From the NCBI GenBank assembly GCA_003134765.1, contig PLCM01000041.1, positions 124,001-188,000 on the forward strand: a stretch of DNA of 64,000 nt, in the 5' to 3' direction. The notes under the pieces were generated by a model that saw only the letters and a list, made by a program, of their open reading frames with translations, did no database searches and was not told the origin of the DNA. How positions within the stretch are numbered: position 1 is the stretch's first letter; each line of letters opens with the position of its first letter. Origin of the DNA: Spartobacteria bacterium. Lineage in GTDB: Bacteria; Verrucomicrobiota; Verrucomicrobiia; Chthoniobacterales; UBA10450. The translations under genes and the position numbers were made by a program. Below, piece after piece: positions 1 to 64,000 of the stretch.

Positions 1-704
1 GGCGGGATTTCTCCACTCTTCGGCCGAAACAGGACGTTCTCCCGTTCCACGGAAGCGCCGCGGCTGAGAAAGAAATCAAGCAACTCGGGCGTGTAGAACT
101 CCTTGTTTTTTCCCGGGTTCAGTCCCAGGAAAATCCGGCCACCAGGATTGAGGTGCCGTTTCAGATCGTCGAGAAAGAACGCCCATTCGGGCGGTCCCCA
201 CCACCAATCCTGTTTACTGATCCGGTTAAAATCGATCGAGAAGGCCGTGACGAAATCGAACTTGCGGTCGAGTTCGGGCAGCGGTTCGAACGGGCGAATC
301 GTCCATACCCGGCGCTCGACCTCAAAAAGTTCAAGCAACTGGGTGAAAAGCGGGAACTCATCGATATCCAGACCGAGGCAGGTGTGCCCCAGTTGTCGCA
401 AAACGAAGAGAAAGAAACCGCCGCCACAGCCGAGATCCAGGACGGCCCGGGGCGCGAATCTCTGGAGCTTCAGGTCCTGCGCTCGGGAGATGTTCAGCTG
501 CAGCCAGCGCCTGACGTCGGCGTACTTCGCGTAGTGCTCTTTCGAACCCGCGTACTCCGCCTGGATCGCCGCCAATCTGGCCTGGTCGATCCGGGCGTAG
601 ATCGGCTCCAGTGGAATCGGATGAATAATACGCTCCGCCTTCCGCCAGGCGCGCCGATACGTCAGCGGCTGGGCGAGCTTCGCGATCTTGTGGGAAAACT
701 TCAT
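1..704 (-). CDS. SAM-dependent methyltransferase (class I), truncated by window start
   Basis: Reverse-strand reading from ATG at 704 gives MKFSHKIAKLAQPLTYRR...AVLDLGCGGGFFLFVLRQLGHTCLGLDID...FDFVTAFSIDFNRI...HLNPGGRIFLGLNP; runs off the window edge, so absent from the ORF track. Confidence 0.8.
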   Translation of the reverse strand, partial: MKFSHKIAKLAQPLTYRRAWRKAERIIHPIPLEPIYARIDQARLAAIQAEYAGSKEHYAKYADVRRWLQLNISRAQDLKLQRFAPRAVLDLGCGGGFFLFVLRQLGHTCLGLDIDEFPLFTQLLELFEVERRVWTIRPFEPLPELDRKFDFVTAFSIDFNRISKQDWWWGPPEWAFFLDDLKRHLNPGGRIFLGLNPGKNKEFYTPELLDFFLSRGASVERENVLFRPKSGEIP

Positions 705-711
705 CTGGACG

Positions 712-822
712 CGGTCATCCCGAGCGGAACAAAGTGAAGTCGAGGGACCCCGTGGAACGTCGAGATTGTAGCGACGGGGTCCTTCGACTCCGCTGCGCTT
801 CGCTCAGGATAACTGTAGCAGG
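712..822. repeat. Palindromic intergenic repeat, family 1 (GTCATCCYGAGCGAAGTCGAGGGA...TCCTTCGACT..GCTTCGCTCAGGAT)
   Basis: Inverted arms around a short core; same arm sequence recurs at about 50466, 52097, 54916, 57165, 59101, 59314 and 62294. Confidence 0.75.
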
Positions 823-865
823 GCGACCGCCGCCTGCCAAAATCGAGCTGGAGCCGGCTGGCTTT

Positions 866-1273
866 TTAGCGGCCGCGCCGTTGGTTTCCACCGCCGTCGC
901 GGCGTCCACCACCGTAGCCACCACCACCGCCGCCGCCGCCATATCCACCGCCGCCGCCACCGTAGCCACCTCCGCCGCCACCATAGCCCCCGCCGCCGCT
1001 CCGTCCACCGCCGGGAGGACGAGGTTCGCGCGGGCGCGCTTCGTTGACGGTCAACGGCCGGCCTTCCACGGTCTTGCCATTGAACTCGGTGATTGCTTTT
1101 TGGGCGTCCGCCTCGGTCGTCATCGTGACGAAAGCGAAGCCGCGCGACTTACCGGTGAACTTGTCCTGCATCAACGTGACTTCCTGGACCGGTCCCACGC
1201 CGGCAAACATGTCCTGGAGATCGGTTTCGGTGGTGTTGAAGGAAAGATTTCCTACGTATAATTTAGTGCCCAT
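866..1273 (-). CDS. RRM-domain RNA-binding protein with Gly-rich C-terminal tail
   Basis: MGTKLYVGNLSFNTTETDLQDMFAGVGPVQEV...GKSRGFAFVTM; RNP1/RNP2 motifs; GGGGYGGGGGG tail. Confidence 0.95.
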   Translation of the reverse strand: MGTKLYVGNLSFNTTETDLQDMFAGVGPVQEVTLMQDKFTGKSRGFAFVTMTTEADAQKAITEFNGKTVEGRPLTVNEARPREPRPPGGGRSGGGGYGGGGGGYGGGGGGYGGGGGGGGYGGGRRDGGGNQRRGR

Positions 1274-1457
1274 CTGAGTTAACTGAGGAAAACGCCGCTT
1301 GGCCACTGTTCCCGCTCATCGGATTTCAAATCGCCACTGAAAAACTCAACTGACAATCTACCAACGCACCGAGCTTCCGTTTTCTTTTCGGCGTGATTAG
1401 TAGAGGCTTTTGCCAGCGAAAGCAACTAGAATCCGGGGCCGCCTGCCGTTGCCAAAA

Positions 1458-2687
1458 ATGTCCGATTTTTCCTCCTCATCCCATGGTCCAAACGGCTTCC
1501 GCGTGGCGGTAGTCGCGGCCGGCATCGTCAGCCCGCTTGGCCTCGGATTGGAGGAAACGCTCCGGTCGTTACGCGTGGGCAAAGACAGCGTAGCGCCGGT
1601 CGAAGCTTTCGCGGTGGATCGCTGCCGCTGCCAGACTGCCGGCCAGGTTCCTGACGCGGCTCTCGCGGAAGCCAGCCAATATCACCGCCATCCCGGGCGG
1701 CTCCATCGCGTCGCTCGAATGATGATCCTCGCGCTCAAGGAAGCAATGGCGCAGACCGACGATTTCGAGCCCGAGCTGACCGTGATGGGCACGACCAGCG
1801 GCGGCATGACATTCGGCGAGCAATATTATCGCGGCCTTAAGGAAAAACAGCCGTCATCCCGCTCCGCACCGACACTGATTGCTAATTACCCGCCGCAAAA
1901 ACCGGTGATGGACGCGCAGGAAGCCTTTGGAATTGGGGCACCGTGCCAGATCATCGCCAACGCTTGCGCGTCTGGGACGAACGCCATCGGCCATGCGTTC
2001 AACTGCGTGCGCTCGGGCCGTTACCAGCGCATCCTGACGGGCGGATACGACGCGATCTCCGAACTGGTCTTCGTCGGGTTCGATTCGTTGCAGGCTTCGA
2101 CACCGGAGCGCTGCCGGCCTTTCGACAGTGAGAGGAGCGGCATGGTCCTGGGTGAAGGCGCGGCTGTTCTCGCGCTGGAAAACCTGGAGACGGCGAAGAA
2201 GCGCGGCGCCAGCATCCTCGCCGAGATCATTGGATACGGCATCTCGACGGACAACTTTCACCTCACTCAACCGGACCCCTCCGGCAACGGAGCACGCCGG
2301 GCCATGGAGGGCGCTTTGCGGAGCGCGGGAATTTCGCCGGCTGAAATCGATTATATCAATGCCCACGGGACCGCGACGCCGTTTAATGATGCCGCCGAAG
2401 GCAAAGCAATCGCGGAGTTGTTCAACGGCGTGCCGGTCAGCTCTACCAAAGGGATGATGGGCCATTCGCTGGGGGCGGCGGGAGCAATCGAAGCGATCAT
2501 CTGCATTCTCGCGCTCCGCCATCAGCTCCTCCCTCCGAATATTAACTTTCGGCGCGGCGATTCGGGGCTCGACTTGAACATCATTGCGAATCAATCCGCG
2601 ACCGGTCGTGTGCGAACCGTGCTCTCGAATTCCTTCGGTTTCGGTGGCACGAACGCTTCCGTCATTCTGCGGTCGATTGCCGCATGA
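1458..2687 (+). CDS. Beta-ketoacyl-[ACP] synthase, FabF-like, with complete catalytic Cys-His-His
   Basis: ANACASGTNAIGHA, NAHGTATPFNDAAE, GHSLGAAGAIEA, SNSFGFGGTNAS motifs. Confidence 0.93.
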   Translation: MSDFSSSSHGPNGFRVAVVAAGIVSPLGLGLEETLRSLRVGKDSVAPVEAFAVDRCRCQTAGQVPDAALAEASQYHRHPGRLHRVARMMILALKEAMAQTDDFEPELTVMGTTSGGMTFGEQYYRGLKEKQPSSRSAPTLIANYPPQKPVMDAQEAFGIGAPCQIIANACASGTNAIGHAFNCVRSGRYQRILTGGYDAISELVFVGFDSLQASTPERCRPFDSERSGMVLGEGAAVLALENLETAKKRGASILAEIIGYGISTDNFHLTQPDPSGNGARRAMEGALRSAGISPAEIDYINAHGTATPFNDAAEGKAIAELFNGVPVSSTKGMMGHSLGAAGAIEAIICILALRHQLLPPNINFRRGDSGLDLNIIANQSATGRVRTVLSNSFGFGGTNASVILRSIAA

Positions 2688-3763
2688 GCCTGCGCATCGC
2701 GGGCATGGGCTGGGTCACGCCGTTGGGAAGCGGCGTGGATGAAATTTGGAATCGCCTGCGCAACGGCGAGACGGCAATCGCCGAAACGATTTCCAATCCG
2801 CTCGGCGGGGGATATCCGGTCTTTCGCGTTCCGCCCTCAGCCACCGCCGGCGCGCCGACTCATCCGCGATTGCGGCGATCGAGCGCCATCTCGCGGTTTG
2901 CCGTCGTTGCCGGCCTCGAGGCACTGGCGAATGCCGGCGTAAAATTGGATCCTGAAATCGCGAACCGCACCGCGCTCATTCTTGCCGTTTCGAATGGCGG
3001 CGTGATCTACACGAAACGATTCTACCACGAGATCGTCGAGTCGGGCGCGCAGGCGGCCAGCCCGCTTCTCTTCCCGGAGACGGTTTTCAACGCCCCGGCC
3101 AGCCATCTGGCAGCGATCCTGGGACTCACCGGCGTGAGCTACACACTCGTCGGCGATGGCGCCGTGGGAATGCTTGCCCTGAAAATGGCTGAGGATCTCA
3201 TGGACAGCGACACATTCGATTACTGTCTGGTAGTCGGAGCCGAGGAAGCCGACTGGCTGTTGTGCGACGCCTATCGCAAATGGCGGCTCCTTCGTTCAAC
3301 GGCACCGATCGAGCCATTTCAAGAGCCGCCGCGCGGGATGATTCTTAGCGAAGGGGCGGGAGCGATTTTGCTCGGGCGCAGCGGACGCGTCCAAATCGAA
3401 AGAATCGCGGGCGGGACGAACTTCCATCAACAAAAGGAAGCGGACGAAGCCCTGGACAAGGTTTTTTCGGAACTTTGCCAACCCCCGCCCGATCTCGTCG
3501 CCGCCAGCGCGAACGGAACCTTCATCGATCAGGCGGAAAAAGGCGCGATTGGAAAACATTCTCCGAATGCTACGGTTTATGCCGTGAAGGGAGCGCTTGG
3601 AGAAAGCGTGGGAGCGAGCAGTCTATGGCAAACCATCCTGGCAGCCCAGGCTTTGACAAGGCAACAGCTGCCGGGATTCCCCGAGCCGGCGGCCCTGCAC
3701 AGCGCGGTGGTGTCCGCCTGCGGGCTAAACCAGCAGATCGCCGGACTGCGGCTCCGGATTTGA
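2684..3763 (+). CDS. Ketosynthase-like protein lacking catalytic residues (chain-length-factor-like)
   Basis: Overlaps upstream KS by ATGA; thiolase-fold-like sequence (MSLRIAGMGWVTPLGSGVDEIWNRLRNGETAI...) but LVGDGAVGML at the nucleophile position. Confidence 0.75.
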   Translation: MSLRIAGMGWVTPLGSGVDEIWNRLRNGETAIAETISNPLGGGYPVFRVPPSATAGAPTHPRLRRSSAISRFAVVAGLEALANAGVKLDPEIANRTALILAVSNGGVIYTKRFYHEIVESGAQAASPLLFPETVFNAPASHLAAILGLTGVSYTLVGDGAVGMLALKMAEDLMDSDTFDYCLVVGAEEADWLLCDAYRKWRLLRSTAPIEPFQEPPRGMILSEGAGAILLGRSGRVQIERIAGGTNFHQQKEADEALDKVFSELCQPPPDLVAASANGTFIDQAEKGAIGKHSPNATVYAVKGALGESVGASSLWQTILAAQALTRQQLPGFPEPAALHSAVVSACGLNQQIAGLRLRI

Positions 3764-3852
3764 CCCCTGAGGCGGTCCCTGGTGGGTCGGCTTCACAACG
3801 CGGCGTTTTGCCTTTGCAACGAGCAGGCCGTTCGGTAGCTTCGCATCCCGCG

Positions 3853-6090
3853 ATGCGTAGGCTGCTTTTACAAGTTTTTGGTCTTTTTTGCGCCTATTCG
3901 TGGGCGTTCGGGCAGGCCGGCACAGAAAAGCAGCCGATAGAAATCACCGCCACAGGCGACACGAATTACCAGGACGGCCTCGGCACCGCTCATGGCAACG
4001 TCGCCATCCACACCGGCGACGCCGATATCTATTCCGACGCGGCGACCTACAATCCGAAGACTCACGATATCTTCGCCGAAGGTCACGTGCGCATCTACCG
4101 CACCGCCGGGATATTTGTCGGGGACCGCGCGATTTATAATACCGAGACGAAGGCAATCCAGGCGGTCAATATGAAGACCGACAAGCAGCCCTTCCTTGTC
4201 GCCGGCGACAAGGTCACCACCATCTCCGAAGGCGCGTCCATGATTTCAAATGGGGCGTTCACCACCCACGACTCGTCGAAGCCGGATTTCCACCTCCAGG
4301 CGAAAACGATGCGGATCTACGAAAAGGATCGCGTCATTTTCCAAAACGTCACGTTCTACGTCCGTGACATCCCGATTTTCTGGTGGCCGTATATGTATCA
4401 ATCGCTGGATGATTCGTTCAGCTACATGATTTCGCCGGCTTACCTGAGCTCGTGGGGTCCATCGATCCTCAGCCGCGTTACCATGCCGATCACCGATGAC
4501 ATCAAAGGTGTTTTCCGGCTCGATTACCGTTCGCGACGCGGGGTTGCGTTCGGTTTCGAACCAGATATTCGCTTCGGCACGGATAAACAGAGCTGGGCCC
4601 GGATCCAAACCTACTTTTTGAAAGACGAGAACCCCGACATCAATCGCACGTCACTTGTGCGCCCCGATATCTCGGAGGGCCGTTACCGGGTTTCGCTCCA
4701 AAGCCGGACAAAATTTGCCGAGGACGTTTACGGGATCGCGAACATCACAAAACTTAGCGATGAATTCATCCTCCAGGATTTTTTCCCGGGCGAGTTCCAA
4801 ATCAATCCGCAGCCGGACAACATCGTCGCAGTGACCAAGACGAATCCGAATTACACGCTGACTGCCATTGGTCGTTTCCAGGCGAATGAATTCTTCGAAA
4901 CCACGGAGCGTCTGCCCGAAGTGGCGCTCGATGTAAAACCTTCTCCCCTCTTCGGTGGCCCAATTTTTTATGAGGGTGAAACCAGCCTGGCCGAGCTGCG
5001 TCGAAGTTTCGCGAGCGGTTCTACGTTCGACGACTACAGCAGTCTCCGGTTCGACTCGTTCCATCAATTTAGTTTCCCCAATACCTATTTCGGCTGGCTC
5101 TCGATCGTGCCCCGGGTCGGTTTCCGCGCAACGTATTACAGTGAAACGCGGGACCTGGGGAAGACCATCTTCACACCGAGCACGAATCCGCTGATCCCCG
5201 ACTTCATCATCCCCGATTCGACTCCATTGGTGAAAGGAGGCGACAAACTCCGGACCGTTTTCAACGGCGGTGTGGAAGCTTCCTTCAAAATCACCCGCAC
5301 CTGGGAAGACGCGCAAAGCAACGCGCTTGGTCTCGACGGCCTCAAACACGTCATCCAGCCGTTCACGAATTTTTCCTGGGTCTCCAGCTCGCTTTCCGAC
5401 CCAGCCTCGATCCTGCAGTTCGATCGCTACCAGCCTTCCACCCAGTCGCGCCCGTTAGACTTTCCGCAGTTCACCTCGATCGATTCCATCGATAGCTGGA
5501 CGATCTGGAGGATCGGCGTGCGCAACCGGCTCCTGACGCGCCGCGACGATTCCACAGTGAGCTGGATGGATATCGAAACCTTCATAGACGTGAACTTCGA
5601 CAATCCGTACGACAGGACGCCATACTCGAACCTGTTTAATCGGATCAACTTCACGCCCGTACCCTGGGCCAGTTTTGGCATTTCTTCGCAGGTCCCGGTG
5701 TTCGAGAAGGGCTTCACCGAGATCGATACCAACGTCAATATCCAGCCGATCTCGAAGCTTCAAATCTCCCTCGCCCACCGTTACCTCAACCAGAATCCTT
5801 TCTTCGATAACAGCAGCCTTTACGTCGTCGGCGGCTATTATCGGATCGACGATAACTGGGGCGTCGGCTTCTCCGAGCAATACGAAGGGACGACCGGGGT
5901 GCTGGAACAGCAGCGTTACTCCATCTATCGCGACCTCACGAGCTGGGTCGCCTCAATCGGCGCGATCATCCGCGACAACGGCGGCGGCGTGAAAGAATAT
6001 GGCTTGCTCGTGACCTTTACGCTGAAGGCATTGCCGAAATTCAGCTTCGATCTGAACTTCGATCCGGCCGGCTCGCAGCAAACCCAATAG
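3853..6090 (+). CDS. lptD: LPS-assembly protein LptD-like (OstA domain plus outer-membrane barrel)
   Basis: Signal peptide MRRLLLQVFGLFCAYSWAFG; IEITATGDTNYQDGLGTAHGNVAIHTGDADIYSDAATYN; long beta-rich C-terminus; start chosen inside the longer 3475 ORF. Confidence 0.82.
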   Translation: MRRLLLQVFGLFCAYSWAFGQAGTEKQPIEITATGDTNYQDGLGTAHGNVAIHTGDADIYSDAATYNPKTHDIFAEGHVRIYRTAGIFVGDRAIYNTETKAIQAVNMKTDKQPFLVAGDKVTTISEGASMISNGAFTTHDSSKPDFHLQAKTMRIYEKDRVIFQNVTFYVRDIPIFWWPYMYQSLDDSFSYMISPAYLSSWGPSILSRVTMPITDDIKGVFRLDYRSRRGVAFGFEPDIRFGTDKQSWARIQTYFLKDENPDINRTSLVRPDISEGRYRVSLQSRTKFAEDVYGIANITKLSDEFILQDFFPGEFQINPQPDNIVAVTKTNPNYTLTAIGRFQANEFFETTERLPEVALDVKPSPLFGGPIFYEGETSLAELRRSFASGSTFDDYSSLRFDSFHQFSFPNTYFGWLSIVPRVGFRATYYSETRDLGKTIFTPSTNPLIPDFIIPDSTPLVKGGDKLRTVFNGGVEASFKITRTWEDAQSNALGLDGLKHVIQPFTNFSWVSSSLSDPASILQFDRYQPSTQSRPLDFPQFTSIDSIDSWTIWRIGVRNRLLTRRDDSTVSWMDIETFIDVNFDNPYDRTPYSNLFNRINFTPVPWASFGISSQVPVFEKGFTEIDTNVNIQPISKLQISLAHRYLNQNPFFDNSSLYVVGGYYRIDDNWGVGFSEQYEGTTGVLEQQRYSIYRDLTSWVASIGAIIRDNGGGVKEYGLLVTFTLKALPKFSFDLNFDPAGSQQTQ

Positions 6091-6169
6091 CCGGCGTTCA
6101 GGATTGCAATTTGGGCGCTTTGCCCCTTTCTTCTCGCGCAGCAGTCGATCAGTTGCGTTCAATTTTCTC

Positions 6170-7483
6170 ATGGACATTTCCATCATAGGTTCCGGTTATG
6201 TCGGTCTCGTTACCGGCGCTTGTTTTGCCGACGTCGGCCACAATGTTATTTGCGTCGATAACGATCCGCGCAAAATCGAAGCACTCCGGGCTGGGAAAAT
6301 CCCAATCTACGAGCCGGGGCTCGAGGAGGTAATCCACCGGAATGTTTCGGCGCATCGGCTTCGCTTCACCGGCAGCACCAAGGATGGCGTCGATAATTCC
6401 CAGATTGTATTCATCGCCGTGCCCACCCCTCAGCAGCCGGACGGCAGCGTCGATCTCAGCTTCATTGAGAAGGTCGCGAGAGACATCGCTGACGTCCTGA
6501 CCGGCTATCGCGTGATCGTGGACAAAAGCACGGTGCCCGTGAAAACCGGCGAGAAAGTGCGCGAAACAATCAAGCGTTACAATCGCCACGGGGCTGAGTT
6601 CGATGTCGTGAGCAATCCCGAATTCCTTCGCGAAGGGTGCGCGGTCGCCGACCTGATGCACCCTGATCGGATCGTCATCGGCGCCCAAAGCCAGTCCGCC
6701 GTCGATCTGATGAAGAAGGTCTACGAACCATTCATGGCGCCGATTCTCGTGACCGACATCAACAGCGCCGAGTTGATCAAACACGCCGCCAATTCATTCC
6801 TCGCTTTGAAGATCTCCTACATCAACGCCGTCTCCGCAATCTGCGAAGCGAGCGGAGCCGACATCGAGAAAGTCGCGGACGGCATCGGAATGGATAAACG
6901 GATCGGCCGAAGTTTTCTAAATGCGGGGATCGGTTATGGCGGCTCCTGTTTTCCGAAAGATATCGCCGCTTTCATTACCATCTGCGATCAGCTCGGGGTG
7001 CCATTCACCCTCCTGAAAGAAGTCCAGCGGATCAACGCCGATCAGAAGAGCCGGTTTCTCAAAGCGATTCGAGAAACCCTTTGGGTTTTGCGGGATAAGA
7101 AGATCGCGGTGTGGGGCCTGGCTTTTAAGCCGAACACGGACGACCTCCGATCGTCGGTCGCGATCGAGCTGGTGACCGACATGTTGAAGGAGGGGGCCCA
7201 CGTCACAGTCTACGATCCCAAGGCCATGGACAAGGCGCGTGACGGGAAATTGATCGACGGCGCCATCTTTGCGAATTCCGCGCTGGAAGCGACCGACGGG
7301 GCCGAAGCGCTCATTATCGCCACGGAATGGCCGGAATTTGCCAATATCGATCTCGAAATTGTGAAGGGGAAAATGACAACGGCGATTGTTTTCGACGGAC
7401 GCAACTTGTTTGACCCCGAAACGATGGGGAAACTCGGATTCCACTATCACTCGATCGGACGCGCCAGCGTCAAGCCGAGCTAG
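6170..7483 (+). CDS. ugd: UDP-glucose 6-dehydrogenase
   Basis: MDISIIGSGYVGLVTGACFADVGHNVICVDND; NPEFLREG; GYGGSCFPKD; WGLAFKPNTDDLRSS. Confidence 0.96.
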   Translation: MDISIIGSGYVGLVTGACFADVGHNVICVDNDPRKIEALRAGKIPIYEPGLEEVIHRNVSAHRLRFTGSTKDGVDNSQIVFIAVPTPQQPDGSVDLSFIEKVARDIADVLTGYRVIVDKSTVPVKTGEKVRETIKRYNRHGAEFDVVSNPEFLREGCAVADLMHPDRIVIGAQSQSAVDLMKKVYEPFMAPILVTDINSAELIKHAANSFLALKISYINAVSAICEASGADIEKVADGIGMDKRIGRSFLNAGIGYGGSCFPKDIAAFITICDQLGVPFTLLKEVQRINADQKSRFLKAIRETLWVLRDKKIAVWGLAFKPNTDDLRSSVAIELVTDMLKEGAHVTVYDPKAMDKARDGKLIDGAIFANSALEATDGAEALIIATEWPEFANIDLEIVKGKMTTAIVFDGRNLFDPETMGKLGFHYHSIGRASVKPS

Positions 7484-7599
7484 GTCGCCCGAACTCGACC
7501 GCATTTTAGGTCGATCGCGCGCTCCGTCGCGCGATGCTTTATTGTCCCGGCTCCGCCGGCATTTTTTTGTCATCGAGCGGCGGAGCGCTCGATCCACCA

Positions 7600-8844
7600 A
7601 TGAGTTCTCGCAGCCTGGCCCAAATCGCCCTTCGGCAATGGAGGAACGACAGACAATTCGCCGACGTGATTCTCTCGGGCCTCCTGAGGTCGAGCGATTT
7701 GGCCGGCCCGGACCGAGCCTTCGCGACGGACCTTTTCTACGGAGTTCTTCGCAACCTCACGTTGCTCGATTTCTGGATCGATTCGTTGCGATCCAGGCGA
7801 CTCGATCCCGATGCGCGAGATTTATTGCGACTCGGTCTCTATCAACTGTTTCTTCTGGAAACGCCCGAGCACGCGGCTGTGTACGAAACCGTGGAACTGG
7901 CCGTGGAGCGAAGCCGACCGCTGATCAATGGAGTGCTGCGCCGCGCGGCGCGGGAAAAATCGAATCTCCTCCGCCAGGCGAACGAAGAGGACCTCAGCGT
8001 CCGGAAATCACATCCCTCCTTTCTGATCGATCGCTGGAGAAAAAGCTTTGGAGCGCAAAACCCGGAAATCCTTTGCGAATGGAACAACTCTCCGGCGCCG
8101 AATTATGCGCGCATCAATCGAATCAAGATTTCCGAAAAGGACTTCCTGGCAGGGTCGGCGCGCTACGCCGACCGGACGCCGCAGCGCGGCGTCCCTACCA
8201 GTTTCGTGCGCCTGACGACGATCCCGAACGAGGCACTCGCCGCCGGCCATTGTTACATCCAGGATCCGAGCACCGCGGCCGCCTGCCGGTTGCTCGACCC
8301 CCAGGCGGGAGAGAGCGTGCTCGACGTTTGCGCGGCGCCCGGCGGCAAAACCGGATACCTGGCGGAATTGATGAAGAATGAGGGATTCATTCTTGCCTGC
8401 GATCGGGACGAAAACAGGGTGGGAACGCTCCGGAATAATTTGGAGCGCCTCGGCGTCAGGATTGGCCGCTGCCTGCAACATGACTGGGCGACTGCCGAAC
8501 CGCCCTCCGATCAGGCCGCGTTCGACCGGATCCTGATCGACGCGCCCTGCAGCAACACCGGCGTGATGCGGCGCCGCGTCGATCTCCGCTGGCGACTCAC
8601 GCCCGAAGATTTTTCGCGCATGCAAGCGGCGCAGATCGCCATTGCGCGAGCGGCTATTCCCCTCCTCAGGCCCGGCGGCACCGTTGTCTACAGCACCTGC
8701 AGCATCGAGCCGGAGGAGAACGAGGAGGTCGTTCGCGCAATTCTCCGCGAATTTCCGTTTCTTAAACTCATCGAGCAGATTTCCTTGCTTCCGTTTCGAG
8801 ATGGATTCGACGGCGCCTACGCGGCAAAACTTATACGAGAGTAA
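7600..8844 (+). CDS. rsmB: 16S rRNA (cytosine-C5)-methyltransferase RsmB-like
   Basis: NusB-like N-terminus; VLDVCAAPGGKTGYLAE; DAPCSNTGVMRRRVDLRWR; YSTCSIEPEENEEVV. Confidence 0.9.
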   Translation: MSSRSLAQIALRQWRNDRQFADVILSGLLRSSDLAGPDRAFATDLFYGVLRNLTLLDFWIDSLRSRRLDPDARDLLRLGLYQLFLLETPEHAAVYETVELAVERSRPLINGVLRRAAREKSNLLRQANEEDLSVRKSHPSFLIDRWRKSFGAQNPEILCEWNNSPAPNYARINRIKISEKDFLAGSARYADRTPQRGVPTSFVRLTTIPNEALAAGHCYIQDPSTAAACRLLDPQAGESVLDVCAAPGGKTGYLAELMKNEGFILACDRDENRVGTLRNNLERLGVRIGRCLQHDWATAEPPSDQAAFDRILIDAPCSNTGVMRRRVDLRWRLTPEDFSRMQAAQIAIARAAIPLLRPGGTVVYSTCSIEPEENEEVVRAILREFPFLKLIEQISLLPFRDGFDGAYAAKLIRE

Positions 8845-8883
8845 CTCGTGAACGGGCGGCAGAGTTCAGGGCCGCCACAGATT

Positions 8884-9014
8884 GACCCTCATCCTAACCC
8901 TCTCCCTCAGGGAGAAGGAATCTTCGTGAAGGTTCGGCGTGAAATGACTGTATTTTGCCTCCGCGGGTGGAAGAAACTCCCTCTCCCCTGAGGGAGAGGG
9001 CTGGGGTGAGGGTC
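8884..9014. repeat. Palindromic intergenic repeat, family 2 (GACCCTCATCCTAACCCTCTCCCTCAGGGAGAAGG...CCCTCTCCCCTGAGGGAGAGGGCTGGGGTGAGGGTC)
   Basis: Imperfect inverted arms about 35 nt each, visible in sequence; half copy at 46989-47026. Confidence 0.85.
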
Positions 9015-9063
9015 ATCGCCCTGGCGGTTGCATCCGGCGACCGCAGTGGAATCATTAGCGTCT

Positions 9064-10179
9064 ATGCATGATCCGCGCTACGACAAGCTCGCCAAGGTTC
9101 TCGTCGAATATTCGACTCGATTGAAGCGGAACGAAACGGTCCTGATCGAGACCTTCGATGTTCCGAACGAAATGACGGTCGCACTCGTGCGGGCCGCCCG
9201 AAAAGCGGGCGCCATTCCGTTCGCCCAAGTTTACCGCGCCCGGCTGAGCCGTGAGCTCGCGCTCAACGCGACCGAACGGCAGCTCAACCTCAGCGCAATC
9301 CATGAGTTGGCCCGGATGAAAAAGATGGATGCCTATATTGCCATCCGCGGCAGCCAAAACATCACGGAATTGTCCGACGTGCCGCCGGAACAGATGAAAC
9401 TCGTCGCGAAAAAAATGCGACCGGTGACGGACTGGCGCGTCCAAAAAACAAAATGGGTGGTATTGCGCTGGCCCTCGCCTTCCATGGCCCAGCTCGCCAG
9501 CATGAGCACGGAGGCGTTCGAGGATTTTTATTTCGAGGTCTGTACGCTGGACTACCGGAAATTGCAGGCGGGCATGAAAACGCTCAAGGCGCTCATGGAC
9601 AAAACCGATCGGGTGGAAATCAAAGGGCCCGGAACCGATCTGCGATTTAGCATCAAAGGAATCGGCTCGGTGATTTGTGGCGGGGATCGCAACATTCCGG
9701 ACGGCGAAGTTTTCAGCTGTCCGGTGAAGGATTCCGTCCAGGGCCATGTCCTGTTCAACGCGCCGACGATTTATCAGGGAACCGGTTTTGACAATATCCG
9801 CCTTGAATTTCAGGACGGGAAAATCGTGAAAGCGACGAGCAACAATACTGAGAAACTGAACAAGATTCTTGATTCGGATCCCGGCGCGCGTTACATCGGC
9901 GAGTTCTCGCTCGGCTTCAATCCGTTCGTGCTCCACCCGATGCGCGACATCCTTTTCGACGAGAAGATCGCCGGCTCATTTCACTTCACGCCGGGCCAGG
10001 CCTATGAAGACGCCGATAACGGAAATCGAAGCCAGGTTCACTGGGACATGGTCAGCATCCAACGGCCGGATTATGGCGGCGGCGAGGTTTACTTCGATGG
10101 AAAGCTGATCCGGCGCGATGGCGAATTTGTGCCGGCGAATTTGCGATCACTGAATCGCGGCCGCTTCGTGAAGCGCTGA
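9064..10179 (+). CDS. Aminopeptidase, M29 (thermophilic aminopeptidase) family
   Basis: [50 protein letters not shown]...[36 protein letters not shown]...EFSLGFNP. Confidence 0.88.
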
Positions 10180-10194
10180 ATCACCGTTTCGCCT

Positions 10195-10260
10195 CAAGGA
10201 GCGGCGGTTTACAAACCGCCGTTTTCATTGGTTCGGCGATTGGTAAATCGCCGCTCCTTG
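10195..10260. repeat. Short inverted repeat (CAAGGAGCGGCGGTTTACAAACCGCCG...CGGCGATTGGTAAATCGCCGCTCCTTG)
   Basis: Palindromic arms read directly. Confidence 0.7.
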
Positions 10261-10286
10261 ATTGTTTCGCAAACCGCCGGTACGCA

Positions 10287-10317
10287 AAACGAGGAGGCAC
10301 GAATGCCTCCTCGTTTG
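10287..10317. terminator. Hairpin AAACGAGGAGGCACGAATGCCTCCTCGTTT, candidate terminator for the minus-strand TPR gene
   Basis: Near-perfect stem downstream (minus strand) of the stop near 10338. Confidence 0.55.
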
Positions 10318-10337
10318 CTGATAAACGTTTGGTTCGC

Positions 10338-13300
10338 TTAGGCCGCCTTCGGCGCGGAGCCCTGGGCGTTGAGCTGCAACATCCCGATCTCGCCATTGCC
10401 GGCGATCTGGACATTCGCAATCTCGAACACGGGCGCTCCTTCAACGGCGCTTGGGCCGGCGCCCGGCAATTGCACGGACACGCTCTTCGAGGTCGCATTC
10501 AACACAAGCGACGCGATCTCGAATGACGGCGAGAATTCCACCGTGGCGATTTGGAACCGGCCGGTGACATGAACGGAGGCCTGTCCCTGCTGCGACGGGG
10601 TGAGCTGGACAGCGCCCGAATCCGAACCGGAAAGGAGTTGGAGTCCCGCGATATTGAAGGCCGGTGAACTGATCACGCTGGGCCGCTGCTGTTGCGAGGG
10701 CGTGAGCCGGATCTGACCGATCCCGCCGCCCGCCGCCTGCACGCTCGCGATCTCGAACGTAACCTGAAGATTCATCGCCGGCTGCGGCTGCGGCTGCTGC
10801 GAGGGCGCGAGGCGCATGGTGACGATCTTCGAGGTGGGCTTGAGTTGCAACGCGCCCATCTTAAAGCTTGGAGTGAGCTGCAGCGACGCGATCTCAAACG
10901 AGAAGGTAAGTTGCACGGCGGTCTGCATGCCGCTGCCTGGTTGAGCTTGAGTTTGAGGAGCGCCCCCGGTCATAGGGCTGGGTCGAATCGAGGGAGCGGG
11001 TGTTGGTTGGTTCGGTTGAGGCATGGTGGCTGGTGTTGTTGGCTGCTGAGCCAGAGGCTCGGTGGATATGACTTGTGGCGCGAACGAGGGCGATTCTACG
11101 GAATGGCGAAGCGCGCCAACTCCGGCCATCGAGGTCCCCGCAACCACGCCCTGGGCAAGGTGCGCGGGAAGTTCTTCCGGTTCCGGTTTGGTGATTTCAG
11201 CCATCGGTGAATCGGTTTCAAACGCGGGAACTTGATACGGGATAGGTTGCCCTTGTGCAACTGGTTCTGTGTCGGTCGCGGAAATTTCGGCAACCGGCGC
11301 GGGAGTAATCTCCGGCTCGATGACAACCGGCTCGCTCACAGATTCGAATGATGCGGCCGTCTCGGCAATTGGCTGGGCCACTTCTTCGACGGGAGCGGGC
11401 GTCTCGAACACCGGCGCGGAAGGTTCGAACGCGACTGGCGTCCAGGCGGGTTCCATCGCGACTGGCGCCCAGACTGGCTCGGGCGTCGCGGGCTCGGTCC
11501 AAACGGGCGCTTCGGCGAACATCTGTTCCTCCTTCGGCGCTGCCGGGATCTCCTGGAAGCTTTCGATGACCTGTGCCGGCTCTTCGATGACTTGCGGTTC
11601 GCCGACGGAACTGAATTCCGCGACCTCCGTGGACGGTGCGGAAACAGGATCGAAATCGGGAACCACCGGTTCCACCGGCTCGGGGAGGATTTCCGAAATC
11701 GGTTCGATCACGGGCATTTTTACCGCTTCCACTTTCGGCGCAGTCGCTGGCGCGCGCGGCACGAGATTCTCGATGGCCGGGCCTATGGTTGTCGGCCCGC
11801 CGTTCGTGCCGAAAGGCCGGCTTGTTTTGCCAAAGGGCACCGCGGCCCGCCGCACTGACGGTTCCGACGCCTTTAGATGGAGGGAAACCTGGGGAGGCCC
11901 ACCAGCAAGGCGTTTGGGCGCCGCCATTTTTTCTACTGCGGTCTCGGGCTCGAGCGCATCAAAGGTCGGTCCGCTCGCAGGGGCGGGAGAGCGGTAAACG
12001 GAAACACTCAGGCGGCGGCGAAATTCTGAAACCACGACCCAGCCCAAAATCAGAGTTGCGGCAACGAGAAGACCACCGACCAGCAGCGTGTTGGAGTTGA
12101 AGCCGTTCATGCTCTCGGTCACGCTTCGATCCTGCACTGTCGCCGGCGCGAGCACGGTAGCGGGAGTCGAATCGACCTTCGTCGTCGCGGGGGCCGGCCC
12201 CTTGTTGGCGGCCGAATTCGCCGGGTTTTGCTGCGTCACGGCGTTCGACGTTGCGGGTCCGGTTGCCGGATTTTGCTCGGTCGAGGCCGTCGTCGTCGCG
12301 GGACCCGTCGCCGGTTGCGTAGTCGTCTCAGGTTCCTTCGGGAGCGGGGCGCGCGTCTCCGACGGAAGGGCGTTCGAAACCACCGGTGTCTCGACGCTCG
12401 GCGAATTCGTTGTCACCGGACCCGGAGTCTTTTCGTTCTTGGCGAGAGGTTGCGGCGCCTGCGTGGTCGTTTCGGTTGTGCTTACGTTCGGTGACTTTGG
12501 CGGAGCAATTTCCGGGGCCTTGGGCGATTTGTTTAACGCGATCGCAGGCGCCGGGATCGGGCTCGGCTCGATCGACGGCGCGGTCGCTTCCGTCTTCGCC
12601 ACTTCCTTGGACGGCGTCACCGGAGCGGCGGCGACATTCTGCGGTTGGAGCCAGCCGACATCGTAAAACGAATCGGCGAACACCATGTTGAGCGCGGGCG
12701 AATAAATCTTTTTCGCCGAAACGATCCAATCGTTGGCTTTCGCGGCGTTGTTATGTTTGAACTCCCAGGCCGCTTGCGCGTAATAAAGTGCCGGCGTGTC
12801 CCCCGTAAACTGGAATTGCTCCATCATCTTCTGGGCGCGGCTGTCTTTGCCCTCGAGGAGCAGCGTCAGATAAATCTTGAACTTGATGACTTGGGCCGCC
12901 TGATTTTTGTCACCGCCGGGCGCGGGCGTGTTGTTAAAGAGGGCCTCAAAGCGGTCTCGAGCCTTGGTGTACTCCTTTTTCTTGAACGGGATCTGCGCGA
13001 GATTGTATTGCGCCTCGCGGAATTTCGGATCGATCTTCGCCGCTTGCTTAAACGCCGCTTCGGCCCCATCGAAATCCTTCTGGGCCAGCAAAATCTCGCC
13101 GCGGAGATTGATCGTTGCCGGCTGGTTCGGGTCGGCCGCGTCTGCTTCGTCGATCAACCGGCGCGCCGCCGTCAGATCGCGCTGCTGAAAGGCCAGCTCC
13201 GCCTGTTCGAATTTTTCAGTGGCGATTGCCTTCGCCTTGGCGGCCCGCTCCGCCGCGGTTGTTATTTCCAGCGCGACGCGGGTCTGGCCAGCCGGTTTTT

Positions 13301-13955
13301 GCATCCAGCCCACTTCGTAGAATGATTCCGCGAAAAGTTTATTGAGCTGCGGCGAGAATTTCTTCTCCGCCGCCGCAATCAAATCCTTGGCCTCTTTTTC
13401 GTTCTTGTGCTGGAACGCCACCGCCGCGTTCGAATAGGTGACGGCCGGCGTCTCGGGCGTGAGCTCGAATTTTGCGAGAATGGAATCGACCATGTTCTCT
13501 TTGCCTTCGAGCAAATAGGTCAGGAGAATTTTGTACTGGATCAGTTGCGCCGCGTCGCCCTGGAGTTCGGAAGTATTTCCCTGGAGCAATCCCTCAAACC
13601 GTTTCCGCGCTTCCGTCCAGTCCTTCCGCAAAAAAGGAATTTCCGCGAGATTGAAGCGCGCGTTCCAGAATTTGGGATCGGTCGCGAGCGCCTTTTGCAG
13701 GGCGGCCTCAGCCTGGTCGTATTCGGCCTGGCGCATGAGAATAACGCCGCGCAAATTCTGCGATTCGGCGAGATCTGGCTGACGCGCATCGATTGCATCG
13801 AGCTCCTTCAACGCCTCCGCATAATTGGCGGCATTGAATTCGCGGAACGCCTTGTCGTACATCGACTCGAGCTCCGCTTTGGTCGGGGCGACATTTGTTG
13901 CCGCGAAAGAACTAAGAACCAGGACCGTAATCGTCGCGAATTTCCGAATATTCAT
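10338..13955 (-). CDS. Large TPR/transmembrane protein with P/E/T-rich linkers and C-terminal FEIAxLQL repeat domain; function unknown
   Basis: Signal-like MNIRKFATITVLVLSSFAATNVAP; two homologous TPR modules; TM NTLLVGGLLVAATLILGWVVVSEFRRR; C-terminal repeats FEIASLQLTP/FEIASVQ/FNIAGLQL/FQIATVEF/FEIASLVL/FEIANVQI. Confidence 0.85.
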   Translation of the reverse strand: MNIRKFATITVLVLSSFAATNVAPTKAELESMYDKAFREFNAANYAEALKELDAIDARQPDLAESQNLRGVILMRQAEYDQAEAALQKALATDPKFWNARFNLAEIPFLRKDWTEARKRFEGLLQGNTSELQGDAAQLIQYKILLTYLLEGKENMVDSILAKFELTPETPAVTYSNAAVAFQHKNEKEAKDLIAAAEKKFSPQLNKLFAESFYEVGWMQKPAGQTRVALEITTAAERAAKAKAIATEKFEQAELAFQQRDLTAARRLIDEADAADPNQPATINLRGEILLAQKDFDGAEAAFKQAAKIDPKFREAQYNLAQIPFKKKEYTKARDRFEALFNNTPAPGGDKNQAAQVIKFKIYLTLLLEGKDSRAQKMMEQFQFTGDTPALYYAQAAWEFKHNNAAKANDWIVSAKKIYSPALNMVFADSFYDVGWLQPQNVAAAPVTPSKEVAKTEATAPSIEPSPIPAPAIALNKSPKAPEIAPPKSPNVSTTETTTQAPQPLAKNEKTPGPVTTNSPSVETPVVSNALPSETRAPLPKEPETTTQPATGPATTTASTEQNPATGPATSNAVTQQNPANSAANKGPAPATTKVDSTPATVLAPATVQDRSVTESMNGFNSNTLLVGGLLVAATLILGWVVVSEFRRRLSVSVYRSPAPASGPTFDALEPETAVEKMAAPKRLAGGPPQVSLHLKASEPSVRRAAVPFGKTSRPFGTNGGPTTIGPAIENLVPRAPATAPKVEAVKMPVIEPISEILPEPVEPVVPDFDPVSAPSTEVAEFSSVGEPQVIEEPAQVIESFQEIPAAPKEEQMFAEAPVWTEPATPEPVWAPVAMEPAWTPVAFEPSAPVFETPAPVEEVAQPIAETAASFESVSEPVVIEPEITPAPVAEISATDTEPVAQGQPIPYQVPAFETDSPMAEITKPEPEELPAHLAQGVVAGTSMAGVGALRHSVESPSFAPQVISTEPLAQQPTTPATMPQPNQPTPAPSIRPSPMTGGAPQTQAQPGSGMQTAVQLTFSFEIASLQLTPSFKMGALQLKPTSKIVTMRLAPSQQPQPQPAMNLQVTFEIASVQAAGGGIGQIRLTPSQQQRPSVISSPAFNIAGLQLLSGSDSGAVQLTPSQQGQASVHVTGRFQIATVEFSPSFEIASLVLNATSKSVSVQLPGAGPSAVEGAPVFEIANVQIAGNGEIGMLQLNAQGSAPKAA

Positions 13956-14089
13956 GCAAAGAGCCATACAAGCTAGGGCCGCGCCCGATGACAAGCCTAT
14001 TTTGCCGTCTTCCCCGCGAAAATTCGCTTTTCCCAGAAAAGATTCGCCCGGAAGGGGTTGGGTCGGCTCTGGCGAAGGGGATTTGCGGG

Positions 14090-14857
14090 CTAATTTCGGT
14101 TCGCGACAATCCGCAGACCTTCGAGGGTCAGGTTCGGATGCACGGCCTTGATCTCCGGCAGCTTGCTCGCGATGAGCTGGGCGTAGCCCCCGGTGGCGAT
14201 AATCCGCGGTTTCTTTCGCCGAAAATTCTCCGCCGTGAGTCGCCTCAGAATTTCACGGACCAAGCCGCGGTAGCCGAAAACAGCGCCTGACATCATCGCG
14301 TCCCGAGTGGTCTTTCCGATGGCGCGCGGTGGCTCGCGCAACGTCAACTTTGGCAGCAACGCGGTGCGTTGATAAAGATAATTCGTCATCGCCTCAAGGC
14401 CGGGCGCGATCACTCCCCCCACGTAATCGCCGGCCGCCGAAACGACATCGAAAGTTACGGCTGTGCCGAAATCGACCACGATCGCCGGAGCGCCGTACAA
14501 ATGCGCCACTGCCACCGCATTCGCCAGTCGATCCGCACCGATGGACCGCGGCTGCGGGTAATCGATCCCGACCCCGAGGTCGAGCTGCGGATTGAGGAAT
14601 AGTATTCGCGCCGAACCAGCCGCGGCTACGATCGCTTTGTTCTTCTTCGGAACGACAGAAGAAACCACGATCGTCCGGACTTTGTGTCCCCGCAGGATCC
14701 GCCGCATTGCAACCGCGCTTAGCCCGGAAGTCGGAAGGCGCGACGGTTTTCCGATCCGATTCGTTGTCGCGAAAGCCAGTTTCACGAATGAATTGCTGAT
14801 GTCGACCAACAGGTAATCGGTCGCTAATTTCCCGGCCGCGCGCATGGCGAACCGCAT
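14090..14857 (-). CDS. coaX: Type III pantothenate kinase
   Basis: YLLVDISNSFVKLAF; IGADRLANAVA; IVVDFGTAVTFDVV; GGVIAPGLEAM; IIATGGYAQLI. Confidence 0.93.
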   Translation of the reverse strand: MRFAMRAAGKLATDYLLVDISNSFVKLAFATTNRIGKPSRLPTSGLSAVAMRRILRGHKVRTIVVSSVVPKKNKAIVAAAGSARILFLNPQLDLGVGIDYPQPRSIGADRLANAVAVAHLYGAPAIVVDFGTAVTFDVVSAAGDYVGGVIAPGLEAMTNYLYQRTALLPKLTLREPPRAIGKTTRDAMMSGAVFGYRGLVREILRRLTAENFRRKKPRIIATGGYAQLIASKLPEIKAVHPNLTLEGLRIVANRN

Positions 14858-14962
14858 TCAGGCGGGAAGGCGCAGCGGCGTCAAGTCCCGCGCAAGGGCG
14901 GGTGAACGGATTCGTCCCGGGGCGAACTTGCGACAGCCCGGCCGAACGCTTAGCCTCGGCAC

Positions 14963-15949
14963 GTGAGAAAATTGGTCCACCGCCCGCGCCGTTTGCGTCG
15001 CAGCGAGGGCGTCCGCAACCTTGTGCGAGAGACGAAACTCACCGCGCACGATTTCGTTCTGCCGCTTTTCGTCAGTGAGAAAATCCGCGAGCGGCAGGCG
15101 ATCGCGAGCATGCCCGGGGTTTTTCAATTGGCGCTCGCCGAGGTGGCCGATGAAGCACAGCGGGCCCATGATCTGGGGCTGCAGGCGGTGTTGCTCTTCG
15201 GCATTCCGCGCGAAAAGGACGAAGCCGCGAGCGGGGCCAGCGCGGAAAACGGCATCGTCCAGCAAGCCGTGCGCGCCATCAAAGGGAAATGTCCCGGCCT
15301 TGTCGTCATGACGGACGTTTGCCTCTGCGAATACATGAGCCACGGGCATTGCGGCGTGACCCGCGTCGATGGCGATCACTTTCATGTCTTGAACGATGAG
15401 TCGGTCGAATTGCTCGTGAAAACCGCGGTGTCGCATGCGGCCGCCGGAGCCGACTTCGTGGCGCCGAGCGACATGATGGACGGCCGCATCGGTGCGATCC
15501 GCGAAGCGTTGGACGCAAACGGTTTCCAGGACACCGGCATTATGAGTTACGCGGCGAAGTTCGCATCGGCATTTTACGGACCCTTCCGCGAGGCTGCGGA
15601 AAGCCCGCCGCAATTTGGCGATCGCCGTTCTTATCAGATGGATTGTGCCAACGCCCAGGAAGCGTTGCGCGAAGTTGCGCTCGATATCGAAGAGGGCGCC
15701 GACATCGTTCTCGTGAAACCGGCATTGCCCTATCTCGATATTCTTTGGCGCGTGCGCGAGCGCTTTGGAAAACCGACTGCCGTCTACCACGTAAGTGGTG
15801 AATTCGCGATGGTGAAAGCGGGCGCGGAAAAAGGATGTTTCGAAGAGCGCGCGGCGGTCCTGGAGATCATGACTTCCCTCAAGCGGGGCGGCGCCGATTT
15901 GATCGTCACCTATTGGGCAAGGGAACTCGCCGAATGGACACGCCAGTAA
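14963..15949 (+). CDS. hemB: Delta-aminolevulinic acid dehydratase (porphobilinogen synthase), GTG start
   Basis: RPRRLRRSEGVRNLVRET; LVVMTDVCLCEYMSHGHCGV; ADFVAPSDMMDGRIGAIREALD; VKPALPYLDI; YHVSGEFAM. Confidence 0.96.
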   Translation: MRKLVHRPRRLRRSEGVRNLVRETKLTAHDFVLPLFVSEKIRERQAIASMPGVFQLALAEVADEAQRAHDLGLQAVLLFGIPREKDEAASGASAENGIVQQAVRAIKGKCPGLVVMTDVCLCEYMSHGHCGVTRVDGDHFHVLNDESVELLVKTAVSHAAAGADFVAPSDMMDGRIGAIREALDANGFQDTGIMSYAAKFASAFYGPFREAAESPPQFGDRRSYQMDCANAQEALREVALDIEEGADIVLVKPALPYLDILWRVRERFGKPTAVYHVSGEFAMVKAGAEKGCFEERAAVLEIMTSLKRGGADLIVTYWARELAEWTRQ

Positions 15950-16659
15950 CCGCGCGCCGAAGCGAAACGCAAGCCCACCTGCGGCTGAAACGTCTCGCGC
16001 TTCTTTGGGCGCAGGCGAATCGTTATACAGCCTGTGCGGCGGAAGTCAGTTTGCCACAATGCCGTTATCGGGCCGATGTCGCGGCCTATCGCTCTCGACC
16101 CAAGGAACGGACGGTCACGGCGGTCTTCGAGTGCAAACAGGCACTCGCGGATCTGCGCCGCGATAACTGCGAGAGCGCAACGGCCCGAGAACGTCTGTGC
16201 TCCCTGGCCCGACGACGGGAGGTTCTCGAAAAACATCTTCGGATCCACTACCCCACGCTGCGGACCGGCGATTCCCTTTTCGCGGAATACGATTCGCATG
16301 ATTTCGAGGCCATTGGGCATCATGGTTACCGGCGTGTTCTGCGGGAGTTCGCTGCGCTGCAAAATCGTCTCTCCGGGGGGACGAAATTCGAGTGCCTCGT
16401 GCGTTATCGTTGCGCGAACCTCTTTTTTCTGGCCTTGCCTAACGAATTGTCTGGAGTGGCCGAGGCACTGCCCGGCTGGGGCGTGCTCGTCGAGGTGCAG
16501 GGATCTCTGAGCCTGGTCCGCAAGCCCCTCTGGCATGAGAACGCGGAGGAAGCGCGCACCCGCCTGCTCCAGCGGATCGCGGTGGCCGGGACCCGCCAGT
16601 TCAATCGCGCCTTCACCATCACGCGCGAAGAAATCACCGCGGCCGACAGGTTCGCGTGA
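15934..16659 (+). CDS. Putative PD-(D/E)XK-type nuclease-like / MmcB-like protein
   Basis: RYRADVAAYRSR...TAVFECKQALADLRRD gives a D-x(n)-E-x-K signature; overlaps hemB 3' end. Confidence 0.5.
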   Translation: MDTPVTARRSETQAHLRLKRLALLWAQANRYTACAAEVSLPQCRYRADVAAYRSRPKERTVTAVFECKQALADLRRDNCESATARERLCSLARRREVLEKHLRIHYPTLRTGDSLFAEYDSHDFEAIGHHGYRRVLREFAALQNRLSGGTKFECLVRYRCANLFFLALPNELSGVAEALPGWGVLVEVQGSLSLVRKPLWHENAEEARTRLLQRIAVAGTRQFNRAFTITREEITAADRFA

Positions 16660-16660
16660 T

Positions 16661-18196
16661 CTAGGATTTTGCGACGAGCAGATTTCGGCCGGTCATTTCG
16701 CTGGGCTGCGGCAGACCAAGAAGAAAAAGGAGCGTCGGGGCGACGTCCGCGAGAATGCCGTCCTCGACGCTAAAACGTCCCGCGTTTTCGGCGACGTAAA
16801 TGAAATGGACCAGGTTCGTGGTGTGCGCGGTGTTCGGTGATCCATCCGGGTTGCGCATTAGCTCGCAATTCCCATGGTCGGCCGTGATGAGACAGGCGCC
16901 GCCCAGCCCGAGAATTGCAGGCACGATTCGCGCGACGCATTCGTCGACGGTCTCGACCGCCTTAATTCCCGCATCCAACACGCCGGTGTGTCCGACCATG
17001 TCAGGATTTGCGAAGTTCAGGATGATCAGGTCGTAGTTCCCGGCTCGGGCGAGAACTTCCTCGGTAATCTCATGCGCGCTCATCTCCGGCTGGAGATCGT
17101 AGGTCGCGACTTTGGGCGACGGCACGATCTTGCGATCCTCGCCACCGAACGCGCGTTCGATGCCGCCGTTAAAGAAATAGGTAACGTGCGGATACTTCTC
17201 CGTCTCGGCGATCCGCAATTGTGTTTTCCCGGCGGCGCTGACCACTTCACCCAGAATTTTAGGCAACTGTTCCGGCTCGAAGACGAACGGCGTCCCATAG
17301 GTCACATCGTACTGCGTGAGCGTGACATAATTCACCTGCGGCCATACCTCGCGCTCGAATCCATCGAAACTTTTCAGGAGAAAAGCCTGCGACAATTGGC
17401 GGGCGCGATCCGCGCGGAAGTTAAAAAAGAAAACCGTGTCACCGTCGCGAATGCGCTGTTCGTTCGCGTGGGAAAAGATCAACGGCGGCAGGAATTCATC
17501 GGTCTTACCCCGTTCGTATTGGGCCCGGACGGCATCGGCCGGCGATGCTTCACATTTCTCTCCGCGGCCCAAAACGATCGCGTCCCACGCCTTTCTGGTC
17601 CGGTCCCAGCGGCGGTCGCGATCCATTGCAAAATAGCGACCAACCACCGTTGCAATCTTTGCCCCGCTCTTCTTCAGGCCGGCAGAACATTTGTCCAGAA
17701 AATCCGCGCCCCCAGTTGGCGAAGTGTCGCGTCCATCCGTGAACGCATGAACCAGAATATCGGTGACACCGGCGGCCCGCGCCGCGTCCGCCAAAGCAAG
17801 AAGGTGCTTATAATGACTATGGACGCCGCCGTCGGAGAGCAGACCCAAAAAATGAAGACGATGTCCGCGCGCTTTGGAAAAGGCGTCCTGCGCAACCTGG
17901 TTCCGCTCAAGCTCACCGTTGGCCATCGCCTTGTTAATCCGCGTCAGATCCTGATAAACAATCCGGCCGGCACCAAGGTTGAGATGGCCCACTTCGGAAT
18001 TACCCATTTGTCCTTCAGGCAATCCGACATCGAGCCCGCTGGCGCTCAGCTTCCCCCCGGGATAATCATGATAAAGCCGATCGTGAAACGGCGTGCGCGC
18101 GAGCAGCGTAGCGTCGCCGTTCTCTTCGCGTTTCTCCCGGCCACCCGGATTAATGCCCCAGCCGTCGCGGATGATGAGGATGACAGGCTTCGCCAC
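16661..18196 (-). CDS. gpmI: 2,3-bisphosphoglycerate-independent phosphoglycerate mutase
   Basis: DGWGINPGG; PEGQMGNSEVGHLNLGAGRIVYQDLTRI; HAFTDGRDTSPTGG; TADHGNCE. Confidence 0.95.
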   Translation of the reverse strand: MAKPVILIIRDGWGINPGGREKREENGDATLLARTPFHDRLYHDYPGGKLSASGLDVGLPEGQMGNSEVGHLNLGAGRIVYQDLTRINKAMANGELERNQVAQDAFSKARGHRLHFLGLLSDGGVHSHYKHLLALADAARAAGVTDILVHAFTDGRDTSPTGGADFLDKCSAGLKKSGAKIATVVGRYFAMDRDRRWDRTRKAWDAIVLGRGEKCEASPADAVRAQYERGKTDEFLPPLIFSHANEQRIRDGDTVFFFNFRADRARQLSQAFLLKSFDGFEREVWPQVNYVTLTQYDVTYGTPFVFEPEQLPKILGEVVSAAGKTQLRIAETEKYPHVTYFFNGGIERAFGGEDRKIVPSPKVATYDLQPEMSAHEITEEVLARAGNYDLIILNFANPDMVGHTGVLDAGIKAVETVDECVARIVPAILGLGGACLITADHGNCELMRNPDGSPNTAHTTNLVHFIYVAENAGRFSVEDGILADVAPTLLFLLGLPQPSEMTGRNLLVAKS

Positions 18197-18290
18197 AGTG
18201 GCGCAGTTTCGCGACGTTCAACCGCCCACACAAGCGGTTTCCGGCTCTGCGGGATTGACAATCCGAACGGCGCCCTCGTAGATCGGCGTT

Positions 18291-19556
18291 ATGAAGTGGC
18301 GCAACCAGTTACTGGCGCTTTTCTGCCTGATTCTGTTCGCGGCATTCGGCATTTTCTATTTTCAACACTGGGTGGTGCAAAAACCCTTCGGCATCATTCT
18401 CTTTATTGGCGAAGGCCTGGCGCCAGAACGGCTCGCTGCGACCCGGGTTTATGCCGCTGGAGCGGACGCGCCCTTATCCGTCGACTCAATGCCGCACGTG
18501 GCGCTGGTAACAAATTATTCGAGCGACTTTGCAGCGCCGGACTCCGCCGCCGCCGCCGCCGCGCTCGCCACGGGCGTGAAGGCCAAGAACAAATCGATCA
18601 GCGCGCAGGTGAGCGGGGCCACGGCCGCAAATCTCATCGACCTGGCGCATCGCGCGGGACGAGCGACGGGATTGGTGACTGATGGAAAATTGACGAATGC
18701 CACGGCGGCCGCCTTCTACGCCCACGCTCCGGACCCCATCGCGCAATTGGAGATCGCTCGGGAATTGGTCGATTCCTCAACCGTCGACCTCGTGCTCGGC
18801 GGCGGTGCTCAGGATTTTCTGCCGGACTCAAAGAACGGCAACCGCAAGGACGGGCGAGACCTGCTCTCCGAAATGCGTCGAAAAGGATTCGATCTCGCGC
18901 GGACCAAGGTCGATCTGGAGGCAGTCCCGGGCTGGCGGCGTCCCAAGCTTTTCGGCACTTTCGCGAACACCGAACTGGCATACGCGGACCAGATTGAAGC
19001 GCGCCACGAACAGCCGAGTCTCCCCGATATGGTGCGGCGAGCGATTGAACTGCTGCAATACAATCGTGGAGGTTACTTTCTTGTGGTCGACGCGCGACTG
19101 ATGCGAAAAGCGGCAGAACAAAATGACGCCGAACACACCCTGACGGAAACGTTGGAATTCGATCGCGCCGTAGCCATGGCGCGCCGGTATGTCGGAGAAA
19201 AATCGACCGTTGTCGTGTGCGGCGATGTGGCCTTGGGCGGTTTGAGCTTGAACGGATCACCCTTTAGGACGGACCGCGGAATCGCCGTTCTCGGATTGAA
19301 TTCCGCCGGCGATCCCTGGTTCTCCTGGGCAAGTGGTCCAAATGGCCAAAAATCCTACGGAGCCGCGAAGCTGGCGGCTCAGCAATCCCCCTCGCCATTC
19401 CCCGAGCCGCCCCAGGAACCGGCGGCCTTCTTCGCGCCCGCTGCGCTCGAGACGGTCGACGATGTAGTCGTGTTTGGGACGGGACCGGGGACTGAATCGT
19501 TCCATGGCTCCCTCGATAACACCGCGATCTTCAAAATCATTCGCGACTCACTTTAG
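18291..19556 (+). CDS. Alkaline-phosphatase-superfamily protein with degenerate metal site
   Basis: GIILFIGEGLAPERLAATRVY; PDSAAAAAALATGVKAKN; GLVTDGKLTNATAAAFYAH; FGTGPGTESFHGSLDNTAIFKII. Confidence 0.8.
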   Translation: MKWRNQLLALFCLILFAAFGIFYFQHWVVQKPFGIILFIGEGLAPERLAATRVYAAGADAPLSVDSMPHVALVTNYSSDFAAPDSAAAAAALATGVKAKNKSISAQVSGATAANLIDLAHRAGRATGLVTDGKLTNATAAAFYAHAPDPIAQLEIARELVDSSTVDLVLGGGAQDFLPDSKNGNRKDGRDLLSEMRRKGFDLARTKVDLEAVPGWRRPKLFGTFANTELAYADQIEARHEQPSLPDMVRRAIELLQYNRGGYFLVVDARLMRKAAEQNDAEHTLTETLEFDRAVAMARRYVGEKSTVVVCGDVALGGLSLNGSPFRTDRGIAVLGLNSAGDPWFSWASGPNGQKSYGAAKLAAQQSPSPFPEPPQEPAAFFAPAALETVDDVVVFGTGPGTESFHGSLDNTAIFKIIRDSL

Positions 19557-19592
19557 GTCGCGGCCTTCCTGCAATTTTCCCGGGACAAAATA

Positions 19593-19631
19593 GAAAACCC
19601 GTCAGATCAGCCAAGCCGATCGACGGGTTTT
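19593..19631. terminator. Hairpin GAAAACCCGTC...GACGGGTTTTC between convergent genes (bidirectional terminator)
   Basis: 11-bp stem flanked by A/T tracts between stops at 19556(+) and 19653(-). Confidence 0.7.
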
Positions 19632-19652
19632 CAAAAATCCGCTTCTTGTTGT

Positions 19653-20504
19653 CTAGTTGCTGACTGGCAGAAGCTGCGGGATAAAGGTGAATGGCGGTGG
19701 GTTCGGAAGTGACGGCGGCGGCCCTTCAGCCGGAGGAGCTGGAGGAGCCGGGGGCCCTTCTTCGGGGATGTCCTTGCTGTCGGAGACGTCCTTGGAATCA
19801 GCGACGTCTTTCGAATCGGAGGTCGTCTGCGCGCTGGAGAAATCCCGGTTTGAAGCGAGCAGGTTGCCGCGGCTCGGACTAAACGCCGAAACTTCAGCGA
19901 CCGTGAACGGCGTGTCGCTATGCGCGGCAGGAGTCCAGCGCAGCATCACATAGCGTCCTGATGTGGCCGGAAAATCTATGGAAGCGCGGCCCTGCGTTCC
20001 ATCATCGATGGTCGAACCAACCGGTTTCAGTTTCGCGAGGGCGCTTTCGTCCAGCTTCAACGAGTTCGGATTGCTATCGCCATCCAGACCGGGCAACGAT
20101 TGGAGAACATAGAAATCGAGTCCTGTGGCGCGAGGTGAATAGACGGCGGAAAGACGGCGCACTGTCGCCACCTTTCCCAGATCGATTACCGCGACGGGTG
20201 AATTATCCGTGGGCGCAAAGCCAAACGAGGTGGCGGCTTGATCATCGATCATGTTGTTCGCGAGCTTAAGATCGCTTGCCGAACTGACATAGAGGGCGCG
20301 CGCCTGGGTGCGAACGTTGTAATTAATGAGGGCGAAGCTCGCTTGTGGGCTGAGATTGGTTTTTGATGTGGCGGATAGTCGGGCCGGCACCGTTTCGGGA
20401 ACTTTTTGCAGGACTATATCCGAAGCAAAAACGGTCGAGGCAGAGACCAAAATGCAACCGGACAACTTGGCAAAGGCAGAGGCGAGTGTTCTCATAATTT
20501 CCAT
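19653..20504 (-). CDS. Secreted protein, possible discoidin/F5-8C-like domain, C-terminal DSKD repeats and Pro-rich tail
   Basis: Signal peptide-like MEIMRTLASAFAKLSGCILVSASTVFAS; VAVIDLGKVATVRRLSAVYSPRATGLDFYVL; YVMLRWTPA; DSKDVADSKDVSDSKD. Confidence 0.6.
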   Translation of the reverse strand: MEIMRTLASAFAKLSGCILVSASTVFASDIVLQKVPETVPARLSATSKTNLSPQASFALINYNVRTQARALYVSSASDLKLANNMIDDQAATSFGFAPTDNSPVAVIDLGKVATVRRLSAVYSPRATGLDFYVLQSLPGLDGDSNPNSLKLDESALAKLKPVGSTIDDGTQGRASIDFPATSGRYVMLRWTPAAHSDTPFTVAEVSAFSPSRGNLLASNRDFSSAQTTSDSKDVADSKDVSDSKDIPEEGPPAPPAPPAEGPPPSLPNPPPFTFIPQLLPVSN

Positions 20505-20654
20505 ATCCACAAAAACGATAGTAGGACGTTTCTCGCTCTTCGGCAATAAAAATCTTCGGGTCGCGAACACATTTTTCGACCCTCAGGGGTCCTCCCGCTC
20601 CGCGGCGCCGTTTGGGGAGGCGCCGTAGTCGGCCCGCCATCTGTCGCGGGTGGA

Positions 20655-21053
20655 TTAGACTTTACCTGTGTGGATAACGATTTCGTCTGCTTTGCATGAC
20701 TTCGAACAGTCGGCCCGCAAAATATATTTTACGTGCTGAAAAACCGCGGAAGTATCTTCCGACGGCAAGTAATCGCCAGCCTGCGTATCGATGGGAAGCA
20801 ATTCAGCGGCGTCCCGCCCGGGCTCCCGGGGCTGTAGTCTTTCGAGCTGGCGCTGATTGAATCCGCCGGACAGCCATCCTTCGTTCTCCTCCTGGCGCGG
20901 CAATGAAGCCGGCGGGAGGTGTCGTGAGTGCGTTCCGTAGCGCTGAGCCATGAGAAGCGGGTCAGCCAAACAAAGGGCGGAAAAGCAGAGAAACGCCACG
21001 ATGACGAGGAAGACTTTGCGGAGCGCAAACGGATGAATGCTAATTAAAACCAT
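20655..21053 (-). CDS. Small secreted protein of unknown function
   Basis: MVLISIHPFALRKVFLVIVAFLCFSALCLADP signal peptide; same strand as neighbours. Confidence 0.5.
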   Translation of the reverse strand: MVLISIHPFALRKVFLVIVAFLCFSALCLADPLLMAQRYGTHSRHLPPASLPRQEENEGWLSGGFNQRQLERLQPREPGRDAAELLPIDTQAGDYLPSEDTSAVFQHVKYILRADCSKSCKADEIVIHTGKV

Positions 21054-21171
21054 ACTCGTTATGGTATTTATGGAGCACTGCCCGTGCCAAAACCTTTGAC
21101 CCCAAGGGACTGGCGCGCCACCCACGAGGGGCCGACCGGCCTAGATTCGTTCTTGAAGACCCGGCCCCGCG

Positions 21172-22923
21172 CTAGTGCCCGGTCAGCGATCGCGCAAAAC
21201 TGAGATTCTCCTTTGCCTGGGGAAAATCCGGCTGGAGGCGCAGGGCCGCTTCGTAATGCTCGACCGCAGCCTGGTACTCTCCGAATTCCAAAAGGATATC
21301 AGCCAATTCTTTTTCGGCGTTTGGAAGATTACGATCCAACGAGAGGCTGTGTTCGTATCGAACCCGCGCCTCCTTCGTAAGACCTTTCTCAAACAGGGCT
21401 CTGGCCAAGCGAGACTCCCATTTGCCATTCTTTGGATCGAGCTGAACCGCCCGCTCGTGATGTTCGATCGATTTATCAAGGTCTCCGAGACCTTCCCAGG
21501 CGAATCCTAAAAAATACTCTGCTTCGGCGAGCTGTGGATTTCGACTGAGCGCATATTCGTACTTGTCGATCGCTTCTTTCACCCGCCCTGCCTCATGCAA
21601 CGCTTTGCCGTAGTTGAGCTGCGCCTGCGCATCGTGCGGAAGTATCTCCGCGACCTTCCCCGTGCGCTCCAGGGCTGGCACAACCCGACCGCCGAGTTGA
21701 GCGGCGCAAAGGGCCGCGACGGGGACTACAAGCACGGCCCATCGCAGACCGTGTCGCACCCACGCGGGCCACATCCGCGGTGCGGGGAGAGTGCCTACAC
21801 CGGTTCCGTCGATGCCGAGCATGGCCCGAGTTTGTGTTTCTCGAACCTTCCAAATAAATCCATCGTAATAAAAGTGCAGCAGCGCAGAGGCGGTAACGAT
21901 GCCGATGAGAACATGCTTGATGGCTTCGATCGAGATACCGGAAGTGGTCAGGGCGATCGATCCATAGGCCAGGACCAAGCCCACGTAAACGCCAATAAGC
22001 GAACCGCTCCGGCGGAAAACGAAGCGCATGAACCCGTGAATGCTGGCATCACGCTCCACGCGAGTGCGATTGTAGATCCAGACAATGGCGAGGTATTGCA
22101 CATCGTGAAACACCTCAAAGAGTGCGATGCCGACGAGAATGTTCTGCACGCCGTTGTTGCAGTACCACCAGAATGCGATGCTGCTCACCAGAAGCGTAAT
22201 CTTGACCGGGCTGACGACGCTCGCCCCCCGCCAATCTTTCCACTGTCGCCAGAGGAATAGTGCCGTCACGACGGCGAGCGCCAGGACAATGAGGTATTGC
22301 ATGCCCAGGACGATTGCCGGCGGCACCACCGGGCCGCCGCTTTCGTAATAAAGGTCGAGGCACGTGCGAAAACGCATCGGCGACAGGAGCACAGCGGCGA
22401 GAAACCACGAAAAACAAAGCGCGAGGTCCAGCCGCGCGCGAGCCACAGCCTTGGCCGATGCTTTTGCGTCATAGATTCGGCAAAAGCCGTAGGTCTGCAT
22501 CATGCCATGCCAAATCCCCCAGGCGAGCGCGACCAGCTGGATCGCCTGGATATTGTAAACCGAAGACCAGATACAGACCGCTAACAGAGCCAATGGCGCA
22601 ATAAGGAACCGAGTTTTAAATCGATCGAACAGCGCGCGGTCCCCATAGGCGCGGATCATACCCGGAAGGTGGTGGCCCATGGCCCCGAAGGCGCCGACGA
22701 AAAGAAAAATATCCTGCGCGCTCCAACGGGCTTGGGCCGCTGTGAAAATGGGAATCAGCAAAACCGGCGTGCCAACGAAGAGCAGCAGATCGCGCCAGCG
22801 ATCCAGGATCCAAGGGGAAGGCTTGGCGGCCGAAGGCCCAGTTTGGCTCGCCGAAGGGGATTTTGAGGCGGTCACTCGCGCGGGAACCAGGGTCTGCGTC
22901 GCCATATCAGCTTGATAATTCAA
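21172..22923 (-). CDS. Polytopic His-rich membrane protein with C-terminal TPR domain
   Basis: Multiple TMs; GHHLPGMIRAYGD, WHGMMQTYGFCRIYDAK, FEVFHDVQYLAIVWIYNRTR, LLHFYYDGFIWKVRE; C-terminal TPRs (AQAQLNYGKALHEAGRVKEAIDKYEYALSRNPQ...). Confidence 0.75.
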   Translation of the reverse strand: MNYQADMATQTLVPARVTASKSPSASQTGPSAAKPSPWILDRWRDLLLFVGTPVLLIPIFTAAQARWSAQDIFLFVGAFGAMGHHLPGMIRAYGDRALFDRFKTRFLIAPLALLAVCIWSSVYNIQAIQLVALAWGIWHGMMQTYGFCRIYDAKASAKAVARARLDLALCFSWFLAAVLLSPMRFRTCLDLYYESGGPVVPPAIVLGMQYLIVLALAVVTALFLWRQWKDWRGASVVSPVKITLLVSSIAFWWYCNNGVQNILVGIALFEVFHDVQYLAIVWIYNRTRVERDASIHGFMRFVFRRSGSLIGVYVGLVLAYGSIALTTSGISIEAIKHVLIGIVTASALLHFYYDGFIWKVRETQTRAMLGIDGTGVGTLPAPRMWPAWVRHGLRWAVLVVPVAALCAAQLGGRVVPALERTGKVAEILPHDAQAQLNYGKALHEAGRVKEAIDKYEYALSRNPQLAEAEYFLGFAWEGLGDLDKSIEHHERAVQLDPKNGKWESRLARALFEKGLTKEARVRYEHSLSLDRNLPNAEKELADILLEFGEYQAAVEHYEAALRLQPDFPQAKENLSFARSLTGH

Positions 22924-22987
22924 AAGGCGGTCGAAAACAAGCGCCGCGACGCAGGCTTCGTGTCTGTCTTTTCATCCCGAAAGCAAA

Positions 22988-23014
22988 AGGCGGGTGGCAT
23001 CGCTGCCACCCGCC
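22988..23014 (-). terminator. Hairpin AGGCGGGTGGCATCGCTGCCACCCGCCT downstream of the TonB receptor gene
   Basis: Strong palindrome immediately 3' of the minus-strand stop at 23041, ahead of TTTTGC on the minus strand. Confidence 0.7.
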
Positions 23015-23040
23015 TAATGAGAACTGACTTCGCTTTCCTC

Positions 23041-26000
23041 TTAGAACTTCTTCGTGAGGCTCACGTACCAGTAACGGTTACGGATCGAGTAGAGCGAGGT
23101 ATCGTAATTGTCGTTGAACGCTCCAAGTACCGATGGCGGCTGACGATCGAATGCGTCGTTCACGCCGACTGTCATCTTGGTGCCCCACAGCATGCGCTGC
23201 CAGATCGAGGCCGTCGCGGCTTCGGTCACGGCCGGTGTGTTCTTGCTGTCCTTCGATTCCTTCACATACGGGGCGGGTTCCGTTGGAGGCTTGACCCACT
23301 CGTAGCTCAACTGCATGTCGAGCGTGATGTAGCTCGGCACATTCCGACGTTCCGTGCGAACGATCGTGTCGAACGACGGGTCATCCCGGAAGTCGCCCAC
23401 GTAATTGCCCGTTGCGACGAAGTCGAAATGTCTCCATTCCCATTCGCCACGGAGGAATCCCTTATTCCAAGGAATCGCACCAGGAGCCAGCGGTAGGGTG
23501 CCGTTGTTGTAGTTTCCGAGGAAGCTAATGAACGGCTGTCCTGTGCCCGGCTGAGCCTTCCACGAGAAGAAGTGGTTGTAGCCACCAGAGAAGGTGAACT
23601 TGCCCCAACGCTCGGTCGGCAGTTCGTAAACCGCGGTAATGTCCGTGCCTTCGACGAAGCGTTTACCCGCGTTGCCGAAACCGGAGTCGATGCAATCCAC
23701 TCCGCCCGACGGCGTCCGAGTGACGCCCAGTCCAGGGCCGCTCCCGGGGTTAACCCCTAGTCCGCAGCCGTCGGGATCAACCACGCCGGTCGACAACAAC
23801 ACCTGAGCGAACGAATCAGCACTTAGGATGAGGTTGGTCGTGTAGAGCTGATAGACGTCCACGGTCATCGTGAAGCCAGGGAAAAACTTCGGAGTCCAGA
23901 CGACACCCGCCGAGTAGGCATCGGTCGTTTCCGGAATCAGGTTTGCGTTTCCACCTTCCCAGACGCCGCTAGGCGGCTGAAGGGTCGTTCCCACCACCGG
24001 GTCAAACACGACCGGGAAGTTCTGGAACACAGGCGTAAACAGTTCGGTCGGGCTTGGCGACCGGAACGATTGGCCCCAGCTGGCACGGAACGTCAGATCC
24101 GCGATTGGCTGGTAACGCAGCGACACGCGCGGAGAACCTTTGTAGTTCTCCTGGGGATTCTCGTTCACGAAGCTTGCTGTGGTCTGCACAGGCGAACCTG
24201 TGACCAGCAGAAGGTTCGTATCGTTGAACACTTCACGCCGCCAGGCGATGTCCATATCGAGGGAACGCACGAACGGCACGTTCATCGAAGAAGTAATCAG
24301 CGGAATTCCAAGCTCGAAGAAGTAGGAGTCGACCTCCTGACGGAACTTCAACGCAGGCGATTGGTTGAAACCAAGCTGATCGTTCGTGACCTGAACTGGA
24401 TCGGGAATCTGCTTCTGGTTGATTTCCCGATGTTCGTAACCGCCGGCGAGATCGATACCACCGTTCCACAGTTTCGGGAACAGGTGCATGTTGACCTTGA
24501 TATCATAGAGGTTATCCCGCTCGAAGAAGAACGAGTGACCAACATAGGACGCGCCGCCGACCGTATAGTCCGCCGCTGCCAGACTGTTGTCGTAAGGAGC
24601 CGTCAGGCCAGTAGGAACGCCGTTAACATAGGTCGGCGCCGTGCCTCTGATGGGCGCGGACACACCGATGAACGGGTCAAAAGTGCCCGTGGGAGCCATT
24701 GGAAGCGATGGAACACCTGCAGCCGGGACATACCCAACCGGCGCGATCAACGCCCGGAGATAAGAACGTCTCGCGTCACCGCTATCGATGCGCTGCGAGT
24801 CGAAGCGCTCATAGACGAAACCCGAATCATATCCGAAACGGCTGATGAAGTCGTTATCGGCGAAGTTGAAGTCGCCATTGATTCCCGCGACATAACGCCA
24901 GTAGTCTTTGTCGAAGAATGATCTACGATCGGACAGTTCCTGCTGGAGGCGGTAAGCCACCGAGTTCAGGTTGTTGCCGAAGGGATTGAACTGCGACGCC
25001 CTCGCTTCACTGCGACCGTTCGCGGCGCTGCTCAAAGAAAAGGGCGCGCCGGCCAGACCGTTGTCCTGCTTCTCTTTGGTATACATGAGGTCTCCATAAA
25101 GCTGGAGGCCATCACCAAAGATCTTATACCGGCCCGTGACCATATACATCGCCTTTTCCATCGCCGGGATGGTGGGGGTGAAGGCGCGGAAGTTGAATCG
25201 CGAAGGGTCCGTTCCCGGAGCGAAATCACCAGGAAGACTTCCACGCGGAGGATTCGCCGTGCCGCTTGGCTCAAACCGGCGATAGCTCCCTGGCGTAACC
25301 TGGTTATTAGCCAGATTGATCAGGACGAGCGCTCCCCCACCTGCAGGAGCTCCCATGGTTGATGCAGCTGCCGCAACCGAAACACGGCCGCCAAAGGTTG
25401 GGCTGTCGGTGTTTTGTCCACCGAGGCCGAGGCCGCCGTTTGGGTTGTTGCTGGCATCGCCCGTAACCGAGATAGCCCGATCTCTCGAGTAGAGATTCGC
25501 GCGCGAATAATATTCACCCACTGCCGCGATGGAGACTTTACCATCCAAACCAGTCACACCGCCGCGGAGGTAAACCTGACGCACGTGCGCATCGGAGTCC
25601 GTCGTGTTGCCATAAAGGGCGAAGAGTTCCGCGCCTTCATATGGCTTTTCACCAGGACCGTTGATGAGAATGAAGTTCACGACGCCGGCGACACCGTCAG
25701 AGCCGTAAACGGCCGAAGCGCCATCCTTCAACACTTCCGTCCGGGAAATTGCCCCGATCGGCAGCGCGTTGATGTCGTTGAAATTGAATGTGCGCCGTCC
25801 GTTGACGAGGACCAGGGTATTGGCCGAGCCAATAGCGCGCAGGTTGATCGTCGCCGAGCCGTCGCCACCGTTGGAATCGTTTTCCGTGGCAGCATTACCG
25901 ACAAAAGACGGCAGCTGACGAAGGCCTTCCACCGGGGTGTTGGCGCCCTGTTTCTTCAGGACTTCCGCCGTGTAGACCGTCACCGGCAAAGCCGATTCGG

Positions 26001-26172
26001 TTTCCGCGGTCGGAATGTAGGAACCGGTCACGATGACGCGCTCGGTTGTGGCTTCCGGAGCCGGAGCGGGGTTCTGCGCGTAAGCGCTACCCGCGAGGAC
26101 GAGAGGAACTCCGACAGCAGCTGCGAGAGCTGTGCGGAAGGATCCTAACGTGTGCAGTACGTTTCTTATCAT
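23041..26172 (-). CDS. TonB-dependent outer-membrane receptor
   Basis: Signal peptide; ERVIVTGSYIPTAETESALPVTVYTAEVLKKQG; plug-domain LVLVNGRRTFNF; C-terminal NRYWYVSLTKKF. Confidence 0.93.
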   Translation of the reverse strand: MIRNVLHTLGSFRTALAAAVGVPLVLAGSAYAQNPAPAPEATTERVIVTGSYIPTAETESALPVTVYTAEVLKKQGANTPVEGLRQLPSFVGNAATENDSNGGDGSATINLRAIGSANTLVLVNGRRTFNFNDINALPIGAISRTEVLKDGASAVYGSDGVAGVVNFILINGPGEKPYEGAELFALYGNTTDSDAHVRQVYLRGGVTGLDGKVSIAAVGEYYSRANLYSRDRAISVTGDASNNPNGGLGLGGQNTDSPTFGGRVSVAAAASTMGAPAGGGALVLINLANNQVTPGSYRRFEPSGTANPPRGSLPGDFAPGTDPSRFNFRAFTPTIPAMEKAMYMVTGRYKIFGDGLQLYGDLMYTKEKQDNGLAGAPFSLSSAANGRSEARASQFNPFGNNLNSVAYRLQQELSDRRSFFDKDYWRYVAGINGDFNFADNDFISRFGYDSGFVYERFDSQRIDSGDARRSYLRALIAPVGYVPAAGVPSLPMAPTGTFDPFIGVSAPIRGTAPTYVNGVPTGLTAPYDNSLAAADYTVGGASYVGHSFFFERDNLYDIKVNMHLFPKLWNGGIDLAGGYEHREINQKQIPDPVQVTNDQLGFNQSPALKFRQEVDSYFFELGIPLITSSMNVPFVRSLDMDIAWRREVFNDTNLLLVTGSPVQTTASFVNENPQENYKGSPRVSLRYQPIADLTFRASWGQSFRSPSPTELFTPVFQNFPVVFDPVVGTTLQPPSGVWEGGNANLIPETTDAYSAGVVWTPKFFPGFTMTVDVYQLYTTNLILSADSFAQVLLSTGVVDPDGCGLGVNPGSGPGLGVTRTPSGGVDCIDSGFGNAGKRFVEGTDITAVYELPTERWGKFTFSGGYNHFFSWKAQPGTGQPFISFLGNYNNGTLPLAPGAIPWNKGFLRGEWEWRHFDFVATGNYVGDFRDDPSFDTIVRTERRNVPSYITLDMQLSYEWVKPPTEPAPYVKESKDSKNTPAVTEAATASIWQRMLWGTKMTVGVNDAFDRQPPSVLGAFNDNYDTSLYSIRNRYWYVSLTKKF

Positions 26173-26752
26173 TAGTTTCTCCTATGGTTTGGTTAGGTTT
26201 GGCGGTGAGGATTAACGGGGTTTGAGAGGGCTGACAAGCCTTTTTTTCACTTTTTTTAAAATATTTTGAACGGCCGCGCCCAGAGTGATGTCGGGGCGGA
26301 GGGCCGGTCAAGCCTGATTTCCGGCGATTTTGCAAAAATCCAGAGGCTGTATGCAACAAAAAAAGCAGAATTTTTATCCGGCCCCTGGGGCGGGACAGCG
26401 AACCCCGTAAAAACGTTGAAAAAAATCCGGCGGCCGCTTGATTTCATCGGGAGGGTCGTTAGGCAATCAGTGCGTCAGCCCTTGGATTTCCGGCAACGCA
26501 ACGAATTCAATTTTTCGCCCCGCCCAGAGAAATCGCGCGGATATTCCTCGCGTCGCGGGACGATGGTTCGCGTGCTCGATTACATTACAAGGCGCGCCCG
26601 CAAACTCGCCCTGACCTCGGATCGGCAGTTCTCTTGGGCTGGGCGCGCTCTCCCCCGGTGCCGGTCCCTGCCTCCGTCACCATCTCCACCCAGTTTTTCC
26701 GCCCGCGATCAGCGGCGCTTGCTTCGCCCGTCTTCATCGCGATTCTTGAGGA

Positions 26753-27358
26753 ATGTTCACCGGCCTCATTGAAGAAGTCGGCACGGTCGTTGCGCGGCAC
26801 GCGAATGATCGGGCGACACAACTTGAAATCGCGGCCCCGCAGGTCGTGGCGCGAATCCGCGTCGGGGACAGCGTGTCGGTCAACGGTTGTTGCCTCACCG
26901 TCGCCCGGCGCAACGGCAACCAGCTGATTTTTGACGTGCTTGCAGAGTCTCTCGCCCGGACAAATCTCAGGAATCTGGGCCCCGGGAACCGAGTAAACCT
27001 CGAACTGGCCCTCACCGCGGGCGCCCACCTCGGCGGCCATTTTGTTCAAGGCCACGTCGATTGCGCGGCACCGGTCCTTGCCTTGGAAGAAACCGGGGCG
27101 GACCTCCGGCTCGAGATCGGACTGCCATCGGAATTCGCCCGTTACGTCGCTTCCAAAGGGTCTGTCGCAGTGAACGGGATTAGTCTCACGGTCGCGGAAG
27201 TCTTGCCGAAAAGTTTTGCTGCCTGGATCATTCCTCACACCAGGGCTCGGACCAATCTCGCCGTGACGAAGTGCGGCGATTTGCTGAACCTCGAATTTGA
27301 CCTGCTCGCGAAGTACGTCGAGCGCATGCTTGATCGCCAGGTTGCGCGGCCGACATGA
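26753..27358 (+). CDS. ribE: Riboflavin synthase (alpha chain)
   Basis: MFTGLIEEVGTV; VNGCCLTV; GGHFVQGHVD; VNGISLTVAEV; IPHTRARTNL. Confidence 0.95.
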   Translation: MFTGLIEEVGTVVARHANDRATQLEIAAPQVVARIRVGDSVSVNGCCLTVARRNGNQLIFDVLAESLARTNLRNLGPGNRVNLELALTAGAHLGGHFVQGHVDCAAPVLALEETGADLRLEIGLPSEFARYVASKGSVAVNGISLTVAEVLPKSFAAWIIPHTRARTNLAVTKCGDLLNLEFDLLAKYVERMLDRQVARPT

Positions 27359-28029
27359 CGCCGCAAATCGTCGGCGTAATTTTTTCCCGCGCTGATCTCC
27401 AGCGCGCGTTCCGAATGCGAAAGGTCCCCGACCTTTTTGAATTGCGACTCGATCGCCTGACCAAATGCTTCGCCGATGCGAACGCCGCGATCGAACGCCT
27501 GAGAGCACCGCTTATCATCACGGCCCGCCATCCTCGCGAAGGAGGCGCGAACCATCTTTCCGGCCGCCGACGTGGCGCCTTGCTCCTCCAGTTCCTGCCG
27601 CGCGCGGCTTTCGTGGACGTGGAATTGCGGTCGGCGCGCCCGCTCGAGTTCGTGCTGCAATCCGCCGCGGCGCAAAACGTTCGGACGATCGTTTCCTTTC
27701 ACGATTTTGAAAAGACGCCATCCGGGCCGCGGCTCGACAAAATTGCGTCCGAGGCGCGGTCGTTAGGCGCCGATATTGTCAAGATCGCCACGCGAACCGA
27801 CACGCCCACTCAACTCGATCGGCTCCTCGATTTCTTCAACCGGCAACGCGGCGCCAGCGCGGTTGCCGTCATGGGAATGGGAAAACTGGGTCGCGTCTCG
27901 CGCCTCGAGCTCGCCCGGCGCGGTTGCCCTCTCAACTACGCCCATCTCGGCTCCTCCGCCGCCGCGGGCCAGCTCTCGGTCCGGGATTTGCGCCGCGCGT
28001 TTGCGGATATCTCCGATGCCGTATCTTAA
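27355..28029 (+). CDS. aroD: Type I 3-dehydroquinate dehydratase
   Basis: LFELRLDRL; ITARHPREGG; FVDVELRSA; TIVSFHDFEKTP; GADIVKIATR; VAVMGMGKLGRVSR. Confidence 0.88.
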   Translation: MTPQIVGVIFSRADLQRAFRMRKVPDLFELRLDRLTKCFADANAAIERLRAPLIITARHPREGGANHLSGRRRGALLLQFLPRAAFVDVELRSARPLEFVLQSAAAQNVRTIVSFHDFEKTPSGPRLDKIASEARSLGADIVKIATRTDTPTQLDRLLDFFNRQRGASAVAVMGMGKLGRVSRLELARRGCPLNYAHLGSSAAAGQLSVRDLRRAFADISDAVS

Positions 28030-28052
28030 TAATACGCTTCGCCTTGTTCGTC

Positions 28053-28682
28053 ATGGATCCATCCATCTCGTTGCCAGACCAGGTCCCAGTGATGCCGCTT
28101 CCCGGCGCGCTCCTTTTCCCGAACGCCCTCCTGCCGCTGCACATTTTCGAGCCCCGCTATCAGCAGATGCTCGATCATGCCCTGCGCGAGCATCGCATGT
28201 TCTCGGTCGCGCTGATGAAGCCGCAGCGCGAACAATGGGAATCGACCGTCGACTTTTTCCATGTGGCCGGCGTCGGCCTGATCCGGGCCTGCGTCGGGCG
28301 AAGCGACGGCACTTCGAACCTGATCCTGCAAGGGTTGCGCCGCGTGCAATTCACCGGGTTTGAACAAAGCGCCCCCTTCCCGATCGCACGGATCGAACCG
28401 CTCGAATCGGAATCGACCAGTTCCGTGGAAACCGACGCGCTGGGCGCGAAAGTCATCGAGCTTTATTCCACCTTGAAAAGCGCCGGACGCCAGTTGCCGG
28501 AAAAGGTGGATAAATATCTGGCGCATCTGAGCGACATGGAAATGCTCGCCGATCTGATGGCTGCCACCTTCGTCAACGATCCGCTTCGCCGGCAGCAACT
28601 GCTCGAAGAACTTTCCCTCAACCGGCGGCTTCGCCTCGTGATTCAGTATTTGCGGGAAGAAACCGGCAGCGCCGCGGCCTAA
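28053..28682 (+). CDS. LON peptidase substrate-binding (LAN) domain protein
   Basis: VPVMPLPGALLFPNALLPLHIFEPRYQQMLDHAL; no AAA+ or protease domain follows. Confidence 0.88.
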   Translation: MDPSISLPDQVPVMPLPGALLFPNALLPLHIFEPRYQQMLDHALREHRMFSVALMKPQREQWESTVDFFHVAGVGLIRACVGRSDGTSNLILQGLRRVQFTGFEQSAPFPIARIEPLESESTSSVETDALGAKVIELYSTLKSAGRQLPEKVDKYLAHLSDMEMLADLMAATFVNDPLRRQQLLEELSLNRRLRLVIQYLREETGSAAA

Positions 28683-28757
28683 CGAAATGCAAGATTTGCT
28701 GTCGTCGCGCCGCTCTGTCGGCGCGTCGCTCCCGAACGCGGCGACGGAGCGCCGCGG

Positions 28758-29936
28758 CTATAGCGTTTTGATCCGGGAGTGTTCCTCTATCAAATACCGG
28801 TCCGTCATTCCGGCGACGTAATCGCACACGGTTCGGTGGAGGCCCTCGCTTTCGATCCGCCGCATCGCCCCGTCTCCCAGCAAATCCGGCGCGCGGAGGT
28901 ATGCCTCAAAAACCGCGCGCAACATCTCGCAGGCTCGCTGGTTCACTTCCGCCACGCGCGGGTGATAATAAACGTTCTTATAGAGAAAGCGCCGCAGTTC
29001 CTGGTTCGCCTGGTGGCGCGCGTCGCTGTAGCAAATCAGCGAGCCCGCGTTTCGCCTCACGTCGTCAGCGCTTTGAACACCGGCGCCCGCTATGGCGGCG
29101 GCGCTCGTCATGAGCACATCACGCACCTGCGCATCGATAATCGCGCCGATGATAAGTTTGTGCAGCTCCGGTTCGCGCACGTCCGGATATCGCGCCGCGA
29201 CTGATTCGTGGCTCTGGCGCCAGATGGTTACCTCCTCTAATTGCGCTGACCGCAGAATTTCGAAGTCGACCGCATCATCAAGATCGTGGCTATAGTACGT
29301 AATCTCATCCCCGAGATCAGCGATCTGGGCCTCGAGGGAGGGGCGTCGATACTTTTCTCCCCCGGGTCTGAATGGCTCATGAAACTCGTCGTGCTTTCGT
29401 AATCCCTCCCGCACTTCGAACGTCAGGTTCAAACCAGGAAAAGCGGGATACGCCGCCTCGAGCAATTCCACCACACGCTGGCTTTGCCGGTTATGATCGA
29501 ACCCGCCGTGCTCGCGCATGCATTCGGCGAGCATCTCCTCGCCGGAATGTCCGAAGGGCGAATGCCCCAGATCGTGCGCCAGCGCAATCGCCTCCGCCAG
29601 ATCCTCATTCAAGGCCAGCGCGCGCGCGATCGTCCGGCTGATCGAGGCGACTTCGATCGAATGCGTCAGCCGCGTCCGCAAATGATCGCCGGTTCCATTT
29701 AGAAAAACCTGCGTCTTGTATTCCAGGCGGCGGAACGCGCGCGCATGGATAATCCGGGCCCGGTCCCGCTGAAACTCCGTCCGATAGGCGTGCCGCGATT
29801 CCGGATATTTTCGTCCGCGCGATTCACCGGACTTCTGGGCATACGGAGCAAGGACGTGCAATTCGTCGGCCTCCATCTGCTCGCGCTTTTTCCAATTCTG
29901 CCGGGGAGCCACGGCACCGGGCAAATCTTTCGTCAC
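28758..29936 (-). CDS. dgt: Deoxyguanosinetriphosphate triphosphohydrolase-like HD protein
   Basis: FQRDRARIIHARAFRRLEYKTQVF; RTRLTHSIEVASISRTIARAL; AHDLGHSPFGHSGEE. Confidence 0.93.
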   Translation of the reverse strand: MTKDLPGAVAPRQNWKKREQMEADELHVLAPYAQKSGESRGRKYPESRHAYRTEFQRDRARIIHARAFRRLEYKTQVFLNGTGDHLRTRLTHSIEVASISRTIARALALNEDLAEAIALAHDLGHSPFGHSGEEMLAECMREHGGFDHNRQSQRVVELLEAAYPAFPGLNLTFEVREGLRKHDEFHEPFRPGGEKYRRPSLEAQIADLGDEITYYSHDLDDAVDFEILRSAQLEEVTIWRQSHESVAARYPDVREPELHKLIIGAIIDAQVRDVLMTSAAAIAGAGVQSADDVRRNAGSLICYSDARHQANQELRRFLYKNVYYHPRVAEVNQRACEMLRAVFEAYLRAPDLLGDGAMRRIESEGLHRTVCDYVAGMTDRYLIEEHSRIKTL

Positions 29937-30046
29937 GCCGGAATTATTGGTTGTTCTCCCACCTTTGCGAGTCTGGAGTTTGGTCCGGCCGTCGCAGGAA
30001 CGCGTGTTGAAATTTCTGCATTGCGAGCAACTCTACCCGCGATCGA

Positions 30047-31969
30047 ATGAGCCTCAGCCCCAGGAAAAAATCCGCTCGAACCAGCGAACGCGTGTTCTCG
30101 AACGATCGCTGGGTCGGGTTTGGCGTGTGCGTTTTCCTGGCCGTGATCACGTGGCTGGTCTTCGGCCAGACCCTCCACCACGATTTCATCAATTACGATG
30201 ACAACGACTACGTGACCAAAAATGTGCAGGTCTCGCGCGGTCTCAGCTGGGAAGGGATTGTCTGGGCTTTCACCCATGTCCATTCCGCAAACTGGCACCC
30301 GCTCACCTGGATCTCGCACATGGTGGATTGCCAGTTCTACGGCCTGAATCCGCGGGGACATCATCTCACCAGCGTCTGGCTGCATGCCTTCACGGCGATT
30401 CTGCTATTTCTTCTGCTCCGCCAAATGACCGCCGCGCTTTGGCGGAGCGCTTTTGTGGCAGCGTTGTTCGCAGTCCATCCGCTGCACGTTGAATCCGTGG
30501 CCTGGGTGGCGGAGCGGAAGGACCTGCTCAGCGGCCTGTTTTTTATGTTAACGGCCATGGCTTACACGCATTACACCCGCGCGCCAACCGTCCGCCGCTA
30601 TGCCCTGGTGGTGATCGTCTTCGCGCTGGGGCTGATGTGCAAACCGATGCTCGTTTCTCTCCCCCTTGTCCTTCTTCTCCTGGACTACTGGCCTCTCCAA
30701 CGGCTACCGGCGTTCATCTCCAGGCGTGCGGACGATCGAAACATTCTTGGGCGCCTGGTGCTGGAAAAATTGCCCTTGATTGGATTAGGCCTGGCTTCGT
30801 GCGCCGTGACCGTTGTCGCCCAAAGAGCGGCCATGCAGCCCGTAACCCGGATGTCGTTTCCGGATCGCCTCGCGAACGCGTCGTTAGCGTATGTCGATTA
30901 TGTCCGCCAGATGTTCTGGCCGAAGAACCTCGCGATCCTCTACCCGTGGGAGGAGGCGCGCCTCACGGTCCTGAATATTGGCTTCTCGTTGGCCCTCCTG
31001 GCGGGCATCTCAGTCGGCGTGTTTCTCCTGCGGCGTCATCGTTACCTTGTTACCGGGTGGCTCTGGTACCTTGTTATGCTCGTCCCGGTGATTGGGATTC
31101 TCCAGGTTGGAAATCAGGCCCGCGCCGATCGTTACACTTATCTTCCACAGATCGGTTTGTATTTGCTGATCACCTGGGGCGCGGCCCGGTTCTGCGCTGG
31201 ATGGCGGCATCGCCGTGTGCCGCTCGCTGCTCTCGGCTGCGCCGTTGTCGGTGCCTTTGTTGTCCTCGGACGTGCCCAGGCTGCTTATTGGCGGGACAGC
31301 GAAATACTTTGGCGCCATGCGCTGGCATGCACGACCGATAACATCATCGCCGAAGGAAACCTCGGTGAGGCCTGCCACGTCAACGGAAAGAACGACGAGG
31401 CGATGATGCATTTCGAAAACTCATTGCGAATCAATCCCCGCCAGGCCGCGATTCATTCCAGTCTCGGCACTCTCTTGCTCGAGATCGGCCGCGTGGATGA
31501 GTCGCTGGCTCATTTGCGTGAAGCGGTGGAAATCGAGCCCAATTTCGGCGATGCCCAATACAATCTTGGCAACACCTATCTGCAAATGGGCGAGGCGCGG
31601 GAGGCGGTCACGCATTATCAGAAGGCCCTGGAGATCGATCCCAACGACATCCAGGCCATGAACAACCTGGCCTGGATTCTGGCGACCTGCTCCGATTCTG
31701 GCATTCGCGATGGGGCCAAAGCCGTGGAACTCGCAGCGCGGGCGGACTCCTTGACCGCGAGAAAAAATTCCGTGATTAGCGCGACGCTGGCCGCCGCCCA
31801 GGCTGAAGCCGGCCGCCTGACGGAGGCTCTCGCCACGGCGCAACGCGCTTTGCAGCTGGCCTCTCGGGAAGGCAACTCTGCCCGCGCCGATTCCATTCGC
31901 ATCCAGATAGCAACCTATGAATCTGGCGTCGCGTTTCGTGATCCTCGCTACCTTCCCAGGAATCACTAA
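30047..31969 (+). CDS. Multi-TM plus TPR protein (TMTC-like, GT-C-fold-like)
   Basis: HDFINYDDNDYVTKN; HPLTWISHMVDCQFYGLNPRGHHLTSVWLHA; AVHPLHVESVAWVAERKDLLSGLFF; C-terminal TPRs. Confidence 0.85.
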   Translation: MSLSPRKKSARTSERVFSNDRWVGFGVCVFLAVITWLVFGQTLHHDFINYDDNDYVTKNVQVSRGLSWEGIVWAFTHVHSANWHPLTWISHMVDCQFYGLNPRGHHLTSVWLHAFTAILLFLLLRQMTAALWRSAFVAALFAVHPLHVESVAWVAERKDLLSGLFFMLTAMAYTHYTRAPTVRRYALVVIVFALGLMCKPMLVSLPLVLLLLDYWPLQRLPAFISRRADDRNILGRLVLEKLPLIGLGLASCAVTVVAQRAAMQPVTRMSFPDRLANASLAYVDYVRQMFWPKNLAILYPWEEARLTVLNIGFSLALLAGISVGVFLLRRHRYLVTGWLWYLVMLVPVIGILQVGNQARADRYTYLPQIGLYLLITWGAARFCAGWRHRRVPLAALGCAVVGAFVVLGRAQAAYWRDSEILWRHALACTTDNIIAEGNLGEACHVNGKNDEAMMHFENSLRINPRQAAIHSSLGTLLLEIGRVDESLAHLREAVEIEPNFGDAQYNLGNTYLQMGEAREAVTHYQKALEIDPNDIQAMNNLAWILATCSDSGIRDGAKAVELAARADSLTARKNSVISATLAAAQAEAGRLTEALATAQRALQLASREGNSARADSIRIQIATYESGVAFRDPRYLPRNH

Positions 31970-31995
31970 CCTAACGAACCGACTATCCCACTTTT

Positions 31996-34425
31996 ATGAA
32001 GGATGATTTTGCGGATAACGCCGGTTCGCCGGAAACACACGCCGCGCCTTTGAGCCGTTGGTCCCGTTTTTCGACGTTATGGGTCTTCCTCTGCCTGCTG
32101 GTCGTTGGCGGAGCGGTCTTCCGAGATTTTCTCTTCAGTGGAGGGATCCTTCTTTACAAAGACAGCGGCGGCGATTCGGTCAACTTTTACTACCCATCGT
32201 TCGTTGAGCTTTCCCGCTATATTAGAAGCGAAGGTATCCCCTCGTGGTCTTTCTACGTGGGAATGGGCCAGGACATCTTTCATTCCGCGGGTTACCTGAT
32301 CCTCGAACCGGTCACCTGGCTTTCCAAAGACCTCATCGCACCAGCTCTGATTTACCAGCACCTTGCCAAGGTGATCCTCACCGGGCTGCTGTTCTTCTGG
32401 TTTCTTCGACTCCGCCTCTCGAATCAGGTGGCGCTCGTTGGCTCGCTTCTCATCGCGTTCTCAGCTTACATGTGCATGGGCGCGTCCTGGCCTCTCCTTG
32501 CTCAGGATATGGTTTGCTTTACCGGCCTTCTTTTTGCGGTCGAAAGAGCGATGCACAAGGGTCGATGGCTTCTTGTCCCGCTGGCGGTCGCACTGGTTGG
32601 ACTGATCAGCTCATTCCATCTCTATCTGTGCGCTCTCTTTTTAGCTCTTTACGTGCCGGCCAGGCTTTTCACGCAGCATGGCTGGAAGCCAAACGTCATT
32701 TTTCGTGGCAGCCTGCATTTCGCCGGAGCAGCTGTCCTTGGAGCCGGTCTTGGAGCGGCCTTTGCCTATCCGAACCTGCAGGCCATCCTCAACAGTCCGC
32801 GCGGTTCCACTGCTTCGTTGGTTTCCAGGCTTAGCTCTTTTCCCGTTTTCAGCTTTTCCACCCAGGCTCACTATATTACGGCGGCCATTCGTCCTTTTTC
32901 CAACGATCTGCTCGGGACCGCTGAGGGCTTTCGAGGCTGGGCTAATTATCTCGAAGCGCCCTTGTCTTACTGTGGCCTGATCTGCCTCGTCCTTTTTCCT
33001 CAGTCATTTTCTGGTGCGTCGAGGCGGCAGAAGCTTCTGTTCGCCCTGTTCCTAGGAGGAATATTTTTATCCACTGCCTTCCCCTGGTTTCGTTATCTCT
33101 TTTGGCTCTTCCAAGGCGATTACTACCGGACCCTTTCGCTTTTCTCGATCCTTGGCGTGACAACCATGAGCATGCTGGCTTTGCGGCGCTACCTAGAGGG
33201 CCGATTCAGCCTCTGGCTTCTCGCTGTCACCAGTGTCCTGGTCATCGGCACGCTCTACTTGCCAATCGACGAGCTGCAAAACCTTCTCGACCCTTATCTG
33301 AAGCTACAAGTGGCCGCTTTCCTGGCGGGATACAGCCTTCTTCTTGCGCTGGGACATTTGCTTAAGCGGCCCCGCCTTTTCACTTGGATCATTGCGGGGG
33401 TCGTCGTGGGCGAGCTATTTCTCTTCGACACAATCACGGTTTCCGGCCACCGCGCTACCGTAAGGCGCGAAGAGTTAACGGCCCGCGTCGGCTACAACGA
33501 CACGACAATCGAAGCGCTGAACGACATCCAATCTGCTGATCCTTCCAGGTTCTTTCGGATAACAAAAACCCGTCCCTCCAGCCTGGCTTTCCAGCCCGGC
33601 TTAAACGATGCCATGGTATTCGGGTACTACGGCTCTTCGTCCTACCGCTCTTTTAACAATATCAACTACGTTAGTTTCCTGACCGCGGTGAACGTAATTC
33701 GCCCCAATTCGGAAACGGACACGCGCTGGACTGACGGATTGCAGGCCGATTCTCTCCTCTCCTTGTTCGGTGGGGAAAAGTATGTCATGGCTGACGATCC
33801 TCTTCCTTTCCAGAGAGCGGTGCAATACGAGTTCGTGAAGGATTACGGGCAATTCTTTGTTTATCGGAATGCCCGCTTCCTCCCACTGGGCCTGGCCTTT
33901 GACCACTTCATCACCGAAAGCGCATTCGTGGGCCTTCCGCCCGGCGATAAGCCGGGCATTCTCCTGCAAACCGTAGTTCTTTCAAACGATGACGGTGCCA
34001 GGCAAGGTCTTAAGCCTGCTGATCTTTGGGACCTTGAAAAGACCGCCAGAAACCTCCCTCTCGCGGATGTCGTCGCAGAACGCCGTGAAAAGGCATTGCA
34101 ACTTAGCTCATTCCGGCAAACCCGCTTCGGCGGTAAGGTGGTGCTGCCGGAAAGAAGCGTCCTCGTTATCCAAACCCCGTACGATCCCGGTTGGGAAGCC
34201 CTCCAGGATGGGAAGATCGCGCCGGTGCTGAGAGTCGACGCAGGGTTACTCGGGGTAGGTCTCGATTCCGGGGAGCACAACGTTGAATTAAGTTATCGGA
34301 ATCCGTACCTGGCCACCGGCGCATTGGTTAGCCTGGTGTCGGGCTTGCTCCTGGTCATCGCCCTTTGGCGGTGGCCGCGATTGCAACTACAAGCTGATGA
34401 GACCGGTCCTAAGGATCTGGTTTAG
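31996..34425 (+). CDS. Large membrane protein, YfhO-like
   Basis: About a dozen hydrophobic segments; C-terminal soluble domain with VVLPERSVLVIQTPYDPGWEALQDGKIAPVLRVDAGLLGVGLDSGEHNVELSYRNPYLATG. Confidence 0.7.
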   Translation: MKDDFADNAGSPETHAAPLSRWSRFSTLWVFLCLLVVGGAVFRDFLFSGGILLYKDSGGDSVNFYYPSFVELSRYIRSEGIPSWSFYVGMGQDIFHSAGYLILEPVTWLSKDLIAPALIYQHLAKVILTGLLFFWFLRLRLSNQVALVGSLLIAFSAYMCMGASWPLLAQDMVCFTGLLFAVERAMHKGRWLLVPLAVALVGLISSFHLYLCALFLALYVPARLFTQHGWKPNVIFRGSLHFAGAAVLGAGLGAAFAYPNLQAILNSPRGSTASLVSRLSSFPVFSFSTQAHYITAAIRPFSNDLLGTAEGFRGWANYLEAPLSYCGLICLVLFPQSFSGASRRQKLLFALFLGGIFLSTAFPWFRYLFWLFQGDYYRTLSLFSILGVTTMSMLALRRYLEGRFSLWLLAVTSVLVIGTLYLPIDELQNLLDPYLKLQVAAFLAGYSLLLALGHLLKRPRLFTWIIAGVVVGELFLFDTITVSGHRATVRREELTARVGYNDTTIEALNDIQSADPSRFFRITKTRPSSLAFQPGLNDAMVFGYYGSSSYRSFNNINYVSFLTAVNVIRPNSETDTRWTDGLQADSLLSLFGGEKYVMADDPLPFQRAVQYEFVKDYGQFFVYRNARFLPLGLAFDHFITESAFVGLPPGDKPGILLQTVVLSNDDGARQGLKPADLWDLEKTARNLPLADVVAERREKALQLSSFRQTRFGGKVVLPERSVLVIQTPYDPGWEALQDGKIAPVLRVDAGLLGVGLDSGEHNVELSYRNPYLATGALVSLVSGLLLVIALWRWPRLQLQADETGPKDLV

Positions 34426-34771
34426 AATGGGGATCATCCCCGGCAGGTTCCTTTGAATATTGTTCCCGGAGAGCCTTCCGCGCCGCGCGCGTTTGGGCTC
34501 GCACCAAAAGCAGATCGAAAAGCGCGAGCAATAACACCAGGACCGTTTCCCAACCGCAAACAAGCCAGTAGACGATAAACCGCCAGGGATGTTGGTGCGG
34601 GTCTAGCCAGGGACGCAACCCGGTCAAGCCGCCGATCAAAAGAGCCAGCGCCACCACCAGCGAAACCGTCATCGTTTTCCGGCGTGAGCTCTGGTCGCGC
34701 AGCAACCCGCGGGTGGCATGGATGGTAAATGGCACCATCCAAAAACTTTTCCGGGGCGGCCGTGTCTCCAT
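34409..34771 (-). CDS. Small membrane protein, two predicted TMs, unknown function
   Basis: TMTVSLVVALALLIGGLTGLRPWLD...FIVYWLVCGWETVLVLLLALFDLLLVRAQTRAARKALREQY. Confidence 0.55.
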   Translation of the reverse strand: METRPPRKSFWMVPFTIHATRGLLRDQSSRRKTMTVSLVVALALLIGGLTGLRPWLDPHQHPWRFIVYWLVCGWETVLVLLLALFDLLLVRAQTRAARKALREQYSKEPAGDDPHSKPDP

Positions 34772-34781
34772 GGCCGGACAA

Positions 34782-36116
34782 CTAGATCAGCAGCAGCGTG
34801 GGGTTCTCGAGCAAATGCCGAAGTTCCTTCAGGTATTCCGCGCCCAGGGCCCCGTCGATCACGCGATGATCGCAGCTCATGCCAATGCTCATCCGCTGCC
34901 CGGGCACGATCTGGTCGCAATCGTCGATCACGGCTTTCTTCACGATTGCGCCGATGGAAAGAATGAATCCCTGCGGCGGGTTAATGATGGCGGAAAAATT
35001 GTCGATCCCGTAGCTGCCGAGATTCGAAACGGTGAAGGTGCCGCCCTGAAATTCCTCCGGCTTCATCCGCTTGTGGCGGGCGCGATGCGCCAGGTCCTTC
35101 ACCGCTTCGCTGATTTCGCGCAACGATTTGCCCTGGGCCGCCCGGATCACCGGCGTCACGAGTCCGTCTTCAATCGCCACCGCGATGGCGAGATTGATGT
35201 CGTTGTATTGCACAATCGCGTCGCCATCAAAGGAGGCATTCGCTTTCGGAACTTTCACGGCGGCGGCGACCGACGCCTTCAGGACGAAGTCGTTCACGGT
35301 GATCTTGGAGCTGTCGCTTTTTTCGCCGGCCGACTTCAGTTCGGCGCGCGCGCTCATCAACGGGCCCGCGTCGATCTCGATATTTAAATAGAAATGCGGC
35401 ACCGGCGCTTTACTCGCGACCAGCCGTTCCGCGATCACTTTGCGCATACCGCTCAGGGTGATGCGCGAGCCTTCGCCCGCCGGGATGCGCGGAACTGACG
35501 CGGGCGGCGGCGGCGCACCCTTTGATCTGGAGACCGCGCGCACATCACTCTCCGTCACCCGCCCGTCCGGTCCGGTTCCTTTTACAGTTGAGAGATCGAC
35601 GCCTTGTTCGGCAGCCAGCCGCCGGGCCAGCGGAGAAGCTTTTACGCGCGCTTCGCCGCTGCTGGCCGGCTTCGGTTCCGGGGGCGGTTTCACCGGGGGC
35701 GCCTCCTGCTTTTCCGCCGATTCCGTTTTCGCGCTTTCCTGTGGCGGAGCGGTCTCGCTTTCTTTTTCGGCAGCCGGAGCCGGCTTCTCGGTTTCTTCCT
35801 GCTCCTTCTTTTGCGGCGCCGCGTTCTTATCTTCTTTCGCCTTCGGCTCGGGCTCCTTCTTCTCCGCCGGCGCCGCCTCACCTTCAGCGCCGATAAACGC
35901 GATCTTTTCCCCGACGTTCACCTTCCCGCCTTCTGCGACGAAAATTTCCGTGAGCGTCCCGTCCTCGGGCGATTCCCATTCCATGGTCGCCTTGTCGGTC
36001 TCGATCTCGGCGATCACATCGCCCGCCGAGACTTTGTCGCCTTTCTTCTTTTTCCACGCGACCAGAGTTCCCTCCGTCATCGTGTCGCTCAGCTTCGGCA
36101 TTTGAATTTCAGGCAT
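34782..36116 (-). CDS. pdhC: Pyruvate dehydrogenase E2 (dihydrolipoamide acetyltransferase)
   Basis: Lipoyl domain IAEIETDKATMEWES; E3-binding ASPLARRLAAEQGVDLSTVKGTGPDGRVTESDV; catalytic MSCDHRVIDGALGAEYL. Confidence 0.95.
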   Translation of the reverse strand: MPEIQMPKLSDTMTEGTLVAWKKKKGDKVSAGDVIAEIETDKATMEWESPEDGTLTEIFVAEGGKVNVGEKIAFIGAEGEAAPAEKKEPEPKAKEDKNAAPQKKEQEETEKPAPAAEKESETAPPQESAKTESAEKQEAPPVKPPPEPKPASSGEARVKASPLARRLAAEQGVDLSTVKGTGPDGRVTESDVRAVSRSKGAPPPPASVPRIPAGEGSRITLSGMRKVIAERLVASKAPVPHFYLNIEIDAGPLMSARAELKSAGEKSDSSKITVNDFVLKASVAAAVKVPKANASFDGDAIVQYNDINLAIAVAIEDGLVTPVIRAAQGKSLREISEAVKDLAHRARHKRMKPEEFQGGTFTVSNLGSYGIDNFSAIINPPQGFILSIGAIVKKAVIDDCDQIVPGQRMSIGMSCDHRVIDGALGAEYLKELRHLLENPTLLLI

Positions 36117-36128
36117 GGCGATTAGTCG

Positions 36129-37115
36129 TTAGGCGTAACAAACCTTCTTCACAGCCGCGATCAACTTTTCCACGCTCGGCAGCACCGCTTTCTCGAGCTT
36201 CTCGTTGTACGGCATCGGCACATCCTCCTGGGCCACGCGCAGGATCGGCGCATCCAGTCCATCGAACATCTCTTTTTGGATGCGATAGGAAACTTCCGCG
36301 CCCACTCCGCAGAACGGGCGGTCCTGTTCGACGATCACAACTCGATGCGTTTTCGAAACCGATTTCAAGATCGTTTCCAGATCGAGCGGCTTGATCGAGC
36401 GCAGATCGAGCACCTCCGCGCTGATCTCTTCTTCATTCTCGAGCGTTTCCGCCGCGGCCAGGGCGAGCGGCACCGTTTGCGCATAGCAAATGATCGTCAC
36501 GTCGCTGCCTTCCCGTTTTACTTCCGCTTCACCGAGCGGAATGAGCAGCTCGACGTCTTCCTCTTCGACCATGCCCTTCGAGCTGTAGAGAAGCTCGACC
36601 TCCAGAACCAGCACCGGATTGTTGTCGCGGATCGCGGTTTTCAGCAATCCCTTCGCGTCCCGCGGCGTCGCCGGGGTGCAGATTTTCAATCCGGGAACAT
36701 TCGCGTAAAGACATTCCGTCGCGTGCGAATGCGTCGCCCCAAGCTGATGGGCGGGGCCGTTCGGTCCGCGGAACGTGATCGGAATGTTGAACTGACCCCC
36801 GGACATGGTAAGCATGTTCGGGGCGTTGTTCACGACCTGGTCGAAAGCCACGAACGAGAAACTGAAGGTCATGAACTCGATGATCGGCCGCAGTCCCACC
36901 ATGGCCGCGCCGACGCCCATGCCGGCAAATCCGTTTTCGCTGATCGGGGTATCGATGATGCGCTTCGGCCCAAACCGTTCGAGCAATCCCTGGCTCACTT
37001 TGTAGGCGCCATTGTACTCCGCGACTTCCTCACCCATCAAAAAAACATTCGGGTCGCGCGCGAGTTCTTCGGCGAGCGCCTCGTTGAGCGCCTGGCGGTA
37101 GGTGATTTCTCTCAC
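36129..37115 (-). CDS. pdhB: Pyruvate dehydrogenase E1 beta
   Basis: MREITYRQALNEALAEELARDPNVFLMGEEVAEYNGAYKVSQGL...DTPISENGFAGMGVGAA. Confidence 0.95.
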   Translation of the reverse strand: MREITYRQALNEALAEELARDPNVFLMGEEVAEYNGAYKVSQGLLERFGPKRIIDTPISENGFAGMGVGAAMVGLRPIIEFMTFSFSFVAFDQVVNNAPNMLTMSGGQFNIPITFRGPNGPAHQLGATHSHATECLYANVPGLKICTPATPRDAKGLLKTAIRDNNPVLVLEVELLYSSKGMVEEEDVELLIPLGEAEVKREGSDVTIICYAQTVPLALAAAETLENEEEISAEVLDLRSIKPLDLETILKSVSKTHRVVIVEQDRPFCGVGAEVSYRIQKEMFDGLDAPILRVAQEDVPMPYNEKLEKAVLPSVEKLIAAVKKVCYA

Positions 37116-38167
37116 GCGCTCGCTTTCTCTTTCGAAGGCGGCCCGCCCCCGGGCCGGTTCGCTTCGCCGGAGTTTTCCCCTTGGGCACGAGGGCGTGCCG
37201 GCTCCATTGCGTAGGTATAATCGTAAAGCTTTTCGAGCGGCGGTTCCGGGCTTTCCTCGGCAAACTTCACGCTCGCGAGCGCAATCTCTTTCGCCTCTTT
37301 GTCGAGTCGATCGAACTGTTCGTTCGTGAGTTTCTCTTCGCGGGCGAGCTGAGCACGCAGGCGCGTGATCGGGTCGTCGAGCCGATATTTTTCGAGCTGC
37401 TCTTTCGTGCGATAACTCGCGGGATCAGACATGGAATGACCGCGATACCGATAAGTCCGGATCTCGGCGAAGGCCGGATGCGGATCCCCGCGAATCGAGC
37501 CGACGATCCCCGACAGTTTGTCGCGCACTTCGCGAAAGTTCATGCCGTCGATGACGGTGCCAGGAATATCGTACCCCTCCGCGCGATCGACGATTTCTTT
37601 CAATGAAGTGGAGCGCTCGACGCTCGTTCCCATCGCGAACAGATTGTTCTCGCAAATGAAAACAACCGGCAGCTTGTAGAGCGCGGCGAGGTTCAGGGCT
37701 TCGTGGAACGATCCCTGGTTGATCGCGCCGTCGCCGAAAAAGCAAAGCGTCACGCGATCTTCCGCCCGATACTTTGACGCGAACGCCATTCCAACCGCCA
37801 GCGGCACGTGCGCCGCCACGATGGCGTGCCCGCCATACATGTGGTGCTCGCGATCGAAATAATGCATCGAGCCACCCAGCCCCCGCGAACAGCCGGTCGC
37901 TTTGCCGAAAAGCTCCGCCATGCAGGCATTCGCGCTCGTCCCGCGAGCGAGCGCATGCGCGTGGTCGCGATAGGCCGTGATCAGATAGTCATCGGGCCGC
38001 ACCGCCGCCACCGTTCCGCAGACGACGGCCTCCTGGCCAATGTAAAGATGGCAAAAGCCGCCGATCTTTTGGGCCTGATACTGCTGACTCGCGCGCTCCT
38101 CGAAACGCCGGATCAACAGCATCAGCGAGAGCATTTCGACCTCGTCGCGTTGCTCCGGCTGCGACAT
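37112..38167 (-). CDS. pdhA: Pyruvate dehydrogenase E1 alpha
   Basis: GFCHLYIGQEAVVCG; CFFGDGAINQGSFHEALNLAALYKLPVVFICENN; YRYRGHSMSDPASYR. Confidence 0.95.
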   Translation of the reverse strand: MSQPEQRDEVEMLSLMLLIRRFEERASQQYQAQKIGGFCHLYIGQEAVVCGTVAAVRPDDYLITAYRDHAHALARGTSANACMAELFGKATGCSRGLGGSMHYFDREHHMYGGHAIVAAHVPLAVGMAFASKYRAEDRVTLCFFGDGAINQGSFHEALNLAALYKLPVVFICENNLFAMGTSVERSTSLKEIVDRAEGYDIPGTVIDGMNFREVRDKLSGIVGSIRGDPHPAFAEIRTYRYRGHSMSDPASYRTKEQLEKYRLDDPITRLRAQLAREEKLTNEQFDRLDKEAKEIALASVKFAEESPEPPLEKLYDYTYAMEPARPRAQGENSGEANRPGGGPPSKEKASA

Positions 38168-38174
38168 GGCCGGA

Positions 38175-38762
38175 TTAAATGGGGCGCGGCAAGGCGGAGG
38201 TCGCGCGGGCAGGCGCCGGCGTGCGACCCCATTTCAGGCAAAGAATGAAGAGCCCGGTGAAGAGAAGATCGCTCAGGACCGAGTTACGGAAAAACATCCA
38301 GCTTGGCGTGGAACTGTATTGCGGCAAACCGACGGTGAGCGCCTGGACGAGGCCGGCGAAATTCTTGGCGTACCCGGGATCGCTCAACCACGCGAACGCG
38401 TTTGTGATGACGTAAAACAGGACCGAGCCGGCGAGCGAGGCGGGCAACAGCGTTTTCCATGAGGGGCGATTTGCAACCGCGAGGCCGATGAAGCCCACGA
38501 CGATCAAAGCGAGGTAACGGCCGCCGATGAGTGGATCGAGCATTGGGGCGCTGTAGTGAATGTTCAGGACGATGTCGGAAATGAAGAGCGCGATGAGCGG
38601 GATGGTGAACTTGTAACGCGCCGGGAAATAGGCCGCGCCGCAAAGTGCAATCGCCGCGAGCGGGGCGAAATTCGACAGCCAGGTGGAGCCTGAAGTGATG
38701 GCGAGACCAGTTACAATCCGATAAGCGACGGCCGCGACGATGAGAAGAAGAGCGGGAATCAT
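38175..38762 (-). CDS. Integral membrane protein (DUF6580-like)
   Basis: ITSGSTWLSNFAPLAAIALCGAAYFPARYKFTIPLIALFISDIVLNIHY. Confidence 0.65.
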   Translation of the reverse strand: MIPALLLIVAAVAYRIVTGLAITSGSTWLSNFAPLAAIALCGAAYFPARYKFTIPLIALFISDIVLNIHYSAPMLDPLIGGRYLALIVVGFIGLAVANRPSWKTLLPASLAGSVLFYVITNAFAWLSDPGYAKNFAGLVQALTVGLPQYSSTPSWMFFRNSVLSDLLFTGLFILCLKWGRTPAPARATSALPRPI

Positions 38763-38799
38763 CGGCTAAATTCTAACCCTCCTAAACTGCAGCGCAAGC

Positions 38800-39060
38800 C
38801 TACGCCGCGGCCGCGGCGCCACCTAACGACTTGTTCAAACGCGCTTTCCGCCGTTTCGCGGCGTTCTTGTGGATGATGCCGCGCTTGGCCGCCTTGTCGA
38901 TCGCCGAAATCATCGCGCGGACGTCCTTCGGTTCCGGTTTGGAGCCGGCGGCGGAAACCCCCTTTTGCATTCCGCGCAGGCGGGTGAGGACGCTGCGATT
39001 GCGAAGGGCGCGCGTGGTGGTCTGCCGGGCCCGTTTGGAAGCGGATCGTGTGTTAGCCAT
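38800..39060 (-). CDS. rpsT: 30S ribosomal protein S20
   Basis: MANTRSASKRARQTTTRALRNRSVLTRLR...ISAIDKAAKRGIIHKNAAKRRKARLNKSL. Confidence 0.95.
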   Translation of the reverse strand: MANTRSASKRARQTTTRALRNRSVLTRLRGMQKGVSAAGSKPEPKDVRAMISAIDKAAKRGIIHKNAAKRRKARLNKSLGGAAAAA

Positions 39061-39150
39061 GGTGAAATTTGTGAGGCGTGGAGGCTCGCGGACAGCTCAC
39101 GCCCTGTCAAGGCGGGTTCGGCGCCCCGGAAAAGCGGTGACGCGAAAAAA

Positions 39151-39870
39151 TTACGCGCTCCGGCCGAAGTGCGGCTGCTCCTTCAAATTCTTGCGGACCG
39201 TGCGGGACGGTTTCTCCACAGGTTTTGCCGCGGGCGCTTCCGGCTCGTTTGCCACGGTTTCCGGCTCGACTTTCGGTTCGGGCCTCGGCGTGTCCACAGT
39301 GAAGACCGCGCCGCGGGGAGCGTCCGGAATCTTCGGAAGCCGGTCATTGACGATCTCCACGACTGTCCCGACCGGGAGCTGGGCGTAAAGCGCCGCGACG
39401 TCACACGATTTCATCCGAATACAACCGTAGCTCGCGGGCCGGCCAATCGTCCGCTCCTCCGGCGTTCCGTGAATGTAAATGCAGCGGCTGAACGCGTGTG
39501 CGTTCGTGGCCTGGAGACCGCGCAACCAGATGATCCGGGTGATGACAGGATCGCGTCCGGGAGCATTCGGTTTGAGAATCTCACCGGTAAAACGTCGATT
39601 GCGAAAGACCGCCCCCACCGGTGCGTGATCGCCGATCTTTTCCGCGACCTGGAGAAACCCGAGGGGTGTGGTCATTCGTCCCCAGTTGTCACCGACGCCA
39701 AACTTCGAAGTCGAAACCGGATAGGTCGCGAGTCGCGTGCCATTGCCCATCAGCATGAGCTTTTGGTCTTTGACGCTGATGATGACGCGGCTGGGGCCGT
39801 CGGCGCGGAGACCAGGAGCAAGCGCGATGAGCGCTACCAGCGCTACCAGCACCAGCGAGCCGCGAAACAT
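39151..39870 (-). CDS. L,D-transpeptidase (YkuD domain)
   Basis: RVIISVKDQKLMLMGNGTRLATYPVSTSKFG; IYIHGTPEERTIGRPASYGCIRMKSCDV. Confidence 0.92.
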   Translation of the reverse strand: MFRGSLVLVALVALIALAPGLRADGPSRVIISVKDQKLMLMGNGTRLATYPVSTSKFGVGDNWGRMTTPLGFLQVAEKIGDHAPVGAVFRNRRFTGEILKPNAPGRDPVITRIIWLRGLQATNAHAFSRCIYIHGTPEERTIGRPASYGCIRMKSCDVAALYAQLPVGTVVEIVNDRLPKIPDAPRGAVFTVDTPRPEPKVEPETVANEPEAPAAKPVEKPSRTVRKNLKEQPHFGRSA

Positions 39871-39901
39871 GTCGACGTTCTTACTAGAATTTCGCCTCTT
39901 G

Positions 39902-41407
39902 TCACGCGGGAATTGTCGCCGCCGCGCGCTCGCCGCCGAAGTTCACCCGCGGCATCCATTGGCTAAAAGAGGAAAGTGAAACGTAAAGAAATCCGATTTG
40001 GAACATGGCCAGGAACGGCACGGAAATAAACTGTCCGTGCTGGATCGCAAACCAGACGAAGTAAGTGAAATAAAGCGCGAACGCCATTTCGGCGAGAGGC
40101 AGCAGCGATTTGAGCGGCATGTATTTGCAGGAGCGCCACGGCTGCGCTTTGTGCTCGATCCCGTACTTGGGGGTGCGCGCGAAATCCGATTTGTGATTGA
40201 AGACCGCCTCCAGAACGGCGCGGGCATTATTGATGGAGAGACCGACGCCGAGGGCAAGGAGCGCGGGCAGGAGCAGGATTTCCTTCATCCAGGTGCGGGG
40301 ATTAAGTTCGCGCTGGGCGCAGATATAAAAGACCGCGACCGAAACAGAAGCGGTCAGGAAGATCGGCACGTCGAGGAGCAAGGTGCGGGTCCAGCCGACC
40401 TGGGGTCCACCGGCCGACGGATGGAGAAGCACGCAGAGGCAGGCGAGAAGGAGGTAGGCAAAATTCGAAGTGAGGTGGGCCGTCGCTTCGATCTTGATCA
40501 TGAGGGGCAAATGGCTGCGCCAGATTGTGGGCAACAGTTTCTTGCAAGTCTGGACCGAGCCCTTGGTCCAGCGATGTTGCTGCGATTTGAACCCGTTCAT
40601 ATCAACGGGCAACTCGGCCGGCGTGATCACGTCCGGGAGGAAAATGAATTTCCAGCCCGCGAGCTGCGCGCGATAACTCAGGTCGAGATCTTCCGTGAGC
40701 GTGTCGTGCTGCCAGCCGCCAGCCTCATCGATGCACGATCGGCGCCAGAGACCCGCGGTTCCATTAAAATTAAAGAAACGTCCGCTCCGGCTGCGCGCGG
40801 TTTGTTCCAGAAGAAGATGGCCATCGAGGAACATCGCCTGCACCCGGGTGAGAAGCGAGTAGCCGCGATTCAAATGGCCCCAGCGCGTTTGGATCATCCC
40901 AACCTTCGGGTCGGTGAAGAAATGAATCGTCTTCTTCAACAGATCCGGTTGCGGAACAAAATCGGCGTCGAGAATGCAAACGAAGTCGCTTTCGACCGAG
41001 TCTAATCCCGTCTCCAACGCCCCTGCTTTGAATCCCGTCCGATCGGTGCGGTGGATCAGCTCGACATTAAACCCGCGGCTCTGCAATTCCGCCACGCACG
41101 AAGCCGTCAGTTGCCGAGTATCGTCCGTTGAATCGTCAAGCACCTGGATTTGAAGAAGGTCCTTGGGATAATCGATCTCGCTCACCGAACGGAGGAGACG
41201 CTCCACGACATACACTTCGTTGAAGATCGGCAGCTGCATCGTCACTTTCGGTAACTGGTCGAAATGACCCACCGGGACTACCCCGCGCTTCCGGTGCTTC
41301 AAAAAAAGGTAGATAATGACGTAACGATGAATTCCGTAAGCGGAAAGGCCGATCAGCACACTCAGGTAGCAGATGGTCCAAATGATCGAGGCGATGCTTC
41401 CTTGCAT
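39902..41407 (-). CDS. Glycosyltransferase family 2 (cellulose/mannan synthase-like)
   Basis: VTMQLPIFNEVYVVERLLRSV; QVLDDSTDDT; FVCILDADFVPQ; LTEDLDLSYRAQLAGW; QQHRWTKGS. Confidence 0.92.
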   Translation of the reverse strand: MQGSIASIIWTICYLSVLIGLSAYGIHRYVIIYLFLKHRKRGVVPVGHFDQLPKVTMQLPIFNEVYVVERLLRSVSEIDYPKDLLQIQVLDDSTDDTRQLTASCVAELQSRGFNVELIHRTDRTGFKAGALETGLDSVESDFVCILDADFVPQPDLLKKTIHFFTDPKVGMIQTRWGHLNRGYSLLTRVQAMFLDGHLLLEQTARSRSGRFFNFNGTAGLWRRSCIDEAGGWQHDTLTEDLDLSYRAQLAGWKFIFLPDVITPAELPVDMNGFKSQQHRWTKGSVQTCKKLLPTIWRSHLPLMIKIEATAHLTSNFAYLLLACLCVLLHPSAGGPQVGWTRTLLLDVPIFLTASVSVAVFYICAQRELNPRTWMKEILLLPALLALGVGLSINNARAVLEAVFNHKSDFARTPKYGIEHKAQPWRSCKYMPLKSLLPLAEMAFALYFTYFVWFAIQHGQFISVPFLAMFQIGFLYVSLSSFSQWMPRVNFGGERAAATIPA

Positions 41408-41612
41408 AACGGATTAGAGAGTCTGCCCCGAAGGTTTGCCCGGAGCAGGGCGACATGATGCCGCTTCCGTCGCGTCCGTCAAATCAAAAATCCGGGGTTT
41501 GCCCGTGGAAAGCGGAGACATTTTCGGGGGACAAAGGGGCGGCTGGGTCGAGCTTGGGTCGCCACCGCTCGGCATGCAAGCGGGAGACGGTCACGCCTCG
41601 ATTCAGATAAGA

Positions 41613-42434
41613 ATGAAAGACATTTCCAGCGTGGGCCGCCCTCTAGTTATGTTTGCGGTGCTGGCGATGTTTCTCGGCGGAGGTCCTCTTTCCGGGCAGG
41701 AACCGATGGAAAACCCGGCCGAGCATGAGCGTGAAGAGCTGGGGGTTAATCCCTACACGGCGCCTTCCGTCGCCGAAATTTTTCAGCAGCTCGACGACCT
41801 CAAACCCCTGCCGTTCGAACAACTCAGGCGCGACTTTCCCCAGGCCGCGCACGCCAGCCGCGAACAAATGGGCCTGGTTTTCGGCGGGCTCGTCGCGGAC
41901 GGTTTCCTGATTGTCGAATCGCAAAAAAACAATCTCGTGGAAGACCTCGGCCGGGTTTTGCTGCGGCAGGCGCGCAGTCTCGGCGTGGGCGACCGCGTCA
42001 TGCGCCACAGCGCGAGCCTTACCGAGCTGGGAAAGAAGGGCGACTGGCCGGCGGTACGGCGCGAATTGATCTCGACGCAACAGGATGTCGAGCAGGCGAT
42101 GACCGAGCTCCGCGACCAAAAAATGGCGCACCTGATCAGCCTGGGCGGCTGGCTGCGCGGCCTGGAGATCTGCGCCGGTGCGGTCGAGAGCAATTACACC
42201 ATCGATCGCGCGGCGGTCCTCTGGCAGCGCGATTTGATCAATTATTTCGGGGAGGAAATAAAGACATTGCCGCCGGCCGTAGCCCACAAGCCGCTCTTTG
42301 AAAAAGTTCGCGCCGGGGTCGGCGCGATCCGCAACTTGCTGAACCGTGCGCCGGAAAAATTGAGCCTCGAAGACGTGAAAACACTGCATGCCCAGGCGAA
42401 GGAATTGAATCTGGCGATCGCTGCCGCCGATTAG
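41613..42434 (+). CDS. Secreted/periplasmic helical protein of unknown function
   Basis: MKDISSVGRPLVMFAVLAMFLGGGPLSGQEP signal peptide; helical remainder; 62 nt upstream of the histidine kinase gene. Confidence 0.65.
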   Translation: MKDISSVGRPLVMFAVLAMFLGGGPLSGQEPMENPAEHEREELGVNPYTAPSVAEIFQQLDDLKPLPFEQLRRDFPQAAHASREQMGLVFGGLVADGFLIVESQKNNLVEDLGRVLLRQARSLGVGDRVMRHSASLTELGKKGDWPAVRRELISTQQDVEQAMTELRDQKMAHLISLGGWLRGLEICAGAVESNYTIDRAAVLWQRDLINYFGEEIKTLPPAVAHKPLFEKVRAGVGAIRNLLNRAPEKLSLEDVKTLHAQAKELNLAIAAAD

Positions 42435-42496
42435 GGCTGGGCAAACGTATTTCCGGCCTTGCCGCGACCAGAGAGAGAGCCGAGTTTTTCCCCGCG

Positions 42497-45025
42497 ATGT
42501 CCTGGATCCAGTCGATTCCATTCCTCGCCCACCTCAAGCGGCGGGACCGCGACCGGCTTGCGCGCTACAACATTGTCATCGCAATCCTGCTGGCGGGCTG
42601 GTTTCCCTCCATCCTGATGCTGGTGGTTTCCTACACCATCCTCACCAACACGCTCGAAAACAAAATCCTGCACGATCGCCAGACCTTCGTGCAATTGATC
42701 GCCCATCTGGTGGGCGACGACCTCAGCCACACGGGCGGCGTCATCGAATATTACCAGACGCAGCCGGATGTTTCCAAGATTTTGACCGGGCCGGGAGCGG
42801 CGAGCGGCGCCCAGCAATGGCTGGCCCAGACCTTTTATTCGCATCCGCGAATTGATGGCATGTTCATCACTGGGATCGATGGCCAGCTGATCGCCTCCAT
42901 CCCGGCCATCGCTCCATCCGCGGCCCAGGACTTTTCCGGTTCGCTCTGGCGCGAAGGCGCCATGGGGTCTCCGGACGTGTTTGTGTCGCCCGTCCATCCG
43001 CGTTTGCCGGACGGCCGCATGGCCACCGCAATCGTCGGCGCCGTCCGAACGCCGGAGGGCAACGTCGCCGGATATCTCGGCGTCTGGGTTCTGGTGGAAC
43101 GAATGGGAAAACGACTGTCTTCGATCGATTTCGCGGACCAGTCCATTTGTCAGATCGTCGATCAAACCGGCGCGCCGCTTTTTTCGAGTAACTTCGCGCC
43201 AAACCCAGGACCTGCTCCACCCCAACTCGCGAAGATCATCGACGAAATCCGCACGCTGAAGACCGGCGCCATCGAGCGCAATGGAAACCTGTATTCATTC
43301 ACTCCCGTCGACAACACCGGCTGGATTACCTACGTCGAGCAACCGAAGGCGGTCGCCTACAAACCGGTCCGGGATTTGTTGGACAAGATCACCATTCCGG
43401 CCCTCTGGCTTATCGTCGTCACGGCCGTGGCGGCATGGCTCGCCGGGAGAGTCGCGCGTCGTCAGGCGGAAGCGTCGCGGCGGATCGAGCGCGAAGTTAT
43501 TTTCAACGAGAAGATCCTGGCTAACATGCCAAGCGGCATCGCCCTGGTCGACCCGGAGTCACGTCATTTCCTGCAGGCGAACCAGGCCTTTATCGATATG
43601 GCCAAACGGTTCGGCGGGCTGCCGGAAGGCCGGGACATTTACGAAGCAATTTACGATGAAGTGAAGATCGCGCCGGGCGAAGCGATCGAGCGGGTCCTGG
43701 CGTTCGGCGCGCCGTATCAAATCATCGAGCATGCGTTCGTCGATCGCGATGGAATGACGCGCTTCGTGAACGTGAATCTCCTCCGGCTCCAAACTTCCGA
43801 GGAAACGATCCAAGGCGTCCTCTACCTGGTCGAAGACAAGACACGCGACATGACGTTGCGCCAGGAACTCATCGGCGCGAACGCCGCCAAGGACCAGTTC
43901 CTCGCCCTCCTTTCCCACGAGCTGCGTAATCCTCTCTCGCCGGTCATCGCCATGGTCGGCGAGCTCGAGGCGAGCGCCGGGGATTCGCCGGAAGTCCGCC
44001 GCGCCCTCGAGGTCATTCGCCGCAACGTCGAACTGGAAGCGCGCCTCATCGACGATCTTCTGGACGTGACGCGAATTTCAAAAGGCAAACTCCAACTCAG
44101 CCTGGAAACAGCGAGCGTTCACGAAATCCTGCAACGCTCCTACGAGATTTGCCGCGAGGAAATCGCCGCGAAGGATCTGAGGATCGAATTCCGCCTGCGC
44201 GCCGAGGAGGCCTTCGTCGAAGGCGACCCCGCGCGGTTGCAGCAGGTCTTTTGGAATCTCATCAAGAACAGCGTGAAATTTACCCCGGCCGAGGGACGGA
44301 TCGTCATCGAGACCCTGAACCCGACACCGGACAAAATTGAGATCCGCACAACCGACACCGGCATCGGGATTGAAGGCGACCAAATGGAGAGCATCTTCAA
44401 CGCATTCGAGCAGGGCCAAAGCTCCATCACCCGGCGCTTCGGCGGGCTCGGCCTCGGTCTTGCGATCTCCAAGGCAATGGTCAACGCGCATGGCGGAGTC
44501 ATCAAAGCCGAAAGCCGTGGAAAAAATCGCGGCGCTACTTTCGTCGTCACCCTCTCGACCGTCGCCACGCCGGTGGCTGTCGCCGCTCTTCCGGAGGCAA
44601 GCGGACCAAAGCAGGCGGCCTTGAAGGCCGCGCAGGTCAAGGGCTCGGGTCCGCGTGTATTGGTGGTGGACGATCACGTCGACACCTGCACGGGAATGAA
44701 GATGATGCTCGAACGGCGCGGTTACCGGGTGACGTTGGCGCACACCGCGGATCAAGCTGCGGAAAAGGCGGCCCGGCAGGAGTTCGATCTCGTGATCAGC
44801 GACATTGGCCTGCCCGACAGGTCCGGTTATGAGTTGATGCAAGAGCTAAGCGCAACCAGGGGATTGCGTGGAATCGCGCTGAGCGGTTTTGGGATGGAGA
44901 ACGACGTGAGCCGGGCCCGAGCTGCCGGTTTCTCAGAACATCTGACGAAGCCGATCAATTTCGATCGACTCGACGAGGCAATCCAAATGCTGCTGGCTGA
45001 ACCGGCGGCGGCGCTACCGTCCTGA
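42497..45025 (+). CDS. Hybrid sensor histidine kinase (periplasmic sensor, PAS, HisKA, HATPase_c, REC)
   Basis: LALLSHELRNPLSPV; FWNLIKNSVKFTP; TDTGIGIEGDQM; RRFGGLGLGLAISKAMV; LVVDDHVDTCTG...DLVISDIGLPDRSG. Confidence 0.95.
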   Translation: MSWIQSIPFLAHLKRRDRDRLARYNIVIAILLAGWFPSILMLVVSYTILTNTLENKILHDRQTFVQLIAHLVGDDLSHTGGVIEYYQTQPDVSKILTGPGAASGAQQWLAQTFYSHPRIDGMFITGIDGQLIASIPAIAPSAAQDFSGSLWREGAMGSPDVFVSPVHPRLPDGRMATAIVGAVRTPEGNVAGYLGVWVLVERMGKRLSSIDFADQSICQIVDQTGAPLFSSNFAPNPGPAPPQLAKIIDEIRTLKTGAIERNGNLYSFTPVDNTGWITYVEQPKAVAYKPVRDLLDKITIPALWLIVVTAVAAWLAGRVARRQAEASRRIEREVIFNEKILANMPSGIALVDPESRHFLQANQAFIDMAKRFGGLPEGRDIYEAIYDEVKIAPGEAIERVLAFGAPYQIIEHAFVDRDGMTRFVNVNLLRLQTSEETIQGVLYLVEDKTRDMTLRQELIGANAAKDQFLALLSHELRNPLSPVIAMVGELEASAGDSPEVRRALEVIRRNVELEARLIDDLLDVTRISKGKLQLSLETASVHEILQRSYEICREEIAAKDLRIEFRLRAEEAFVEGDPARLQQVFWNLIKNSVKFTPAEGRIVIETLNPTPDKIEIRTTDTGIGIEGDQMESIFNAFEQGQSSITRRFGGLGLGLAISKAMVNAHGGVIKAESRGKNRGATFVVTLSTVATPVAVAALPEASGPKQAALKAAQVKGSGPRVLVVDDHVDTCTGMKMMLERRGYRVTLAHTADQAAEKAARQEFDLVISDIGLPDRSGYELMQELSATRGLRGIALSGFGMENDVSRARAAGFSEHLTKPINFDRLDEAIQMLLAEPAAALPS

Positions 45026-45125
45026 TGGCGAAGACGGCCCTCGAGGCGTCCCAGACAATCAGGGAACCGACGAAGCCCGTGCCTCCAGCGAGGCGGGCAT
45101 CAGCAGGGCCGAGGTCGATTCTATC

Positions 45126-45482
45126 TTAAGGCGAGGCGGGCGCAGTGGTCTGCTCAGCCGCTTTCCGCTCGGACGCTTCCTTCAATTCGCGCGAAAGTTT
45201 CTCCACGCGCTGGCGCATAATTTTGCCAGCCTTGAATTTGACGGTGGCCCGGGGCGGAATCACGAAGCTGCTGCCTGGTTCGTTGGGATTACGGCCTACG
45301 CGCGGTTTGGTCAGGCGCGTCTGGAACACCCCAAAATTACGCAGTTCCACTGCGACATTGTTCGCCAGGCTATTCGTAATGTGGTCGAGCGTGCGCTGCA
45401 CGACCTCAAAAACGTCGTGCTGCACCATCCCCGTCTGGTTGCTGATGGCCACAACGATGTCCCTCTTGGTGAGCTTTGGCAT
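45126..45482 (-). CDS. HU/IHF-family DNA-binding protein
   Basis: MPKLTKRDIVVAISNQTGMVQHDVFEVVQRTLDHI...VELRNFGVFQTRLTKPRVGRNPNEP...IPPRATVKFKAGKIMRQRV. Confidence 0.92.
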   Translation of the reverse strand: MPKLTKRDIVVAISNQTGMVQHDVFEVVQRTLDHITNSLANNVAVELRNFGVFQTRLTKPRVGRNPNEPGSSFVIPPRATVKFKAGKIMRQRVEKLSRELKEASERKAAEQTTAPASP

Positions 45483-45593
45483 ACACAAAGTAATCGGCTC
45501 CCGGCACTAAGCCGGTGGGACGGAATTGCAATTAATTTGCAATTAGCGCCAGTGCCTGGGGCGATCTGGTGCGTTTTTCGCGCTCGAACGGCT

Positions 45594-46025
45594 CTAAGCC
45601 GTCGCCGGACGACTGAAAAGACGTCCAATGTAATAGGTTACCGTACTCTGCTCGGCGAGCGATTTGCGGCGCGATTTCAATTGCCCCTGGACCACGCCGA
45701 GCTTGGTGAAGACGCCGTTCCACTCGCCTTCCAGGCGACGGACCTCCTCGTTTGAAAGCTCGCGCACGCCGCGGACCGACACTCCCCGCTGGAGGACATT
45801 CATGGCGCGACCGGACAATTCGGCCAGAACTCCCAGGGCCCCGAAAACGTGCTCGGTTTCCTGCAGCAGATTGGCGCGGATTTCGGTGAATTGCCGCTCC
45901 TGTTCCGCGGAAATGATCGGACGCGCCTTGTCCAGACCGTAGGTGATCAGGTCGTGGAGTTTCTTCCAGTTATCCAACTGCAGGGTCAGCAACCGCAATT
46001 GGGTTTCGAGGACTTTGTCTCTCAT
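45594..46025 (-). CDS. Helical hypothetical protein, 4-nt overlap with upstream PATAN gene
   Basis: MRDKVLETQLRLLTLQLDNWKKLHDLITYGLDKARPIISAEQERQFTEIRANLLQE; ATGA coupling at 46022-46025. Confidence 0.6.
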   Translation of the reverse strand: MRDKVLETQLRLLTLQLDNWKKLHDLITYGLDKARPIISAEQERQFTEIRANLLQETEHVFGALGVLAELSGRAMNVLQRGVSVRGVRELSNEEVRRLEGEWNGVFTKLGVVQGQLKSRRKSLAEQSTVTYYIGRLFSRPATA

Positions 46026-46756
46026 AATGGACCGGTGGCGGAAAGTTCGAGGGTCTCGTCAAGTTTCTGCAAATTATCGATCAGGAGATGCGCCCAGGGT
46101 CGATCGACGGTCTGCACCTGGCTGATGATGCCTTCTTCAAAATAAAACCTTCCCTGACGCCAACGGAAAATTTCGGCCACGGCGGATTCGCCTTCGAGCG
46201 ACCCGTAGACCGCGTGCCGCACCGATCCATGGGCGAGGTAAATTTCGCTGTTGCCGCGCCCCGATTTGAAAGTGAAGCGCCCGCTCCGCTGCCCGAGGCA
46301 GCTCATCTGCAGGATTTCAGCCGCGGAAAATTGATTGAGATTGCCGATTAGCGAATGGCACGGATCGATGCCTTCCGTGGGTGTTCCACCCTGGGCGAGG
46401 GAAGAAACAAAGGTTTGCAGTTGCTTGCGCAAACCGCGCTCGGTCCCACCACTGGTGATTCGGGTGATTTTTTGCTGCGGCGCGGTCTCGCTCGGATCGG
46501 CGTCGCTCGCCTGCGGAGCGAGGCACGCTATCTTCAACGAGGGGAAATGCTGGCGAGCGCTCGTGGCCTGGTTCATTGCCACAGGATTTTCGCCTTCCAC
46601 CACGAACCCATCAAAATTTTCTGCCAGCAAAACAGAGACGGCCTCAGGCATGGTTCGGACGACCCGGATCTCGATGTGATCGATTTCGTCGAGAATAGCC
46701 AGAGCCCGGTCCTGAAAGACCGGATCGGCATTCAATATGAGAAGCCTGGTTTCCAC
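46022..46756 (-). CDS. Pseudo-receiver plus DUF4388/PATAN-domain protein (probable GTG start)
   Basis: LIGNLNQFSAAEILQMSCLGQRSGRFTFKSGRGNSEIYLAHGSVRHAVYGSLEGESAVAEIFRWRQGRFYFEEG; receiver-like N-terminus VETRLLILNADPVFQDRALAIL. Confidence 0.75.
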   Translation of the reverse strand: METRLLILNADPVFQDRALAILDEIDHIEIRVVRTMPEAVSVLLAENFDGFVVEGENPVAMNQATSARQHFPSLKIACLAPQASDADPSETAPQQKITRITSGGTERGLRKQLQTFVSSLAQGGTPTEGIDPCHSLIGNLNQFSAAEILQMSCLGQRSGRFTFKSGRGNSEIYLAHGSVRHAVYGSLEGESAVAEIFRWRQGRFYFEEGIISQVQTVDRPWAHLLIDNLQKLDETLELSATGPL

Positions 46757-46988
46757 AAATGGCGCGTCAGAGGTAAAAAGTAGATAGCAGGAAGCTTGCC
46801 TTGGGCTGGCCATCCTTTACTCCCCTTCGATCGCATTCGAATTCCCAAAAACGCCCACCGAAACCTTTCCGAGGGGGGACTGTTTTCCTTAAGGTAGGAC
46901 GAGACTCTGGCAGGCGTACCCCTTTGAGCGTTCGATCCGGCTCGACAGAGTCTCGCCCTACCACATTTTGAGAGTCAGCGTAGCCATA

Positions 46989-47026
46989 ATTCCTTCTCCC
47001 CGAGGGAGAAGGTTAGGATGAGGGTG
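46989..47026. repeat. Half copy of palindromic repeat family 2 (CCTTCTCCCCGAGGGAGAAGGTTAGGATGAGGGTG)
   Basis: Matches one arm of the 8884-9014 element; overlaps 3' end of rnhC. Confidence 0.7.
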
Positions 47027-47975
47027 CCTTCTTCCGCCACGCCTGCCGTGGCCGGGGCGCGGAGTAATGGTCCGGCGCTATCTCGTGCGCCGTCCGGAAA
47101 TGCACTTTTGCGACTTTTCGCAAAGCATCCGGGCCTTCGGCCTGGACCAGTTTTTTGGCGGCCTCCTTTACTTCGGGCGAAACTCCCCGCCCTAACTTGA
47201 CCCCGATCGCTCTTCCCCGCCTCTCCAACCAGTCGATAAATGCCTCGCGGGCAAGGATCGAGGCCGCCGCAACTGCCAGGTCGGACTCTGCTTTCGTGCG
47301 CTGCTCGAGGTGAATGGTCTGCCCGCGCTTCAGGAGCGCCTTCTCGATCACACTGGCATCGGCGAATTTGTCCGACAACGCGCGGGGGCAATCCGGCTTT
47401 TTCGCGAGCAGATTCTCGATCACCCGCGCGTGTCCCCATCCCAGCAGGCTGTTGAGGTTGCCGAACTTGTCGTAGAGATCGTTATAGCGCTCCGGCCCGA
47501 TGGCGACCGTGTCGCCCACCGCACCCGGCGTCGTGCGAATGATTTTCGCCAGCGCGCGGATCCGCGCATCCGAGCCGATTCGTTTGCTATCCTGGATGCC
47601 GGTCTCGAGAAATTTTCGCGCGATCTCGCGATCGACGTACACACCCGCGATCACGAGCGGGCCAAAAAAATCGCCTTTCCCGCTTTCGTCGATCCCGAAA
47701 TGCGGCTCGAACATTTCCGGCGAATGAACCTCCTCGTAACCGAGTTTTGCCTGTTCGAGGATTTTCGGTTCCAGCTCGAACTGCACGAATTCCTCGATCC
47801 CCTTCCCCTGAAGCAGGATCTTGGGCCCCTTTTCGTAAACCGCGACGCTCAGCTTGTTTTTCTGGGCGAAGAAAAGCGTGTAGGGCCGGGGAGCGAATTC
47901 AAAGCCGAGGTCCTGAAGCAAGGAGCGTAGCTTTGCAGCCTGGTCCGTCGTGAGCGGGTGCGTGTAGGAATTCAT
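47013..47975 (-). CDS. rnhC: Ribonuclease HIII
   Basis: HFGIDESGKGDFFGPLVIAGVYVDREIARKFLETGIQDSKRI; N-terminal DUF3378-like region; SDLAVAAASILAREAFIDWL. Confidence 0.92.
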   Translation of the reverse strand: MNSYTHPLTTDQAAKLRSLLQDLGFEFAPRPYTLFFAQKNKLSVAVYEKGPKILLQGKGIEEFVQFELEPKILEQAKLGYEEVHSPEMFEPHFGIDESGKGDFFGPLVIAGVYVDREIARKFLETGIQDSKRIGSDARIRALAKIIRTTPGAVGDTVAIGPERYNDLYDKFGNLNSLLGWGHARVIENLLAKKPDCPRALSDKFADASVIEKALLKRGQTIHLEQRTKAESDLAVAAASILAREAFIDWLERRGRAIGVKLGRGVSPEVKEAAKKLVQAEGPDALRKVAKVHFRTAHEIAPDHYSAPRPRQAWRKKAPSS

Positions 47976-49148
47976 CCTTCGGAAGGGGCAAACGTCCAAC
48001 GTCCAACGTCCAACGTCCAACGTTCAAATGAAGAACGGCAGGTATCATGCGCACCCAATAACGATTGCATTCGGCGTCGCCGCAGGACTCTGAAATTCGA
48101 AGTTGGACGTTGGACGTTGAACGTTGAACGTTTCTTTATAAACGCGATCTCTGGCCCGTCTGGCGCCTTATTCCGGCGCGCTCTCCTTTCCTGGTACCGC
48201 AAAAATCGCCGCGATCTTCCCTGGCGGCACACGACCGATCCCTACGCGATCCTCGTCTCTGAATTTATGCTCCAGCAAACCCAGGTCGCCACGGTCATCT
48301 CTTATTATAATGAGTGGCTCGGGCGATTCCCCGATTTCCCGGCGCTGGCCGCCGCTTCGGAAAACGACGTTCTCCACGCCTGGCAGGGGCTCGGCTACTA
48401 TGCGCGCGCCCGAAATCTTCGCGCCACGGCCATTGCCATCATGGAAAAACATGGCGGCACATTCCCACGAAACCCGGAATCGATTCGTGATCTCCCGGGA
48501 ATCGGCCGCTACACAGCCAATGCGGTCGCCACCTTCGCCTTCGACCAGCCGGTCCCCATCGTCGAAGCGAACATCACCCGTGTCCTCTCCCGCCTGTTGG
48601 ATGTGCAAACTCCCGTCGATACGAACGCCGGGCGCCAACGGCTCTGGTCTTCCGCCGCGCAACTCCTGCCACGCCAAGGCGCCGGCAGACACAATTCCGC
48701 TCTCATGGAATTGGGCGCCCTTGTCTGCGGGGTGCGGCCAAACTGTCAATCCTGCCCGGTAAAAACGTTCTGCCGAACCACCAAGCCGACCCTTCTTCCC
48801 CGAAAAAAAGCGCGGCCCACCCTGAAAGTTCGCACCGAGCATCATGGCTTTGCCTTGCGCCGCCGCCGCGTTCTCCTCGAACAATCCGAAGATCGCTGGC
48901 GCGGAATGTGGATTCTGCCCCGATTGGCCGGCAGGCCGGCAACGGGTCAACGCCTCCATCGCTCCCAATTCCCTTTCACCCACCACCGCATCACGCTCGT
49001 GGTCTATTCCCATCAACCCCCGTCCGAAAAAAAACATTCGGTTCAGCGCTGGTTTCCCATTCGCGAATTGGAATCGATCCCTCTTCCCTCCCCCCATCGG
49101 CGCGCTCTCGACGATATCCTCTCTTCCACGCCCGACCCCGTCTCCTAA
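47958..49148 (+). CDS. mutY: A/G-specific adenine glycosylase (start uncertain; homology begins near 48170, TTG at 48117 possible)
   Basis: RRALLSWYRKNRRDLPWRHTTDPYAILVSEFMLQQTQVATVISYYNEWLGRFP; LPGIGRYTANAVATFAFDQPVPIVEANITRVLSRL; Fe-S CGVRPNCQSCPVKTFC. Confidence 0.92.
   Translation: MRVGIHPSEGANVQRPTSNVQRSNEERQVSCAPNNDCIRRRRRTLKFEVGRWTLNVERFFINAISGPSGALFRRALLSWYRKNRRDLPWRHTTDPYAILVSEFMLQQTQVATVISYYNEWLGRFPDFPALAAASENDVLHAWQGLGYYARARNLRATAIAIMEKHGGTFPRNPESIRDLPGIGRYTANAVATFAFDQPVPIVEANITRVLSRLLDVQTPVDTNAGRQRLWSSAAQLLPRQGAGRHNSALMELGALVCGVRPNCQSCPVKTFCRTTKPTLLPRKKARPTLKVRTEHHGFALRRRRVLLEQSEDRWRGMWILPRLAGRPATGQRLHRSQFPFTHHRITLVVYSHQPPSEKKHSVQRWFPIRELESIPLPSPHRRALDDILSSTPDPVS
47988..48134. 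repeat. Palindromic repeat family 3 (tandem ACGTCCA units, core, TGGACGT/TGAACGT units)
   Basis: AACGTCCAACGTCCAACGTCCAACGTCCAACGTTCA ... GTTGGACGTTGGACGTTGAACGTTGAACGTTT, tandem arms in inverted orientation. Confidence 0.85.
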
Positions 49149-49151
49149 TTC

Positions 49152-49253
49152 GACGTTGGACGCTCGCCACGGCGGAGCCCGTCCAGGGCGAAGGCGGGTT
49201 GGACTGCCTGCCCGCCGCAGCCTTGCGGAGGAGGGTTGGACGTTGGACGTTTT
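49152..49253. repeat. Palindromic repeat family 3, long variant
   Basis: GACGTTGGACGCTCGCCACGGCGGAGCCCGTCCAGGGCGAAGGCGGGTTGGAC...GGTTGGACGTTGGACGTTT; 53-nt block is the reverse complement of 56045-56097 with 2 mismatches. Confidence 0.85.
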
Positions 49254-49256
49254 CCG

Positions 49257-50453
49257 ATGCCCGCGCTCCCACAGCTTCCCGACGTTCACGGTCATTTCGG
49301 TCCTTACGGCGGGATGTTCGTGCCGGAGACGCTCATGTCCGCCCTCAACGACCTGGCAGTCGAATACGAACGCGCGAAGAACGATCCGATTTTTCAAAGC
49401 GAACTCGATGAGCTCCTCCGCGATTTTGCCGGCCGTCCCACGCCCTTGTATCTCGCAGAACGCCTCACAAAAAATCTCGGTGGCGCGAAAATTTATCTGA
49501 AGCGCGAAGATCTTCTTCATACCGGCGCGCACAAGATCAACAACGCCCTCGGCCAGATTCTCCTCGCCCGCCGCATGGGCAAAACCCGCATCATCGCCGA
49601 GACCGGTGCGGGCCAGCATGGTGTCGCTACGGCCACTGTCGCGGCGCATTTTGGGTGCGAGTGCGTGATTTACATGGGCAGCGTCGACATGGAACGGCAG
49701 GCCCTTAACGTCGCCCGCATGCGTTTTCTCGGCGCCACGGTTGTGCCCGTCACTGCCGGCCAGGCCACGCTCAAGGAAGCGATCAACGAAGCGATGCGCG
49801 ATTGGGTCACGAACGTTCGCACCACCCATTATATCCTCGGTTCCGCGCTCGGTTCGCACCCCTACCCGATGATGGTGCGTGATTTTCACCGCGTCATCGG
49901 AATCGAAGCACGCCGGCAAATCCAGGAACGCGAAGGGAGATTACCGGATGTTCTTCTCGCGTGCGTCGGCGGTGGCAGCAACGCCATCGGCCTCTTCCAT
50001 CCCTTCCTCAACGACAAATCGGTCAGAATGATCGGCGTGGAAGCCGGCGGGGAAGGCATTCGCACGGGCAAACACGCCGCCCGTTTTCAAGGCGGCCGGC
50101 TCGGCGTACTCCAAGGCACGAAAACCTTTGTCCTCGCCAACGAAGACGGACAAATCGAGCTGACCCATTCGGTTTCGGCCGGACTCGATTACGCCGCCGT
50201 TGGGCCGGAACACAGTTACCTGCGTGACCAGAAACGGATCGAATACGATTACGCGACCGACGATGAAGCGCTGGCCGCGTTTCGAACGCTCGCGGAAACA
50301 GAAGGCATCATCCCCGCGCTCGAAACCGCACACGCGATCGCCCACGTGATTAAGATCGCCCCGAGGATGGCGCCCAAGGGATTGATTATTGTTAATTGTT
50401 CCGGGCGTGGAGACAAAGATGTGTCGCAAGCCGCGGCGCATTTCTCGATGTAA
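49257..50453 (+). CDS. trpB: Tryptophan synthase beta chain
   Basis: [71 protein letters not shown]. Confidence 0.97.
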
Positions 50454-50465
50454 GCAGGTCTCTCG

Positions 50466-50598
50466 GTCATTCTGAGCGAAACGAAGTGAAGTCGAAGCCG
50501 TAACGAGTCCGCGATGCGGACGAGGCCGGGCGTTCCATCCCGTAAGACCACCTTGAAGCTTTCGCGACGGGATTCCTCGACTTCGCTCGGAATGACGG
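50466..50598. repeat. Palindromic repeat family 1
   Basis: GTCATTCTGAGCGAAACGAAGTGAAGTCGAAG...CCTCGACTTCGCTCGGAATGAC. Confidence 0.8.
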
Positions 50599-50611
50599 GA
50601 AAAGTAACACC

Positions 50612-51487
50612 ATGCGCAGCATGACAGGTTACGGGCGGGGCGACGCGGACCATTCCGGCACAAAATTCAGCGTCGAGCTGAACTCCGTGAATCGGAAGCA
50701 AAGCGACATCGTTATCAATCTCCCGCGCGACCTCGCCGCGCTCGAGCCGCGGATTCGTCAGGCGATCAACGAAAAAATTTCCCGCGGCCGGATGAACGTG
50801 CTGGTTGGGTTGCAGGAAGGCGCGAATGGCGCGACGGCGCTCGCGCTCGATACCGCGCTCGCCCGCTCCTACCATGACGCGATGCTGACGTTGCAAAAGG
50901 AACTGAGCGCGCCGGGCGAGATCACGATTGGAACGATCCTCCAGGCGCCGGGAGTAATGCGCTCGCCGGAGCAACGCGTCGATGCCGAGGAAGCGTGGCC
51001 GGGAGTGGAGCGCGCCCTGACCACGGCGCTCGGCGAGTTAATCAAAATGCGCGAGCGCGAAGGCAAACATCTCGCGAAAGATTTGATTCATCGCCTGAAA
51101 ACGTTGCGGAAAGAAATCAAGGAAGTCCGCGCGATTTATCCGGACGTCGTTAAGAAATACCGGACCGCTTTGCTCGAACGCCTCGAGAAGGCCGGTCTTG
51201 ATCTCGCGCTCGAAGACGAACGTCTCCTCAAGGAAGTCACGATCTTCGCCGATCGTTCCGATATTTCGGAAGAGCTAACACGACTCGAGAGCCACCTGGC
51301 CCAGTTTGCGCACCACCTCCGCAAGAACGAACCGGTCGGCCGGACGCTCGAATTCATCACCCAGGAAATTTTTCGGGAACTGAACACCCTCGGCGCGAAA
51401 TCGAACGACGCGGGAATTTCCCAGCACGTCGTGGCCTGCAAGTCAGAACTGGAAAAAATCCGCGAACAAATCCAAAACCTTGAATAG
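50612..51487 (+). CDS. yicC: YicC-family endoribonuclease-like protein
   Basis: MRSMTGYGRGDADHSGTKFSVELNSVNRKQSDIVINLPRDL; FITQEIFRELNTLGAKSNDAGISQHVVACKSELEKIREQIQNLE. Confidence 0.95.
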   Translation: MRSMTGYGRGDADHSGTKFSVELNSVNRKQSDIVINLPRDLAALEPRIRQAINEKISRGRMNVLVGLQEGANGATALALDTALARSYHDAMLTLQKELSAPGEITIGTILQAPGVMRSPEQRVDAEEAWPGVERALTTALGELIKMREREGKHLAKDLIHRLKTLRKEIKEVRAIYPDVVKKYRTALLERLEKAGLDLALEDERLLKEVTIFADRSDISEELTRLESHLAQFAHHLRKNEPVGRTLEFITQEIFRELNTLGAKSNDAGISQHVVACKSELEKIREQIQNLE

Positions 51488-52091
51488 GCAATTCACGCGC
51501 ACTGGGATTCTGTTTGTTCTCTCCGCGCCGTCGGGAGCGGGCAAGACGACCCTGTGCGATGCCCTGCGGCAAACGCCGGATTTCGTTTACTCCGTCTCCT
51601 GCACGACGCGCACGCCGCGGGCCGGCGAGATCGAAGGCGACGATTATCATTTCCTGTCCGAGCAGGATTTCCTCGTCCGGGTCGAGGGCGGCGAGTTCCT
51701 TGAGCACGCGAAGGTGCACGAGCACTACTATGGAACCCTGCGCGCCCCGATTGTTTCCAATTTGCAAAGCGGTGTCGACGTCCTCATCGACGTGGACATC
51801 CAGGGCGCGGCCGCCATTCGCTCCTTCGACGATGACACCATCCGGCGCGCGCTCTGCGACGTCTTCATCATGCCACCGGACCTCGACGAATTGCGGCGCC
51901 GCCTGACCAAACGCGGGACCGAGACGCCGCGCCAGATCGAATCGCGCATTGTCACGGCCGCGCGCGAGATGGAATTATGGCGCGACTACCGCTACACCAT
52001 CATCAGCAAATCGATGGAGGAGGATCTGCTGAAGTTTCGCAACATCATGGGTGCCGAACGGTATTTGAGCCGACGGTTGGCCTTGAGCTAA
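51480..52091 (+). CDS. gmk: Guanylate kinase
   Basis: LFVLSAPSGAGKTTLCDAL; VSCTTRTPRAGEIEGDDYHFLSEQDF; VLIDVDIQGAAAIR. Confidence 0.95.
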   Translation: MNRQFTRTGILFVLSAPSGAGKTTLCDALRQTPDFVYSVSCTTRTPRAGEIEGDDYHFLSEQDFLVRVEGGEFLEHAKVHEHYYGTLRAPIVSNLQSGVDVLIDVDIQGAAAIRSFDDDTIRRALCDVFIMPPDLDELRRRLTKRGTETPRQIESRIVTAAREMELWRDYRYTIISKSMEEDLLKFRNIMGAERYLSRRLALS

Positions 52092-52096
52092 TGCTT

Positions 52097-52199
52097 GTCA
52101 TCCTGAGCGAAGTGAAGCGGAGTCGAAGGATCCCGTGTCGTTGCGTGTCGCTGACTGCTCAGTCATAATCGGGATGTCTCGACTTTGCTCGACATGACA
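52097..52199. repeat. Palindromic repeat family 1 overlapping the coaC start
   Basis: GTCATCCTGAGCGAAGTGAAGCGGAGTCGAAGGATCCC...GGGATGTCTCGACTTTGCTCGACATGACAA. Confidence 0.8.
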
Positions 52200-52763
52200 A
52201 CAAAACAACCAAAATGCGTCGTCCTCGGCGTGACCGGCTCAATCGCCGCCTATAAATCCGCGGAGCTCGCGAGTCTGCTGGTGAAGCAGGGGCACGACGT
52301 TTTCGCGGTCATGACGCGCGACGCGGTCGAATTCATTACGCCGCTGACACTCCAGACGCTTTCGAAAAATCCCGTCAGCACGAGCTTCTTCGACGAAAAG
52401 GAAAACTGGCGGCCAGGACACATCGAACTCGCCGATCGGGCGAACCTTCTTCTCATCGCGCCGGCGACGGCGAACGTGATCGCCGAACTCGCGCACGGAC
52501 TCGCCGGGCATCCGCTTGCCGCGATCGCGCTCGCCACCCGCGCGCAAATCCTCGTCGCGCCCGCCATGAACGGGAAGATGTGGGAACATCCGGCGACGCA
52601 GGAGAATGTGGGCACGCTTAAAGCGCGCGGAGTCGAATTCATCGGGCCGGAAGAAGGAATGCTGGCCTGCGGCTATGAGGGTGTCGGCCGTTTGTGGAAA
52701 GTGGATGAGATCGCTTTTCGCGCGGAGTTCCTTCTGGCGCGCCAGGATAATCTGATCGCGTGA
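52194..52763 (+). CDS. coaC: Phosphopantothenoylcysteine decarboxylase (CoaC, stand-alone)
   Basis: CVVLGVTGSIAAYKSAELASLLVKQGHDVFAVMT; HIELADRANLLLIAPATANVIAELAHG; LVAPAMNGKMWEHPATQ; MLACGYEGVGRL. Confidence 0.92.
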   Translation: MTTKQPKCVVLGVTGSIAAYKSAELASLLVKQGHDVFAVMTRDAVEFITPLTLQTLSKNPVSTSFFDEKENWRPGHIELADRANLLLIAPATANVIAELAHGLAGHPLAAIALATRAQILVAPAMNGKMWEHPATQENVGTLKARGVEFIGPEEGMLACGYEGVGRLWKVDEIAFRAEFLLARQDNLIA

Positions 52764-53413
52764 GGTTCGTCGTTACCGCCGGCCCGACGCGCGAAGCGAT
52801 CGATCCCGTTCGCTTCCTCAGCAATCGGTCGTCAGGGAAAATGGGCTACGCGATCGCGGAAGCGGCGCTGGCGAAGAAACACGTGGTGACCCTGATTTCC
52901 GGACCGGTGAGCATCGCGCCGGCGCGCGGCGCGAAAAATGTTTCGATCATTACCAGCGACGAACTGGACGACGCCGTCCATCGCGCGCTGCCGGAATGCG
53001 ACGTCCTCGTCATGTGCGCGGCGGTCGCCGACTACAAACCCGCAGTCGTCTCCGCGCGCAAAGTGAAGAAGCCAAAAGCTTCGTTCGCGCTCACCCTGGT
53101 TCCGACGCGCGACATCCTCGCTTCCCTGCCAAAACGCCGCCGTTACCTCGTTGTCGGCTTCGCCGCAGAGACGCACGATTTGAAACGAAACGCCCGAAAA
53201 AAACTGCGCGCGAAGAATTGCGACGCGATCGTGGCGAACGACGTGAGCGGAAGCGAAATCGGAATGGAAAGTGACGACAACGAAGTCGAGGTTTTCTTTC
53301 GCAACGGCGATTCGGAAAAAATATCGCGCGCTTCAAAAAAAAATATCGCACGCGAGCTCGTGAAAATAATTTCAAAGATGTGGGAAAAAAGTTTGACAAA
53401 AAAATCGTGGTGA
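52760..53413 (+). CDS. coaB: Phosphopantothenate-cysteine ligase (CoaB, stand-alone), GTG start
   Basis: RFVVTAGPTREAIDPVRFLSNRSSGKMGYAIAEAAL; CDVLVMCAAVADYKP; VGFAAETHD; NDVSGSEIGMESDDNEV. Confidence 0.92.
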   Translation: MRFVVTAGPTREAIDPVRFLSNRSSGKMGYAIAEAALAKKHVVTLISGPVSIAPARGAKNVSIITSDELDDAVHRALPECDVLVMCAAVADYKPAVVSARKVKKPKASFALTLVPTRDILASLPKRRRYLVVGFAAETHDLKRNARKKLRAKNCDAIVANDVSGSEIGMESDDNEVEVFFRNGDSEKISRASKKNIARELVKIISKMWEKSLTKKSW

Positions 53414-53494
53414 TTACTGACTGAGTTAAGTGAAGTTGAAAAAATCCTTCACCAACCCACCGCGCAAGCGGACCGAAAGGGGGGATTAGTCGAT

Positions 53495-53566
53495 ATGGCA
53501 GCTAAGAAAAAAGCAAAGAAAGCTCCCGCCAAGAAAAAGGCGGCCGCGAAGAAAAAGAAACATTAG
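53495..53566 (+). CDS. 23-aa Lys/Ala-rich basic micro-protein MAAKKKAKKAPAKKKAAAKKKKH
   Basis: ATG at 53495, TAG at 53564-53566; purine-rich GAAAGGGGGGA RBS-like sequence upstream; strong terminator downstream; below ORF-track length cutoff. Confidence 0.55.
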   Translation: MAAKKKAKKAPAKKKAAAKKKKH

Positions 53567-53621
53567 TTCACTTCGCGTCACGAGCTACGGAGCTCTTTCG
53601 TAGTTCCAACCAATAACTTCA

Positions 53622-53660
53622 ACCCGGGAGGAGAATTCATTTTCTCCTCCCGGTTTTTTT
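53622..53660 (+). terminator. Rho-independent terminator ACCCGGGAGGAGAATTCATTTTCTCCTCCCGGTTTTTTTT
   Basis: GC-rich perfect stem followed by T8. Confidence 0.92.
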
Positions 53661-53680
53661 TGCGCTAACGTCTTTCCGTC

Positions 53681-54427
53681 ATGACGCATTACCTCGACGC
53701 AGCCGTGGAAGCGGCCCGGGCCGCCGGCGAATTGCTCCGTCACAATTTTCAGCAGCCGCTCCGCGTGAATTCATCGGAAGCGCACGACATCAAGCTCGAG
53801 ATCGATGTTCGCGCCCAGACCCTGATCACTAAGCTGCTCCTGGAAAAATTTCCCGAGCACGCCCTTTACGGCGAGGAGGGAATCGTCGGCGACCAGACGA
53901 GCGATCACCAATGGGTGGTCGACCCGCTCGATGGCACGGTGAATTATTTTTACGGCATCCCGCACTTCTGCGTCTCGATCGCGCTCAGGTACAAGGGGGA
54001 AATCATCGTCGGAGTGATTTATGATCCAATGCGCCATGAATTGTGGAAGGCGCAGAAGGGGGAACAACCGAATCTGAACGGCAAACCGTTTCGGGTAAGT
54101 GAACGAGCGGATTTGCGCGAAGCGGTGATCTCGGTCGGGCTTTCCAAGACGGGCGTGACGATCGCGGCCGGTCTGCCTTTGCTCCAGGAGATGGTGCATC
54201 GGGCGCGGAAATGCCGGCTGATGGGCAGCGCGGCGCTCGACATGGCCTACGTGGCGTGCGGACGTTTCGACGCTTACATCGAGCAGGGCATCAGTCTCTG
54301 GGACATCGCGGCCGGATGGATTCTGGTGGAAACGGCCGGCGGCACGGTGGAGATGAAGCCGCGCGCGGACATGAAAGACAAATACAGCATCGTGGCGTCG
54401 AACGGCGTCGTCGATTTGAAATTGTGA
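53681..54427 (+). CDS. suhB: Inositol monophosphatase family protein
   Basis: LYGEEGIVGDQTSDHQWVVDPLDGTVNYFYGIPHFCVSIAL; GSAALDMAYVACGRFDAYIEQGISLWDIAAGWILVETAGG. Confidence 0.93.
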   Translation: MTHYLDAAVEAARAAGELLRHNFQQPLRVNSSEAHDIKLEIDVRAQTLITKLLLEKFPEHALYGEEGIVGDQTSDHQWVVDPLDGTVNYFYGIPHFCVSIALRYKGEIIVGVIYDPMRHELWKAQKGEQPNLNGKPFRVSERADLREAVISVGLSKTGVTIAAGLPLLQEMVHRARKCRLMGSAALDMAYVACGRFDAYIEQGISLWDIAAGWILVETAGGTVEMKPRADMKDKYSIVASNGVVDLKL

Positions 54428-54906
54428 GCACGATCCGATGCGGAAACGGTTACGACGCGCACCGGCTCGCCCCGGGCCGCAAATTGATCCTGGGCGGGGT
54501 CGAGATTCCGCATGAGCGTGGACTCGACGGGCATTCGGACGCGGACGTGATCTGTCACGCGATCGCGGATGCGTTGCTGGGCGCGGTCGGCGAAAGCGAC
54601 ATCGGCCATCATTTCCCGAACACGGACGAGTCGATCCGCGGGATCAGCAGCATCGAGATCTTGCAGCGGGTCAAGGCGTTTCTGGCGGAGATTCATGCCC
54701 GGCCGTTGAACGTGGACGCGACCTTGATCGCGGAAGCGCCGAAGATTGCCCCGCACATTCCAGCGATGCGAGAGAAGATCGCCGCGGCGCTCCATCTGGA
54801 AACGGCGCGCGTGAGCATCAAGGCGACCACGAACGAAGGCCTGGGCGCGATCGGCCGCGGCGAAGGGATGGCGGCGATGGCGGTGGCAACGGTGGAGATG
54901 GAGTGA
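54424..54906 (+). CDS. ispF: 2-C-methyl-D-erythritol 2,4-cyclodiphosphate synthase, GTG start
   Basis: RCGNGYDAHRLAPGRKLILGGVEIPHERGLDGHSDADVICHAIADALLGAVGESDIGHHFP; TTNEGLGAIGRGEGMAA. Confidence 0.95.
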   Translation: MSTIRCGNGYDAHRLAPGRKLILGGVEIPHERGLDGHSDADVICHAIADALLGAVGESDIGHHFPNTDESIRGISSIEILQRVKAFLAEIHARPLNVDATLIAEAPKIAPHIPAMREKIAAALHLETARVSIKATTNEGLGAIGRGEGMAAMAVATVEME

Positions 54907-54915
54907 TTGCTTATC

Positions 54916-55006
54916 GTCATTCTGAGCGAAGCGAAGCGGAGTCGAAGAATCCCGTGGAAACGCGTGCCGTAATGCCGCGGGATGTCTCGACTTCGCTCGA
55001 CATGAC
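54916..55006. repeat. Palindromic repeat family 1 between ispF and cysS
   Basis: GTCATTCTGAGCGAAGCGAAGCGGAGTCGAAGAATCCCGTGG...GGGATGTCTCGACTTCGCTCGACATGAC. Confidence 0.85.
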
Positions 55007-55015
55007 AGGATCGCG

Positions 55016-56467
55016 ATGATTCGCCTTTTCAACACCTACTCGCGGACGCTCGAGGAATTCCGCCCGCTCGATCCGGCGGGACGCGAGGTGAAGATGTACA
55101 CCTGCGGACCCACGGTTTACAGTCACGCCCACATCGGAAATTTTCGCGCCTACGTTTTTGAGGATCTCCTCCAACGGCACCTGGAGCTGCGCGGATTCAA
55201 AGTCCGGCGCGTCATGAACATCACGGACGTGGATGACAAAACAATCCGTGGATCGCGCGAAGCGGGGGTGCCGCTGGCGGAATTCACCGCGCCGTTCAAG
55301 AAGGCGTTCTTCGAAGACCTCGAGACCCTGCGGATCAAGCGGGCTGATTCCTTTCCGGAGGCAACCGACCCGCGCGAGATCGGGAAAATGATCGAGATGA
55401 TCGGAACGTTACTGGAACGGGGCCTCGCCTATCAGGCGGAGGACAAGTCGGTTTACTTTCGGATCAACAAATTCCCGGATTACGGCAAGCTCGCCCATTT
55501 TGACCTGGCGGAATTACGCTCGACCGGCCGGGTGCAGAGCGACGAGTACGACAAGGAGAACATCGGCGATTTCGCACTCTGGAAAGCGTGGGATGAAGTG
55601 GATGGCGCGGTGAAGTGGGAAAGTCCGTGGGGAGCCGGCCGGCCGGGCTGGCATATCGAATGCAGCGCGATGGCGACTCAGCTGCTGGGCGAGCAGCTCG
55701 ATATTCATTGTGGCGGGGTCGACAATATCTTTCCGCATCACGAAGCGGAGATCGCGCAGACGGAAGGATGCACCGGGAAACAGTTCGTTCGCTACTGGCT
55801 GCATTGCGCGCACCTCATGGTCGAAGGGCAGAAGATGGCGAAATCGCTCGGGAATTTTTACACGCTGCGCGATGTGATCGCGAAGGGATACAGCGGACGC
55901 GAAGTGCGATATGCGTTGATGCGGGTGCATTATCGGGCACCACTGAATTTTACCTGGGAAGGAATGGAGGAGGCGCGGCAGGCGTTGGCGCGGGTGGATG
56001 ATTGGGCGCGCCGATTAGGGGGGAAGGTTGAGGAGGAAGAAAACGTCCAACCCGCCTCTGCCCTGGACGGGCTCCGCCGTGGCGAGCGTCCAACGTCCAA
56101 CGTCCAACATCCAATGGAAGAGTTTGAGGCGGCGCTGGACGATGACTTGAACATTTCTGGCGCTCTCGGGATTTTGTTTGAGACGATTCGAGAAACCAAT
56201 CGGCGGATCGACGCCGGTGAGATTGATGCGAGCGAGGCGAAGGCGTGGCTGGAATGGTGGGAGCGCGTCGATCGGGTCCTGGCGATCAGCGGGGAGGACG
56301 GGGCGTTGACGGCGGAGATTTTGGCGCTGGGGGAGGCGCGGATGCAGGCGAGGCTTGCAAAGGATTGGCGAAAAAGTGATGAATTGCGCGACGAACTGGC
56401 CGCGCGCGGTTGGGAGGCCCGGGACACCAAGGACGGGCAGAAAATCACGCGGCGCGGTGGAGCGTAA
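55016..56467 (+). CDS. cysS: Cysteinyl-tRNA synthetase with a repeat-derived in-frame insertion
   Basis: YTCGPTVYSHAHIGNFRAYVFEDLLQRHLEL; GRPGWHIECSAMATQLLG; HHEAEIAQTEGCTGK; KMAKSLGNFYTLRD; EALDDDLN-type DALR region. Confidence 0.96.
   Translation: MIRLFNTYSRTLEEFRPLDPAGREVKMYTCGPTVYSHAHIGNFRAYVFEDLLQRHLELRGFKVRRVMNITDVDDKTIRGSREAGVPLAEFTAPFKKAFFEDLETLRIKRADSFPEATDPREIGKMIEMIGTLLERGLAYQAEDKSVYFRINKFPDYGKLAHFDLAELRSTGRVQSDEYDKENIGDFALWKAWDEVDGAVKWESPWGAGRPGWHIECSAMATQLLGEQLDIHCGGVDNIFPHHEAEIAQTEGCTGKQFVRYWLHCAHLMVEGQKMAKSLGNFYTLRDVIAKGYSGREVRYALMRVHYRAPLNFTWEGMEEARQALARVDDWARRLGGKVEEEENVQPASALDGLRRGERPTSNVQHPMEEFEAALDDDLNISGALGILFETIRETNRRIDAGEIDASEAKAWLEWWERVDRVLAISGEDGALTAEILALGEARMQARLAKDWRKSDELRDELAARGWEARDTKDGQKITRRGGA
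56041..56113. repeat. Palindromic repeat family 3 inside cysS coding sequence
   Basis: AAACGTCCAACCCGCCTCTGCCCTGGACGGGCTCCGCCGTGGCGAGCGTCCAACGTCCAACGTCCAACATCCAA; in frame as [24 protein letters not shown]. Confidence 0.9.
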
Positions 56468-56469
56468 AG

Positions 56470-57159
56470 ATGTTTTCGCCGGCGGAATTTCTCAGTCTCG
56501 AACACACGGCGCACCCGAAGCTGTTTGAATCGCAGAAATATGTCTGGGACGCTCTGCGGCAGATCGCGAGCTATTTGCAGTTTCGCCTGAAACCGGCGGT
56601 CCTGGGCGAGCTCATCGGGAAACCTTTCATCAGCAACGCCGTCTTCATCGGCGCGGGAACGATCATCGAGCAGGGCGCAGTCTTGAAAGGGCCGGCGTGG
56701 ATTGGCGAAAACTGCCATATCCGCAGCGGCTGCTACGTGCGCGAGAATGTGATCGTGGGCAACGGCGTGGTCATGGGGAATTCATGCGAATTCAAAAACT
56801 GCATCCTCTTCGATGAAGCGCAGGTGCCGCATTTCAATTATGTCGGCGACTCGATCCTCGGGCATCGGGCACACCTCGGCGCGGGCGTCATTCTCTCCAA
56901 CGTGAAACTGGACCATCGGGAGATTCATGTCAGTGCGGCGGATGGCGATATCGCCACCGGACTAACGAAGTTCGGCGCAGTGGTGGGCGACCGGACGGAG
57001 ATCGGCTGCAATGCGGTGATCAACCCGGGATCGGTCCTGGGAAGAGATTGCATCGTTTATCCGGGCGCGAATTTTCGGGGAGTGTTGCCAAGCGCGAGCG
57101 TGGTAAAGGTGCGGCAGAATTTGCAGGTCCTGACCCGGCGGAGTGTGAACGGGGAGTAA
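56470..57159 (+). CDS. Left-handed beta-helix (hexapeptide) acyltransferase/nucleotidyltransferase-like protein
   Basis: Hexapeptide repeats: ISNAVFIGAGTIIEQGAVLKGPAWIGENCHIRSGCYVRENVIVGNGVVMGNSCEFKN...GHRAHLGAGVILSNVKLDH. Confidence 0.88.
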   Translation: MFSPAEFLSLEHTAHPKLFESQKYVWDALRQIASYLQFRLKPAVLGELIGKPFISNAVFIGAGTIIEQGAVLKGPAWIGENCHIRSGCYVRENVIVGNGVVMGNSCEFKNCILFDEAQVPHFNYVGDSILGHRAHLGAGVILSNVKLDHREIHVSAADGDIATGLTKFGAVVGDRTEIGCNAVINPGSVLGRDCIVYPGANFRGVLPSASVVKVRQNLQVLTRRSVNGE

Positions 57160-57164
57160 CCCTC

Positions 57165-57247
57165 GTCATCCCGAGCGAAGTCGAGGGATCCCGGGATGCG
57201 GCCCTTAAGGAATCGCGACGGGATCCCTCGACTTGCTCGGGATGACA
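57165..57247. repeat. Palindromic repeat family 1
   Basis: GTCATCCCGAGCGAAGTCGAGGGATCCCG...CGGGATCCCTCGACTTGCTCGGGATGAC. Confidence 0.85.
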
Positions 57248-57260
57248 GCGATTTAGGTCC

Positions 57261-57344
57261 GGATGGGCAGGGATTCGAACCCTGGTTGCCTTTCGGCAAA
57301 CACGCTTTCCAGGCGTGCGCATTAGACCACTCTGCCACCCATCC
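57261..57344 (-). tRNA. tRNA-Ser (anticodon GGA)
   Basis: Reverse complement GGATGGGTGGCAGAGTGGTCTAATGCGCACGCCTGGAAAGCGTG...GGTTCGAATCCCTGCCCATCC: acceptor, anticodon loop CTGGAAA, long variable arm, T-loop TTCGAAT. Confidence 0.95.
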
Positions 57345-57416
57345 CTGAAATTCTTGCTCCTGCTCCTGTTCAAAGCAGAAAGATCATGAGCAGGATCATG
57401 ATCATGAGCAGGTAGA

Positions 57417-58238
57417 TTAAAGCTGCAACCGGCGGAACAGTTCGTCGAGCGGGAGTTGCAGCCCAATGAAAAACTCACCGAACTCGCCATATTCTGCGCT
57501 CACCGGATCGAACCGCATCTCGTAAACGATCGATTTGATTTGAAAGGTGTCCTGCGAGAAAAGCGTCACCCCCCACTCCGCGTCATCCAGCCCCGTCGAC
57601 CCGGTGATGAGCTGTTTCACTTTGCCAGCGTATTGCCGGCCGACGGCGCCGTGTCCCAGCATGAGCTTGCGGCGATCTTCGAAAGCCAGCGAATACCAGT
57701 TGCGTTGTTCGCCGCGGCGTTTGCTCATGTTATAGAAGCAGACGACCGGCCAGTCCGGCAGCGTCGGATAAACGCGGTCGTGCCGGTAATGCTTCATGCG
57801 CTCATCGAAAGCCGTCATCGCTTTCTCGAACTCGGGCGTGCCGCGATTGATCCTCTGCTCGTTCTCGAGAACCGCGGCGTAATCATCCGGGGTCGTCTTG
57901 TATTCGCTCTCCTCGGTAAGCGAAAGATAGCTGTAAACGGGATCCAGCACGTCAGGGCCGAGGACGAGGCTGAGCTGTTTCTCGATGCGATTTGCCGCGT
58001 GCAGGTCGGGCGTGATCAACATGAAACCGAGATCCGCCTTCGGCGTGACCATGCTCAAGGTGAGGAGTTGAGTTGATTCCAGGGCGCGGATTTCCTGCAC
58101 GAGCGAAGAGAGCGCGACCTTGGCATTCCGTTGTTCCTCGGTGGTAAGCAACTGCCATTGGCCATGCTCGATCCGGTAATAGAGATGGAGACAATGCCAG
58201 CCCTGCTCAGGCATCAGGGGCGCGTCGTTCTTGTTCAT
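57417..58238 (-). CDS. hemQ: Chlorite-dismutase-family coproheme decarboxylase (HemQ)
   Basis: GWHCLHLYYRIEHGQW; VCFYNMSKRRGEQRNWYSLAFEDRRKLMLGHGAVGRQYAGKVKQLITGSTGLDDAEWGVTLFSQD. Confidence 0.9.
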   Translation of the reverse strand: MNKNDAPLMPEQGWHCLHLYYRIEHGQWQLLTTEEQRNAKVALSSLVQEIRALESTQLLTLSMVTPKADLGFMLITPDLHAANRIEKQLSLVLGPDVLDPVYSYLSLTEESEYKTTPDDYAAVLENEQRINRGTPEFEKAMTAFDERMKHYRHDRVYPTLPDWPVVCFYNMSKRRGEQRNWYSLAFEDRRKLMLGHGAVGRQYAGKVKQLITGSTGLDDAEWGVTLFSQDTFQIKSIVYEMRFDPVSAEYGEFGEFFIGLQLPLDELFRRLQL

Positions 58239-58242
58239 TGGG

Positions 58243-59025
58243 TCAGACCGGAGCATTCGCCGGACGGGGCAAGTGGGCCAGACAATATTCTTCGCCGTCA
58301 CGCGCCACGCGAAACTCCAGACTCGGATCGGTCAATTCGGTGGCGCCGCAGGTCGCGCAGCGGTGAAGCGATTCCTCTTCGGGGCGCGATTGGATTTCAA
58401 AACGCTTGCGGCGAACGGCGACCTCTTTGCGTTGCCGCAGATGTTGAATCACTCCCGGACCGAAGAAGATAAGGTAATTGCTGAGCGCGGCGATCAGCGC
58501 CAGGCGATAGGAATTCGACTGCGTAACGAAGGCCAGAAGCAGGAACGCCGCATAAACCCAGGCGATCCATTTGATCTTCAGCGGCAGGATAAAGAAAACG
58601 TAGATGATCTCTTCCGGATAGAAATGGGCGAACGCGAAGAAGAGCGTCGTAAACAGCATCTGGTTCGAAAACTGGCTGTTCGAAAGGACCGCGGCCATGG
58701 TGGTGCCGATCATCCCCACCAGAAAATAGAGCGTCAGCCGAAACGGGCCCCAGGCGCGCTCAAGGCCATCGCCGATGAACCAAAGGAACCAGAGCGCGAT
58801 CAGGACAAGCAGTGGGTGCGATGCCTGGGGAACGAAAATGTAGGTAACGAGACGCCAGACTTCGCCCGCGCGGATCCGGGCCATATCGAGGGAGAGGTAC
58901 GAATCAAAGCCCTTGTTCAGGTAAACCAGAATGAAAACAAGGACGTTGAGCGCGACGATGGCGCGAACCAAACCCGGGATGGCGATGAACCCCAGGCGTC
59001 GTTCAAGTTTGTCCAAAAATTTCAT
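58243..59025 (-). CDS. Rhomboid-like membrane protein with C-terminal zinc-ribbon-like segment
   Basis: WRLVTYIFVPQASHPLLVLIALWFLWFIGDGLERAWGPFRLTLYFLVGMIGTTMAA; CATCGATELTDPSLEFRVARDGEEYCLAHL. Confidence 0.75.
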   Translation of the reverse strand: MKFLDKLERRLGFIAIPGLVRAIVALNVLVFILVYLNKGFDSYLSLDMARIRAGEVWRLVTYIFVPQASHPLLVLIALWFLWFIGDGLERAWGPFRLTLYFLVGMIGTTMAAVLSNSQFSNQMLFTTLFFAFAHFYPEEIIYVFFILPLKIKWIAWVYAAFLLLAFVTQSNSYRLALIAALSNYLIFFGPGVIQHLRQRKEVAVRRKRFEIQSRPEEESLHRCATCGATELTDPSLEFRVARDGEEYCLAHLPRPANAPV

Positions 59026-59100
59026 CGCTGCGAGCACGGTAGAGTAAGCGCGGCTTGCTTCAACTGACAGACAGACGGGAGAGAAAACTAGCGCTTTCAA

Positions 59101-59313
59101 AGTGGGGTCATCCTCGGCCGCGTAGACGGCGAGGGACCTCTCCTGCGCTCAACCGCTTTCGCGAACCCGACAGCTCGCAACGTCATCAGATGCTCGATCT
59201 TTGGCGGTAGCCGATATTCCAACTGAGAGGTCCCTCGGCGTGCTTTGCCAGCCTCGGGATGACCCACTCGCCTGGCCGCGCCCAAATTCGCTCGATTCAC
59301 CTTCGTTGACACA
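59101..59313. repeat. Tandem duplication copy 1 (213-bp unit containing a family-1-like palindrome)
   Basis: GTGGGGTCATCCTCGGCCGCGTAGACGGCGAGGGACCTCTC...CCTTCGTTGACAC; repeats with period 213. Confidence 0.92.
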
Positions 59314-59524
59314 GTGGGGTCATCCCGAGCCGCGTAGACGGCGAGGGACCTCTCCTGCGCTCAACCGCTTTCGCGAACCCGACAGCTCGCAACGTCATCA
59401 GATGCTCGATCTTTGGCGGTAGCCGATATTCCAACTGAGAGGTCCCTCGGCGTGCTTTGCCAGCCTCGGGATGACCCACTCGCCTGGCCGCACCCAAATT
59501 CGCTCGATCCACCTTCGTTGACAC
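59314..59524. repeat. Tandem duplication copy 2
   Basis: Near-identical to 59101-59313 with only a few visible substitutions. Confidence 0.92.
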
Positions 59525-59543
59525 GCTACCTGTCGCATCTACG

Positions 59544-60653
59544 ATGACGCTCATGAGCGAAGCCGCGCCCAGGAAAACACCGCTCTTCGACGAGCACGTC
59601 CGGCTCGGCGCGAAAATGATCCCGTTCGGAGATTGGATGATGCCCGTCCAATACAGCGGGATTATCGATGAACACAAGGCGGTGCGGAAAAACGTCGGCG
59701 TCTTCGACATTTCTCACATGGGCCAGCTGGTGGCCACCGGACCGCGCGCCGGTGCGTGGCTCAATGAGATGCTCACGAACAACATCGACAAGCTTGAGGT
59801 GGGCACCGGGCAATACACCTTTTTGCTGAACGAGCAGGGCGGGATCATCGACGACCTGATCGTTTATCGAACGGAGCCGGAAAAGTTTCTGCTCGTCGTC
59901 AATGCGTCGCGCACGGAGGAAGATTTCGCGTGGTTGCAAAAGCATCTCGCTGACAGCACCGCCCTGGGGAATCGGAGCGCGGACTTTGGCGGGCTCGCGA
60001 TCCAGGGGCCGCGCGTCATCGAGCTGCTCCAGGCGATGGTCGGCAAAGAGACGGAATTGCCGGAGCGAAATCAGATCAAGGACTTCGCCTACGATGGCAT
60101 CACCCTCACGATCGCCCGGACGGGATATACCGGCGAAGATGGCGTGGAAGTTTTCTTTGCCGCCAAAGATGCAGCGAAAGTCTGGAACGATTTGCTCTCG
60201 AAGGGGAAAGAATTCGATATCCGACCCTGCGGACTCGGGGCGCGCGATACGTTGCGCCTTGAAATGTGTTATCCGCTGAACGGCTCGGATCTTTCTCCCA
60301 AGCACAACCCGATCGAGGCTGGTCTGGGCTTCTTCGTGGACCTGAAAAAACCGAAGTTCGTCGGCCGCGAAGTTTTGACGGAGGCCAAAGAGAAGGGAAC
60401 GGCCACCCGGCTCATCGCGTTTCGGATGAAAAGCAAAGGGCCGCCGCCCCGCCCGCACTATTCAGTCTGGCAGGATGGCCAGCGGATCGGCGAAGTGACC
60501 AGCGGCAGCTTATCGCCGAGCTTGAACGAAGGGATCGGGATGGCCTACGTTGCGACCGAACACGCCAGGGTGGGCTCCGAGATCGAGATCGAAATTCGCG
60601 ACCGGAAACTCCCGGCAGTCATCGAGAAAAAACCGCTCTACAAAAAATCATGA
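59544..60653 (+). CDS. gcvT: Glycine cleavage system T protein (aminomethyltransferase)
   Basis: RKTPLFDEHVRLGAKMIPFGDWMMPVQYSGIIDEHKAVRKNVGVFDISHMG; GARDTLRLEMCYPLNGSD. Confidence 0.96.
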   Translation: MTLMSEAAPRKTPLFDEHVRLGAKMIPFGDWMMPVQYSGIIDEHKAVRKNVGVFDISHMGQLVATGPRAGAWLNEMLTNNIDKLEVGTGQYTFLLNEQGGIIDDLIVYRTEPEKFLLVVNASRTEEDFAWLQKHLADSTALGNRSADFGGLAIQGPRVIELLQAMVGKETELPERNQIKDFAYDGITLTIARTGYTGEDGVEVFFAAKDAAKVWNDLLSKGKEFDIRPCGLGARDTLRLEMCYPLNGSDLSPKHNPIEAGLGFFVDLKKPKFVGREVLTEAKEKGTATRLIAFRMKSKGPPPRPHYSVWQDGQRIGEVTSGSLSPSLNEGIGMAYVATEHARVGSEIEIEIRDRKLPAVIEKKPLYKKS

Positions 60654-61027
60654 ATGTTCCCGACGATCTTCATTACACCGAATCCCACGAATGGGTCCGC
60701 GTGGAAGGCGAGAATGCCCGGGTCGGTATTACCGATCATGCCCAAGCCGAGCTGACGGATGTCGTTTACGTCGAACTGCCGAAGGTCGGAGCGACGGCTG
60801 AGGCGAAGGGGCAGATCGCGGTCGTGGAATCGGTGAAAGCCGCCAGCGACATCTACGCTCCGGTCAAAGGCACGGTCGTCGAAGTGAATAAAGCGCTGGA
60901 AGGAAATCCGGCGTTGATTAACACCGATCCTTTCGGAGAAGGCTGGATCTTTGTGCTGAAGATGGCCTCGCCGGATGAGGTGAAGCAGCTGAAGGACGCG
61001 GCCGCTTATCGCGCGGCGATCGGCTAA
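60650..61027 (+). CDS. gcvH: Glycine cleavage system H protein
   Basis: MNVPDDLHYTESHEWVRVEGENARVGITDHAQAELTDVVYVELP; VVESVKAASDIYAPVKGTVVEVN. Confidence 0.96.
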   Translation: MNVPDDLHYTESHEWVRVEGENARVGITDHAQAELTDVVYVELPKVGATAEAKGQIAVVESVKAASDIYAPVKGTVVEVNKALEGNPALINTDPFGEGWIFVLKMASPDEVKQLKDAAAYRAAIG

Positions 61028-61437
61028 CGTTTCGCCTTGCTGTGCACCTGCATCGGGGGCGCAGGGCTGAGCATTTCTTCCACGAACCGGACGAGATCGT
61101 CCAGGGTCACTGCGGCCGCGAGGAAACTATAGCCGCTGATGAATCCCCCGGTCATGACCTTCTTTTCGGCAGAGGGATTACCACTCAGGTAAAGGAACGG
61201 CGTGTCTTTCAGGGTGGGCTCGCTTTGCAGTTGTCGATTCAGGTCTTCGCTCTCCGAGGTCCCGGCAGCATCGAGGAGAACGAGGTCGGGCCGGAACCAG
61301 GGAGCGGCGTGCTGAGCCAGCCGGACGTCTCCTTCCACCTTGACCAGAAACCGGCCGGTGCTTTCGAGGGCCCGCCTAACGAGAGCCGTAATTTTCGGTT
61401 CGTGATCGATCAGCAGGATCTTTTTCAGGAAGGTCAT
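61024..61437 (-). CDS. Stand-alone response-regulator receiver domain (atypical)
   Basis: KKILLIDHEPKITALVRRALESTG...FRPDLVLLDAAGTSESE; LYLSGNP. Confidence 0.8.
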   Translation of the reverse strand: MTFLKKILLIDHEPKITALVRRALESTGRFLVKVEGDVRLAQHAAPWFRPDLVLLDAAGTSESEDLNRQLQSEPTLKDTPFLYLSGNPSAEKKVMTGGFISGYSFLAAAVTLDDLVRFVEEMLSPAPPMQVHSKAKR

Positions 61438-61576
61438 GGTTCGGCGGCCTACCAAGCATCGGATATGCCAGCGCGGAGCGGCGGGGGAACTAATGATGGA
61501 GCCGGTGCCCTCGATGCGGGGGGCGGCCCGGCCAATCCTGGGGTCGCGACCGGCCTGAGGGCAGGCCGTCTCCAGG

Positions 61577-62245
61577 TCAGAACAGAGCCGAGACCGTGTT
61601 GAGCGTTAGCGCGAGAATGACGGTATTGAAGCCGAAGGAAAGGATGCCGTGCGCGAGCACGAGGGCGCGGAACTCGCGGGATGTGATCACCACATCCGAT
61701 ACCTGGAAGGTCATGCCGATCGTGAACGAGAAGTAGGTGAAGTCCATGTAATCCGGTTCGCGGTCACCGGGAAATTGCAGACCGCCCGCGTGCGACATGG
61801 GGCCGGCTGGGCCATCGGGATCGCCGTAGTAGGTGTGGGCATAGCGCAAACCGAAAACGGTGTGCACCAGCATCCACGAGCAAATCACAGCCACGAGGCT
61901 CATGAAGAGGTGGATGAAAAAGTGCGAGCGTTCGGTAGCCACGGACTTGTTGAAGAACAGAAAGCCGACGGCGAACAATCCAAAGCACGCCGCCGCCAGC
62001 ACGAAAATGAAAATCAGGATGTGACTCAGGTCCTGCACCTGGGCGCGGGCGCGCAGTTTTTCCGGCGGCGTGGTGAGGATCGTGAGCCAGGCGAGCGCGA
62101 GGACGCAGACCGCGAAGACGTCCCAGGTGACGATCGATTGGGTAGAGGTTTGAACGTGGCCACGCAGCGCGAACCAAACCGCTGTGGCGATGGCCAGCGA
62201 TATGACGATTCGATGACGCGCGTCCTGTTTGGCGATCCAGTTCAT
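61577..62245 (-). CDS. DUF1345 integral membrane protein
   Basis: FGLRYAHTYYGDPDGPAGPMSHAGGLQFPGDREPDYMDFTYFSFTIGMTFQVSDVVITSREFRALVLAHGILSFGFNTVILALTLN. Confidence 0.88.
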   Translation of the reverse strand: MNWIAKQDARHRIVISLAIATAVWFALRGHVQTSTQSIVTWDVFAVCVLALAWLTILTTPPEKLRARAQVQDLSHILIFIFVLAAACFGLFAVGFLFFNKSVATERSHFFIHLFMSLVAVICSWMLVHTVFGLRYAHTYYGDPDGPAGPMSHAGGLQFPGDREPDYMDFTYFSFTIGMTFQVSDVVITSREFRALVLAHGILSFGFNTVILALTLNTVSALF

Positions 62246-62293
62246 TGTCTGAAGTTAATCGCGGCTGCTAGGTATGGCGCAACAAAATGCGCA

Positions 62294-62371
62294 GTCACCC
62301 CGAGCGAAGTCGAGGGACCACGCGGAACTTGATCGACGGTCACGCGGTCCCTCGACTTCGGTCGGGATGAC
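62294..62371. repeat. Palindromic repeat family 1
   Basis: GTCACCCCGAGCGAAGTCGAGGGACCACGCGG...CACGCGGTCCCTCGACTTCGGTCGGGATGAC. Confidence 0.85.
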
Positions 62372-63735
62372 TACCCAAAGATACCGAGGTTCGGATGGGC
62401 GAAGCGGCCGATGTTCGGCAGGACCGCAGACAAGTCCGAGGCGCTGACACCAAACCAAGTCGCGAGCGTCGCAGAGAATTCATCCACCGACGTCGTCGGG
62501 ATCCAGCGGCCCTGGCCGGTATCGTCGGGTCCGTTGACCGCGAGCGTTGGGAACGTTCCGAATAGTCTGCCGCCCTGGACCGCGCCGCCGAGGACGAACT
62601 GATGACTCCCCCACCCGTGGTCGGAGCCGCCCCCGTTCGTCGGATAAGTCCGGCCGAAGTCTGATGCCGTGAAGGTCGTAACATTTTGGGCGATGCCCAG
62701 CTCGTTCGTCGCGGCGTAAAACGCGTTCAATCCCTGGCTCAATTCCGTAAAAAGATTTGCCTGACCCGTGAGCTGATCGCCGTGGGTGTCGTAGCCACCG
62801 ACGGAGCAGAAGAAGATTTGCCGGCCCATGCTGAGGTTGTTCCGCGCCGCGATCAACTTCGCGATCATGTTTAGTTGTCCGCCCAGGCTGCTGTTCGGGA
62901 ACACGGTTTGAAACGTCGGAATGCCAGTGAGAGCCGAGGTGAGCAGGTCATTGGCCGCGATCGAGCGCGAGACGGTGTCGGCATACGCCTGCTCAAACAA
63001 ATTATTGTGCGGCAAGGCCAGGAGGTCCTTGAAGGCCTGCAGCCGGACGTTGGCGTTGGCACTGCCGTCAAAACCAGTCAGGCCGACACTCCCGGTCGGC
63101 GAAATGACGTAAGGCAGGACAGTGTTGCCCACTTCGAACGTGTTCGTGCCGGCAATGGAAAGTGAGAGCGAAATCTTTGAACCGGCGTTGAGCGACTGGA
63201 GCAGGTCGGCCATTCGTCCGCCCCAGCCGGTCTTCGAAATTTGGTCCGGCACCGACGTCTGCCACTGCACGGATTGATCGGCGTGGGAAAAGAGTTGCGG
63301 CGGGACGGCAGCGCCGCCGGCCAGGTATTGCGCGCGGGTAACCGGCGCGACCAACGTTCCGACGTTCGCGACGATGCCGAGTTTTCCTTGATTAAAAAGG
63401 CCCTGCAACTCTGGCAGATTTGGATGAAAAGCAAAATCGCGACCGTCGCCATTTTGCAACGTCAGCGGAAGGAGCGAAGCCTGCGGAATGGCCAGGACGC
63501 CGCGGGCCGCGACGTAGGAAGCGTAGCCGCTCGTGTCGTGCGGAATAATGAGGTTGTTCGCGTCATTGCCGCCGTAGAGAAACAGGCAAATGAGCGCCTT
63601 GTAATCGCTCGTATCCATTGGGGCCGCGCTCAGGCGCCGCAAATCGAAGATCGTGTTCAGAATTCCCGAAGTCGTGAGCGCGGCGCAGGCGGCCTGGCGA
63701 ATGAAAGTGCGGCGGGTAGGCGATTTCATACTCAT
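62371..63735 (-). CDS. DUF1501 family protein (Tat-like signal)
   Basis: MSMKSPTRRTFIRQAACAALTTSG; LICLFLYGGNDANNLIIPHD; FFCSVGGYDTHGDQLTGQANLFTELSQGL; FGRTYPTNGGGSDHGWGSHQFVLGGAVQGGRLFGTFP. Confidence 0.93.
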   Translation of the reverse strand: MSMKSPTRRTFIRQAACAALTTSGILNTIFDLRRLSAAPMDTSDYKALICLFLYGGNDANNLIIPHDTSGYASYVAARGVLAIPQASLLPLTLQNGDGRDFAFHPNLPELQGLFNQGKLGIVANVGTLVAPVTRAQYLAGGAAVPPQLFSHADQSVQWQTSVPDQISKTGWGGRMADLLQSLNAGSKISLSLSIAGTNTFEVGNTVLPYVISPTGSVGLTGFDGSANANVRLQAFKDLLALPHNNLFEQAYADTVSRSIAANDLLTSALTGIPTFQTVFPNSSLGGQLNMIAKLIAARNNLSMGRQIFFCSVGGYDTHGDQLTGQANLFTELSQGLNAFYAATNELGIAQNVTTFTASDFGRTYPTNGGGSDHGWGSHQFVLGGAVQGGRLFGTFPTLAVNGPDDTGQGRWIPTTSVDEFSATLATWFGVSASDLSAVLPNIGRFAHPNLGIFG

Positions 63736-64000
63736 TTGTCCACGACGAACTCAGGAGAATTGACGACGAGATAGATGGCGGTCTGGACTCGTTCGAGGGT
63801 GTTGCTGGACGGAATCTGGGTCACGGCATTGACGATAATATTCCGCGTGCTCGAAGAGAGGCCGCCGGCCACGAGTAAAGAATTGAGGTGATCGACCAAA
63901 CCGGCAGGATCGGCGCCGTACTTCTGTTGTTCGGCGGCGAGACTGAGCGTAATCCGATCGTTCGAAGGCCCGAGCGAACTGTAAATCGCCGTGCGGAGAT
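63732..64000 (-). CDS. DUF1800 family protein, C-terminal part (truncated by window end)
   Basis: Reverse-strand reading ...STAIYSSLGPSNDRITLSLAAEQQKYGADPAGLVDHLNSLLVAGGLSSSTRNIIVNAVTQIPSSNTLERVQTAIYLVVNSPEFVVDK*; overlaps DUF1501 start. Confidence 0.75.
   Translation of the reverse strand, partial: LRTAIYSSLGPSNDRITLSLAAEQQKYGADPAGLVDHLNSLLVAGGLSSSTRNIIVNAVTQIPSSNTLERVQTAIYLVVNSPEFVVDK

Follow-up and report, generated by a model that had tools for sequence, protein, structure and literature searches.

A 36-nt repeat unit nested in a heptamer array lies in frame in the cysteinyl-tRNA synthetase gene of a soil Verrucomicrobiota bacterium

The small dispersed repeats of Nostoc are units of 21–27 nt with a conserved compensatory fold; Elhai is said to have described them in 2008 as often embedded in heptameric tandem repeats, and no transposase is known to move them. 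Rickettsia palindromic elements (RPEs) are palindromic repeats found in frame in protein genes, 105–146 bp long and with long stem-loops (PMC2229807), and an insert of this kind in uvrB of R. conorii is on record (PMC2229807, PMC3733652). REPs of the GTAG and CGTC types are also found within genes, including those of Opitutus terrae, which belongs to the same phylum as the bacterium studied here, and excinuclease genes, which are REP targets in other phyla; in one case, recB of two Xanthomonas, different REPs occupy about one site (Di Nocera 2013, PMC3733652). MITEs such as ERIC, RUP, and NEMIS are non-autonomous and dispersed, and some are fused in frame to genes (PMC2229807).

The DNA analysed here (the window) is a 64,000-nt stretch from the genome of a soil Verrucomicrobiota bacterium (4.05 Mb, 41 contigs). 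It contains cysS, coding for cysteinyl-tRNA synthetase (CysRS), in which a 36-nt unit lies in frame (Table 1). As with RPEs, this unit is a small dispersed repeat present both in frame in conserved protein genes and between genes, but it is shorter, lacks a significant hairpin, is embedded in heptamer arrays, and comes from a different phylum; the Rickettsia elements, proposed as a precedent in the first-pass annotation, hold as an analogue and not as the same family. With the GTAG/CGTC REPs it shares the size range (20–40 bp) and a presence within the genes for uvrA/uvrB, DNA ligase, and tRNA synthetases, and repeats of both REP types are present in the same loops of relatives. It has, however, no GTAG end, significant stem, or flanking RAYT gene as in GTAG REP/RAYT systems, nor the CGTC end with an 8–9 bp stem and short loop of CGTC REPs, CGTC occurring only within the flanking heptamer. 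It resembles MITEs in being non-autonomous, dispersed, and in frame in genes, but it is ~3–5 times shorter and lacks terminal inverted repeats and target-site duplications. A very small mobile unit cleanly nested between heptamers is what it has in common with the Nostoc repeats, from which it differs in length (36 nt versus 21–27 nt), in the lack of a conserved fold, in its in-frame genic copies, and in phylum. Since several of the tested defining features of RPEs, REPs, and MITEs are missing, the unit was not classed in any of these groups. In-frame REP and RPE inserts are already known; the variant described here departs from them in the length of the unit, the lack of a hairpin, the nesting in heptamers, and the exact empty sites. 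Literature searches did not turn up this repeat in Spartobacteria.

The 36-nt unit and the 74-nt segment formed by it and its flanking heptamers folded no better than shuffled sequences (z −0.04 to −1.16, or about −1.2), and no conserved compensatory fold was found in the unit, which has few variable positions and whose fold is not significant. A palindrome or RNA hairpin was accordingly rejected, there being no excess stability. The family had been described as a mobile palindrome, and of this description the mobility stands and the palindrome, for which folding of the element had been proposed as a check, does not.

The cysS open reading frame codes for 483 amino acids and has no stop codon across the repeat segment, and its translation agrees with the first-pass annotation, in which the gene was read as open across 56041–56113 and the peptide encoded there was given. 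CysRS scored 435 bits against the 340-bit cut-off of the cysS equivalog model, the expected Pfam domains flank the repeat segment on either side, and the invariant motifs are retained. Pairwise dN/dS between the window genome and six genus mates was 0.06–0.09. The gene is under purifying selection, and this together with the family score is what a functional CysRS calls for. CysRS is probably translated with the 12-residue insert, which would be neutral within a disordered loop. An AlphaFold2 model of CysRS built with 27 sequences was poor (mean pLDDT 54); in it the insert is a low-confidence coil with helices 314–343 and 364–375 on either side, and no conclusion is based on it.

Alignment of CysRS from 29 relatives revealed a variable linker ahead of the DALR domain. 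For most genus mates, this linker consists of the heptamer array (CGTCCAA)5, translated as ENVQRPTSNVQRPTEE; in G006 it is built of another heptamer, AGCTCCA, in two genomes of a neighbouring genus the heptamer is CGTCGAA, and in G002 the alignment showed no heptamer array. The gene studied here also has five heptamers, as many as relatives such as G004, and differs from its genus mates by one additional block, CCCGCCTCTGCCCTGGACGGGCTCCGCCGTGGCGAG, of exactly 36 nt after heptamer 1, so that unit and flanking heptamers together take up ~74 nt. The core of this block was absent from CysRS of all 29 aligned relatives. The alignment of relatives, suggested earlier as a way to look for a clean insertion, did reveal one, but the view that a single insertion had created the linker had to be abandoned: the heptamer array was already there in most genus members and only the inner 36 nt are new. 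In cysS of G003, a different unit of 24 nt, CTCCGAAAGCGTTCGCGAGCGGGG, lies in frame between heptamers, and a 23-nt form of it occurs in contig C13 of the window genome; units of ~30 nt also sit between heptamers elsewhere in the family.

Table 1. Positions in the window of cysS, the layers of its repeat segment, and related intergenic repeats.
Feature	Position	Strand	Basis
cysS, cysteinyl-tRNA synthetase	55016..56467	+	sole full copy in genome
Heptamer unit 1 (CGTCCAA) of the older array, left of the insertion	56044..56050	+	sequence and CysRS alignment of relatives
36-nt mobile unit CCCGCCTCTGCCCTGGACGGGCTCCGCCGTGGCGAG, encoding 12 residues	56051..56086	+	absent in cysS of 29 aligned relatives; +36 nt versus empty sites; dispersed copies
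Heptamer units 2–5 (CGTCCAA x3, CATCCAA) of the older array, then TGGAAGAG	56087..56114	+	sequence and alignment
Intergenic copy of the 36-nt unit, mutY–trpB gap	49163..49198	-	matches cysS copy
Second, different G+C-rich unit beside the 36-nt unit and heptamers upstream of trpB	49204..49235	-	related unit in L195
Inverted pair of heptamer arrays, intergenic	47990..48133 (arms 47990–48034, 48089–48133)	.	sequence comparison

The heptamers belong to a dispersed element of ~49 nt with the consensus GGGGAAA-(ACGTCCA)4-ACGTCGA-ATTCAGA, whose ends, GGGGAAA and ACGTCGA-ATTCAGA, were recognisable by eye in about 50 arrays. The window genome contains about 40 such arrays, and the 18-nt heptamer pattern AACGTCCAACGTCCAACG gave 94 genome matches with at most one mismatch and none for the reversed control pattern. 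The elements frequently form inverted pairs in intergenic DNA; the pair listed in Table 1 forms a large palindrome close to where mutY starts. ThiC of the window genome carries a heptamer array and another repeat-like in-frame stretch, MRSAECGMRNEESRAASNDS.

BLAST of the 78-nt cysS segment against the genome returned 52 matches, twelve of which span the G+C-rich core, and the 36-nt unit is present about 12 times. The match by which the repeat was first noticed (56045–56097 as the reverse complement of intergenic 49152–49204, with two mismatches) is correct, and it extends to 56 nt at 95% identity (E = 6e-19); in view of the 52 segment matches and of the 94 heptamer-pattern matches against none in the control, the resemblance greatly exceeds what chance would give. 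Over 78 nt, 96% identity between the copies in cysS and tgt suggests recent movement. Among 28 distinct copies, genic and intergenic, the length was 36 nt in 23, 37 nt in three, and 35 nt in two. The three 37-nt copies all share one repeat context in contig C22 (100200–106000), where a stretch of 1.7 kb holds all of them, each enclosed by a CCGCGGATTA...CGCGGATGGCACGGAT repeat in place of heptamers. Copies in contigs C15 and C22 lie in another, CGCGGATTA-containing repeat, and further copies have unrelated flanks; most copies are preceded by A. The unit is 81% G+C and has no stop codon in any of the six frames, a property that was not significant: 61% of composition shuffles were equally open, so that openness follows from the G+C content and is no evidence of design. 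Since 36 nt is the usual length even in intergenic copies and the unit is stop-free, it rarely shifts the frame. At E <= 1e-8, the unit was found in 18 of 83 genomes of the family, and a further 130 genomes sampled from the order had no match, which restricts it to a single family. The core pattern was also found in two named records, both of them Spartobacteria/Verrucomicrobia MAGs. All genomes used are contig-level drafts, and the named relatives holding the unit are MAGs.

The genome search for the core that the first-pass annotation had recommended revealed further in-frame copies: besides cysS, the window genome carries the unit in tgt, uvrB, dxr, and treZ. In relatives, in-frame sense copies were found in uvrB (G002), in thiC and lnt (G007), in ispG, uvrA, uvrC, and tgt (G018), and in a fadJ-like gene of G059 and G060, and antisense in-frame copies in treY (G031), ligD (G080), and an unnamed open reading frame (G007). 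Within the family, uvrA, uvrB, and uvrC are thus all among its host genes (L221, L236, L103, L238). Host genes were identified with curated NCBIfam models, many scoring above cut-off; the scores of the fadJ-like protein, of UvrA (incomplete, at the end of a contig), and of some further proteins did not reach the strictest cut-offs. Sense copies use two frames of the unit, the second of which gives PPSPxTGSAVAS, and antisense copies encode unrelated peptides. Since tgt of G018, which belongs to another genus, uses the second frame and tgt of the window genome the first, these two insertions were independent. In tgt and dxr the heptamer count is that of the relatives plus exactly 36 nt, and in treZ exactly 36 nt were gained at an array-free site where seven relatives lack the unit. 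Comparison of the four empty sites (cysS, tgt, dxr, and treZ) revealed no target-site duplication, and the exact gain of 36 nt at each of them indicates that these 36 nt are the mobile unit. Cleanly matched empty and filled sites of so small a mobile unit in conserved genes make it testable in free-living bacteria how repeats of this kind move and are tolerated in proteins.

With a probability of about 0.83, we read the segment as a repeat in two layers, an older heptamer element and a younger, non-autonomous mobile unit of 36 nt inserted in it, frame-neutral in tolerant loops. The dispersed copies and the lack of the core in the aligned relatives bear out that the repeat is mobile, lies in frame in cysS, and is compatible with coding, as had been proposed. 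The ~49-nt element would have taken up the CysRS linker in most of the genus, and the younger unit would then have entered at a precise point between the first and second heptamers, lengthening the gene by 12 codons and leaving no target-site duplication. Since its 36 nt neither shift nor stop the frame, copies would persist wherever a protein loop accepts 12 extra residues. Movement might involve a single-strand (IS200/Y1-like) or a recombination process, perhaps with heptamer arrays as landing sites.

Two routes for this movement, neither of which reaches even odds, were rated about equal. Ectopic recombination between heptamer arrays, or template switching from one to another, could spread the unit with no transposase: arrays provide homology on both sides of it, heptamers flank many copies left and right and keep their number, cysS and tgt share one variant, placed in both genes in an identical register behind heptamer unit 1, and the 24-nt unit of G003 cysS and the units of about 30 nt elsewhere likewise lie between heptamers. 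The clean gain in treZ, where there is no array, the copies of C15 and C22 in a different repeat, and others with unrelated flanks speak against it. Alternatively, a Y1/HUH (IS200/RAYT-like) transposase acting in trans might move the unit by single-strand insertion, which would fit the absence of target-site duplication at the four empty sites, the A preceding most copies, and the PF01797 genes that each of the eight genus genomes contains. No mover enzyme was found, however: the seven RAYT-like genes of the window genome are all far from every core copy and array, the best of them is flanked by other repeats with no matching flank (flanks of three loci compared), and the unit has neither a GTAG tag nor a significant hairpin. 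A RAYT gene that is distant or has since been lost might still have acted.

That the unit is kept for a selected function of its peptide or RNA in the host genes is improbable. It recurs in nucleotide-excision and tRNA genes (uvrA, uvrB, uvrC, tgt, and cysS), classes noted for REPs in other phyla (PMC3733652), but at least two sense frames and the antisense copies give unrelated peptides, and the same loops of relatives carry unrelated inserts. An ancestral CysRS linker resembling other loci by chance, for which one could invoke the variability of the linker and the repeat-like sequence already present in many relatives, was rejected as having practically no probability, given the missing core in the 29 relatives, the identity with the tgt copy, and a reversed-pattern control of zero.

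The tgt, uvrB, and dxr loops of relatives are not empty but contain other repeats at the same positions. Palindromes of the GTAG...CTAC or near-GTAG type occupy uvrB in G001, G003, G005, and G006, and two of these genomes, G005 and G006, have them in tgt as well; G004 and G007 have CGTCATCCCGAGCG-type palindromes in tgt, and other relatives have heptamer arrays. Compared with mononucleotide shuffles, the palindromes are much more stably folded (z −4 to −13), and each one tested is dispersed in its own genome, the uvrB insert of G005 having only ~1 further copy. Across the family, the UvrB loop is short in G025 and G013 and heptamer-bearing in G018; by species it holds a heptamer array or one of at least four other, unrelated inserts. 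By similarity of the translated inserts, three types recur across genera (G006/G010/G014, G003/G012, and G008/G016/G019). When Tgt and UvrB were aligned to solved structures, each insert coincided with a gap in the chain that matched best. The diversity of the UvrB inserts suggests a route of loop evolution by repeat exchange. The UvrB, Tgt, Dxr, and CysRS loops might even be standing landing pads, in which unrelated repeat families replace each other species by species through a mechanism targeting existing repeats; we consider this rather unlikely. The genes were picked for carrying the unit here, so that loop tolerance alone may explain much of the sharing. If the loops were such landing pads, they would be rewritten by whole frame-neutral modules and not by point mutation and small indels.

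The window also contains six palindromic repeats of the GTCATCCTGAGCGAAG...CTTCGCTCGGGATGAC type (714–813, 50466–50597, 52097–52199, 54916–55007, 57164–57234, and 62288–62377), one of them directly upstream of cysS, and two relatives (L096, L098) have a repeat of this type within tgt, in frame. At 59098–59521, a 212-nt tandem duplication was found, the two copies of which are 97% identical.
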